Origin: Candidatus Gastranaerophilales bacterium
GTDB taxonomy: Bacteria; Cyanobacteriota; Vampirovibrionia; Gastranaerophilales; Gastranaerophilaceae
Reading direction: 5' to 3'
Assembly (NCBI GenBank): GCA_944326515.1
Contig: CALVEI010000017.1
Location: forward strand, 1 to 36,270
Length of the DNA: 36,270 nt
Part shown: one piece after another, positions 1-36,270 of the stretch
How the letters are laid out: every line of letters begins with the position of its first letter
Numbering within the stretch: the first letter of the stretch is position 1
Program-made: the position numbers and the translations under genes
Notes under the pieces: model-generated
Told to the model about the DNA's origin: nothing
Databases searched by the model: none
Seen by the model: only the letters and a program-made list of their open reading frames with translations

Positions 1-2150
1 CCGCCTCTTGTAAATGTGAAGAAGCCTTCGTCTGGGTTGTATGCTACTTCATATTTATATATTGGTGAGTAAGCTATCGGACTTGCTCCTGTATATGCTG
101 TTGCTGAAGCTATGTCTTTGTTATCAGTAAACAAAATATCAGTTTTATCTTGTTTAGCGTCATTAAGAAGATTTATGTTGTTTAAGTTAAGTTTTGCTCC
201 TTCTGCAACGTTATAGTTTGTTGCTTTTATTGTATCCATTTGTTTGTTAGCAAGGTCAACATCTACACCAAGGTTTGTTGTTCCGTTGAGGTTAAATGTT
301 GGGATATTCATTGTACCTGCTTGGTTGTTTATCATTGATATTGAACCTGAGTTCAAGGTTAACGATTGAGATTGGTTAAAGACATTATCTCTACCTAAGT
401 ACAAGTTTGTATTATCAAGTGAGATATTTGCATTGATTACGTCGTTGTTTAGGATTACTTTACCTGTAGAATCACCTGTGATTTTGAGGTCATAACCATC
501 ACCTGCAGAAGTTATTGTCACTTCTGGGTTCTTTAATTCTATATACCCAAGTGCAAAAGACATTAAAACTATCTGTTTTTCATCATCTGTTTTAACCTCT
601 TCTTTCATCATTTGCATAAATTCATCCCAAGTCAAAGCAGGTAGTTGTTCTTTTAGAGCAGAAGACAAATCCAAAACCCCAGAAATATTTTCAATACCAG
701 TAACATCTCCATTTATTTTATCGTTAAATAAAACAGTTCCGTTTGTTACAGCATTCAAAATAAGAGAGCCATTAGCTTCTTTAGGCAAAGAAATAACAAT
801 ATTTTGACCATCCAACGATGAAACCATTTTATCCATTAAATCAGATTCATTCATCTTCAAAAAAGCTGCAACATAAATTGCCTCTTGTGATTTGACTCCG
901 TTTGAATTGACATAATTTCCTGAAAATAAAGATATTCCACCCTCTTTAGCAGAAATCGTCATATCTCCCATATTTAAAATGGCCCCACCTTTGGCTATAC
1001 CGGATGAAGAAGCATAGTTGTTTATAAAATTAGAATTAACAACTTCCATTGCTGTTGATATTATCTCACCTGTTGATTCATCAGTTTTTGAGGCAAAGGC
1101 AATTGCTCCACCACCATCAGCACCCAAAAAGCCATAGGAATTGTTTATTGTATAATTTCCAATAAAATCTGCACTAATTTTACCAATATCTGCAGCATTG
1201 TTATAAACAGCTCCCCCCATAACACCCGCAGTTCCAGAACCAATTGCAGAATTACCAATAAAGACACCTGAGATGTTATCAATAGTGCCACTATTGGAAA
1301 TAGCACCACCCATTGCCCCCAAAAGATTGTATTGTCTATAATCAGCAGAATTACCTACAAAAACACCAGATATATTTGCTATTGTACCTTCATTTGAAAT
1401 CGCACCACCATGTGATAACATACTAGCTTTTGTATAATTACCGTAAAAATTCCCATTGATAGAATTTATTTCTCCTTTATTATGTATAGCTCCACCAATT
1501 GCTGCCGTCTGAGAGTCAGAGTAGTTACCAATGAAATCCCCAACTATTTCTGTAATAATTGCATTCTTATCATTAAAAATTGCACCACCCCAAGAAGCAT
1601 AATTCATTATATTGGCATCATAAACAGCTGAGTTTTGGATAAAATCACCATGAATTTTCACAGGAGTAGTGCTTTTATTTAATATCGCACCACCAAAAAC
1701 ATCTGAGGTACTACCAGTATAATTATTGTCCTTAAAATCTGATTCTATGTCTTCTCCAGAAAAATTTCCATCAATTCTGCCAGTCGACAATCGATTCTCA
1801 TCTAAATAATAATTAATATCAAAATTAAAATTAGTTGCATTCGGATCATTTGAATTTTTTATAGAAATATTAAAAGGCAAAAGTTTCGAATCAGCAGAAT
1901 CAACATTCCCCAAATCTGTTTGATTTAAATCGACACGATAATATACAGGAACATATTTGTTTTCTGTATTTGACCATTCGTATTTTGTTATTACATTTTC
2001 GCCTGCTTGCTCAACCTTTGTCAGGGTATAAGCATTATTATCACTTTTAGGTAGAGGCACATCATTTGCAAAAGCATTTTGCTGAGCCAACAAAGCAAAA
2101 GCACCTATTGCAACGCATATCTTTAAAAAATTATTATCAATTCTACCCAT
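1..2150 (-). CDS. Autotransporter-like beta-helix adhesin, partial (C-terminus beyond window)
   Basis: A single open frame starts at an ATG (2148-2150) preceded by GAAGGA and continues to base 1 without a stop, so about 716 residues are visible and the C-terminus is missing. I checked the phase at both ends and at several repeats. The N-terminus is a signal peptide (MGRIDNNFLKICVAIGAFAL..., likely cut after AFA). From about residue 155 to 390 there are eight repeats built on GGAI/GGAV-x-N followed by G-x-I-x-x-I-x-G-x-F-x-GN, spaced about 32-42 residues, typical of right-handed beta-helix passengers of the Pmp/autotransporter type. The last visible part reads YKYEVAYNPDEGFFTFTR, a motif usual just before a C-terminal beta-barrel. 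The barrel itself is not in the window. It is probably surface-exposed; ligand unknown. Confidence is high for a secreted repeat protein, moderate for autotransporter. Confidence 0.8.
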   Translation of the reverse strand, partial: MGRIDNNFLKICVAIGAFALLAQQNAFANDVPLPKSDNNAYTLTKVEQAGENVITKYEWSNTENKYVPVYYRVDLNQTDLGNVDSADSKLLPFNISIKNSNDPNATNFNFDINYYLDENRLSTGRIDGNFSGEDIESDFKDNNYTGSTSDVFGGAILNKSTTPVKIHGDFIQNSAVYDANIMNYASWGGAIFNDKNAIITEIVGDFIGNYSDSQTAAIGGAIHNKGEINSINGNFYGNYTKASMLSHGGAISNEGTIANISGVFVGNSADYRQYNLLGAMGGAISNSGTIDNISGVFIGNSAIGSGTAGVMGGAVYNNAADIGKISADFIGNYTINNSYGFLGADGGGAIAFASKTDESTGEIISTAMEVVNSNFINNYASSSGIAKGGAILNMGDMTISAKEGGISLFSGNYVNSNGVKSQEAIYVAAFLKMNESDLMDKMVSSLDGQNIVISLPKEANGSLILNAVTNGTVLFNDKINGDVTGIENISGVLDLSSALKEQLPALTWDEFMQMMKEEVKTDDEKQIVLMSFALGYIELKNPEVTITSAGDGYDLKITGDSTGKVILNNDVINANISLDNTNLYLGRDNVFNQSQSLTLNSGSISMINNQAGTMNIPTFNLNGTTNLGVDVDLANKQMDTIKATNYNVAEGAKLNLNNINLLNDAKQDKTDILFTDNKDIASATAYTGASPIAYSPIYKYEVAYNPDEGFFTFTRG

Positions 2151-2389
2151 AATAAAATCCTTCGGTTTAACAATTAACTATCTTCAAAAATCGGCCATTA
2201 AACTTATAAACTTTAGAAAAAATTGAAAAAATTTACAATTTTGTAACAAATCAAAACCCAAAAACCATCTTATATTATGTATTTTTTTGTTAAAAATTTG
2301 TAACAATTTTATAAAAAACGGAAATATTTCTGAAAAAAATTTGTTTATAAGTATATAAGGAACCGAAGGGAAAAAAGGAATAGTTAATT
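2151..2389. promoter_or_regulatory. Divergent intergenic region, AT-rich
   Basis: This 239-bp gap separates the divergent adhesin and HD-domain genes. It is extremely A+T rich with A/T tracts and has no coding potential. A TATATAAGG-like box sits at about 2353-2360 just before the TTG start of the HD gene and may be a -10 element. No convincing -35 or operator is visible. Confidence 0.3.
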
Positions 2390-3424
2390 TTGACAGTTAC
2401 AGGGATTAAATATCAACCTGTCGGAGATTCTGGCGTACCAGCTTCTGAATCAAAAGCAGTTGAGAATAATAGCTTTAATAGTTCAAAAATAAATCCGTTT
2501 ATGACCGGAGATAGCTCTTATGTGCAAAAACCTGTTGCACCTAAAGAAACTCCTTTATTCGGCAATAAAATCATAAATGAAAATGCAAAAAATGAACAAC
2601 AAGTTCAAAGCAATAACTGGTTTAATAGTTTAAAAAATACAAATATTGGTTGGTACAACACTTATGTACCTACTAACAAGGCAACATCGCCATTTAATCC
2701 ACAAGTAACAACAGATAAAGCAAATCTGTTCTCTACAAATAGAACAGTTACTCAGCCAAATAGAAAAAGCAATGAAGCAGCTATTAAAGGAGCTTTAAGC
2801 TATTTTCCAAGCGCATCTGATTTACAATTACTTGTTGAATCAAACCCAAGAATTACAGCCATTCTTGCAGAAAACGGCTTGCCTGTAAAAGTAAACTATA
2901 ACAACTTAAAAACAATAAAACATACTCACATAGCAACAACCGTTGAGTTTGCCAGAGCTATTGGCGAAGAACTTGGAATGAGCGAAAGCGATATAAAAAC
3001 AATGGAAGTAGGTGCTGCTTTACACGACATGGGTAAATCACTCATTCCTGCAGAAATATTGAACAAAAACGGAAAACTCGACCAAAACGAAAGAAAAACT
3101 ATTAATTTGCACTCTGTTTTGGGCTATGAAATATTAAAATCAGCAGGATATGGTGTTAATGTTGCAGAAATTGCTAGAGACCACCACAATCCTAACTCGA
3201 CAAACAAAATGGCACAAATAGTAAGAGCAGCTGACGTATATTCTGCAATGCGTGAAGAACGTCCTTATAAAACAGCAAAAACTCATGAAGAAGCTATGAA
3301 TGTTTTAAGAGATATGAAAATAGATTCTAAAATATTAGATGCTCTTGACAGAAGATACGGAACACCAAGTATCGTAGCTACTTCAAATCACGTAATTGGC
3401 GGTACTCAGCCTGCAGTTGCTTAA
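2390..3424 (+). CDS. HD-GYP-like metal-dependent phosphohydrolase domain protein
   Basis: Residues about 1-130 are low-complexity and Asn/Ser rich with no recognised domain. Residues about 170-330 form an HD domain: HTHIATTVEFARAIGEELG, then ALHDMGKSLIP (the HD metal pair), ILNKNGKLDQNE, HSVLGYEIL, ARDHHNP and finally ADVYSAMREERPYK, the usual closing signature of HD-GYP proteins. The GYP loop that should follow HH is missing: the sequence goes DHHNPNSTNKMAQIVRAAD. Known HD-GYP enzymes cleave cyclic di-GMP, but the loss of GYP makes that activity uncertain. The start is TTG at 2390 with AAGGAA about 10 bases upstream; no better ATG lies before the HD domain. Its 3' end overlaps the convergent TPR gene by 47 bp. 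Confidence 0.75.
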   Translation: MTVTGIKYQPVGDSGVPASESKAVENNSFNSSKINPFMTGDSSYVQKPVAPKETPLFGNKIINENAKNEQQVQSNNWFNSLKNTNIGWYNTYVPTNKATSPFNPQVTTDKANLFSTNRTVTQPNRKSNEAAIKGALSYFPSASDLQLLVESNPRITAILAENGLPVKVNYNNLKTIKHTHIATTVEFARAIGEELGMSESDIKTMEVGAALHDMGKSLIPAEILNKNGKLDQNERKTINLHSVLGYEILKSAGYGVNVAEIARDHHNPNSTNKMAQIVRAADVYSAMREERPYKTAKTHEEAMNVLRDMKIDSKILDALDRRYGTPSIVATSNHVIGGTQPAVA

Positions 3425-4310
3425 CATCAACAGACAAAGTGTCATGGTTATTCATCGCTTCTTTTAGATGATACTTATACTTTTCATCATCACCTGTCTC
3501 CTTATAAAGATGCGCAATAGTATAATTTACGTCTCCATTATAAGGGTTGTTTAGCAAAGAATTTTTTAAGAGCAGTATAGCATCCTCGTAATTGTCTTCT
3601 TTTGCAAGAATTTTGGAAAAAATAACTGCTGCACTATCATCTTTCGGATTAAGTTCCAAAGTCTTTTGTAAATACATTTTAGAAAGGTTATTGTCCCCCT
3701 CCTCATAATATATAGATGCAAGATTAAAGCATGCCCAACTATAGTCAGGGGAAAGTTCCAATACTTTTTGATAAAGAGTTTTCGCTTCATCACGCCTACC
3801 TGTTTTATCATATTCATAGGCCAAATAAAACAGAGCCAAATAATCATTTGGATTAAGTTCTAAAGCTGTTTCCAAACATTTAATAGCAAGGTCATGCTCA
3901 GATTGTTTTGAATATATAAAACCAAGATTAAAATAGCTGTTTGCATCATCCTCTTCAAGCTGCAACACTCTTTTAAAATATGGTATAGCTTGTTCATATT
4001 CCTGCATCTGAAGATAGGCATAACCTAAATTATATAAATAGTCCGGTTCATCAGGTTTTATATTTAACGCATTTTGATATGAAATAATTGCCTTATCAAA
4101 GTTCTTTAAATTTTCGAGAACTATACCTGCATTATAATGCAATCTTGGATCTTCAGGAAATCTCTTTAAGAGATAATAAAGCTGCTTAAGTGCATCTTCA
4201 TTATATCCGTTAAGCAAAAACTCAACCACAAGCTCTCTTCTGGCTGCAAAATCAGTAGGGTTGGTTTCTATTTTTTTTGTTAGTGCATTGATTTTTGCCT
4301 GACTATCCAT
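3378..4310 (-). CDS. Tetratricopeptide repeat protein
   Basis: A 310-residue protein made almost wholly of 34-residue TPR units, seven or eight in tandem, each with the W/Y-x-x-L-G-x-x-Y ... A-x-x-x-Y-x-x-A-L-x-L-x-P pattern (for example LHYNAGIVLENLKNFDKAI and YLYNLGYAYLQMQEYEQAI). No signal peptide or membrane segment is seen, so it is probably a cytoplasmic scaffold. The partner is not indicated by context: the gene stands alone between the HD gene and the tRNA leader. The ATG at 4308-4310 follows AAAGGT. The last 47 bp are shared antisense with the end of the HD gene. Confidence 0.85.
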   Translation of the reverse strand: MDSQAKINALTKKIETNPTDFAARRELVVEFLLNGYNEDALKQLYYLLKRFPEDPRLHYNAGIVLENLKNFDKAIISYQNALNIKPDEPDYLYNLGYAYLQMQEYEQAIPYFKRVLQLEEDDANSYFNLGFIYSKQSEHDLAIKCLETALELNPNDYLALFYLAYEYDKTGRRDEAKTLYQKVLELSPDYSWACFNLASIYYEEGDNNLSKMYLQKTLELNPKDDSAAVIFSKILAKEDNYEDAILLLKNSLLNNPYNGDVNYTIAHLYKETGDDEKYKYHLKEAMNNHDTLSVDVKQLQAEYRQLRDLK

Positions 4311-4352
4311 AAAAAAATTTTACCTTTTCTAATTCAATATATCAATATGCGC

Positions 4353-4384
4353 TTGACAATAAAAGGTTTTTACAGGAATATAAT
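4353..4384 (+). promoter_or_regulatory. Promoter for leader RNA and tRNA-Leu
   Basis: A perfect TTGACA (4353-4358) and a perfect TATAAT (4379-4384) face the leader and tRNA. The spacer is 20 nt, longer than the usual 17, which could make it weak or activator-dependent. Transcription would start near 4391 and cover the structured leader and the tRNA. Confidence 0.55.
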
Positions 4385-4423
4385 AAATGTGTTCAAAAGA
4401 GCACTTTTGAAAATCAAATAAAT

Positions 4424-4520
4424 TTGCCTTGGTGGCAGGAACCAATAGGGCAAGAAGCTACAAAAACAATTAAGTATTGTTTTTGACATGGCGATCAGAA
4501 CACACGGAGTGTTCCGCCAC
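4424..4520 (+). ncRNA. Candidate structured RNA upstream of tRNA-Leu
   Basis: About 100 nt between the promoter and tRNA-Leu fold into three adjacent hairpins. The first is TTGCC-TTGGT (4424-4433) with ACCAA and GGCAA (4441-4453, three-base bulge). The second is a perfect 10-bp stem CAAAAACAAT / ATTGTTTTTG (4461-4485, loop TAAGT). The third is GGCG...GAACAC / GTGTTC-CGCC (4490-4518, loop ACGGA). A competing long-range pairing, GTGGCaGGAAC (4432-4442) with GTTCCGCCAC (4511-4520), would replace the first and third. It matches no RNA family I can name (not tmRNA, SRP, 6S or RNase P). It could be a processed leader, a switch, or a decayed tRNA duplicate, because its 5' part resembles the start of the adjacent tRNA. 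Confidence 0.4.
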
Positions 4521-4549
4521 AATACACGTTTGAAAACTTAATACAATTT

Positions 4550-4638
4550 GCCCTGGTGGCGGAATCGGTAGACGCGTCGGACTTAAAATCCGATTGGGCT
4601 CACCCCCAGTGCCAGTTCAAGTCTGGCTCAGGGCACCA
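4550..4638 (+). tRNA. tRNA-Leu (anticodon UAA)
   Basis: An 89-nt class II tRNA with encoded CCA. The acceptor GCCCTGG pairs with the 3' TCAGGGC, the anticodon stem-loop is GGACTTAAAATCC with anticodon TAA, a long variable arm (TGGGCTCACCCCCA) is present as expected for leucine, and the T-loop is GTTCAAGTC. It follows the candidate structured leader by about 30 nt and is followed at once by a terminator. Confidence 0.97.
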
Positions 4639-4644
4639 CTTTAA

Positions 4645-4669
4645 AGACTCGCGAAAGCGGGTCTTTTTT
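4645..4669 (+). terminator. Intrinsic terminator after tRNA-Leu
   Basis: An 8-bp stem AGACTCGC / GCGGGTCT with a GAAA tetraloop, followed directly by a run of six T (4664-4669), seven nt after the tRNA CCA. Confidence 0.9.
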
Positions 4670-4750
4670 GTATTCAAACAAAAAATCAACAGTAGTTCCA
4701 AACAAAAATTTCCAATATTAAAAAAAATTTGGTAAATTAAAAATAAAAAA

Positions 4751-4788
4751 TGAACAAATAAATTTTTACATCGTTATATATGATGTAA
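4751..4788 (+). promoter_or_regulatory. Promoter with overlapping palindrome before the anti-sigma/ECF operon
   Basis: TGAACA (4751-4756), a 17-nt spacer and TTATAT (4774-4779) form a plausible promoter. The inverted repeat TTACATC (4766-4772) / GATGTAA (4782-4788) with a 9-nt spacer brackets the -10 box, and its right arm abuts the AAGGA ribosome site of the first gene. It could be an operator or an RNA hairpin over the ribosome site. Confidence 0.4.
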
Positions 4789-4801
4789 GGACAAAAAAAC
4801 A

Positions 4802-5158
4802 ATGAACAAAAAACAAGAAAAGACATGTAACGGATACGAAGCTATGTTCACATTCTTAAGTGAAGAGGATTTTCAAAAACACCTCAGAGAATGCGAATCA
4901 TGTTCAAAAGAACACGAAAAAATGCAAAAGATTTCTGCACTTATACAAGAAGCTAAACCGTATATAAAAGAAAAACAAAAACAAAGCAAAATTGTAAAAA
5001 GTGTAGCAGCATGCTTTGTAATTGCATTTGCAACGCTAAGCATCCCAATATATATGGCAGGAGTCAACGTATATGATAATTTGGTTGCCCAAAACGCATT
5101 AACAGCACAAGAACTTGGGCTTCCTGTTGACGAATACGGACTGCTTTATGTGGAATAG
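4802..5158 (+). CDS. Putative zinc-finger anti-sigma factor (membrane)
   Basis: A 118-residue protein with an N-terminal cytoplasmic H-x3-C-x2-C motif (KHLRECESC), as in zf-HC2/ZAS anti-sigma factors, and one membrane segment at about residues 63-84 (IVKSVAACFVIAFATLSIPI). A short periplasmic tail of about 30 residues follows. It is the first gene of a three-gene set: the ECF sigma gene starts 3 nt after its stop, so the two products are probably made together and bind one another. The anti-sigma gene comes before the sigma gene, the reverse of the most common order. ATG at 4802 follows AAGGA. The family call rests on the motif, size and neighbour. Confidence 0.7.
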   Translation: MNKKQEKTCNGYEAMFTFLSEEDFQKHLRECESCSKEHEKMQKISALIQEAKPYIKEKQKQSKIVKSVAACFVIAFATLSIPIYMAGVNVYDNLVAQNALTAQELGLPVDEYGLLYVE

Positions 5159-5161
5159 GTA

Positions 5162-5659
5162 ATGGATTTAAAAGATATAATATTAAACCACGGAAACACC
5201 GTGAGAAGCATAATAAAAAGAATAACAAACGAACAAAATGAAGACCTTGAACAAGAGGTTTATACAAAGATATGGAAACACTCGGATAAATATGAAGAAA
5301 GAGGTGTCATAAACGCTTGGGTAAAAACGATAAGCGCAAATTTATCAAAAGATTACTTAAAATCTTCACAAAAAAAATTATCGGATAATACAACAAATGA
5401 CGAAACAGTAATGTCATTTGTACCAGATAAAAAAGAGAGTCCGGAATCTCTTTTAATTAGAAAAGAACGTCAAAAAGAAATTTCTGAAGCAATTAACAAA
5501 TTAAAACCTAAATTTAAAGAAGTTATTATGCTTTATGAGATTGAAAACAAGTCATACGAAGAAATATCACAAAAAATAAAATGTCCTATAGGAACGGTTA
5601 AATCTCGTTTATACAATGCAAAAAAAGAACTAGCAGTAATGCTGGAACATCTAATTTAG
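5162..5659 (+). CDS. ECF-type RNA polymerase sigma factor
   Basis: A 165-residue sigma-70 family protein with only regions 2 and 4. Region 2 is at about residues 10-70 (EDLEQEVYTKIWKHSDKY ... INAWVKTISANLSKDYLK). Region 4 is at about 108-160 (LKPKFKEVIMLYEIENKSYEEISQ, then IGTVKSRLYNAKKEL, the recognition helix). The linker is short and charged. It directs RNA polymerase to a specific stress regulon. It sits between its likely membrane anti-sigma factor and a periplasmic LTxxQ protein, the arrangement known from CnrYXH-like and Spy/CpxP-like envelope or metal stress systems. ATG at 5162 with GGAATAGG upstream. Confidence 0.9.
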   Translation: MDLKDIILNHGNTVRSIIKRITNEQNEDLEQEVYTKIWKHSDKYEERGVINAWVKTISANLSKDYLKSSQKKLSDNTTNDETVMSFVPDKKESPESLLIRKERQKEISEAINKLKPKFKEVIMLYEIENKSYEEISQKIKCPIGTVKSRLYNAKKELAVMLEHLI

Positions 5660-5673
5660 AAAGGATATACAAT

Positions 5674-6216
5674 ATGAAAAAATCATTAATTATTGCAGGT
5701 CTCGCTGCAAGTATTATGCTTACATCTTCAATCGCAAACGCTGCCCCAAACACTGTAAAAGCAGATAAACAACAAACAGCTGTAGAAAAGCAAATACCTA
5801 AAAAATGCGACAAAAAAATGAAACGTTCGCCAATTGATGAAAGATTAAAACTTACTGATGAGCAAAAAAAACAAGCTCACGAAATCAGAATGAAAGGTCA
5901 TAAAGAAATGAAGCCTATATTTGACAAGATTAAGGCTAAAAAAGAAGAAATAAGACAAATTGCAGAAAACACAAAACTTACAGAAGAGCAAAAAACTAAA
6001 AAAATAGACGCATTAGAAATTGAAATATTAAAACTTAAACAACAAGCAAGAAAAGTAAGAATTCAAAATGCAAAAGAATTTGAAGCTATCTTGACTCCTG
6101 AACAAAAAGCTGAATTCAATAAAATGAAAGAAGAAGGCAGAAAAATGCACATGATGAAAAAACGTAACGGACATAAAAAACCGGCAAAATTCGACAAACA
6201 AGCTCCTCTAAAATAA
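5674..6216 (+). CDS. Periplasmic LTxxQ-motif protein (Spy/CpxP/CnrX-like)
   Basis: A 180-residue exported protein with signal peptide MKKSLIIAGLAASIMLTSSI..., cut near ANA-AP. The mature part is helical and very Lys/Glu rich, with three LTxxQ-type motifs (LTDEQ near 66, LTEEQ near 108, LTPEQ near 146). A Met/His-rich tail (MHMMKKRNGH) could bind metal. Proteins of this class are periplasmic chaperones or metal sensors that act on a sigma/anti-sigma pair. The gene follows the ECF gene by 14 nt with AAAGGA as ribosome site and ends at a strong terminator, so it is the last gene of the cassette. The inducing signal is unknown. Confidence 0.75.
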   Translation: MKKSLIIAGLAASIMLTSSIANAAPNTVKADKQQTAVEKQIPKKCDKKMKRSPIDERLKLTDEQKKQAHEIRMKGHKEMKPIFDKIKAKKEEIRQIAENTKLTEEQKTKKIDALEIEILKLKQQARKVRIQNAKEFEAILTPEQKAEFNKMKEEGRKMHMMKKRNGHKKPAKFDKQAPLK

Positions 6217-6258
6217 AAAACATACAATACCCGAAAATAAACACTCATAATATTTTTC

Positions 6259-6293
6259 AAGCCTTCCTTATAAATTATAAAGAAGGCTTTTTA
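6259..6293 (+). terminator. Intrinsic terminator of the ECF cassette
   Basis: Stem AAGCCTTC (6259-6266) / GAAGGCTT (6282-6289), extended inward by TTATAA / TTATAA, then a T-rich tract. It lies 42 nt after the LTxxQ gene stop and just before the next promoter. Confidence 0.88.
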
Positions 6294-6308
6294 TTTGTTA
6301 AAATCACA

Positions 6309-6338
6309 TTGACATTGCTATTTTCAGGCAGATATAAT
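6309..6338 (+). promoter_or_regulatory. Consensus sigma-70 promoter for the M48/exported-protein operon
   Basis: Perfect TTGACA (6309-6314), 18-nt spacer, perfect TATAAT (6333-6338). It lies 21 nt before the ATG at 6360, whose GGAGGG ribosome site is at 6352-6357. This rules out any longer start within the box itself. Confidence 0.85.
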
Positions 6339-6359
6339 TGTATTTGGAAGTGGAGGGAT

Positions 6360-7037
6360 ATGAATAGATTTGGAGTTTTTTTAATAGCTCTTTTCTTATT
6401 TTTTACAATAAATCCTATTATTGCAAAAGATTTTTGTACTTCTGAAAATGTATATATTCAACAAAAAATAAACGAAACAGGGTTCAGACTACTTAATTCA
6501 GCTAATTACAATAAAAGAATAACATTTTATTTAGTACCTCAAAATAAAGTCAAAACAAGGATTAACAAAAGAACTAACAGAATATATTTATATCAAGGAA
6601 CTCTAAAGTATATAGAAGATTCTAACGAGCTGGCTGCAGTACTGAGCTTGGATATTGCCAAATTAATGGATTACAAAGCAGGCTTTTTCAGACAATTTTC
6701 AATAAGCTTTTCACCACGCAAATATGAAATTAAAGCTGATAAAAAAGCCGTTGACTTAATGGCAAAAGCAGGATACAACCCTATTGCACTAATAAACTTC
6801 ATTAATAAAACAGCAGAAGAACCTAACTGGTTTGAACACAATATTATGCATCACAAAGGAAAAGAAAGAGCCACATACATTTACCAGTACATTTATGAAA
6901 AATACCCGGCATACATTGCTAACAACAGTTATCTAAAAGATTCGGAATACCAGAATTTTCTCAGAATAACTCCAAAAGCAAGAAAAAAAGTACGCTTTAT
7001 ACAACAAGAGAGAATAAAAATTCAAGATGCGGAATAA
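6360..7037 (+). CDS. Exported M48-like protein lacking the zinc-binding motif (pseudopeptidase)
   Basis: A 225-residue exported protein (signal peptide MNRFGVFLIALFLFFTINPI, cut after IAK or nearby). It aligns along its whole length with the M48 gene at 7918: GFRLLN, KRITFY, IYLYQG, a YE-x2-KAD segment, GYNPIALI and YEKYPAYI all have counterparts there. Where the partner has IIAHEIAHGIEL this one has VLSLDIAKLMDY, so the HExxH zinc site is lost (L97, D98, K101). The E123/D127 pair of the YE-x2-KAD segment is kept. It is therefore probably an inactive paralogue with a binding or regulatory role. The ATG at 6360 with GGAGGG is preferred over an upstream TTG that is part of the -35 box. It is the first gene of the operon and overlaps or abuts the next. 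Confidence 0.78.
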   Translation: MNRFGVFLIALFLFFTINPIIAKDFCTSENVYIQQKINETGFRLLNSANYNKRITFYLVPQNKVKTRINKRTNRIYLYQGTLKYIEDSNELAAVLSLDIAKLMDYKAGFFRQFSISFSPRKYEIKADKKAVDLMAKAGYNPIALINFINKTAEEPNWFEHNIMHHKGKERATYIYQYIYEKYPAYIANNSYLKDSEYQNFLRITPKARKKVRFIQQERIKIQDAE

Positions 7038-7041
7038 CAAT

Positions 7042-7902
7042 ATGAAAAGCATTAATAAAATAATAAGCATAGCAATCCTAGCACTCTATTTTACAAACAT
7101 AGGCGGTCAATTTTGTTTGGCAAAAACACAATATGCAAAAAAAACAGTTTTAAAAGCAACAATAAAAAAAGAAATCAAAAATAATCAACAAAAAACCAAA
7201 TATGAAAGTGAAATAATAGAAGACGAATTGGCCAAAGAAATAGAAGCACAATCAGTGCAAAAAATTAAATATAAAAAACTGGAAATCAAAGACGACGCAG
7301 TCGCACTATTACCAGTGAACGAAAAACAACCACCCAAAATATACCAAGAAGAAATTCTTAATGATGAGAAAGTTGTAACAAGCAAAGCAAACAAGAAATA
7401 TAAAACAACTGATTACATCAAACAAGTAAAAACAGAAAATGGATCTGAGGTCATTTTAAAACCCATAAAAAGAATATCAACCAAAAGTAAAAAAATAAAA
7501 ATAAAAAAAGACACAGGTGAAGAAGAATACAGAGTTCCATTTCCATCAATAGGCGACAAAGTCGCATTTAAAGTGGTTAAGGATGTTATAAAAGATGGAA
7601 AAACAGTTATTCCTAAGGGGACAATTGTATATGCAAGTGTTGGAGAAGTTGCACCAAGAGCAATGGGCGGAGCACCTGCTGAAATGACTCTAGAAAATTT
7701 TGAAATTAAAGACAAAAACGGAAATATTATTCCGTTAGACGGAGAAATAGCAAGCAGCGGATATTCTCTTTCGTTTTGGATAGGATTGGCAGAGCTTGCA
7801 ACTACACCATTTTTATTCGGTCTTGCTGTTCCTCTACTTAGAGTTTTGCCGGGCGGTCAAGCCGTTTTGTCACCTAAAAAAAATTATGTAGTCTATTACT
7901 AA
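7042..7902 (+). CDS. Exported protein with I-P-K-G-T beta domain, function unknown
   Basis: About 286 residues from the ATG at 7042; an in-frame ATG at 7027 would overlap the previous gene by 11 bp and cannot be excluded. It has a signal peptide (MKSINKIISIAILALYFTNI). A Lys-rich, low-complexity region of about 120 residues follows. The C-terminal domain (about 163-240) has the pattern GDKVAFKVVKDV, IPKGTIVYASVGEV and NGNIIPLDGE. The same layout recurs in the gene at 8642 (ILPAGTIAHGTVKEI ... DGREIPIQGN). This looks like an SH3-like beta fold also seen around VirB10/TrbI-type and other periplasmic proteins, but no family is certain. A hydrophobic stretch near the end (FLFGLAVPLL) may be a membrane segment. 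It lies between the two M48 paralogues. Confidence 0.6.
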   Translation: MKSINKIISIAILALYFTNIGGQFCLAKTQYAKKTVLKATIKKEIKNNQQKTKYESEIIEDELAKEIEAQSVQKIKYKKLEIKDDAVALLPVNEKQPPKIYQEEILNDEKVVTSKANKKYKTTDYIKQVKTENGSEVILKPIKRISTKSKKIKIKKDTGEEEYRVPFPSIGDKVAFKVVKDVIKDGKTVIPKGTIVYASVGEVAPRAMGGAPAEMTLENFEIKDKNGNIIPLDGEIASSGYSLSFWIGLAELATTPFLFGLAVPLLRVLPGGQAVLSPKKNYVVYY

Positions 7903-7917
7903 TACAAAGAGGTAAAA

Positions 7918-8592
7918 ATGAAAAAAATACTTTTATTATTCATAACAATGCTGATGTTCTCACAATTTTGTTTAGCAGATGAACTGAGATTAGACAAAGA
8001 TGCACCTTATCAAAAAAAACTAATGGAAATAGGCTTTAGAATTTTAAACGCTAATCGTGTAGATAAAAGAATAACTTTTTACTACAAAAATGATCAGGAT
8101 GTTAATGCAAAAATTCTAAGCAGATCCAAAAAAGTTTACATATACAAAGGCCTTATACCATTTATTGACAATGACGATGAATTTGCTGCAATTATTGCAC
8201 ATGAAATAGCTCACGGCATTGAATTACATGAAGGACTGGCAAGAAGAATTGCTATGAAGTTAAGACCAATCAAGTATGAACAAAAAGCAGACCAGACAGC
8301 GGTTGATTTGCTTGTAAATTCTGGATACAACCCGTTAGGACTTATTATAATACTGAACAAAATATCAGGAGAACCTTGTTTCGCAAGCAGCCGCAGTAAC
8401 GGAACAAAGAGATTAGCAAACATTTATGAATACATCTACAAAAAATATCCAGCATACCTTGTATATAACGACTACAAAAAGAATATTTATTACCAAAATT
8501 TTCTTCTGACTAGCAAACCAGAAAGAGCAAAAATAAGACAAAAATACCAACAAAACAAATTACTACAAGTTAATAAAAAAGAACCTAAATAA
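7918..8592 (+). CDS. M48-family zinc metallopeptidase, exported
   Basis: A 224-residue protein with signal peptide MKKILLLFITMLMFSQFCLA. The catalytic motif is AAIIAHEIAHGIELHEG (H95, E96, H99) and the third zinc ligand lies in YEQKADQTAVDLL (E121), with D125 of the ExxAD signature. Both are as expected for M48/BepA-like peptidases. Known relatives act in the periplasm on misfolded or misassembled envelope proteins; the substrate here is not known. The ribosome site AGAGG is 15 nt after the previous stop, so it is co-transcribed with the 7042 gene and with the inactive paralogue at 6360. Confidence 0.85.
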   Translation: MKKILLLFITMLMFSQFCLADELRLDKDAPYQKKLMEIGFRILNANRVDKRITFYYKNDQDVNAKILSRSKKVYIYKGLIPFIDNDDEFAAIIAHEIAHGIELHEGLARRIAMKLRPIKYEQKADQTAVDLLVNSGYNPLGLIIILNKISGEPCFASSRSNGTKRLANIYEYIYKKYPAYLVYNDYKKNIYYQNFLLTSKPERAKIRQKYQQNKLLQVNKKEPK

Positions 8593-8641
8593 CATTTGTT
8601 ACATACGTGATTTTCTCTTTTATATGGGATAGACTTTTATT

Positions 8642-9817
8642 ATGAAAAAGATATTTACATACATAATATTATCAATATTCTTTCTTACAAACTCGGGTAT
8701 ATGTACAGCTGTAAAAGCTGAACAGTTACCTGTTACAAACAACCCTCAAGTGCAAGAGCCTTCTTCTGACGAAGTATTTAAGGGAAGAGCAGAGGTAACA
8801 AATAAACTCGAAGAAAAAAACAAAGAACTGTTCACAGGAGAAATTGACCAACTAGAAGCCAAAGATGTCATAAAAATGACAGTTTCTCAAGTTTTAAGCT
8901 CCGGTTATACAGAAGAAGGTGATGAATTTTTTGCTGAAATATCTAGTGAGGTAGAAGGTGAAAAAGGAGTCATACTTCCTGCTGGAACTATTGCTCACGG
9001 CACAGTTAAAGAGATTCAAGGTTCTAAACGTCTTGGAAGAGACGGATGGATAGAAGTAAACTTCGATTACCTCATTACTCCTGATGGAAGAGAAATTCCT
9101 ATTCAAGGAAATATGAGCACAAAACTCAATCCGGTTGTTGGTACATCAAAAACGATAGCAAAAAGCGCAGGTTACACAGCCGTAGGCGGTGTTGTCGGAG
9201 GCTTTTTAGCTCTTAACATGTTTGGTTTACCTGCTGCTATAGTAAGTCAAGGCTATACGTTAGCTGGCGGAGCAGCTGTTGGTGGGGCTGTAGGAATGGG
9301 CATAGCTTTATACAGAAAAGGTAAAGATGTTCTAATCTCTCCTGGTGATGAAATAAGAGTAAAAATAACCAAAGCAGTTGATTTACCTGTGTTTAAAAAA
9401 GAAGCGCTTAAACAAGAAGAATTTGTCTGTGACGGATTAAATATTAAAATAACAAACATAAATTTTGAAGAAGACCCTTTCGGAGAAATGAACACTATCA
9501 CAGTTGCTATTGTTATAACAAACCTCACCGACAAATACTTTACTGGATTTGACATATCGATGGTAAATGATCTTAACGCTTCATTTTATCCATCTGTTTT
9601 TGGTGACACTACGTTAATGTTTTCAAAAATAAAACCTGGAGACAGACTTTCAGGTAGAATATCATTTTCAGTAGATAATATAAAAAGAAAACATTGGCTA
9701 GTTATATATGATAGAATGGAAAGAAAACAAATAGCAAAAATCTCAATAGATAATGCAAAGAGAGATTTAAAAGACAAAAAGAATGCAAAAAAGAAAAAAA
9801 AGAAAAAAGATGCATAA
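8642..9817 (+). CDS. Exported multidomain protein: I-L-P-A-G-T domain, glycine-zipper segment, Ig-like domain
   Basis: A 391-residue protein with signal peptide MKKIFTYIILSIFFLTNSGI. Residues about 66-165 repeat the beta domain of the 7042 gene (ILPAGTIAHGTVKEI, DGREIPIQGN). Residues about 175-225 are Gly/Ala rich (VGGVVGGFLALNMFG, GGAAVGGAVGMGIALY), a glycine-zipper or membrane-inserting segment. Residues about 260-365 look like the DUF4352/telokin-type Ig fold (ITVAIVITNLTDKYF, IKPGDRLSGRISFSVD, WLVIYD). The tail is polylysine. No enzyme motif is present. It begins 49 nt after the M48 gene and may belong to the same operon or have a weak promoter (TTGTTA at 8596, TATATG at 8621). Function unknown; structural envelope role inferred. 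Confidence 0.65.
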   Translation: MKKIFTYIILSIFFLTNSGICTAVKAEQLPVTNNPQVQEPSSDEVFKGRAEVTNKLEEKNKELFTGEIDQLEAKDVIKMTVSQVLSSGYTEEGDEFFAEISSEVEGEKGVILPAGTIAHGTVKEIQGSKRLGRDGWIEVNFDYLITPDGREIPIQGNMSTKLNPVVGTSKTIAKSAGYTAVGGVVGGFLALNMFGLPAAIVSQGYTLAGGAAVGGAVGMGIALYRKGKDVLISPGDEIRVKITKAVDLPVFKKEALKQEEFVCDGLNIKITNINFEEDPFGEMNTITVAIVITNLTDKYFTGFDISMVNDLNASFYPSVFGDTTLMFSKIKPGDRLSGRISFSVDNIKRKHWLVIYDRMERKQIAKISIDNAKRDLKDKKNAKKKKKKKDA

Positions 9818-9868
9818 AAAATAAAAAATTGGGTATTATTAAAAAAGAAGCAAAAAAAGGATTATAAG

Positions 9869-10492
9869 ATGACAAAGCAAAACGCATTCACATTGGCAGA
9901 AGTTCTGATCACATTAACTATAATAGGAGTAATAGCAGCACTAACCATCCCTCCACTTATGTTTACGACAGACGAAAAACAAGCAATTGTAGGATTAAAA
10001 AAAGCAATGACAACTCTTGACCAAGCAGTTGATTTGGCTAGAACAGAACCAAAGTTCCAGCCTAACCCTAGATGCTACATCGACAATGAAGGTGGAACAG
10101 ACGTAACAACGGACTGCGAAGAGTTGTTCAAATACATGAAAAACGTAATACAAGTCCAAAAATATTGTGATGGAAATCCTGTAGATGGTGGGTGTATGGC
10201 AGAATATGCAAAAGTAGATAGCTGTGAAGGTTGGGCTGATGTTGAAAAGAAAAAAGCTTTTATAACAACAGGCGGTATGAGCTTCTTTGAATACTCAAAA
10301 GCACAAGGAGCTTCTATAGTTGGTGTAGATACTAATGGGCCTAAAGGACCTAACAAATGGGGATTTGATGTATTTTCTTTAGAGCTGACAGGCAACAAAA
10401 GTACAATGCAAACTTACCAACCTGGCGGTTGTGAATTTGCAGAAAATGGTGGTAAAACTGGTTCCGAATTGCTTCAAGAAAGTGACGAATAG
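9869..10492 (+). CDS. Type IV pilin-like / type II secretion pseudopilin
   Basis: A 207-residue protein with the prepilin signature near its N-terminus: MTKQNA followed by FTLAEVLITLTIIGVIAALT, giving cleavage before Phe7 by PilD, and Glu at mature position +5. The residue before Phe is Ala rather than Gly, as often in this lineage. The C-terminal domain has several Cys (YCDGNPVDGGC, DSCEGW, GGCEFAENGG) that could form disulfides, and a DTNGPKGPNKWGFDVF motif common to pseudopilins of this group. It follows the 8642 gene by 51 nt without a terminator; AAGGA precedes the ATG. Its 3' end overlaps the convergent TIGR02757 gene by 19 bp. The substrate or filament it belongs to is not visible here. 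Confidence 0.85.
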   Translation: MTKQNAFTLAEVLITLTIIGVIAALTIPPLMFTTDEKQAIVGLKKAMTTLDQAVDLARTEPKFQPNPRCYIDNEGGTDVTTDCEELFKYMKNVIQVQKYCDGNPVDGGCMAEYAKVDSCEGWADVEKKKAFITTGGMSFFEYSKAQGASIVGVDTNGPKGPNKWGFDVFSLELTGNKSTMQTYQPGGCEFAENGGKTGSELLQESDE

Positions 10493-11244
10493 GAAACCCC
10501 ATAACCAAACATTGCAAAATCATATTTAACAGGATCTGACGGGTCAAACTTTTTAAGTTGCCCCGTTAATTCTATAACAGCCAAATAATCATTCTGATTT
10601 CTAGACAATAAACCTAATTGACGAGATATTTTAGCAACATGCACATCTAAAGGGATAAGCAATTCAGACTTTGGCATAAATGCCCATACGCCTAAATCTA
10701 CAGAACTTTTCCTAACCATCCAACGTAAAAACATATTCAGTCTTTTACAAGCGCTCTTTTTTGAAGGATTAGGCAAAAGATGATAAAAACCTTTTGTAAC
10801 AGGCAAAGTTACATTTGAATAAAAATAATCAACTACAACTTGCAACATAGCACCAACATCTTTAGATTGCTCCCAACCGTAGGCAAATAAAGCTTCTAAA
10901 GAACGTCCTTCATTGTATAACTTTTTTAAAATTATAATAATTTGCTTTAAATCAATCCCAACAGAAAACCTGTAATCAATATCATCAACTACAGTAGAAT
11001 TTTCATCAAAATTAACGACAAATTCGTATGGTTTATCCCCCATTCTCTCAAATAAAATATTTAATTTAGAAATAAACGCCTCTCTTTTACCATATGCAAA
11101 AACAGAAGCAATAAAAGCAGCAATCTCTATATCTTCTTTTTTTTGATATCTATGAGGAAACTGAACAGGATCATCTCCTATAAAAGCAGGGACTTCATAA
11201 GTTTTAACCAAATCATCCAAATATTCTTTAATTGCAACAACCAT
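10474..11244 (-). CDS. TIGR02757/DUF2400 family protein
   Basis: A 256-residue protein that matches the TIGR02757 (DUF2400) family along its length: DDPVQFPHRYQKKEDIEIAAF near residue 24, FAYGKREAFISKL, then FLRWMVRKSSVDLGVW, IPLDVHVAKISRQLGL, and the closing DPSDPVKYDFAMFGYGV. The family is helical with a helix-hairpin-helix/DNA-glycosylase-like look, but its biochemical role is not established. It is 3 nt downstream of tadA and probably co-transcribed with it. The ATG at 11242-11244 overlaps no other gene. The 3' end overlaps the pseudopilin gene by 19 bp. Confidence 0.85.
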   Translation of the reverse strand: MVVAIKEYLDDLVKTYEVPAFIGDDPVQFPHRYQKKEDIEIAAFIASVFAYGKREAFISKLNILFERMGDKPYEFVVNFDENSTVVDDIDYRFSVGIDLKQIIIILKKLYNEGRSLEALFAYGWEQSKDVGAMLQVVVDYFYSNVTLPVTKGFYHLLPNPSKKSACKRLNMFLRWMVRKSSVDLGVWAFMPKSELLIPLDVHVAKISRQLGLLSRNQNDYLAVIELTGQLKKFDPSDPVKYDFAMFGYGVSYSSLS

Positions 11245-11247
11245 AAA

Positions 11248-11682
11248 TTACTTTCTCATGTTTCTAAAATAAGTACTCAAAAGCTCATCACATTCTTGTT
11301 CTAATATTCCACCTTTAAAAGACAATCCAGAACTACACTTTTTAACAAGCTCAGGCATAGTTGTAAATGCACCATATAAAGAATCAAAAGACCCAAAGTA
11401 CAAATTATCTATTCGAGACTGCAATATAGCCCATGCACACATTGGACAAGGCTCTAGTGTAACATACATATCGCAACCATTTAATCTCCAAGTACCAAGC
11501 TTTTGAGACGCTTCTTTTAACACTAACATCTCGGCATGAGCAGTTACATCATTATTTTTTTCTTTTTGATTATGCAAGCAAGAAATAACTTCTCCATTCT
11601 TAACAATAACAGCCCCTACAGGTATGTCATCACCTGACAAACGAGCCATTTCCAAAGCTTTTTGCATAAATTTGACGTCCAT
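11248..11682 (-). CDS. tadA: tRNA-specific adenosine deaminase TadA
   Basis: A 144-residue cytidine-deaminase-fold enzyme that converts A34 to inosine in tRNA-Arg(ACG). The zinc site is HAE (H49, E51) and PCPMC (C79, C82), and IPVGAVIV precedes it as in TadA. Length is normal for the family. ATG at 11680-11682. It is the first gene of a two-gene unit with the TIGR02757 gene. No tRNA-Arg is in the window. Confidence 0.95.
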   Translation of the reverse strand: MDVKFMQKALEMARLSGDDIPVGAVIVKNGEVISCLHNQKEKNNDVTAHAEMLVLKEASQKLGTWRLNGCDMYVTLEPCPMCAWAILQSRIDNLYFGSFDSLYGAFTTMPELVKKCSSGLSFKGGILEQECDELLSTYFRNMRK

Positions 11683-11760
11683 AACAGCAACATATTATTA
11701 CAAAATATTACAAAAAATCATTTTTTTTTAATAAAAATTTAATATTTCTTAATAAAAGGC

Positions 11761-11797
11761 TTGCATTAATATATACTCGATGATATATTGAGTATAT
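11761..11797 (+). promoter_or_regulatory. Extended -10 promoter inside an inverted repeat, sigma factor gene
   Basis: TTGCAT (11761-11766), 17-nt spacer and TATATT (11784-11789), with TG one base before it (11781-11782), give an extended -10 promoter. The inverted repeat ATATACTC (11771-11778) / GAGTATAT (11790-11797) with an 11-nt spacer encloses the -10 box. Transcription would start near 11796, leaving a leader of about 120 nt. Confidence 0.55.
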
Positions 11798-11918
11798 ACA
11801 TAAGTTTTGTGTTTAGTTAGTAAGTCTATAAGCCAAACGACAAGCGGCAGATATAGTTATCTTTGCTGTGTATTTATAATGCAAAAATTAGGATATTTAA
11901 TAAATTAGGAGTATGTGT

Positions 11919-12839
11919 ATGTCTAAAAACTTCGTCTCATCAAAAGCAGCCTCAACCAAACCAAATGAAAACAACATTATGCCACAATCAGGTGATGAAA
12001 CATTAAATCAATACATAAGAAAAATTTCATCACTAAAAATTCTTTCGGCAGAAGAAGAAAAAGAAACAGCCAAAATTGCAAAAGAAGGAAATGAACAAGA
12101 AGCATTAAAAGCAAAACAAAAACTTGTACAAGCAAACCTAAAACTTGTTGTTAACATTGCAAGAAAAACAGTACAAGTATCACATCTGCCAATGGTTGAT
12201 TTAATACAAGAAGGCAATCTTGGTTTGATGGTGGCAGTAGAAAAATTTGATTACAAACTCGGATATCGTTTTTCAACTTATGCAGCTTGGTGGATAAAAC
12301 AAGCAATTTTTAAAGCAATATCAGAACAATCACACTGCGTAAAAATCCCTGTTTATATACAAGAAACACTTTCTAAATTTTCAAAAATAAAAACATCACT
12401 TGAACAAAAATACAACACACAAGTTAAAACAGAGGATGTAGCAAAACAAATGAACATATCAGCAGAAAAAATAGATACATTCTTGGGCGCATATACAAAA
12501 TCCATTTCAATGGATTCTGCATACGAATTAAATACAGGAAGCGAAGTTACACTCTCTGACATTATAGAAGACACAACAGTGTCAGTTTACGGCAACGCTG
12601 AGTACGAAAACCTTAAAAAAGATATAGAAACAGTTGTTTCTCAACTTAAAGAAAGAGAACAAGCCGTTGTAAGAATGAGATTCGGACTCAATGAGTTTGG
12701 AAAAAAAACACTTGAAGAAATAGGCAAACTCTATGGTGTAACAAAAGAATGCATACGCCAAACAGAAAACAGAGCAATTAAAAAACTAAGAGAAATGACA
12801 GACACCAATGTCCTTCTTTCAGCTTATCTCACTGAATAG
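11919..12839 (+). CDS. Group 2 RpoD-like sigma-70 factor
   Basis: A 306-residue sigma factor. Region 1.2 begins with [12 protein letters not shown]; region 2 reads KLVVNIARK ... [19 protein letters not shown] and [15 protein letters not shown], the classical -10 recognition and melting helix; region 3 follows. Region 4 reads [15 protein letters not shown] ... [19 protein letters not shown], the -35 recognition helix. Region 1.1 is absent and the protein is short, so it is more like the non-essential group 2 sigma factors of cyanobacteria than the housekeeping SigA. The ATG at 11919 is favoured because AGGAG (11907-11911) is 7 nt upstream; the ATG at 11913 would be only 1 nt from it. It is transcribed alone and ends 6 bp from the convergent HicB-like gene. 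Confidence 0.9.
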
Positions 12840-12845
12840 TTAGTA

Positions 12846-13115
12846 TTAAGGGCAAATGCTTTCCCAATCTATACCGTCGTCATCGTCTTCGCCAGGTTCA
12901 GGAATTCTTTCTCCATCTTCTAACATTATTTGAAGCATAAGCTTTAACTGATTTTTATAATTAGCCAAAGCAATTTCCCTAGTCTTTGCACAATATGCAA
13001 AGCTGGGGAATTCCTTTATTTCAATATAATGATAAGGATTTCCATTAAAGTCCAGGTCTGTGCCTTCTATTAAAGTCCAATCCAAATTTAAATAATACTC
13101 TAAATCTTTATCCAT
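12846..13115 (-). CDS. HicB-like protein (orphan antitoxin-like)
   Basis: An 89-residue protein with the HicB partial RNase H-like pattern: PYHYIEIKEFPSFAYCAKTREIALANY, then LKLMLQIMLEDGERIPEP. The C-terminus is acidic (GEDDDDGIDWESICP) and has no helix-turn-helix or ribbon DNA-binding domain. There is no HicA-like gene beside it: the upstream gene is the GerMN protein, which overlaps its start by 8 bp, and the downstream neighbour is a sigma factor on the other strand. It is thus an orphan. It may have been recruited to another role. ATG at 13113-13115. Confidence 0.6.
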   Translation of the reverse strand: MDKDLEYYLNLDWTLIEGTDLDFNGNPYHYIEIKEFPSFAYCAKTREIALANYKNQLKLMLQIMLEDGERIPEPGEDDDDGIDWESICP

Positions 13116-13728
13116 CTAATGAATTCTCGCTCAACGGTTGTGATATCATTATGCCTTCTCCGCCCAACACTTCTGCTTGTTTCCCGTCTATGTACAAATA
13201 AATCGGTTTGTTGCTTGGGTTGTTAGCCAGTGCTGTTCTAATAACCTGTTTTAATCTACTGTACAAGCTATCGGCACCACCACCTGTTTGAATATTACCA
13301 GAAATATCAATTATAACTTTTTTGTTGCCTTCAACGACACCCAAAATTTGAACACTTTTTGGTACTTCAGAATAAACACCAAGTTTTTTTTCATATTCAG
13401 ATGGTCCAGCTACCAATTGACTTAAGGCAAATTTTAATTTTGATTTTCCAGCTGGGACTTCTCTTTGAACTTTTTTGAAAACGCCAGTATCATTCTTATC
13501 CATACCTAAGAAATATACAGTAACATAAGTTTTTGGAGCCGTTTTTTCTTTTGTTTTAGTGGCAGATTTTTTGACAGGTTCAGCTTTTTGAGGTGGTTCA
13601 ACTACCTGCTCTTCTGCAACCAACTTTTTCTCAACCTTTACGTGAGGCGTATCAAAAAAATTAGTTTTTACATAGAAAAATGCCAACACAGCAAGGGTAA
13701 GTATTACTAATTTTGACCAGAATCCCAT
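13108..13728 (-). CDS. GerMN-domain membrane-anchored protein
   Basis: About 206 residues from the ATG at 13726-13728; a GTG at 13752 is in frame, but TTGGAG lies 9 nt before the ATG. An N-terminal anchor (MGFWSKLVILTLAVLAFFYV) is followed by a Lys/Pro/Thr-rich linker. The GerMN domain is at about residues 80-190: VTVYFLGMD, REVPAGKSKLKFALSQLVAGP, VIIDISGN, YSRLKQVIRTAL and PIYLYIDGKQAEVLGGEG. GerMN is known in spore and envelope proteins and is thought to bind cell-wall components; non-sporulating bacteria carry it too. It follows the DUF2993 gene closely and overlaps the HicB-like gene by 8 bp, so it belongs to the tail of the translation operon. Confidence 0.8.
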   Translation of the reverse strand: MGFWSKLVILTLAVLAFFYVKTNFFDTPHVKVEKKLVAEEQVVEPPQKAEPVKKSATKTKEKTAPKTYVTVYFLGMDKNDTGVFKKVQREVPAGKSKLKFALSQLVAGPSEYEKKLGVYSEVPKSVQILGVVEGNKKVIIDISGNIQTGGGADSLYSRLKQVIRTALANNPSNKPIYLYIDGKQAEVLGGEGIMISQPLSENSLDG

Positions 13729-13761
13729 TATATTCAGCTCCAAATAATTCACTCATAAACT

Positions 13762-14634
13762 TTAATTATTATAATAGTTTTTTGGCACAATAACCAGCCC
13801 TTTTATAATAATTCTATCATTTATTATAGCAACATCCTTAAGTTTAATGATACTTTTAGAATTGTTCAAAACATTAGCATTAAAGGCAAGAGGATTTAGC
13901 TTGTTTAGAATAGGAAGCAATCCATTTACATTAAAAGCTGAATGACCGCTCATTGTTTCTATATCAGTAAACTCAATATTACCGTCTTGAGCAATTATCC
14001 CCATTTTTATAGAAGCTTTTTTAGGTTCACGCATAGCTAAAGGCGCCATATATCTGACAGTAACTATGAGTTTGTTATCTTTAATTTCTGCTTTAGGGTC
14101 AAAAACTTTCAAAACAGAAACGTTTCCAAAGTTCACATTCAATGAATTTAACAATCTTGTATACTCAGGAGTGTTCATCATCTTTTGCAAGTCATTTGAA
14201 GTAATTTCAGCTCTAAAACCAAGCAAAAAGTTTTCTGCAGTTAAAACTTCACTGTTCTTATAAACAAAACGGTTATATCCGCACAAAGATTGACCACTAA
14301 CATTAGACAAATACAATCCGTCAATAATAGCAGAATCAGAATAAGCATCTATGCTCTTAAATTTACCTTCAAGCATACTCATTGCACCAAAAGGCGTTAT
14401 ATCTACTTTAAAATTAGCTGACAAGGCTTTATTCATTTGTCGTCTTACTTGAGATTCCAATGTTGTAGAAACAAGATAATTCATACCTGAATACTTACTC
14501 AAAGCAGCAGAAATAGGACCGTTAACAACAGGTGTTGCAGGGCACATGTTCAAAGCTTCTGTTGTAGAAGCTTCAGCAAATACAGGCATAGCTGATAATA
14601 ATAACAAAGTTAACATATATTTTATTTTATTCAT
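13762..14634 (-). CDS. DUF2993 (LmeA-type) exported lipid-binding-like protein
   Basis: A 290-residue protein with a signal peptide (MNKIKYMLTLLLLSAMPVFA). The body matches DUF2993: VDITPFGAMSMLEGKFKSIDA, an early segment of the fold, then GFRAEITSNDLQKMMN, VTVRYMAPLAMREPKKASIKM and the C-terminal IIIKGLVIVP. Relatives are predicted periplasmic lipid- or glycolipid-binding proteins (LmeA of mycobacteria acts in mannolipid metabolism); the ligand here is unknown. It lies 12 nt after truB and 33 nt before the GerMN gene, on the same strand. Confidence 0.75.
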   Translation of the reverse strand: MNKIKYMLTLLLLSAMPVFAEASTTEALNMCPATPVVNGPISAALSKYSGMNYLVSTTLESQVRRQMNKALSANFKVDITPFGAMSMLEGKFKSIDAYSDSAIIDGLYLSNVSGQSLCGYNRFVYKNSEVLTAENFLLGFRAEITSNDLQKMMNTPEYTRLLNSLNVNFGNVSVLKVFDPKAEIKDNKLIVTVRYMAPLAMREPKKASIKMGIIAQDGNIEFTDIETMSGHSAFNVNGLLPILNKLNPLAFNANVLNNSKSIIKLKDVAIINDRIIIKGLVIVPKNYYNN

Positions 14635-14646
14635 AAAATTCCCCTT

Positions 14647-15507
14647 TTATATAAATACTTTTTTAGTAACTAACTTATCAATTTGTTTTTGAGCTAATGC
14701 ACACAAATTACTTTTAAAGACTAAACAAACAAACTCATCTTGCTCAAACAATTCACAAAGCAAACTCTGACCGTGCTGAACTTTGTCCATTTGTTCTTCT
14801 GATAACTCGTACTGTTTGTAAGATAAAACATCAATAGGATTTATCAAAAAACTTTTAACAACATCAGCATCAGAGATACTATCCAATTGAACAGAATTAT
14901 CTAACGTAAACAGACCGGATTTTGTCCGTGTTAAAGCTGTCATCACTGCTCCTGAACCAAGATTTTGCCCTAAATCATTAACAATAGAACGAATATAAGT
15001 TCCCTTTGAACATTCAATTTCTATCTTAGCAGTCTGTAAAGACTCATTAAAATTAATTAGTTGAATCTTATTTATAACAATTTTGCGTTTTGGAATATCA
15101 TCAGGGATAATACCTTCTCTGGCAAGTTCATATAATCTTTTGCCGTTATAATGAACAGCCGAATAAGCAGGAGGAATCTGCTCAATCTCTCCTTCAAAAA
15201 AAGTTAAAGCTTGAATAACCTGCTCTTTTACAACTTTTTTATCAGAAAACTTTTCAACAACGCCTTCTATATCATAAGTATCAGAAACTTTGCCAAACTC
15301 AAGCTCAGCGATATAAGCCTTATCTTCTTTTAAATATTCTATCAAGCGAGTAGCTTTACCCAAAGCAATAGGCAAAACGCCTTCTGCCAATGGGTCCAAA
15401 GTACCGGTATGCCCAATTTGTTTAAATTTAGAGACACGACGCAACCTTGCGACAACATCGTGCGAAGTTAAACCTTTAGGCTTATAAATATTCAAAAAAC
15501 CAAACAT
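14647..15507 (-). CDS. truB: tRNA pseudouridine(55) synthase TruB
   Basis: A 286-residue enzyme that makes pseudouridine 55 in the T-loop of tRNAs. The N-terminus is MFGFLNIYKPKGLTSHDVV. The catalytic aspartate is D38 in GHTGTLDPLAEGVLP, and KAYIAELEFG and GTYIRSIVNDLG, all usual for TruB, follow. The C-terminal part is shorter and weakly conserved. It lies in the order infB-rbfA-truB and begins 15 nt after rbfA. Confidence 0.97.
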   Translation of the reverse strand: MFGFLNIYKPKGLTSHDVVARLRRVSKFKQIGHTGTLDPLAEGVLPIALGKATRLIEYLKEDKAYIAELEFGKVSDTYDIEGVVEKFSDKKVVKEQVIQALTFFEGEIEQIPPAYSAVHYNGKRLYELAREGIIPDDIPKRKIVINKIQLINFNESLQTAKIEIECSKGTYIRSIVNDLGQNLGSGAVMTALTRTKSGLFTLDNSVQLDSISDADVVKSFLINPIDVLSYKQYELSEEQMDKVQHGQSLLCELFEQDEFVCLVFKSNLCALAQKQIDKLVTKKVFI

Positions 15508-15522
15508 AATTACACCGATTAA

Positions 15523-15876
15523 TTAAATTTCACCTTTAGAAATTTTATCAATCAAATCCATAACTTTAGTACCACGTTCCAACGAATCATCAGGAATAAA
15601 ACGCAATTCAGGAGTAAGTCTCAATCTTACTCTTTTACCAACCTCGTATCTTATTCTTGAAACATTATCTTCCAAAGCTTCAATTGTCTGCTTTTTAGCC
15701 TCATCATTAGTAGAAAAGACAGAAAAATAAACTTTAGCAAAAGAATTATCATGAGCCAATTCTATATCAGTAATTGACACAACACCGCTTATACGAGGAT
15801 CTTTGATATCTTTTTGAATGATATCTGCAATTTCTTTCATTAATGTTTTTCTGACTCGTTCGTTACGTAATGACAT
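15523..15876 (-). CDS. rbfA: Ribosome-binding factor A
   Basis: A 117-residue KH-fold protein needed for 30S subunit maturation. The sequence reads MSLRNERVRKTLMKEIADII, then DPRISGVVSITDIELAHDNSF, VYFSVFSTNDEAKKQTIEAL, and VRLRLTPELRFIPDDSLERG, the typical end of the core domain. Length is normal. It begins 2 nt after infB and is read in the conserved infB-rbfA-truB order. Confidence 0.97.
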   Translation of the reverse strand: MSLRNERVRKTLMKEIADIIQKDIKDPRISGVVSITDIELAHDNSFAKVYFSVFSTNDEAKKQTIEALEDNVSRIRYEVGKRVRLRLTPELRFIPDDSLERGTKVMDLIDKISKGEI

Positions 15877-15878
15877 AA

Positions 15879-18356
15879 TTACACCAAAACCTGTCTTTCT
15901 ACTTCTTCAGTTGTTGAAACTTCTATAATATCGCCTTCTTGAATGTCATTAAACTTAGCGAATGAGATACCACACTCAAAGCCTGTAGCAACCTCTTTAA
16001 CATCATCCTTAAATCTCTTAAGTTGATCAATTGTACCTTTAAAGATTTCTTGACCGTCTCTAACAACAACAGCTGTTTTACCTCTGAGTATTTTACCTTC
16101 AGTAACATAGCAACCGGCAATTTTAGAAGTTTTGCCAACAGTAAATACTTGTCTAACTTCAGCTTTACCAAGAGAAACCTCTTTAATTTCAGGTTGTAAC
16201 AAGCTAAGCATTGTCTTTTCAAGGTCTTCAAGTATTTGATAGATAATATCAAATTTCTTAATAGTAACATTTTCTCTGGCAGCTGCCAGTTCTGCGTTAT
16301 TGTCTTCTTTTACAGTAAAGCCTAAGATAATAGCATTACTTGCAGCAGCAAGCATAACATCGGCTTCAGAAATATCACCAACACCAACGTGTATAAGTTT
16401 TATAACAATTTCTTTAGATTTAAACTGACCAATAGCCTGTGATAACGCTTCAGCCGAACCATTTGTATTTGCCTTGATGATAAGGTTAAGATGTTGTATT
16501 CCGTCCTCACCTTCACCAACAATCTCATTTCTGATATGGTTAGGAAGCATTGCTTCTAATCTTGAATTTCTTTCTTTTTCTTTACGTTCAGCAACGATAG
16601 AACGCATCATTTTTTCATTTTCTACAACTTCAAATTTATCACCTGCTTGAGGAACCTCAGTCAAACCTAAAATTTCAACAGGCGTAGATGGAGTAGCTTT
16701 CTTAACTCTTTCACCTGAATCTGATAACAAAGCTCTAACCTTACCGCAAACGTTACCAACAACCACACAGTTACCGGTTTTTAAAGTACCGTTTTGAACA
16801 AGCAGTGTAGCAACAGGACCTTTACCTTTATCAAGGTTTGCTTCAATAACAACACCTGATGCAGGTGCATCCGGATTAGCTTTAAGATCTTGAACTTCAG
16901 CCAACAACAAGATGTATTCAAGAAGTTCATCAATACCTGTACCTTGCAAAGCGCTAACTCTAACGCAAACAGTATCTCCGCCCCACTCTTCCGGAACAAG
17001 CCCATGCTCTGTTAACTGTTGTAGTATTTTATCAGGGTTTGCATCAGGTTTATCTATTTTGTTAACAGCGACTATAATTGGAACTTCAGCAGCTTTTGCG
17101 TGGTTAATAGCTTCGATAGTTTGAGGCATAATACCGTCGTCAGCAGCTACAACAAGAATTGCGATATCAGTAGCCTTTGCACCTCTTGCTCTCATTTCAG
17201 TGAAAGCTTCGTGACCAGGGGTATCAATAAATACAATCTTTTTATTGTTCAAATATACTGTATAAGCACCGATAGACTGTGTAATACCACCAACCTCAGT
17301 TGAAACAATCTTATGTTTTGATGCTCTGATAGAGTCCAACAAAGTTGTTTTACCGTGGTCAACGTGGCCCATAATACTGATTACTGGAGCTCTTCTTTTT
17401 AAGAGTTTTGGATCAATAGAAGCAAGTTCTTTTGCTTCTTCTTCTTTTTGAAGTTCTTCTTCCATATATGCTTCGAGGTCTTCTTCAAGAACTTCAATTT
17501 CAAAATTTTCACAAACTTTTTTAGCTGTAGCAACATCTATAACTTGGTTTACAGTAGCCAAAATACCTTGCATCATTAAGAATTTAACAATTTCAGCTGA
17601 TGCTTTATTAATTTTTTCAGACAACTCACCAACAGTCAAAGGCTGGTTTATAACAACACTTTTTACTTCTTCTACTGCTTCTTCAACATGAGATCTTTTT
17701 TTATGCTTTTGAGCATTTGCCTTTTCTAAGCTGATTCTTTCTTGTTCTTCCTCTTTTGAATTATATGATTTTTCTTTTTTCTTGGAACCTTTTTTCTTAG
17801 AATTTCCTTTTGATTCATATATTTCTTGAGGAATTATATGACGTTGAATAGGCTTTTTGTCCTGACGTTGTTCTTTTTTAGTGTCAGCAGATTTTTTAGC
17901 CTGAGAATCACTCTTAACTGAATCATTCTTTTTGTCAGCTTGCTTTGTTGAAGCTTTGTCAGAAGCAACTTGCTTTGGAGCTGGTTTAACAACAGGCTTA
18001 GGTGGTTCAATTTTTCCTAATTTCAATCTTGAAACAGGCTGAATAACGGGTTGTTCAATTTTACCTAATTTAACCTTTTCTTGTGGTTTCTTTTCTTCAA
18101 GAACAGGTTCCTTTGCTGCCGGTGCTTCCTCAACTTTTGGTTTAGCCTTTTTAACAACAAAAGCCTTAGGTTTTTTAGTTGACTCTACCTTAGGCCCTGA
18201 CAATAACTCTTTTAACTTATTCGCTTGAATAGAAGAAATTACACTTGAATGTGACTTAACCTTGACGCCAAGCAGCGTATCCAACTTTTCTATAATCTCT
18301 TTATTGGACTTATTAAGTTCTTTTGCTAAATCGTACACTCTAATCGTATCTGTCAT
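15879..18356 (-). CDS. infB: Translation initiation factor IF-2
   Basis: An 825-residue GTPase that brings fMet-tRNA to the 30S subunit. An IF2_N domain is at 1-52 (IRVYDLAKELNKSNKEIIEKL). A long Lys/Glu/Pro-rich linker, residues about 53-235, is followed by a second IF2_N-like domain at about 240-295. The G domain begins near 325 with GHVDHGKT at 330-337, then DTPGHEAF, AADDGIMPQT and VNKIDK. Domains II-IV follow to the C-terminus. The gene lies 53 nt after the ylxR-like gene with GGAG about 11 nt before its ATG at 18354-18356. Confidence 0.98.
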   Translation of the reverse strand: MTDTIRVYDLAKELNKSNKEIIEKLDTLLGVKVKSHSSVISSIQANKLKELLSGPKVESTKKPKAFVVKKAKPKVEEAPAAKEPVLEEKKPQEKVKLGKIEQPVIQPVSRLKLGKIEPPKPVVKPAPKQVASDKASTKQADKKNDSVKSDSQAKKSADTKKEQRQDKKPIQRHIIPQEIYESKGNSKKKGSKKKEKSYNSKEEEQERISLEKANAQKHKKRSHVEEAVEEVKSVVINQPLTVGELSEKINKASAEIVKFLMMQGILATVNQVIDVATAKKVCENFEIEVLEEDLEAYMEEELQKEEEAKELASIDPKLLKRRAPVISIMGHVDHGKTTLLDSIRASKHKIVSTEVGGITQSIGAYTVYLNNKKIVFIDTPGHEAFTEMRARGAKATDIAILVVAADDGIMPQTIEAINHAKAAEVPIIVAVNKIDKPDANPDKILQQLTEHGLVPEEWGGDTVCVRVSALQGTGIDELLEYILLLAEVQDLKANPDAPASGVVIEANLDKGKGPVATLLVQNGTLKTGNCVVVGNVCGKVRALLSDSGERVKKATPSTPVEILGLTEVPQAGDKFEVVENEKMMRSIVAERKEKERNSRLEAMLPNHIRNEIVGEGEDGIQHLNLIIKANTNGSAEALSQAIGQFKSKEIVIKLIHVGVGDISEADVMLAAASNAIILGFTVKEDNNAELAAARENVTIKKFDIIYQILEDLEKTMLSLLQPEIKEVSLGKAEVRQVFTVGKTSKIAGCYVTEGKILRGKTAVVVRDGQEIFKGTIDQLKRFKDDVKEVATGFECGISFAKFNDIQEGDIIEVSTTEEVERQVLV

Positions 18357-18409
18357 TATATGTATATTTCTCCAAATTCTTGCTCTACATATAATATTTG
18401 TAACACAAT

Positions 18410-18673
18410 CTAATCTGCAAGTACAGCCCTGATTTTTTCTTTTAAGATATCAGATTCTTTTACCCTAAGTATTTTGTACAATTTGCCCTTTTTGAAAGCA
18501 TTGTTAAAACAATCCAAAGACCTGCAAATATAAACCGACCGACCAAAAAACTTTGAATCAGGATTAACTTTCACCTCGTCTAAAGACTTATTAAAAGTAA
18601 TCTTAATCAATTCATTGCGTGGTTTTAATTGATTACACGCTATGCACTTTCTAAATACCTTGTCATCAGCCAT
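18410..18673 (-). CDS. YlxR/RnpM-family RNA-binding protein (DUF448)
   Basis: An 87-residue protein of the YlxR family, which in Bacillus binds RNase P RNA (RnpM). The core is FRKCIACNQLKPRNELIKI, then GRSVYICRSLDCFNNAFKKG, the family signature. The canonical order nusA-ylxR-infB is changed here: nusA is not present and a purD-like gene lies directly upstream. The ATG at 18671-18673 begins 1 nt after the purD stop; a longer reading from a TTG at 18685 would overlap purD and is less likely. Confidence 0.9.
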   Translation of the reverse strand: MADDKVFRKCIACNQLKPRNELIKITFNKSLDEVKVNPDSKFFGRSVYICRSLDCFNNAFKKGKLYKILRVKESDILKEKIRAVLAD

Positions 18674-18674
18674 A

Positions 18675-19940
18675 CTAACAACCAATTAATAATGTTTTAC
18701 CGATATCCTTTCTATATCTCATAGAATCAAAACTTACCATATCCACACACTCATAAAGCTTTTGAGCTGATTTTTCCAAGGTAGAAGCCTCTGTTGTTAA
18801 AACAGCAACTCGACCACCGTTAGTTAGCATATTTCCATTAATATCTTTTACTGTATTAAAATACGCAACATCACAATGTTCTTCTACTTCGTCAAAACCT
18901 TTTAGTACTTCGCCGTATTCACCTTCATTAGGGTAAGCACCTGCACTCAAAACAACTGACGTACTATATAACGGTTTTGCACTAAGTTCGGAATATTCAT
19001 CAACCAATGATCCTGTTATAGCTGCACACATGACTCTAAGAAGATTTTCCGCAAACAAATTCAAGATACATTGTGCATCAGGTTCTTTAAAAAACGGGTT
19101 AAACTCAATAACATTGAGGCCACCATTTCTATCAAGAATTATATCCACACCTAAAATACCGACGTACTGATTACCGCTTTTTGCAAGTTCATCTAAAGCG
19201 GGATATATTACTTCCTTAAATATTCTGCCTTCTAAATTTCTGTCAATCATATAAAAAGGAGCAAACGCACCCAAGCCTGATGTCAAAGAGCCACCATTAC
19301 CTTCCAATACAGCTTTATATGGAACTACAGAATTTATAGGCATAGCATTATAGCCGTCTGTAATTACATAATAAGAAAATTCTTGGCCTGCAATATAATC
19401 TTCTAATACAACCTTTTTATGCCCAGCATCAAATAGATCTTCAATAGTTCTTTTAGCTATTTTAAAATTGTCACAAACAAAAACATTTTCACCATGCATA
19501 TGACAATCTGTCTTAACAATAACAGGATATTTAGACTTTCTGGCATAGTCTATTGCCATATTCTCTCTGTCAAAAATACCGAATTTTGGAGTAGGTATTT
19601 TTGTCTTATACATAAATTTTTTGGCTACAGATTTAAAATTAGCAATTTTAGCAGCATCAGAAGTAGGAGCAAAAATCATTAAACCAGCTTCATTAAACTT
19701 TTCTCCAATGCCGTTAGCAATAGCTTTTTCTGACGAAGCTATAGTCAAATCAATATCATTAGCTTTTGCAAAATCCAAAAGATTTTCTACATCATCCGCT
19801 TTTATATCAATACAATTAGCAAACTCTGCAATAGCATCATTGCCTGGAGCAACAAAAACCAACTCTGTTTCATCGTAACGTGACACAAGTTTTGCAATAG
19901 AATACTCTTTAGCCCCTGAACCAACTATCAATATTTTCAT
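18675..19940 (-). CDS. purD: Divergent PurD-like ATP-grasp protein (phosphoribosylamine-glycine ligase family)
   Basis: About 421 residues from the ATG at 19938-19940 (an upstream start at 19976 lacks family sequence). It aligns with PurD throughout: MKILIVGSGAKEYSIAKLV at the N-terminus, APGNDAIAEF, FKSVAKKFMYKTKIPTP, YVGILGVDIILDRNGGLNVIEFNPFF, NGGRVAVLT and the final RKDIG. Several motifs fixed in true PurD are changed: GNGGREHA is GSGAKEYS, GPEAPL is SSEKAI, KADGLAAGKGV is KTDCHMHGENV, and EFN-x-RFGDPE-x-Q is EFNPFFKEPDAQ. It may be a diverged GAR synthetase or a paralogue with another substrate. AAAGGG precedes the ATG. It is the first gene of the ylxR-infB operon. Confidence 0.75.
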   Translation of the reverse strand: MKILIVGSGAKEYSIAKLVSRYDETELVFVAPGNDAIAEFANCIDIKADDVENLLDFAKANDIDLTIASSEKAIANGIGEKFNEAGLMIFAPTSDAAKIANFKSVAKKFMYKTKIPTPKFGIFDRENMAIDYARKSKYPVIVKTDCHMHGENVFVCDNFKIAKRTIEDLFDAGHKKVVLEDYIAGQEFSYYVITDGYNAMPINSVVPYKAVLEGNGGSLTSGLGAFAPFYMIDRNLEGRIFKEVIYPALDELAKSGNQYVGILGVDIILDRNGGLNVIEFNPFFKEPDAQCILNLFAENLLRVMCAAITGSLVDEYSELSAKPLYSTSVVLSAGAYPNEGEYGEVLKGFDEVEEHCDVAYFNTVKDINGNMLTNGGRVAVLTTEASTLEKSAQKLYECVDMVSFDSMRYRKDIGKTLLIGC

Positions 19941-19967
19941 AAATATAACCCTTTTTCTCTTATTCTT

Positions 19968-19995
19968 ATTATACACAATATAACGGCTATAGCAA
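19968..19995 (-). promoter_or_regulatory. Promoter for the purD-infB operon
   Basis: On the minus strand TTGCTA (complement of 19990-19995), a 16-nt spacer and a perfect TATAAT (complement of 19968-19973) lie 27 nt before the purD ATG. The -35 box overlaps the edge of the terminator stem of the upstream gene. Confidence 0.6.
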
Positions 19996-20027
19996 AAAGC
20001 CTTTACTGTAATAGCAAAGGCTTTTTG
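19993..20027 (-). terminator. Intrinsic terminator of the 20078-20953 gene
   Basis: A perfect 12-bp inverted repeat CAAAAAGCCTTT (19993-20004) / AAAGGCTTTTTG (20016-20027) with an 11-nt loop. It lies 50 nt after the glycine-zipper gene on the minus strand and carries a T-run on either strand. Confidence 0.85.
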
Positions 20028-20077
20028 TTTTGGTTAGTTATAGTCGGATATATAAAATAATAATTGTTTGTTAAAAC

Positions 20078-20953
20078 CTAGCAGTTTGCTCCGAGGATAC
20101 CTGCAATAAAACCAGCAACCCCACCAACTACTGCACCGATAGGACCACCAACACAAGCACCGATAGCTGCACCTGTACCAGTTGTTGCTGTAACACCGCC
20201 AACTTTACCGACAACTTCTTTTGTTCTTGTAGATTTTGGTGTTTGAGAACCTTCCATTTTAGCAATTATATCTTCTGCTGAATATGTTTGAGCATTACCA
20301 AAGCTGATTGTATTCCAGAAGGCGTTACCCAAAGCCCCATCACAGTTTTGTTGAATCAATGCTTTCAAATCTTGACCTGTTACTGCGTGGAATTGTTCTC
20401 TAGCACAGTTTCTCAATGTCAATTCAAGCATTGCTGGATCATCCTTGAACTCTTGTTGCAATCTTGTGTATAGAGGTGATTGTCTCAGAGTGTTAACAAT
20501 TCGTTCAAACTGAGCAACTATCTGATCTGATTCACCTTCAATTACAACAGTTTGTAGAGCGTTACAAGCTTCTCTAATTGAGCCTGTCAATCCGTCTGTT
20601 GCAGATGCATAATTTTTTGCATCTTTGCCTTCTTGATAGTATTGTTCTCTGGCTATATTTCTAAGGTCATAATCGTAAGCTAGTCGGTCTTTGTAATCCA
20701 TATTCATATACTTGAGGTACTGTGGCCAGTATTGTTGATTCATACCGTACATTCCCATACCACCAATTGCATAAGGATTACCCATACCAGCCATTGATCC
20801 GGCTATAGACATATCATATACAGGAACATTACCCAAGCCAAAATGCTGATAAAAACCTGCATTTAATTCAGTTAAACCATTCCCTGATGCAGTTGCCGTT
20901 GCTGACATCTGATAAGGATTAGGATAACCATAAAATCCTGATATTCCGTTCAT
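20078..20953 (-). CDS. Glycine-zipper C-terminal protein, function unknown
   Basis: A 291-residue protein not recognised as a known family. Residues about 1-80 are Gly/Tyr/Met rich (MNGISGFYGYPNPYQ, AIGGMGMYGMNQQY). A helical middle (about 95-230) has Cys at a few sites (IREACNALQTVV, LTLRNCAREQFHAVTG). The end (about 255-291) is a glycine zipper: GTGAAIGACVGGPIGAVVGG then AGFIAGILGANC, which could insert into a membrane. There is no signal peptide. The ATG at 20951-20953 follows GGAGG; a TATACT box is 27 nt upstream on the minus strand. It is transcribed alone and divergent from the helicase gene. The structure suggests a membrane-active or pore-like protein, but that is an inference. Confidence 0.6.
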   Translation of the reverse strand: MNGISGFYGYPNPYQMSATATASGNGLTELNAGFYQHFGLGNVPVYDMSIAGSMAGMGNPYAIGGMGMYGMNQQYWPQYLKYMNMDYKDRLAYDYDLRNIAREQYYQEGKDAKNYASATDGLTGSIREACNALQTVVIEGESDQIVAQFERIVNTLRQSPLYTRLQQEFKDDPAMLELTLRNCAREQFHAVTGQDLKALIQQNCDGALGNAFWNTISFGNAQTYSAEDIIAKMEGSQTPKSTRTKEVVGKVGGVTATTGTGAAIGACVGGPIGAVVGGVAGFIAGILGANC

Positions 20954-21060
20954 AACCGACCTCCGAAATTACTCTTACGAGTATATAACCTTATTAATCT
21001 AACCTTACACTTATATAAAAACAATTTATTTTTCATAATTGCTTAAAGCAAAAATTTTTC

Positions 21061-21074
21061 TTAACATTTGTTAA
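21061..21074. promoter_or_regulatory. Palindrome before the helicase-nuclease operon
   Basis: TTAACA-TT-TGTTAA forms a perfect 14-bp palindrome 37 nt before the helicase ATG. It resembles the core of the Gram-positive SOS box (GAAC-N4-GTTC) with the outer G and C replaced. It may bind a repressor, but the match is weak. Confidence 0.25.
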
Positions 21075-21111
21075 CAATTTTCAATGATAAAATAGTAAAA
21101 TCGGAGAGAAA

Positions 21112-24100
21112 ATGCTTATACAAGGCAGCTGCAAAAGCGACAGAACAAACCTACTAATACAAAAATATACGGATTTGCTCAACTGTGGTATTGAGGCAAA
21201 CAAAATTCTTGTGCTTGTACAAAACTCCTACAAAAAAAATCAATTCATTACAGAAGTAAAAAAACTACTAAAAATTCAGCATTACGAAGAGCCTCAAATA
21301 CACACATTTTACGGTTTAATTTACAACACAATACTAAATTTTTGGCCTATAATCCAAGACACAATAAACATTGGAGAAAACGTTGTTACTCCAAATCTTA
21401 CGGGTCTTGAAATTTCGCAATTTTTCTTTAGACAAGCAGTTAAAGAAGCAGGTTTTAGCGATTATAACTCAAAGATAAACTTAATCCACCAGATGTTTAG
21501 AAGGTACTCGCTTATAGTAAATAACGTCCTTTCTGAACAAGATGTGGAAAAACGTTCACAAATACTTAAAGAAGTATTTGCCACAGACGCAAAATCAGCA
21601 ATAGAAAATTACAAGAAAAAGACTCTCGAATACAGAACATTTGACTATATAAGACAAGCTGCAGTATTTAGTTATATCTACAAAAAGCATAAATGTTTTA
21701 AAGATATACAATACCTTATAATTGACGATACAGACGAAATAACAACACTTGAACTGGATTTTATAAAGAGCATAAAACCACAACTTAAAGAAGCTATTAT
21801 AGGATATGACAAATACGGTTCAAGCAGAATAGGTTTTCTAAACACTGACACTCAAGCTGTTAAAGAAATTGAAAAAACTTTTTCAAACGAAGAAACAGTT
21901 AACCTTGATAACATAGATAATTTCACACCACAAGTAGAACACAATGACTGCTCAAGACGTTTGGAAATGTTAAATAAAACTGCTGAGAAAATATCAGAAC
22001 TTATAAAAAACGGAACATCACCGGATGAAATAGCTATAATAACACCAATTATTGACACAACATTAAAATTCACATTTGAAGAAGCATTTTTACCGCAAAA
22101 TATAAAAATTTCATATTATTCCGGTAGCGAAAAGCTTAAAGATACTCCGCTAGTAAAAAACATACTAACCGTTTTAAATATATCTTTAGGTGTAGAAACA
22201 GATGTTTTTAGCGTAAGGTCTGTACTAAACAATATGCTAAAAATCCCTGTAAAGTATTGCATGCCTGTCATCGTGAAATATAAAGAAACAGGTTCAATAC
22301 AAGCTACAGAATTTGAAAACCCGATTTATACAGAAGTAATAAAAAGGCTTAAAGGGACAATAGACCAAATAACAAACGACCAAATAACCTTGTCTCAAAA
22401 GACATTTGAGATATACAAAAACCTTGTCAATCCAAACTTTGATGAATTTTACCAGCTTGAAAAAGTGAACTTTTTTATAAAACAAATACAAGACTTTGAA
22501 AATGTTTTTCACAACCAAAAATGCAACCAAGCATTACAAAAAGCAATCTTAAACCAGCTTGAAAACTCAATTATATCTGAAAACCCTGCTTTTGCCCCCG
22601 AAATAGAAGAAAAATCAATAATTGTTGCAACAGCACAAAAAATAATAGATTTTTCACTAAAAACAAAATACCAATTTTGGCTTGATATAAGTTCCTCCGA
22701 GTGGACAAAAGAGGATATGGGTACTCTTTATAATGCGTGGGTGTTTCAAAAGTCTTGGAATAAAGAAGAATTTACTTATGAAGACAGTATTGAACTTGCA
22801 AAACTAAAGACAAAAAAACAGTTACGCAAACTTTCTTTATTAGCGCAAGAGAAAATTTATGCGGACTCTAGCCTTTTTGATACAGAAGGTAATGAAAACT
22901 TTGGCGGCATAGAAGAATACATACTGCCTAAAGAAAAACAAACAAAAGACTTTGATTTTAAATTCACCCCCCGTGACGACCAAAAGCCTGTTCTGGAATA
23001 TAAATCCGGGAATATGGCTATATCTGCAGTGCCGGGAGCGGGAAAAACAACAATACTTCTTGCACTGATAATAAAACTTCTATCTGACGGGGTACAAAGT
23101 GACAACATATTTGTTATGACATATATGGATTCAGCAGCCAAAAACTTCAAAGAAAGGATTAAAAAAGCTTGTCCAAACCTTGAAAAAATGCCTAATATTT
23201 CGACAATCCACGGACTTGCATTAAGAATTTTAAAAGAGAACTCAAATTATCTTAGAGTTGGGCTTAATGCTGATTTTGAGGTTTGTGACGACAACCTCAG
23301 ACAAAAAATCATTAGAGAAATTATGTCAAAACTTCAAATTGACCAAAACGAGTTTGATCGCTATGACAAAGCTATATCAGCACTAAAACTTTCTGACGTA
23401 AAAGAAATCCCCTACGTCAAAGACAAGGAAATCTTTCTTTTCATAAAATTTTACAACGCCTATAACAACTACCTAAAAAGCAGAAACATTATAGACTACG
23501 ATGATATGCTTTCATATTGCGTAAAAATCCTTGAAGAAAACAAAGACATAGCAGAATATTACCAAGATATCTGTCACTACGTTATAGAAGACGAGGCTCA
23601 AGATTCATCTGTTATTCAACAAAAACTACTGTCACTTTTATGCAAAAAGCATAAAAACCTCATTCGCTGTGGAGATATAAACCAAGCAATCACAACAACT
23701 TTTACAAACGCAGACTTGGAAGGGTTTAAAACATTCATATCAAACAGCAACAACGTATCAATGAACCGTTCTCAAAGATGTTCAAAAGATGTTTATCAAA
23801 CAGCAAACAAACTTATAGACTTTTCTAAAACTGACGAAAACCTAAAAAATTCGTTTTTCGACATAAAAATGAACGAAGTTACAGGAAAAAACCCTGTAGT
23901 TACTAACGGATTAAATGTACAAACATTCGACAATTACACAGAAGAAAATAACTACCTTCTGGAACAAATAAGAAATATATTTAATAAAGACCCAAAAGCA
24001 AGTATCGCTATACTTGTAAGGAACAACTACATAATTGAGGAGTATTCTCAATTTTTAGGACAATACGGTTACAACGTAATAACAAAAAGCGACTGTCTTA

Positions 24101-24936
24101 AAAACCAACCTGTGTTTGCGTTAATACTTGCTCTGCTAAAATTCTGCTCTCACCCTTGGAATAATGAAACAGTCTTAAACGTAGCGGAAACAATTAAACA
24201 ACAAAAGATTTTAAAAATAAAAAACGAAGATTTACAGTTTATAAAAGATTTAAAAACACCTTTTATATTGCAAAAAGCAGACGAAACAGAAAGTTCACAA
24301 CTATCACAACTGTTGTGGGACTTAAACTACTGGCTTGAAAACACACATCTTACAATAGAAGAAACTGTAGTAAAAATGGGAAATTATTACTACAACACAG
24401 ATGTAGAAAAATCAAATATCTACATAATAGCTACACTGCTAAAGAGAATGGAAAGCCAATACAAAACACACGATATCTTACTTGAAAGAATTGAAGAGCT
24501 TTCTCAACGTCCTATACTTAGCAAATTCAAATTCTTTACAGATACAGAAGAAAAGTCAGACCTTAAAGAATCTTCTATACAAATAATGACATACCACAAA
24601 TCAAAAGGTGACGAATTTGATTATGTGTTTATCCCAGGACTAAGCGAAGAAATACTGCCAATAGACTTAAATCAAATAAAAATTAAATCAAAAGAGCGTT
24701 TTATAGAAGCAGTAAAAAGCTTAAACTTAAAATACAAGAAAAAAGATGAGCAAGAGCTTAAACAATTTATTGCACAAGAAAACTTAAGACTTTTCTACGT
24801 AGCAATAACAAGAGCCAAGAAGAAACTCTACATAAGCTGTGCTAAAAAATACAAAAAATATTCAAGACTAAAAGATACCCAAATTTCGCTTTTGTTCGAC
24901 AATATGCTTTTAGGAGAAAAAAATGCAAACAAATAA
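21112..24936 (+). CDS. Tandem UvrD-type helicase: inactive N-terminal half fused to active C-terminal half
   Basis: 1274 residues. The C-terminal half is a complete superfamily 1 helicase: motif I VPGAGKTT (K645), DEDEAQD-like motif II IEDEAQDSS (about 825-833), motif V TYHKSKGDEFDYVF (1160-1173) and motif VI LFYVAITRAKKKL (R1234). The N-terminal half (about 1-600) repeats the same order in degenerate form: GSCKSDRT (5-12) in place of GxxGxGKT, IIDDTDEITTLE (203-214) in place of DDAQD, an FYGLIYNTIL segment, IAIITP and SYYSGSEKLKDTPLV. So it seems a dead helicase joined to a live one. In AddAB the dead helicase is in AddB and the live one in AddA. The ATG at 21112 follows GGAGAG, and the nuclease gene overlaps its end by 14 bp. 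Confidence 0.85.
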   Translation: MLIQGSCKSDRTNLLIQKYTDLLNCGIEANKILVLVQNSYKKNQFITEVKKLLKIQHYEEPQIHTFYGLIYNTILNFWPIIQDTINIGENVVTPNLTGLEISQFFFRQAVKEAGFSDYNSKINLIHQMFRRYSLIVNNVLSEQDVEKRSQILKEVFATDAKSAIENYKKKTLEYRTFDYIRQAAVFSYIYKKHKCFKDIQYLIIDDTDEITTLELDFIKSIKPQLKEAIIGYDKYGSSRIGFLNTDTQAVKEIEKTFSNEETVNLDNIDNFTPQVEHNDCSRRLEMLNKTAEKISELIKNGTSPDEIAIITPIIDTTLKFTFEEAFLPQNIKISYYSGSEKLKDTPLVKNILTVLNISLGVETDVFSVRSVLNNMLKIPVKYCMPVIVKYKETGSIQATEFENPIYTEVIKRLKGTIDQITNDQITLSQKTFEIYKNLVNPNFDEFYQLEKVNFFIKQIQDFENVFHNQKCNQALQKAILNQLENSIISENPAFAPEIEEKSIIVATAQKIIDFSLKTKYQFWLDISSSEWTKEDMGTLYNAWVFQKSWNKEEFTYEDSIELAKLKTKKQLRKLSLLAQEKIYADSSLFDTEGNENFGGIEEYILPKEKQTKDFDFKFTPRDDQKPVLEYKSGNMAISAVPGAGKTTILLALIIKLLSDGVQSDNIFVMTYMDSAAKNFKERIKKACPNLEKMPNISTIHGLALRILKENSNYLRVGLNADFEVCDDNLRQKIIREIMSKLQIDQNEFDRYDKAISALKLSDVKEIPYVKDKEIFLFIKFYNAYNNYLKSRNIIDYDDMLSYCVKILEENKDIAEYYQDICHYVIEDEAQDSSVIQQKLLSLLCKKHKNLIRCGDINQAITTTFTNADLEGFKTFISNSNNVSMNRSQRCSKDVYQTANKLIDFSKTDENLKNSFFDIKMNEVTGKNPVVTNGLNVQTFDNYTEENNYLLEQIRNIFNKDPKASIAILVRNNYIIEEYSQFLGQYGYNVITKSDCLKNQPVFALILALLKFCSHPWNNETVLNVAETIKQQKILKIKNEDLQFIKDLKTPFILQKADETESSQLSQLLWDLNYWLENTHLTIEETVVKMGNYYYNTDVEKSNIYIIATLLKRMESQYKTHDILLERIEELSQRPILSKFKFFTDTEEKSDLKESSIQIMTYHKSKGDEFDYVFIPGLSEEILPIDLNQIKIKSKERFIEAVKSLNLKYKKKDEQELKQFIAQENLRLFYVAITRAKKKLYISCAKKYKKYSRLKDTQISLLFDNMLLGEKNANK

Positions 24937-25591
24937 TGCACAAACATATACACTCTCAAAATTGCAAATGTATGACGAATGCCCTCAAAAGTACAAGTTA
25001 TGCTACATAGATAAAGTACATATTGCAGAGCTAAACACTCAAACACAAACAGGTAATAACCTGCATAATATAATAAATTATTACCTCAAAGGAATGGATG
25101 TAACAAAGCTTATCGAAGCACTTCCACCAAGCGATAAAGCTCTGTGGCACAATTTTAAAACTAACGAGATAAAAAACTACAAAATAGTTGAAAGTGAATA
25201 CGCCTTCAACTTAAAGATTGATGAGCATTGGCTAACGGGAAGAATCGATGCCCTTTTTGAATTTGACGGAAACTATATAATTTTAGACTGGAAAACAGGC
25301 TCAAGCTTTACCCCCGAAAATGTGAAATTTCAAACCAAGTTCTATCTTGTATGCTTGTATGAAATATTAAAACTTAAAAAGCTTATCAACACCCCAGAAG
25401 AACTTTCAATGCAATATCTAAACCTTGCAACTAACAGTAAAATAAAAATACCTTTTGATAGTGATTTATACATAAACTACAAAAAAGAAATTTTAGAAAT
25501 AATAAGAAAAATCAACAAAAGTACAACATACTTTTGCAACAAAAAAGACACATGCAAATATTGCAAATACTATAGGGCCTGTCCGTTTTAA
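24923..25591 (+). CDS. PD-(D/E)XK nuclease with Fe-S cysteine motif (AddB/Cas4-like)
   Basis: A 222-residue nuclease of the PDDEXK_1 superfamily. The N-terminus LSKLQMYDECPQKYKL is the RecB-nuclease start motif. The metal and catalytic residues are H48, D109 in GRIDALFEFDGN, D122 and K124 in IILDWKTG, and the QxxxY motif is Q137-Y141. Four cysteines C20 and C212-x2-C215-x5-C221 match the spacing of the iron-sulfur staple of AddB (and of Cas4). The ATG at 24923 has AGGAG upstream and overlaps the helicase gene by 14 bp, so the two are made together. A Cas4 role is unlikely because there is no CRISPR array or cas gene. It lacks its own helicase domain, so it is much shorter than AddB. Confidence 0.85.
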   Translation: MQTNNAQTYTLSKLQMYDECPQKYKLCYIDKVHIAELNTQTQTGNNLHNIINYYLKGMDVTKLIEALPPSDKALWHNFKTNEIKNYKIVESEYAFNLKIDEHWLTGRIDALFEFDGNYIILDWKTGSSFTPENVKFQTKFYLVCLYEILKLKKLINTPEELSMQYLNLATNSKIKIPFDSDLYINYKKEILEIIRKINKSTTYFCNKKDTCKYCKYYRACPF

Positions 25592-25630
25592 TAAAAGGCA
25601 ATTTTTACGCTTTATACGTTTTATGCAATT

Positions 25631-26278
25631 ATGCAAACTTTGTCTAATATATCTTTTAAATCAAGAAACAGCCTCGTAAAAGACGCAGGATTGGTGTGTA
25701 GAAAAGTAAGAACAGCATTCCCTTACGTTTCCCACGCAAAAGCTGCTCACGAAGCAAGCCCTGAAATATTAAAAAATAAAGATATAGTAAACTTTATCCT
25801 CAAAAGAGAAAAAACACTAAAAGAATACAGAGAAGACCAAAGACATATCCAAAAACCTTTCAACCGCTACAAAGAAATACTATACTGCGCAATAAAAGAA
25901 AAACTTGCTGCCTGCTATGACCTTTCTGTACTGACAGAACTTGTTTTACGTCTCAACGGAATCAAAAACTGTACAAAAGTGTCTCTAACTAATGCAGAAG
26001 GAAAACTTCTTAACCATAGTGCAGTAATTGTAAAAACTAGCAACAACCCTAAAAAAAATATAATCATTGACCCTTGGTTGCAAGACTGCGGATTGGAATC
26101 AGAAATGCTCACAAAATACAAAAGTATTTATGCGAAATATTTCAGAAAATTGTCCCCAAATGACAAAATAGAGCTGATACTTCGCCCGCAAGAAAAGCTA
26201 TCACAAGAAGAAATTAATTATTTTAAAGAAAAATATCCAGAACTAATAATAAACAAAGCTCTTTTCACAAAAGCATAA
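25631..26278 (+). CDS. Candidate transglutaminase-like Cys-His-Asp protein
   Basis: A 215-residue protein that I cannot place in a named family. The spacing of C95 (KLAACYDLSVLTELVLRLNG), H129 (GKLLNHSAVIVK) and D147 (NIIIDPWLQDCG) is that of the Cys-His-Asp triad of transglutaminase/papain-like folds, with a hydrophobic helix after Cys and a beta strand before Asp. There is no signal peptide; NISFKSRNS near the start is a phrase seen in several short proteins of this lineage. No clear ribosome site precedes the ATG at 25631, and it starts 39 nt after the nuclease gene, so it may be translated by read-through coupling. A role with the helicase-nuclease pair is possible but unproven. Confidence 0.5.
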   Translation: MQTLSNISFKSRNSLVKDAGLVCRKVRTAFPYVSHAKAAHEASPEILKNKDIVNFILKREKTLKEYREDQRHIQKPFNRYKEILYCAIKEKLAACYDLSVLTELVLRLNGIKNCTKVSLTNAEGKLLNHSAVIVKTSNNPKKNIIIDPWLQDCGLESEMLTKYKSIYAKYFRKLSPNDKIELILRPQEKLSQEEINYFKEKYPELIINKALFTKA

Positions 26279-26282
26279 TCAC

Positions 26283-26317
26283 AAAAAAAAGGATCTGTAC
26301 CCTTGTATCAGATCCTT
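26283..26317 (-). terminator. Terminator of the DprA-like gene
   Basis: A 9-bp stem AAGGATCTG (26289-26297) / CAGATCCTT (26309-26317). Read on the minus strand it is followed by a run of T (complement of 26283-26290). It lies 23 nt after the DprA-like gene stop. Confidence 0.85.
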
Positions 26318-26340
26318 AAATCTAATTTCTACTTTATATT

Positions 26341-26910
26341 CTAATCCAAGTAGAATGCAGTAATAACTTTGTGAGATTCTTCCGCATACTCAATAGCTTT
26401 GTGCAAAGTATTTGAAGTATGTGACAAGAAACATATCAACTGCTGACAGTCATCGATAATCTCTCTGTTACAAATGCGGCTGGCATCTGCAAGAGTCATC
26501 ATAGCTCTGTCAGAGTGTTCAATAATGTTAGGAACACCAATCAACTGATCTTGTACGTCAGAAGGTTGCTGACCAATAGTCTGAGGTAAAATAACTTTCA
26601 ATTTATCAGGGTTAGACTTCATTGCCCCTCTGATAGTTGCAGCGTTAGTACCTGAAGAACCACCTGACGTAATGATTGTATTACCTTGAGCAACCAGTGC
26701 ATAAGATAACGTTTCAATAATTTGTTGGTGAGTAATCGGCAAATTACGACTGCCGATAATAGCAATTCTCTTAGCAGACTGTTGTATCGTAGCAAGCTCC
26801 ATAGCAAGCTGATCTACAGTGTTTGCTTCATCCTCAGGAACCTTATCAAGGTCATCTGTAGGAACCATAATCGTAGGTTGTTCTTGTTTTTCTTGGTTTT
26901 CGTCTGACAT
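26341..26910 (-). CDS. DprA/SLOG-type Rossmann protein
   Basis: A 189-residue protein. After an acidic N-terminus of about 45 residues it has the Rossmann nucleotide or DNA site of DprA/SLOG proteins: RIAIIGSRNLPITHQQII (48-65), NTIITSGGSSGTNAATIRGA (77-96), KVILPQTIGQQPSDVQ and CQQLICFLSHTSNTL. It is about half the size of full DprA and lacks the winged helix. Cyanobacteria carry similar short proteins annotated as DNA recombination mediator A. Full DprA loads RecA during DNA uptake, but for a short relative nucleotide-ligand sensing is also possible. It is transcribed alone and divergent from pcrA. ATG at 26908-26910. Confidence 0.7.
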   Translation of the reverse strand: MSDENQEKQEQPTIMVPTDDLDKVPEDEANTVDQLAMELATIQQSAKRIAIIGSRNLPITHQQIIETLSYALVAQGNTIITSGGSSGTNAATIRGAMKSNPDKLKVILPQTIGQQPSDVQDQLIGVPNIIEHSDRAMMTLADASRICNREIIDDCQQLICFLSHTSNTLHKAIEYAEESHKVITAFYLD

Positions 26911-27036
26911 AGTCGTTTCCTAAATATAATATTTTACTAAAAAATTTTTTTTGATTATCATAATAATATCATAAATTATGAAAATTAAAAGTGTTTTCAT
27001 AAAAACAGGCTGAAACACAAACAAGTCGGGGGAGCA

Positions 27037-29574
27037 TTGGAAGAATTACTTAAAAGTCTTAATGACGAACAAAGGGCAGCTGTTGTAGAAAAAGAAGGTG
27101 CATTGCTTGTACTGGCAGGTGCAGGTAGCGGCAAAACCAAAGTGTTAACTACACGTATAGTTAACCTTGTAAAATCAGGTGTAAACCCATATAAAATCCT
27201 CGCCGTTACATTTACAAACAAAGCGGCAAAAGAAATGCGCGAACGTCTTTCTAAAATGATAGGCGAAGATGTCGTAAAAAAAATGTGGGTAGGTACTTTC
27301 CACAACATCTGCGGCAGAATACTCCGTTTTGATATAGAAAACTACAAAAGCCCCGACGGAAGAAAATGGGATAACAACTACGTTATCTATGATGAAACAG
27401 ATACTAATACCATCATAAAAAATGCAATAAAAAAATTAAATATTGATGAAAAAACCTTTGCACCAAAACTTGTTAAAGCAGCGATAAGCAACGCTAAAAG
27501 CAAAATGCAAGACGCTTATACATTTGCAACAAGAGCAAGAGATTACAGAAGCCAAAAAATCTCAGAAATATACTACGAGTACGAAAAACAACTTCTTGCA
27601 AACAACGCCATAGACTTTGATGATATGCTTCTTTTAACAGTGAACCTGCTTTCAACAAACGAAGAAGTAAGAAACAAATACCACGAAAGATTTTCACACA
27701 TATTGGTTGATGAGTTTCAAGATACAAACATAAGCCAATATATGCTAATAAGACACCTATACTCTAACGGAAAAACAGACGAAGAGCTTAAAGGCAGAAG
27801 CTTATGTGTTGTAGGTGATGTTGACCAATCTATTTACAGTTGGCGTGGTGCGGATTACAAAATCATTTTGAACTTCCAAACTGATTACAAAAATGCAAAA
27901 CTGATAAAACTTGAAAAAAACTATCGTTCAGTTGGTACAATTTTAGATGCAGCAAACGCAATTATTGTAAACAACACTGAACGTGTAAGCAAAAACTTGT
28001 ATTCGACAAAAGGTCAAGGCGAAAAAATTGATATTTATGAAGCTCAAGACGAATCCGGAGAAGCTTACTACATAGCTAACCGTATAAAACAATACGCAAG
28101 AAATCTCAATGACTATGCTGTTTTATACAGAACGAACTCTCAATCACGTGCAATAGAAGAAGCCTTAATATCACAAGGAATTTCTTACAGAATGGTAGGA
28201 GGCCTGAAATTCTACGACCGTAAAGAAATTAAAGACCTTATCGCATACTTAAAGCTTATCTACAACAGACACGATTCACAAAGTTTAAAAAGAATAATTA
28301 ACGTCCCCAAACGTTCAATAGGGGATACAACAGTTAAAAAATTGCAAGAAATAGCCTCTCAGATGGATTACTCCGTGTATGAAGTAATCGAAAACATCGA
28401 AGAATACGATGATTTTTCTGCGGGAGTTAAAGCAAAACTCAAAAATTTTGTCGAGCTTATAGACAAACTCGATAAAAACAGAACATCGTTGTCATTGCCT
28501 GAGTTTATTGCATTTATAATTGAAGAAACAGGCTATCTTGCAGAACTGAAACAGGAAGACACCGAAGAATCACAATCTCGTATAGAAAACCTTCAAGAGC
28601 TTGTAAATGTTGCTCGAGACTTTTCTGCAGAGGATGAGACAAATATTCTCGGTGAATTCCTTGCTCAGGTTGCATTGGTCAGTGACCTTGACGAAACACC
28701 TGATGCAGACAATGCTGTTACTTTAATGACACTACACGCAGCTAAGGGGCTTGAGTTCGAAACCGTATTCCTTGCAGGTTTGGAAGAAGGTATTTTCCCT
28801 CACAGCCGTTCTTTAAACAACAACACAGAGATGGAAGAAGAAAGACGTCTTATGTATGTTGGAGTAACACGTACAAAACAAAAATTGTACATCACTTACG
28901 CTAAAAGACGCCAAATGTGGGGAGAAACAAGATACTATACCCCAAGCAGATTTTTAGAAGAAATTCCATACAACCTGACAAACAGAAATACATCAGAAGA
29001 AAACAGCTACAGCTCAGGTAGAAGCAGCACATTCAGCCAAGCTGTCAACAAAATTAAATCACAAGCAAAAACAAACAGCTCTGGTTATGTGGAAAAAACA
29101 ACAAGCTTTGGCAAAGGTTTTATCGCACCTTCTGCCGGTCTTACAAACACACAAAGAATAAGCAAGGTTGTAAAGAAAAAACCTGTCTATAACGGAGAAA
29201 ACAACTATAGTCAAACAGCATATAAAGCACCTCAACAACCTAAGCCAAACAACTTTGTAAAAAGAGAAGCGTTTGTTGTTAAAAATGCTCAAAACCAAGC
29301 AAAAGACGAAGAAAGAATTAAAAAAATTCTTGAAGACAACCCTATAAAACGAATGCTTGAAGAAAAGAAAGCTAAAGAAGCTGCACTACAAGCAGCACAA
29401 GAAGAATCTTCATCAGGTTTCAAACAAGGTGACAGAGTCTTTCACGAAAAATTCGGTATAGGTCACATTGATGAAATAAAACAAATAGGTTCATCATCAA
29501 TGTATGTAATAGATTTTGGAAAGCAAGGCAAAAAAGCAGTAGATGCTCTTTATGCAAATTTAAAGAAATTCTAA
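27037..29574 (+). CDS. pcrA: ATP-dependent DNA helicase PcrA/UvrD
   Basis: An 845-residue superfamily 1 helicase. It starts LLKSLNDEQRAAV (Q motif) with motif I LAGAGSGKT (K33), motif Ia TFTNKAAKEMRER, motif II VDEFQDTN, motif III VGDVDQSIYSWRGAD, motif IV NYRS, motif V TLHAAKGLEFETVF and motif VI YVGVTRTKQKL. The end, from about residue 790, has GDRVFHEKFGIGHIDEI ... VDALYANLKKF, the Tudor-like tail of PcrA that contacts RNA polymerase. Before it is a long Gln/Asn/Lys linker. It unwinds DNA in repair and removes stalled polymerase. The TTG start at 27037 has a strong GGGGGAG site (27028-27034). It is followed by a terminator. Confidence 0.97.
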   Translation: MEELLKSLNDEQRAAVVEKEGALLVLAGAGSGKTKVLTTRIVNLVKSGVNPYKILAVTFTNKAAKEMRERLSKMIGEDVVKKMWVGTFHNICGRILRFDIENYKSPDGRKWDNNYVIYDETDTNTIIKNAIKKLNIDEKTFAPKLVKAAISNAKSKMQDAYTFATRARDYRSQKISEIYYEYEKQLLANNAIDFDDMLLLTVNLLSTNEEVRNKYHERFSHILVDEFQDTNISQYMLIRHLYSNGKTDEELKGRSLCVVGDVDQSIYSWRGADYKIILNFQTDYKNAKLIKLEKNYRSVGTILDAANAIIVNNTERVSKNLYSTKGQGEKIDIYEAQDESGEAYYIANRIKQYARNLNDYAVLYRTNSQSRAIEEALISQGISYRMVGGLKFYDRKEIKDLIAYLKLIYNRHDSQSLKRIINVPKRSIGDTTVKKLQEIASQMDYSVYEVIENIEEYDDFSAGVKAKLKNFVELIDKLDKNRTSLSLPEFIAFIIEETGYLAELKQEDTEESQSRIENLQELVNVARDFSAEDETNILGEFLAQVALVSDLDETPDADNAVTLMTLHAAKGLEFETVFLAGLEEGIFPHSRSLNNNTEMEEERRLMYVGVTRTKQKLYITYAKRRQMWGETRYYTPSRFLEEIPYNLTNRNTSEENSYSSGRSSTFSQAVNKIKSQAKTNSSGYVEKTTSFGKGFIAPSAGLTNTQRISKVVKKKPVYNGENNYSQTAYKAPQQPKPNNFVKREAFVVKNAQNQAKDEERIKKILEDNPIKRMLEEKKAKEAALQAAQEESSSGFKQGDRVFHEKFGIGHIDEIKQIGSSSMYVIDFGKQGKKAVDALYANLKKF

Positions 29575-29581
29575 ACATACA

Positions 29582-29609
29582 AAAAAAGCTCCCTGATAGG
29601 AGCTTTTTT
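29582..29609 (+). terminator. Bidirectional terminator between pcrA and the NUDIX gene
   Basis: An 11-bp perfect stem AAAAAAGCTCC / GGAGCTTTTTT with loop CTGATA. A- and T-runs flank both sides, so it can end the pcrA transcript and that of the convergent NUDIX gene. Confidence 0.9.
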
Positions 29610-29624
29610 ATAAACCTTTTATCA

Positions 29625-30305
29625 CTATGAAAAGAAATGACCTCTTTTAGAATCAAGTGTAATTTTATCAAAAGAGTACAATCTTGCCGGTCTTTTAGAA
29701 CCTGCTTTTGTAAATTCATCAAGTTCTTTTAAAATGGCTTGAGACAAGAATTTTTTTCTAAAATTACGTTTATCAAGTTTTTTCATCAAAATCATTTCAT
29801 AAGCTTTTTGCAACTCTGTTAAAGTGAATTTTTGAGGCAAAAGCTGGAACGCTATAGGACAAAATTCAAGACGTTCTCTTGTTCTTTTTAAAGAATACTC
29901 AATAATTTCTTTGTGGTCGAAAGCCAAAGCCGGCAAGCTGTTAACAGGATGCCATTTAACTTCTGTAATTTCAGTATTTTCTTCAAATGAAAGAACAATG
30001 TCATCAGAACGAATCAACGCAAAATAAGCACAAGTGATAACACGTGCAGCAGGGTGGCGCAACGGATCACCAAATGTATACAACTGTTCAAGATAAATGT
30101 TTTGAACGTTTGTCTTTTCTTTCAAAATACGTAAAGCCGCATCATCAAGAGTTTCAGAGATACGAACATAACCACCAGGCAATGCCCACTTACCTTTGAA
30201 CGGTTCGTTAGCACGTTTAACCAACAATACTTTAAGTTTGTTATCTTTAATAGTTAAAATAACTACGTCAGTCGTGACCTCATGCGTTTTTGTTTCTTTG
30301 AACAT
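29625..30305 (-). CDS. NUDIX-domain regulator with degenerate Nudix box (NrtR-like)
   Basis: A 226-residue protein: an N-terminal NUDIX domain (about 10-145) and a C-terminal winged helix (about 150-215, FTLTELQKAYEMILMKKLDK then KKFLSQAI). This is the layout of NrtR-type repressors that read ADP-ribose or NAD-related ligands. The Nudix box GGYVRISETLDDAALRILKE (44-63, followed by K64, T65, N66) keeps G45, E51, R59 and E63, but the canonical E after R is I60, the final E is K64 and G is N66. Hydrolysis is therefore unlikely and ligand sensing likely. GAGGA lies before the ATG at 30303-30305. No NAD gene is nearby, so the regulon is unknown. Confidence 0.8.
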   Translation of the reverse strand: MFKETKTHEVTTDVVILTIKDNKLKVLLVKRANEPFKGKWALPGGYVRISETLDDAALRILKEKTNVQNIYLEQLYTFGDPLRHPAARVITCAYFALIRSDDIVLSFEENTEITEVKWHPVNSLPALAFDHKEIIEYSLKRTRERLEFCPIAFQLLPQKFTLTELQKAYEMILMKKLDKRNFRKKFLSQAILKELDEFTKAGSKRPARLYSFDKITLDSKRGHFFS

Positions 30306-30342
30306 AAATCCTCGGCTTGTTTATAACTTATTTATATTTTAA

Positions 30343-30390
30343 AATAAAAAAAAGCATTTTGTAAGTTTTTGATAAATCTTTACAAAATGC
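30343..30390 (-). terminator. Terminator of the lytic transglycosylase gene
   Basis: An 11-bp perfect stem GCATTTTGTAA (30354-30364) / TTACAAAATGC (30380-30390), followed on the minus strand by a T-run (complement of 30346-30353). It lies 25 nt after the transglycosylase stop. Confidence 0.9.
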
Positions 30391-30414
30391 ATTTTTAATC
30401 TTTGCATCTATTTA

Positions 30415-31014
30415 CTAAATAGCACCTGATAATGTAACTATTGGAAGGCTGTCTAAAGAATTATTTCTCAAAACGTTTGCTTCTTTATCAATAGACAACG
30501 GACCGCGAATCATACCTGTTTGTCTGTATTTTAAAATAGCTGGATCAGGGTTTACCTTCTGAGCATTATACTCAGACATGATACCTCTGACAAAACGTTT
30601 TGTTTCAGCAAAAGGAGGAACTCCTTTGTACTTGCTGACATTACCAGGGCCGGCATTATATGCAGCCAAGGCTAATTCCATAGAGCCAAATTTTTGATAC
30701 ATCATCTTGTAGTACATCAAACCGCCACGAATGTTATCACTAAGCTGATATGGGTTATACCCTAATCTTCTGGCAGTTGAGGGCATTAACTGAAATACCC
30801 CTACGGCTCCGTACGAACTTCTTTTTTCGTGTACAAAACCCGATTCCATTTTTGCAATGCTTAATCCGATAGCAGGATCTACGCCCATTTCCAAAGAATG
30901 TTTTACAATGTAATCTTTGACTGTGGACTTAGAAGTTGCTGCTTGTGATTGTTGTGGATTCGCTAAAATGCAAAAAATGAGTAGTAAGGTTAGTGTTAGT
31001 AACTTTCTAATCAA
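30415..31014 (-). CDS. Lytic transglycosylase (SLT domain), exported
   Basis: A 199-residue protein with a signal peptide (MIRKLLTLTLLLIFCILANP). The SLT domain covers about 30-160: GLSIAKMESGF carries the catalytic E57, then YGAVGVFQLMPSTARRLGY and LALAAYNAGPGNVSKY, the diagnostic motifs of family 1 transglycosylases. It cleaves the glycan strands of peptidoglycan in the periplasm. The gene is alone, ends at a strong terminator, and begins after an approximately 180-nt leader that resembles a c-di-AMP riboswitch. ATG at 31012-31014. Confidence 0.93.
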   Translation of the reverse strand: MIRKLLTLTLLLIFCILANPQQSQAATSKSTVKDYIVKHSLEMGVDPAIGLSIAKMESGFVHEKRSSYGAVGVFQLMPSTARRLGYNPYQLSDNIRGGLMYYKMMYQKFGSMELALAAYNAGPGNVSKYKGVPPFAETKRFVRGIMSEYNAQKVNPDPAILKYRQTGMIRGPLSIDKEANVLRNNSLDSLPIVTLSGAI

Positions 31015-31039
31015 ATGTTAATCCTCTGTTTTGTAAATC

Positions 31040-31196
31040 GAAGCGGGGAAAAAGCTTCTGCTTTGGCTCTAAATTTCGGCTAAGTTTCTGTGGAATCTTC
31101 TTCCACCCCCTCTCCGAAATCCAACGGGAGCCCCCCGGAAACTAATTTTTTACTCTGATTGCTTTGACATTCACATCTGATTAAAAAACCAGCTTC
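31040..31196 (-). promoter_or_regulatory. Candidate ydaO-type cyclic di-AMP riboswitch before the transglycosylase
   Basis: On the minus strand the leader has GAAGC near its 5' end (31192-31196) able to pair with GCTTC near its 3' end (31040-31044). Between them lie a GGGGGGCTCCC element, AGGGGGTGGAAG with a hairpin GTGGAA-GAAGA-TTCCAC, and then CCGAAATTTAGAGCCAAAGC. The order and these phrases resemble the ydaO consensus (GGGGTGAATC, then CCGAA...CAGCTAACC). Known ydaO switches often control peptidoglycan hydrolases, which fits the gene behind it. I have not run a covariance model, so the class is a reasoned guess. Confidence 0.55.
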
Positions 31197-31202
31197 TTGT
31201 AC

Positions 31203-31230
31203 ATAATACTTCATAAAGACAAAAAGTCAA
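31203..31230 (-). promoter_or_regulatory. Promoter for the transglycosylase leader
   Basis: On the minus strand TTGACT (complement of 31225-31230), 16-nt spacer, TATTAT (complement of 31203-31208). Transcription would begin near 31196, at the first paired bases of the candidate riboswitch. Confidence 0.65.
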
Positions 31231-31368
31231 GTCCTGTGCTCTTTTACCACCTGTATCACCATTTATTGGCGGTTTTCAGAACATTTTTATTCTCAATCAA
31301 ACTATAAGTTTTTTTAATTAGATGACGGAATATTCGTTTGTGATAATATAGAGTAAAGGGAGATTTGA
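31231..31368. other. Intergenic region between the divergent transglycosylase and exonuclease genes
   Basis: No gene is seen here. TAATAT (31344-31349) with TG upstream may be an extended -10 for the exonuclease gene, which has GGGAG just before its ATG at 31369. Confidence 0.3.
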
Positions 31369-32301
31369 ATGCCAAGAAAAAAATGTATTGAAATTGTTCT
31401 GGATGTTGAAACAACAGGACTCGATTATAAAAAAGAGAGAATTATAGAATTTGCAGCAGTAAGACTCGAAAACGGAGTTATAAAAGACAGCTATGAAACT
31501 CTGATTAATCCGCAACAGCATATAAGAAAATCAAGTATGGCTGTACACGGCATAACAGAAGAAATGGTTGCAGACCAACCTACTGAAGAAGAAGTTATGC
31601 CCAAGATTTTGGAGTTTATCGGAGAATATCCGATTGTTGCTCATAACGCTATCTTTGACTACAACTTCATTAACGAAGCATCTAAAAGACTTTACGGCAA
31701 ACCTATAGAAAATCAACGCATAGACTCTCAATTCTTATTTAAAGAAGTCTATCCGGAGTTTGAATCGCATGGACTTGAAAATCTTATGAACAAATTCGGT
31801 GTAGAATTTGACACAAGACATAGAGCAATGGCAGATACGGTAGGTTTGGCTCAAGCATATCCAAAACTTAAAAAGTTATACGAAAAGAAATATGACTGGC
31901 AAATGAAACAAATAGATAACATTGAATATCTGTTTGAAAGATACTTGCGCATACAACAGGCGGTACAAACTATGCAGTCAGAACTACAAGACTTAAAATC
32001 AATATTCAAACTCTATTTTGACGAAGGTGGCAAGCCTGTAACTTCTATGACTGGAGAAACTCTTGTTTATCAATCAAAACAGTCTTATTCTTATGATTTT
32101 GTTCAAATCAAAGATATTTTAGATGATATAGGCGCACTTCCAAAAGCGGTAAAACTTAATAACGGATTTGTAGACAGACTAGTTAACGGTCATAGCCTTG
32201 ATGAAGAGACAAGAGAAAAAATCAAAGCTGCACGCTACGATTTTTCAGAGACAAGAAACATTCAAATACTAAAATCAGATAAACACAATTGTGAAAAATA
32301 A
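31369..32301 (+). CDS. DEDDh 3'-5' exonuclease (DnaQ/PolC epsilon-like)
   Basis: A 310-residue protein. The exonuclease domain (residues about 6-175) has all five DEDDh residues: D12 and E14 in LDVETTGLD, D97 in HNAIFDYNF, H151 and D156 in HRAMADT. It removes nucleotides from 3' ends in proofreading or repair. The remaining 135 residues, with a coiled coil near 188-215 (YLRIQQAVQTMQSELQDL), do not match the polymerase or GIY-YIG partners of longer relatives, and I do not recognise them. The ATG at 31369 has GGGAG. It is alone and ends at a terminator. Confidence 0.88.
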   Translation: MPRKKCIEIVLDVETTGLDYKKERIIEFAAVRLENGVIKDSYETLINPQQHIRKSSMAVHGITEEMVADQPTEEEVMPKILEFIGEYPIVAHNAIFDYNFINEASKRLYGKPIENQRIDSQFLFKEVYPEFESHGLENLMNKFGVEFDTRHRAMADTVGLAQAYPKLKKLYEKKYDWQMKQIDNIEYLFERYLRIQQAVQTMQSELQDLKSIFKLYFDEGGKPVTSMTGETLVYQSKQSYSYDFVQIKDILDDIGALPKAVKLNNGFVDRLVNGHSLDEETREKIKAARYDFSETRNIQILKSDKHNCEK

Positions 32302-32305
32302 AAAG

Positions 32306-32328
32306 ACCTGAACTCTCGTTCAGGTTTT
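32306..32328 (+). terminator. Intrinsic terminator of the exonuclease gene
   Basis: An 8-bp stem ACCTGAAC / GTTCAGGT with loop TCTC followed by TTTT, five nt after the stop codon. Confidence 0.85.
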
Positions 32329-32379
32329 ATATTAAAATTGTCTAGTTTTGCCGTATCAGTTTCTTTTATGAAAATTTTA

Positions 32380-32568
32380 TTATGCGATGAAGTTAGTACC
32401 GAATCTTGTTGCACCTAAGAATACGCATTCTTCTAACATAGAATCGAGGCTTCTGTAGATTTTTTTAGCAGGAGCTTTTTCAGCTTCTTCAATACCGTGT
32501 CTTGTTTCGTTATATTGTGCTGCGATTGCTAATGTATAGTTTGCGAATGGATTAGTTGCGTTAATCAT
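32380..32568 (-). CDS. Small protein of 62 residues, function unknown
   Basis: An isolated 62-residue frame starting MINATNPFANYTLAIAAQYN. The codons are the choices of highly expressed genes (GGT, ATC, TAC, AAC, TTC), unlike a random frame. AGAGG lies 11 nt or so before the ATG at 32566-32568. A very A+T-rich upstream region with the palindrome AGTATATACT (32639-32648) precedes it. The protein is mixed alpha and polar, with no signal peptide or metal motif (only one Cys). It belongs to no family I know. It is likely a lineage-specific, abundant small protein. Confidence 0.6.
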   Translation of the reverse strand: MINATNPFANYTLAIAAQYNETRHGIEEAEKAPAKKIYRSLDSMLEECVFLGATRFGTNFIA

Positions 32569-32677
32569 TTATCTCTGACCTCTGTTTATTTAACTCACAT
32601 ATATATAAAAACAAAAAGTATATAAAAATTGCCAAATTAGTATATACTATTCTTAATAAATCTTAACATTTTAGTAA

Positions 32678-33664
32678 TTAAGCCAGAGTAACGAGATTTC
32701 CATCAATATTCACTGCACAGATATTTAAATTTTTATCCCAATATATTTGAGATTTAATCTCTGGGACATAATTTATATTATCAGATGCCATTAAAACGGC
32801 AGTTCTTAAATCTAACATATTTTCAGAAACAAGACCTTTTATTATATCGCTAACAAAAGATGTACAGCCGGCCATTGTACCTTTGGCATCAACGGCTTTT
32901 CCATTTTTTAGAAAGACTTTTTTTCCGCAAAAGTCCATTGATTCTTTATTACTATGAGCAATTGGCAAAGCATCACTTATTAAAATAATTTTGCTCAAAG
33001 GCTTCGTTCTAAAAGTTATTTTCAAAACGTCTTTTTGAACATGGACCATATCAGCAATCAACTCTGTATAAATATCGTCATTAACGAGGGCAGAAACAAC
33101 AGTTGATTTGTCACGATGAGAAAAATTTCCCATTGCATTATACAAATGAGTAACTTGATCAACACAAGACAAATCACAACCCAAGCAGTGTCCTGCTGAT
33201 ACCCTAACCCCCTTAGACTTCAAATATTTGCACAATAAGTTATCGTCATCAAGCTCTGGAGCGAGGGTAACAATTTTTATTACATCATCTTCAAGCAATT
33301 TATAATTTTCAATAGTAGGTTTAATTAATTGATTTTCGTCATGAATTCCTTTTTTCAAAGGATTGATAAAACAGGCTTCTAGATGGATACCAAGAATCTT
33401 TGCCATAGGTTGAGACAAATTTTCTTGCAATTGCATAGCATGTTTTATTTCTTTAATTTGAACTTGCAGATTTTCTAAGGTATCCGTTGCCAAAGTAGGG
33501 AAAAAACCACAAACACCATGTTTCAATATTTTTTTCGCAAACTCCAAAAAATCGTCACAAGAACAATTTGCAAAATCTATACCAAAGCCCCCATGAATGT
33601 GTTGTTCAATGAGGGCTTTAGTTTCAATTAAATTATCTACTGATTGAGATTGATTGTCGTACAT
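32678..33664 (-). CDS. nagA: N-acetylglucosamine-6-phosphate deacetylase, short form
   Basis: A 328-residue amidohydrolase-fold enzyme that deacetylates GlcNAc-6-phosphate. The metal and catalytic sites are present: HIHGGFGIDF (H22, H24), HLEACF (E96; usual HLEGP), SAGHC (H159), THLYNAMGNFSHRD (H173), ADMVHV (H208) and SDAL (catalytic D231). It lacks most of the N-terminal beta-sandwich (about 40-50 residues) that the family usually has before HxH, and the end is short as well. It lies 31 nt after malQ, on the same strand, as the second gene of a sugar operon. ATG at 33662-33664. No nagB lies in the window. Confidence 0.85.
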   Translation of the reverse strand: MYDNQSQSVDNLIETKALIEQHIHGGFGIDFANCSCDDFLEFAKKILKHGVCGFFPTLATDTLENLQVQIKEIKHAMQLQENLSQPMAKILGIHLEACFINPLKKGIHDENQLIKPTIENYKLLEDDVIKIVTLAPELDDDNLLCKYLKSKGVRVSAGHCLGCDLSCVDQVTHLYNAMGNFSHRDKSTVVSALVNDDIYTELIADMVHVQKDVLKITFRTKPLSKIILISDALPIAHSNKESMDFCGKKVFLKNGKAVDAKGTMAGCTSFVSDIIKGLVSENMLDLRTAVLMASDNINYVPEIKSQIYWDKNLNICAVNIDGNLVTLA

Positions 33665-33695
33665 AATAATTACCCGAAAAACTATTCAAGTATTA

Positions 33696-35612
33696 TTATA
33701 TAAATTTTTCCAATTCTTTCAATAGTTTTTCGTGTTTTTTAGCAAAAACGCTACCTCTTGCTTCAATAGCCATTTTTAAAATCAACGGCATATTAAGAGC
33801 AAGACCTTCAGGTTTAATATTATTCTTATAAACATCTTCAAAATTGTTAGGCAATCTTAAAGACCAGTTTTGATCCCCTGCTGTACCAGGAGTATTGTAT
33901 GTACTTTTTAAACCAAAGAAGTCAGTAAAAAATACTTGAATGTTTTCTGCTTTAGAAGCAAAGATTTCTGCTAATTTAACGTTCATCAAAGCTTTTGGAT
34001 CAGTTGTTAATTTAACAATTAAATCATCTCTGTCTTTGCCTTGAAGTTCTGAATACATATCATCGACAAGGTTAACAACGTGCAAGTATCCAACATGAGT
34101 ATTAACCATTTCATCAGCCCACATAGAAACAGGCTCATTGTCATGAGTACCAACCATAGCCCAACTTCTTGGAACAATATTACAACATCTGTAAGGGTGT
34201 TCAGGTTTGTCGTACTTAACAAACTGAGTCAATCTCATACCTTGCAAGTCGTATTCTTTCATAACAGATTCTACAGGGAAAGTAAGAGTACCAAGGTCTT
34301 CACAAACGATAGAATCTTTATTAAGTCCTTCTTCTTTAGCAGCAGCGATAACAATTTTTTCTATCATCGCACCATATCTTTGAATTTGTTCCTTAGATAA
34401 TTTTTTAACTCTTTTTTCTTTATCTGGCTCAAGCTCCATATTCAAGTCATCCATAGTAGCAATAGCGTACTGAGCAAGCTCAGGATGTTCAGGAGATGAA
34501 TACAATCTGCCTGCACCTTGTTGAGGAAGAGGTTTTTTACCTGCTTTGTATACCCAAGGGTCAATCAAACCAACAATGTGGTCAATTCTTACACCACCCG
34601 GGTTTTCTTTAAACATTTTTTTATAAAGTTGTTTTAAAAGCTTACCTGCTTCGCCAAGAGAGCCGTCTTCGTTGAACATTTTTTTAGGGTCAACAACAGG
34701 GAATCCCCAAGCTTGTCCATCTTTAGAAAAATAATCAGGCGGACAACCTAGCATCCAGCCATCCAAGAATAACGATTGATAAGCCCAGCTATCTCTATCA
34801 GAGAAAGCAACTTGTCTATCTGCAATAAGTTTTAAATCATGTTTTAATGCATATTTTTTAGTTTGCTCGTTTTGTTTTGCTGCAACAAATTGACAGAATG
34901 AATAATAATTAATTTCATCAGCATATTTAAGTCTTAATTCTTTTTCTCTTAAAAATACAGCTTTTTTCTCTTCATCATTTTTCGGATTGAATAAATTTCT
35001 GTCAACAGAGCTGTTCCACAATGGCCAATAATCATTGTTATTTTCAATAACTAGTGCTTCATACAAAGCATCTTTAGAAAGCCAAAAATCGTTATCTTCT
35101 TTAAATTTATCAAACTCTTTGTTGAGTTTACGGTTATTCCATTGTTTAAAGTTAACGTAAGCTTCTTTCAGCGCTTCGTCTTGAGCATTGACAATATAAG
35201 AATATGCTGTCTTATTTATATCTTTATTTGGATTTTCATTACAAACTTTATTATAAGTTGCTACGGAAAGAATATTCCCCCAATCTTTAGTAGTCAGCTG
35301 TTCTAAATCGATAAACAAAGGATTCAAAGAAAAAATTGTACCTGTGTAAGGTGAAGAATCACATGCCTTGGTTTTACCTTGAGGTCCAAGCTGTATTGCA
35401 TTAAAAAGACCAGAAGCAAAATCCATAAGCTTTTTACCAGCCTCAGAATTTGGAGTACCAAAACCTGTATTTTTGCCAGAAATTGCAGGGAAACTGTTGC
35501 CGTGAATAATCAAAGCAAAATTCTTTTTCCCAAGTTCTTTAAGAGCTTTTTGGCAAATCTTTTTAATTTTTTTTGCATCTTTGTCTGTTTTGTTTAAACA
35601 ACAACAAATCAT
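33696..35612 (-). CDS. malQ: 4-alpha-glucanotransferase (GH77, MalQ/DPE-type)
   Basis: A 638-residue enzyme that transfers alpha-1,4-glucan segments in glycogen or maltodextrin metabolism. The GH77 motifs are present in order: QLGPQGKT and SPYTGTIFSLNPLFIDLEQL, LIADRQVAFSDRDSW, GCPPDYFSKDGQAWGFPVVD, GGVRIDHIVGL (nucleophile D344), VCEDLGTLTFPV (acid/base E438) and VGTHDNEPVSMW (D491). The N-terminus MICCCLNKTDKDAKKIKKIC has an unusual Cys cluster. AAGGGG precedes the ATG at 35610-35612. It is the first gene of the operon with nagA. Confidence 0.92.
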   Translation of the reverse strand: MICCCLNKTDKDAKKIKKICQKALKELGKKNFALIIHGNSFPAISGKNTGFGTPNSEAGKKLMDFASGLFNAIQLGPQGKTKACDSSPYTGTIFSLNPLFIDLEQLTTKDWGNILSVATYNKVCNENPNKDINKTAYSYIVNAQDEALKEAYVNFKQWNNRKLNKEFDKFKEDNDFWLSKDALYEALVIENNNDYWPLWNSSVDRNLFNPKNDEEKKAVFLREKELRLKYADEINYYSFCQFVAAKQNEQTKKYALKHDLKLIADRQVAFSDRDSWAYQSLFLDGWMLGCPPDYFSKDGQAWGFPVVDPKKMFNEDGSLGEAGKLLKQLYKKMFKENPGGVRIDHIVGLIDPWVYKAGKKPLPQQGAGRLYSSPEHPELAQYAIATMDDLNMELEPDKEKRVKKLSKEQIQRYGAMIEKIVIAAAKEEGLNKDSIVCEDLGTLTFPVESVMKEYDLQGMRLTQFVKYDKPEHPYRCCNIVPRSWAMVGTHDNEPVSMWADEMVNTHVGYLHVVNLVDDMYSELQGKDRDDLIVKLTTDPKALMNVKLAEIFASKAENIQVFFTDFFGLKSTYNTPGTAGDQNWSLRLPNNFEDVYKNNIKPEGLALNMPLILKMAIEARGSVFAKKHEKLLKELEKFI

Positions 35613-35843
35613 AAATTTCTTACCCCTTCTTGACTACCATGATTCTAATTTTAAAAATATCGTAACACTTAGTATATTTTTTTTATATAGCCAGTGTGCA
35701 TAAATTATAACTGTTTTTACATTTCTTTACCAAATTTAAATTTTAATTAAAAACTTACCAAATACTCAATAAGATTTACAATAAGTCCACCGAGATATAG
35801 AAGCCCTATAAAAAAACAAAAATCCGAGCGTTGTGAAATGAAT

Positions 35844-35979
35844 TACAGAAAGTTATTTAAACAACGACAAACGAGGTACTGTTTGAGGCACGGGGAATTA
35901 TTTGTATCATAATCAGTTTTTGTACTTTAGCAATTTTTACGTGCCGAGTTGCCGAGTCGGGTTTAAATTACTTTCTGTA
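35844..35979. repeat. 136-bp element with 19-nt terminal inverted repeats
   Basis: TACAGAAAGTTATTTAAAC (35844-35862) and GTTTAAATTACTTTCTGTA (35961-35979) pair with 18 of 19 matches. Inside, GGCACG (35887-35892) pairs with CGTGCC (35940-35945), and GCCGAGT occurs twice in tandem (35943-35957). It could be a MITE-like element or a stably folded RNA. It has no transposase gene. Confidence 0.55.
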
Positions 35980-36008
35980 TGAATGGAACATCAGGTCGGG
36001 AGCTTTTG

Positions 36009-36032
36009 GTACTTTTGTCGGTACAAAAGTAC
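36009..36032. repeat. Hairpin with 9-bp stem
   Basis: GTACTTTTG (36009-36017) / CAAAAGTAC (36024-36032) with loop TCGGTA. No T-run follows on either strand, so it is not a typical terminator. Confidence 0.5.
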
Positions 36033-36091
36033 GTAAAAAATATTAAGTAGTTGGAACGACTGTGCCGCTGACAATTGAGGTGTTTAATTGT

Positions 36092-36208
36092 CATAGCTCG
36101 CCAAAATATTGAAGCCTTATGAAAAAAACAATTGTGAGTGGACTTGGTACTTTATAAATGGGCTGTCTATTTGGCATAGCCCGCCAAAATATAGAAACCT
36201 TATGAAAA
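36092..36208. repeat. Pair of 34-nt direct repeats, each after a hairpin
   Basis: Copies at 36092-36125 and 36175-36208 differ at only 3 of 34 positions (shared core CGCCAAAATAT then CCTTATGAAAA). Each is preceded by a short inverted repeat: GACAATT/AATTGTC before the first and GGGCT/AGCCC before the second. A weaker third copy is at 35787-35813. Spacing is about 83 bp between the close pair. Confidence 0.55.
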
Positions 36209-36216
36209 TTTGTATG

Positions 36217-36258
36217 TTCATTTTCTTTCTTTGTTGCAATGCAAAGAAAGAAAACGAA
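36217..36258. repeat. Long TTTC/GAAA palindrome at the window end
   Basis: TTTTCTTTCTTTG (36221-36233) pairs with CAAAGAAAGAAAA (36242-36254) around an 8-nt loop, and the stem extends with TTC/GAA beyond one mismatch. The element continues to the window edge, so it is probably incomplete. Confidence 0.55.
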
Positions 36259-36270
36259 CCAAAAGAAAGA

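Follow-up and report, generated by a model that had tools for sequence, protein, structure and literature searches.

The gene analysed here lies on a 36,270-nt stretch of DNA (hereafter, the window) from the genome of a Candidatus Gastranaerophilales bacterium (2.2 Mb, 97.8% complete). It runs from 21112 to 24936 on the forward strand as an uninterrupted single ORF and encodes a chain of 1274 residues. A sequence-only reading had placed two sets of helicase motifs in this chain, one decayed and one intact, and both are present in the ORF, with GSCKSDRT at residue 5, DDTDE at 205, VPGAGKT at 640, EDEAQD at 826 and YVAITRA at 1229. The start of the next gene (24923–25591, +) overlaps the helicase stop by 14 nt; it encodes a stand-alone PD-(D/E)XK nuclease of the RecB/Cas4 type (222 aa; PF12705, E = 1.1e-18). 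Downstream of the nuclease, an ORF at 25631–26278 (+) shows a marginal transglutaminase-like match (DUF553). A short DprA-like fragment on the reverse strand (26341–26910; PF02481, 28.3 bits versus a cut-off of 29.6) sits between the nuclease region and a pcrA-like gene at 27037–29574.

The C-terminal half (residues 618–1274; 22963–24933, +) is a live UvrD-type SF1A helicase, matching PF00580 (E = 6.8e-48) and PF13361 (E = 1.9e-29) in standard fashion over residues 623–1245. Its motor motifs are all invariant or nearly so across the class, which bears out the earlier description of this half as intact. Walker A (23026–23049, +) reads AVPGAGKT in 62 of the 63 aligned rows and AVAGSGKT in the remaining one. 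Motif II, EDEAQD (23587–23604, +), is invariant in a further alignment (A4), as are the Y, V and R of motif VI, YVAITRA (24796–24816, +), with its T and A nearly so. An AlphaFold prediction covering residues 1–1200 (pLDDT 68, pTM 0.57) gave no reliable arrangement of the two halves relative to one another.

The N-terminal half (residues 1–617; 21112–22962, +) is far harder to place by sequence. Residues 1–613 alone gave no matches in Pfam or NCBIfam; the sequence alone returned nothing useful from the PDB, and a profile search of the PDB was marginal (Rep, E = 0.037). An AlphaFold model of residues 1–617, built with 16 relatives, has a pLDDT of 82.3 and a pTM of 0.82. Foldseek ranked UvrD as the best match to this model, followed by AddB (E about 1e-16) and AdnAB. 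VIA-align gave Z = 28.4 for UvrD/PcrA and matched both UvrD/Rep and AddB along residues 1–610, with model residue 1 falling on AddB residue 4 and UvrD residues 25–28; AdnA, AdnB and RecB structures were matched as well. Superposition on AddB, part of the AddAB comparison proposed in the sequence-only reading, yielded Z values of about 22 (22.7 among them) over 562–568 residues (AddB 4–694). Independently of structure, hhalign set the family profiles of the two halves in register (probability 98.8, E = 8.7e-17), Walker A on Walker A and DDxDE on EDEAQD, so a separate profile comparison also supports a helicase. Stand-alone homologues of the N-terminal half from other lineages clear the Pfam UvrD-helicase cut-off of 23 bits (34.6, 24 and 27.7 bits). 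Weak matches in one family (f8) were set aside, as these proteins turned out to be different UvrD-type helicases whose N-terminus carries a nuclease-like domain. Model and profiles confirm residues 1–610 as a predicted complete SF1A helicase fold, and the possibility that residues 1–600 have no such fold can be discarded.

Within this fold, the motifs that drive a motor deviate. Walker A reads GSCKSDRT (residues 5–12; 21124–21147, +), and motif II is DDTDE (residues 205–209; 21724–21738, +) in place of DExQD, DDxDE being conserved in the alignments. An intact Walker A occurs in 22 of 63 aligned rows: the window's own family has degenerate forms (GSCKSDRT and similar) except in one sequence, and other families of the order and class mostly have intact ones (GPPGTGKT, GPLGSGKT). 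Even N-terminal halves with an intact Walker A have DDxDE at motif II, TPQKxID in the motif V region and a motif VI region without TRA. Motifs V and VI, which we assigned by position and eye, appear degenerate throughout, and this half is predicted to be inactive as a helicase. Sequences with an intact Walker A already deviate at motifs II, V and VI, so loss of the motor appears to predate decay of the ATP site. The family looks like a pseudo-helicase in mid-decay, its ATP site being lost and its fold retained. There is precedent for this in AddB, which keeps the helicase fold with most or all motor motifs gone, and in AddB and RecC as inactivated helicases that read Chi; a 2A-domain ionic latch has been described in inactivated helicases (PMC4824097).

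To assess conservation of the fusion, we counted as near-full-length any homologue that matched over at least some 1,200 residues in one alignment. Such homologues were found in 46 of 59 relatives, and several further copies are fragmented or interrupted. This frequency exceeds what chance would allow for a dead-plus-live arrangement, and with the partner nuclease retained beside the fusion it answers the question of whether related genomes conserve it. On motifs, profiles and models together, we regard it as confirmed that the 1274-residue chain joins a predicted inactive SF1A helicase to a live one. Some copies vary in form. The fusion in genome G054 (L070:2728-6916) is split into two overlapping ORFs, reflecting a frameshift or an assembly error. 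A 1474-aa fusion (L069) carries an in-frame insertion in the dead half at residues of about 275–440, consisting of a DUF559 (restriction-like nuclease) domain between PSPLEGE/PLPQGE repeats, and is probably a mobile in-frame element. Fusions in three other genomes (G145, G204, G225) show a length gap alone, at a place similar to the L069 insertion.

The nuclease is a regular companion of the fused helicase. An HMM search placed it next to the helicase in 47 of the 58 loci that could be assessed, and most of these pairs overlap in their reading frames; four more loci run out at a contig edge. The two genes are unlinked in families f2 and f6 and in part of f3. All 50 nuclease sequences share seven residues (H48, E92, D109, D122, K124, Q137 and Y141), including those of the conserved catalytic segment D109...D122-W-K124 (25247–25297, +). 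Cysteines C20, C214 and C220 are retained in 48 of 50, which suggests that the protein probably bears an iron-sulfur cluster of the AddB/Cas4 type.

The same parts occur as separate genes outside the class. A search of the phylum with the N-terminal profile detected stand-alone proteins of about 650–750 aa in other classes, probably for the most part in photosynthetic cyanobacteria, judging from size and gene neighbours. Genomes with the stand-alone dead helicase also hold a stand-alone homologue of the C-terminal half (EDEAQDS signature) and a related nuclease, usually unlinked; in many of these genomes, each of the three genes lies apart from the others. In G293, the genes for the live helicase and nuclease overlap, and the dead helicase is encoded at another place in the genome. 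In four others (G281, G286, G295, G297), dead helicase, live helicase and nuclease are consecutive and mostly overlapping. Plasmid pSR56 of Salinibacter ruber M8 has the same order followed by recJ, the genes being annotated as hypothetical protein, ATP-dependent helicase, PD-(D/E)XK nuclease and recJ; the three proteins match the window family profiles with E values of 8e-48, 3e-101 and 1e-19. RecJ, confirmed by Pfam, is encoded on pSR56, and it is found downstream in G297, G286 and G295 and divergently beside the dead-helicase gene in G299. On a megaplasmid of Ilyobacter polytropus (L235:6989-8962), a lone full-length homologue of the dead helicase has an intact Walker A (GETGSGKT), and neither helicase nor nuclease was found beside it. 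All fused copies group in one clade (99/98) within one class, as would be expected if the fusion happened once, in that class's ancestor, and a split ancestor with later fusion here is well supported. Given that relatives carry the same three parts as neighbouring genes, the fused helicase and its partner nuclease look like an overlooked DNA-end-processing machine.

We consider that the gene probably encodes a fused version of a conserved machine for DNA-end processing with three components, a dead SF1A helicase, a live SF1A helicase and an Fe-S nuclease. The machine is best explained as a separate lineage of dual-helicase/nuclease enzymes, related to but distinct from RecBCD/AddAB. Its domain make-up, motor-motif loss, intact second motor, operon, split ancestor and fusion are observed or well supported; by analogy we infer complex formation, polarity, strand choice and a role in repair. 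As in AddAB and RecBCD, the C-terminal motor would reel in duplex DNA from its broken end, moving with 3'–5' polarity, and the dead half would hold and guide the displaced strand, possibly reading its sequence as AddB and RecC do at Chi. The Fe-S nuclease would cut the strand that emerges, so that RecA receives a single-stranded tail, with hand-over of the DNA to RecA and RecJ.

It is unlikely that these genes instead form an anti-phage defence module for the destruction of foreign linear DNA. In PADLOC, the C-terminal half is picked up by the GajB and DRT-helicase models and the nuclease by those for Cas4, and one copy of the system is plasmid-borne (pSR56). However, the AddA-like helicase of the same genome scores against the same models as high or higher, and hence we judged that nothing more than the generic cores (UvrD, and PDDEXK of the Cas4 kind) had matched, and dropped the PADLOC filing as a defence system. 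Unlike patchy defence systems, the fusion is near-universal and full-length across an order, and a scan of neighbouring genes showed none with a defence function. In Gabija, GajB lies beside GajA, an ATPase-TOPRIM nuclease, whereas the neighbours here are a PDDEXK nuclease and a transglutaminase-like protein, with no TOPRIM among the other window genes scanned.

The sequence-only reading had seen an AddAB-class machine fused into one chain. This stands insofar as one chain joins a dead SF1A helicase to a live one and the next gene encodes a nuclease of the AddB/Cas4 type; the evidence does not support the further step of equating the halves with AddB and AddA themselves. A true AddAB, with its two subunits fused and its nucleases lost or split off, would account for the order of dead helicase then live helicase, for an N-terminal half that begins at Walker A without UvrD's upstream residues, like AddB, and for the AddB-type nuclease in the adjoining gene. 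Yet AddB-like/AddA-like pairs coexist with the fusion in the same genomes. On contig C9 of the window's own genome (L074:4340-9361), a separate AddB-like gene (860 aa) with a C-terminal nuclease and no recognisable Walker A start is followed by an AddA-like helicase (812 aa) without a nuclease. This reduced AddAB pair is absent from most sampled Gastranaerophilales, and other genomes of the class have more conventional pairs (AddB about 1,000–1,130 aa). The trees also separate both halves from the AddA, AddB and PcrA that the same genomes encode. The C-terminal halves and their stand-alone homologues form one clade (100/99) apart from PcrA, AddA and the 1,000-aa helicase-nucleases, and the N-terminal halves and theirs form another (99/97) that is not nested in AddB, although AddB rows are long-branched. 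The N-terminal profile lies no nearer to AddB (E = 1.4e-11) than to PcrA (E = 8e-12). Among curated models, addA_Gpos fell below threshold (114 bits versus a cut-off of 707.65), and TIGR02773 (AddA/AddB) had no matches in the genome. Finally, split orthologues keep the nuclease as its own gene; other lineages hold the same parts as three genes, which points to an ancestral three-component system different from AddAB. We regard a true AddAB as quite improbable.

A third alternative, that the machine processes natural-transformation DNA or stalled replication forks and not double-strand breaks, strikes us as more doubtful still. The RecJ neighbours in the split operons would fit such a role, as would the DprA-like fragment and PcrA nearby in the window, but no conserved competence linkage was demonstrated and the DprA-like match falls under the Pfam cut-off. 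We also considered that a recent internal duplication of one helicase had produced both halves, which are each other's best profile match, but the tree sets the two families far apart.

The preferred reading, a distinct three-component lineage, can be set against the known machines part by part. Like AddAB, the system pairs one active SF1A module with an inactivated one (judged here from motifs), and it has a probable Fe-S PD-(D/E)XK nuclease of the AddB type and an N-terminal fold that aligns to AddB 4–694. In AddAB, however, the helicases are separate proteins, AddB carries its own C-terminal Fe-S nuclease and AddA bears another; here both helicases share one chain, the N-terminal half runs directly into the C-terminal half, the 1274-residue chain has no PF12705 match, and the nuclease is a separate gene with no second (AddA-type) nuclease. 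RecBCD and mycobacterial AdnAB likewise pair SF1 modules with a RecB-family nuclease. RecBCD combines a RecD-type 5'–3' motor with a nuclease-bearing RecB, whereas our N-terminal half has no RecD match and the chain is nuclease-free; AdnAB consists of two helicase-nuclease subunits, and neither half here carries a C-terminal nuclease. Tandem helicases with one dead copy in a single polypeptide are known from the TraI relaxase and Brr2, which differ from the fusion in helicase family (SF1B, SF2) and serve other tasks. In UvrD-Cas4 fusions, the nuclease is C-terminal to the UvrD helicase, not a separate 222-aa gene. Such fusions, and the operon of unfused UvrD and Cas4-like genes in Clostridiales, as set out in passages of PMC5704561, likewise tie a UvrD-type helicase to a PF12705 nuclease; those passages mention no dead helicase partner, unlike the system in the window, and the Clostridiales link may overlap in part with the three-part system. 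No description of the fusion or of the three-gene system was found in the open-access literature searched, which is weak evidence of novelty.

How central the machine is can be gauged from PF12705 genes in 42 near-complete Gastranaerophilaceae genomes, counted by hand, with adjacency taken from comparing positions. In 24 of the 42, the nuclease behind the fused helicase is the only such gene; 17 add a helicase-nuclease of about 1,010–1,040 aa, and in one genome there are long PF12705 proteins of other kinds. Since the same search gives matches in both E. coli and B. subtilis, it would have picked up RecBCD or AddAB, and neither an AddAB nor a RecBCD nuclease was found in those 24 genomes. As the system with the sole PF12705 gene there, the fused machine is the best candidate, on sequence grounds, for the resection enzyme of these bacteria. 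Single-chain proteins of about 1,020 aa joining a UvrD helicase to a PF12705 nuclease (L142:2438-5515, L143:2686-5745, L144:2951-6022) are patchy in the family. Each of the three sampled genomes that lack the fused machine (G029, G176, G247) has such a protein, as though either could stand in for the other. Many genomes also carry AddAB or the 1,000-aa helicase-nuclease, and there the fused machine may be redundant or have another job.

In cyanobacteria, recBCD is poorly conserved, with recC in marine strains only, and the route of double-strand-break resection is unclear for most (PMC5101192). We tentatively propose a separate RecBCD-class lineage of pseudo-helicase, motor helicase and Fe-S nuclease, ancestral to the cyanobacterial phylum and also present in Rhodothermota. 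It would have become fused in Vampirovibrionia, would be the sole RecB-type enzyme in many gut Gastranaerophilales and, in its scattered parts, may be an unrecognised end-resection enzyme in cyanobacteria without RecBCD. From the fusion and the split operon we would expect three proteins with separate loci in cyanobacterial genomes, one of them from a dead-helicase family that is invisible or just marginal in Pfam, to act as one complex.

Follow-up and report, generated by a model that had tools for sequence, protein, structure and literature searches.

Two overlapping genes of a Candidatus Gastranaerophilales bacterium, which encode a dead and a live helicase module in one chain and a stand-alone Fe-S nuclease, are likely to be a three-part DNA-end-processing machine in its fused form, similar in its working to AddAB, AdnAB and RecBCD. 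The genes lie in the 36,270-nucleotide stretch of DNA analysed here, which we refer to as the window (contig CALVEI010000017.1 of assembly GCA_944326515.1). On balance, we favour the broader view that a dead SF1A module, a live SF1A motor, an Fe-S nuclease and, often, RecJ constitute a further, unrecognised class of bacterial presynaptic helicase-nuclease, which would be ancient, would occur in several phyla and would do the work of the missing RecBCD/AddAB in most cyanobacteria and their relatives, and whose dead subunit has no Pfam or NCBIfam model of its own. The machine's probable task is to make broken DNA ends ready for repair, both in many other bacteria and in most cyanobacteria, which are without the textbook enzyme for it.

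Three parts encoded by two overlapping genes

The original prediction, made from the sequence alone, listed a dead helicase, a live helicase and an Fe-S nuclease as the parts of the system and let the nuclease gene overlap the helicase gene by 14 bp. Both reading frames are there, with the helicase ORF at 21112-24936 (plus strand, 1274 aa) sharing its last 14 bp with the nuclease ORF, and the parts list holds, given that residues 1-612 of the helicase protein are inactivated, residues 613-1274 are live and the nuclease follows as a separate product (Table 1).

Table 1. Features of the helicase and nuclease genes, in positions of the window.
Feature	Position	Strand	Basis
Inactivated UvrD-like (SF1A) module, residues 1-612; analogue of the AddB/RecC helicase-like domain	21112..22947	+	AF2, VIA, hhalign
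Relic Walker A GSCKSDRT, residues 5-12, Lys to Arg	21124..21147	+	
Degenerate motif II DDTDE (205-209), replacing DExQD	21724..21738	+	
Live UvrD-like SF1A motor, residues 613-1274	22948..24933	+	PF00580 162 bits, PF13361 96 bits
Live Walker A AVPGAGKT (639-646)	23026..23049	+	
Live motif II EDEAQD (826-831)	23587..23604	+	
AGGAG, RBS-like, for the nuclease; 6 nt before its ATG, within the helicase gene	24912..24916	+	sequence
Fe-S type PD-(D/E)XK nuclease, stand-alone, 222 aa	24923..25591	+	ORF, Pfam, AF2 model
C20, first predicted Fe-S ligand	24980..24982	+	
H48, catalytic-core His, invariant	25064..25066	+	
D109, metal ligand	25247..25249	+	
D122-W-K124, DxK motif	25286..25294	+	
Q137-Y141, QxxxY motif	25331..25345	+	
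C211-x2-C214-x5-C220, other predicted Fe-S ligands	25553..25582	+	

The AF2 model of the dead half (pLDDT 89.7) has a whole UvrD fold, with VIA Z scores of 22-29 to UvrD/PcrA, AdnB and AddB (UvrD, Z 28.9, 506 residues aligned at 8.6 A; AdnB, Z 24.0, 572 at 4.5 A; AddB, Z 22.5, 563 at 5.2 A) and Foldseek TM scores, taken by query length, of about 0.59-0.66 to AddB/AdnB and about 0.53-0.59 to UvrD. Its profile aligns colinearly with PcrA (E 4e-6) and matches, end to end, stand-alone proteins of about 680 aa from cyanobacteria and relatives (hhalign probability 100, E 2.6e-71, 620 columns). Residues 1-612 alone gave no Pfam or PADLOC match, and the dead-helicase family as a whole has no NCBIfam match and, in Pfam, matches UvrD or DEAD models just weakly; its members are annotated as 'hypothetical protein' or 'UvrD-helicase domain-containing protein'.

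Motif II shows the inactivation, its catalytic Glu being gone from 47 of the 48 homologues aligned, which come from several phyla. Walker A of the dead half has decayed in the window's family; the sister orders and most of the order's other families keep it intact (GxxxSGKT). The sole homologue to keep the motif II Glu (VDELEK; L296, 4005-6011) may be an active or intermediate form. In the live half, all motifs are intact in 49 homologues, save truncated ORFs, and the two halves are conserved almost equally (for example, 59/65% and 46/54% identity, dead versus live).

In Pfam, the nuclease scores 68.5 bits with PDDEXK_1, for which the cut-off is 22, and 29.9 bits with Cas_Cas4. The D...DxK...QxxxY active site of PD-(D/E)XK RecB/Cas4-like nucleases is present in the window's protein and in its homologues across the class, and H48, D109, D122, K124, Q137 and Y141 are invariant in all 47 of them, which speaks against chance and bears out the initial description of D109, D122, K124 and Q137-Y141 as intact. 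As to the cysteines, C20 and the spacing stand, and the last three are C211, C214 and C220 rather than 212, 215 and 221. The CxxC-x5-C spacing is common to AddB, AdnA, Cas4 and Dna2; the iron-staple spacing first ascribed to AddB is thus real, but not AddB-specific, and by itself is no pointer to AddB.

The four Cys are retained in nearly all homologues, with the third shifted by two positions in some rows of the alignment. One clade of four genomes (L117-L120, that is, G042, G057, G024 and G047) is without the four Cys and the C-terminal tail and keeps all catalytic residues, a natural Fe-S-less version of the nuclease. Of the sequence evidence here, this joint loss speaks most strongly for the four, as predicted ligands of a 4Fe-4S cluster, acting as one unit. 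The AF2 model of the nuclease (pLDDT 92.5) is closest in VIA comparisons to the AdnA nuclease domain (Z 17.8, 2.9 A over 209 residues); ACE1 (Z 16.4) is also among its best matches, and the AddB nuclease domain (Z 13.9, 3.2 A over 216 residues) and Cas4 chains (Z 11-12) score lower.

A conserved operon, fused in one lineage

The pair of fused helicase and nuclease is found nearly order-wide in Gastranaerophilales and also in other orders of the class. Among 99 relatives, 78 have the nuclease and 80 the helicase's N-terminal half; four have the helicase only, two the nuclease only and 17 neither. A conserved two-gene neighbourhood had been named as a check on the prediction, and it is there, in that 76 of the 99 relatives have both genes, which overlap in 32 of the 35 pairs found on one stretch. 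The architecture had also been called unusual, which for this group it is not: nearly all Gastranaerophilales have the fusion, and all fused forms fall into one clade (100/98) in a maximum-likelihood tree built from 53 motor sequences, which gives the fusion a single origin. In four genomes (L137 and L138, from G037 and G033, and also G049 and G026) the fused dead-live helicase is present and the stand-alone nuclease was undetected; G037 also has a two-nuclease AddAB. Given these four relatives without the nuclease and the one clade without Fe-S ligands, neither is strictly essential.

Profile searches identified stand-alone homologues of the dead half, roughly 650-770 aa long, in other Cyanobacteriota. 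Two genomes (G109 and G132) have an overlapping operon in the order dead helicase, live helicase, nuclease, and such an unfused, overlapping operon occurs in Sericytochromatia, Chloroflexota, Bacillota, Latescibacterota, Gemmatimonadota and Rhodothermota. When named genomes were scanned with the profile of the live helicase, matches came from Gastranaerophilales, Sericytochromatia, Chloroflexota, Latescibacterota, Gemmatimonadota, Atribacterota and Bacillota, the last represented by Halanaerobium, Halonatronum, Fuchsiella and Desulforadius. At 62 loci with an unfused motor, the dead helicase adjoins in 35 and the nuclease too in 26 of these 35, while several of the other loci end at contig edges; at most dead-live and live-nuclease junctions, the neighbouring genes overlap by a few bases. 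Among window-type loci, no single chain was found that combines dead helicase and nuclease. The ancestral form is likely to have been the three-gene operon seen in several phyla.

In most photosynthetic cyanobacteria the three genes are dispersed and RecC is lacking; the partnership of the three there is predicted by homology only. An ORF of 687 aa beside one cyanobacterial nuclease (L245) matched none of the helicase profiles.

On the 56-kb plasmid pSR56 of Salinibacter ruber M8 (L348, 5938-13821), a dead helicase annotated as 'hypothetical protein' is followed by an ATP-dependent helicase, a PD-(D/E)XK nuclease and recJ, and this plasmid copy of the operon with recJ suggests horizontal transfer. 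A solitary dead-helicase homologue, annotated as 'UvrD-helicase domain-containing protein', is found at 6001-7974 of pILYOP01 from Ilyobacter polytropus (L347), a Fusobacteriota replicon. A viral or phage origin was considered and rejected, there being no match to viral contigs and no phage match for the dead half.

Linkage to recJ and coexistence with known end-processing systems

In 13 of the 28 unfused loci with room for it, recJ is the next gene after the trio or the next but one, and it also adjoins the trio in G132. Its identity was confirmed by Pfam DHH/DHHA1/RecJ_OB matches in ten loci and by TIGR00644 scores above the cut-off in all four loci tested. Beside the fused form, no recJ was present in the cassettes examined. 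The adjoining recJ is a link between the trio and DNA-end processing that owes nothing to likeness in fold.

In the window, the neighbours are housekeeping genes (those for IF-2, TruB, a PurD-like protein and PcrA), and neither defence genes nor Cas1/Cas2 were found among the window genes scanned. Directly after the nuclease, the ORF at 25631-26278 (plus strand) has a marginal match to the transglutaminase-like DUF553, and a 189-aa ORF between the nuclease gene and pcrA (26341-26910, minus strand) has a weak DprA-type match (DNA_processg_A), just below the cut-off.

The window's genome (98% complete) encodes four UvrD-family proteins. Its contig C9 (L004, C9:20000-36000; 6340-11361) holds recA, a GNAT gene, an AddB-like gene (860 aa, with a nuclease) and an AddA-like gene (812 aa, without one). 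This AddA groups at 100/100 with the full two-nuclease AddAs of relatives, and its C-terminal nuclease domain was therefore lost. The genome thus has two one-nuclease machines, the trio pair and the C9 AddAB-like pair, the second of which, standing by recA, makes the system there at least partly redundant. The original prediction had proposed to look for a genome-wide absence of addA, addB, recB and recC, which is borne out for RecC (PF04257), without a match in this or any other sampled genome of the window's class, but not for AddAB. What had been named as weakening the prediction, a canonical addAB or recBCD elsewhere in the genome, is thus present in part.

True AddAB coexists with the system in relatives as well. 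In at least 12 relatives of at least 90% completeness (for example, G027, G028, G031, G038, G043, G048, G050 and G056), the window-type nuclease is the only PDDEXK_1 match, where 'only' is provisional, as the search misses some divergent nucleases. Single-chain UvrD-Cas4-like fusions of about 1018 aa (L342-L344) represent a third helicase-nuclease type among the relatives; these PDDEXK_1 proteins were examined as possible AddBs and rejected, since they are UvrD-Cas4-like fusions and form their own clade.

Across the phylum, the dead-helicase profile matches 320 of 386 genomes, about ten of them weakly (E 1e-6 to 1e-3), and these weak matches may be PcrA cross-matches. RecC (PF04257) is found in 62 of the 386. 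Of these, 57 belong to one family with genomes of 1.6-3.7 Mb and are all without a dead-helicase match; the other five, outside that family, have both. In one member of the family, RecC is followed by RecB and then by what is presumably recD, a gene with a Walker A motif. A 2016 review (PMC5101192) reports recBCD in marine Prochlorococcus/Synechococcus and finds recB, recC or recD missing from model cyanobacteria, and on the basis of this report we take the family to be marine Prochlorococcus/Synechococcus and their kin. Dead helicase and RecC are near-complementary in Cyanobacteriota, a pattern that rests mainly on one family and hence perhaps on one replacement event.

It seems unlikely to us that the pair serves a helicase-nuclease task other than recombinational end resection, such as fork repair, the degradation of foreign linear DNA or plasmid control. 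Such a task would fit with the coexistence of AddAB in the window's genus, the plasmid copy in Salinibacter and the loss of the nuclease in some relatives, whereas the recJ linkage in many lineages, the housekeeping context in the window, the near-universal vertical presence in the order and the complementarity with RecC all argue against it.

The motor lineage is separate from AddA and RecB

The pair was initially read as AddAB divided differently, with one nuclease instead of two. The single nuclease was confirmed, and the derivation from AddAB, by which addB and addA would have been fused head to tail and the AddB nuclease split off, is in our view quite improbable. The parts are those of AddAB minus AddA's nuclease, the gene order corresponds to addB-addA, the dead half superposes on AddB and the nuclease superposes on the AddB nuclease domain. 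However, the system's motors form one group in the tree (100/98), which includes those of photosynthetic cyanobacteria and lies apart from PcrA, the C3 UvrD, AddA (that of the window's own genome included), RecB and the UvrD-Cas4-like fusions, and the three-gene form exists in several phyla. In addition, the alignment of the dead half with the live half of the same protein spans its full length (E 2e-19, 594 columns), that with AddB just part of it (E 1e-8, 341 columns, with an AddB profile of three sequences), and relatives hold true AddAB besides. That the nuclease is a solo Cas4, related to CRISPR or defence and located behind the helicase gene by chance, is highly improbable, since its TIGR00372 cas4 score of 52 bits is under the cut-off of 65 and its Pfam Cas_Cas4 and PADLOC Cas4 matches are set against a helicase that is its constant neighbour in several phyla, a fold nearest to the AdnA nuclease rather than to Cas4 chains, and window genes scanned without a defence gene among them.

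Proposed mechanism and significance

Parts, folds, conservation and linkage look like those of an end-processing system, as had been predicted, and we infer its activity, together with complex formation, polarity, the strand cut, scanning and biological role, by analogy. In the proposed three-part machine, the live SF1A motor would load at a DNA end and translocate 3'-5', the direction in which SF1A helicases move. The tracked strand would pass through the inactivated module, which would act as a scaffold and possibly as an ssDNA scanner; in AddB and RecC the inactivated helicase fold scans ssDNA for Chi, and a single SF1A motor drives AddAB (PMC4824097). The Fe-S nuclease, held to the dead module by protein contacts rather than by a covalent linker, would cut the emerging strand, and RecJ would degrade the 5' strand to leave a 3' tail for RecA.

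The main-text passages of Hudaiberdiev et al. (2017; PMC5704561) that deal with unfused UvrD and Cas4-like genes describe a predicted operon in several bacteria, mostly Clostridiales, in a non-defence context and perhaps for DNA repair. This operon probably includes the live helicase and nuclease part of the trio, and in the same passages an inactivated helicase, recJ and a cyanobacterial system go unmentioned. In our literature search, neither the three-gene nor the four-gene operon was found described. Rocha et al. (2005; PMC1193525) concluded that many recombining bacteria have none of the presynaptic proteins known and that there may be systems yet to be discovered, and the operon is a concrete, testable candidate for such a missing presynaptic system. 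Moreover, one-nuclease machines whose motor, scanner and nuclease genes are separate, fused, dispersed or without Fe-S ligands form a natural series with which to dissect the evolution and control of AddAB-type enzymes.

Comparison with known helicase-nucleases

The system resembles AddAB of the Bacillus type in that an inactivated SF1 module, one live SF1A motor and an Fe-S RecB-family nuclease are encoded by adjacent genes. It differs in having one nuclease rather than two, in the separation of that nuclease, in the fusion of dead and live modules in the window's lineage, and in a motor that is without a nuclease domain and falls outside the AddA clade. The inactivated helicase and the Fe-S nuclease, which AddB unites in one chain, are products of separate genes, and the C-terminal nuclease and lineage that mark AddA are absent from the motor, which scores 114 bits with TIGR02785 (cut-off 708).

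With mycobacterial AdnAB the system shares two UvrD-like modules; the AdnA nuclease domain is the nearest nuclease fold, and AdnB is among the best global matches to the dead half. AdnA and AdnB each carry a C-terminal nuclease, so that both chains are motor-nuclease fusions, whereas here one nuclease stands alone. Similar to RecBCD, there is one nuclease, one inactivated SF1 module (as in RecC) and an SF1A motor (as in RecB), but no RecD-like second motor was seen and the RecC family PF04257 is not in the genome.

ACE1 (Argonaute-associated Cas4 family protein, PDB 9IAB/9IAC) is likewise a stand-alone cyanobacterial PD-(D/E)XK protein. A profile search had raised these two entries as orthologues of the nuclease; they were rejected as such because they are ACE1 and not close. 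With one cyanobacterial orthologue as the query, phmmer found no PDB match, and ACE1 is therefore probably another subfamily. By the features tested, the system is outside AddAB, AdnAB and RecBCD; it is probably a new class, of a kind of machine already known.
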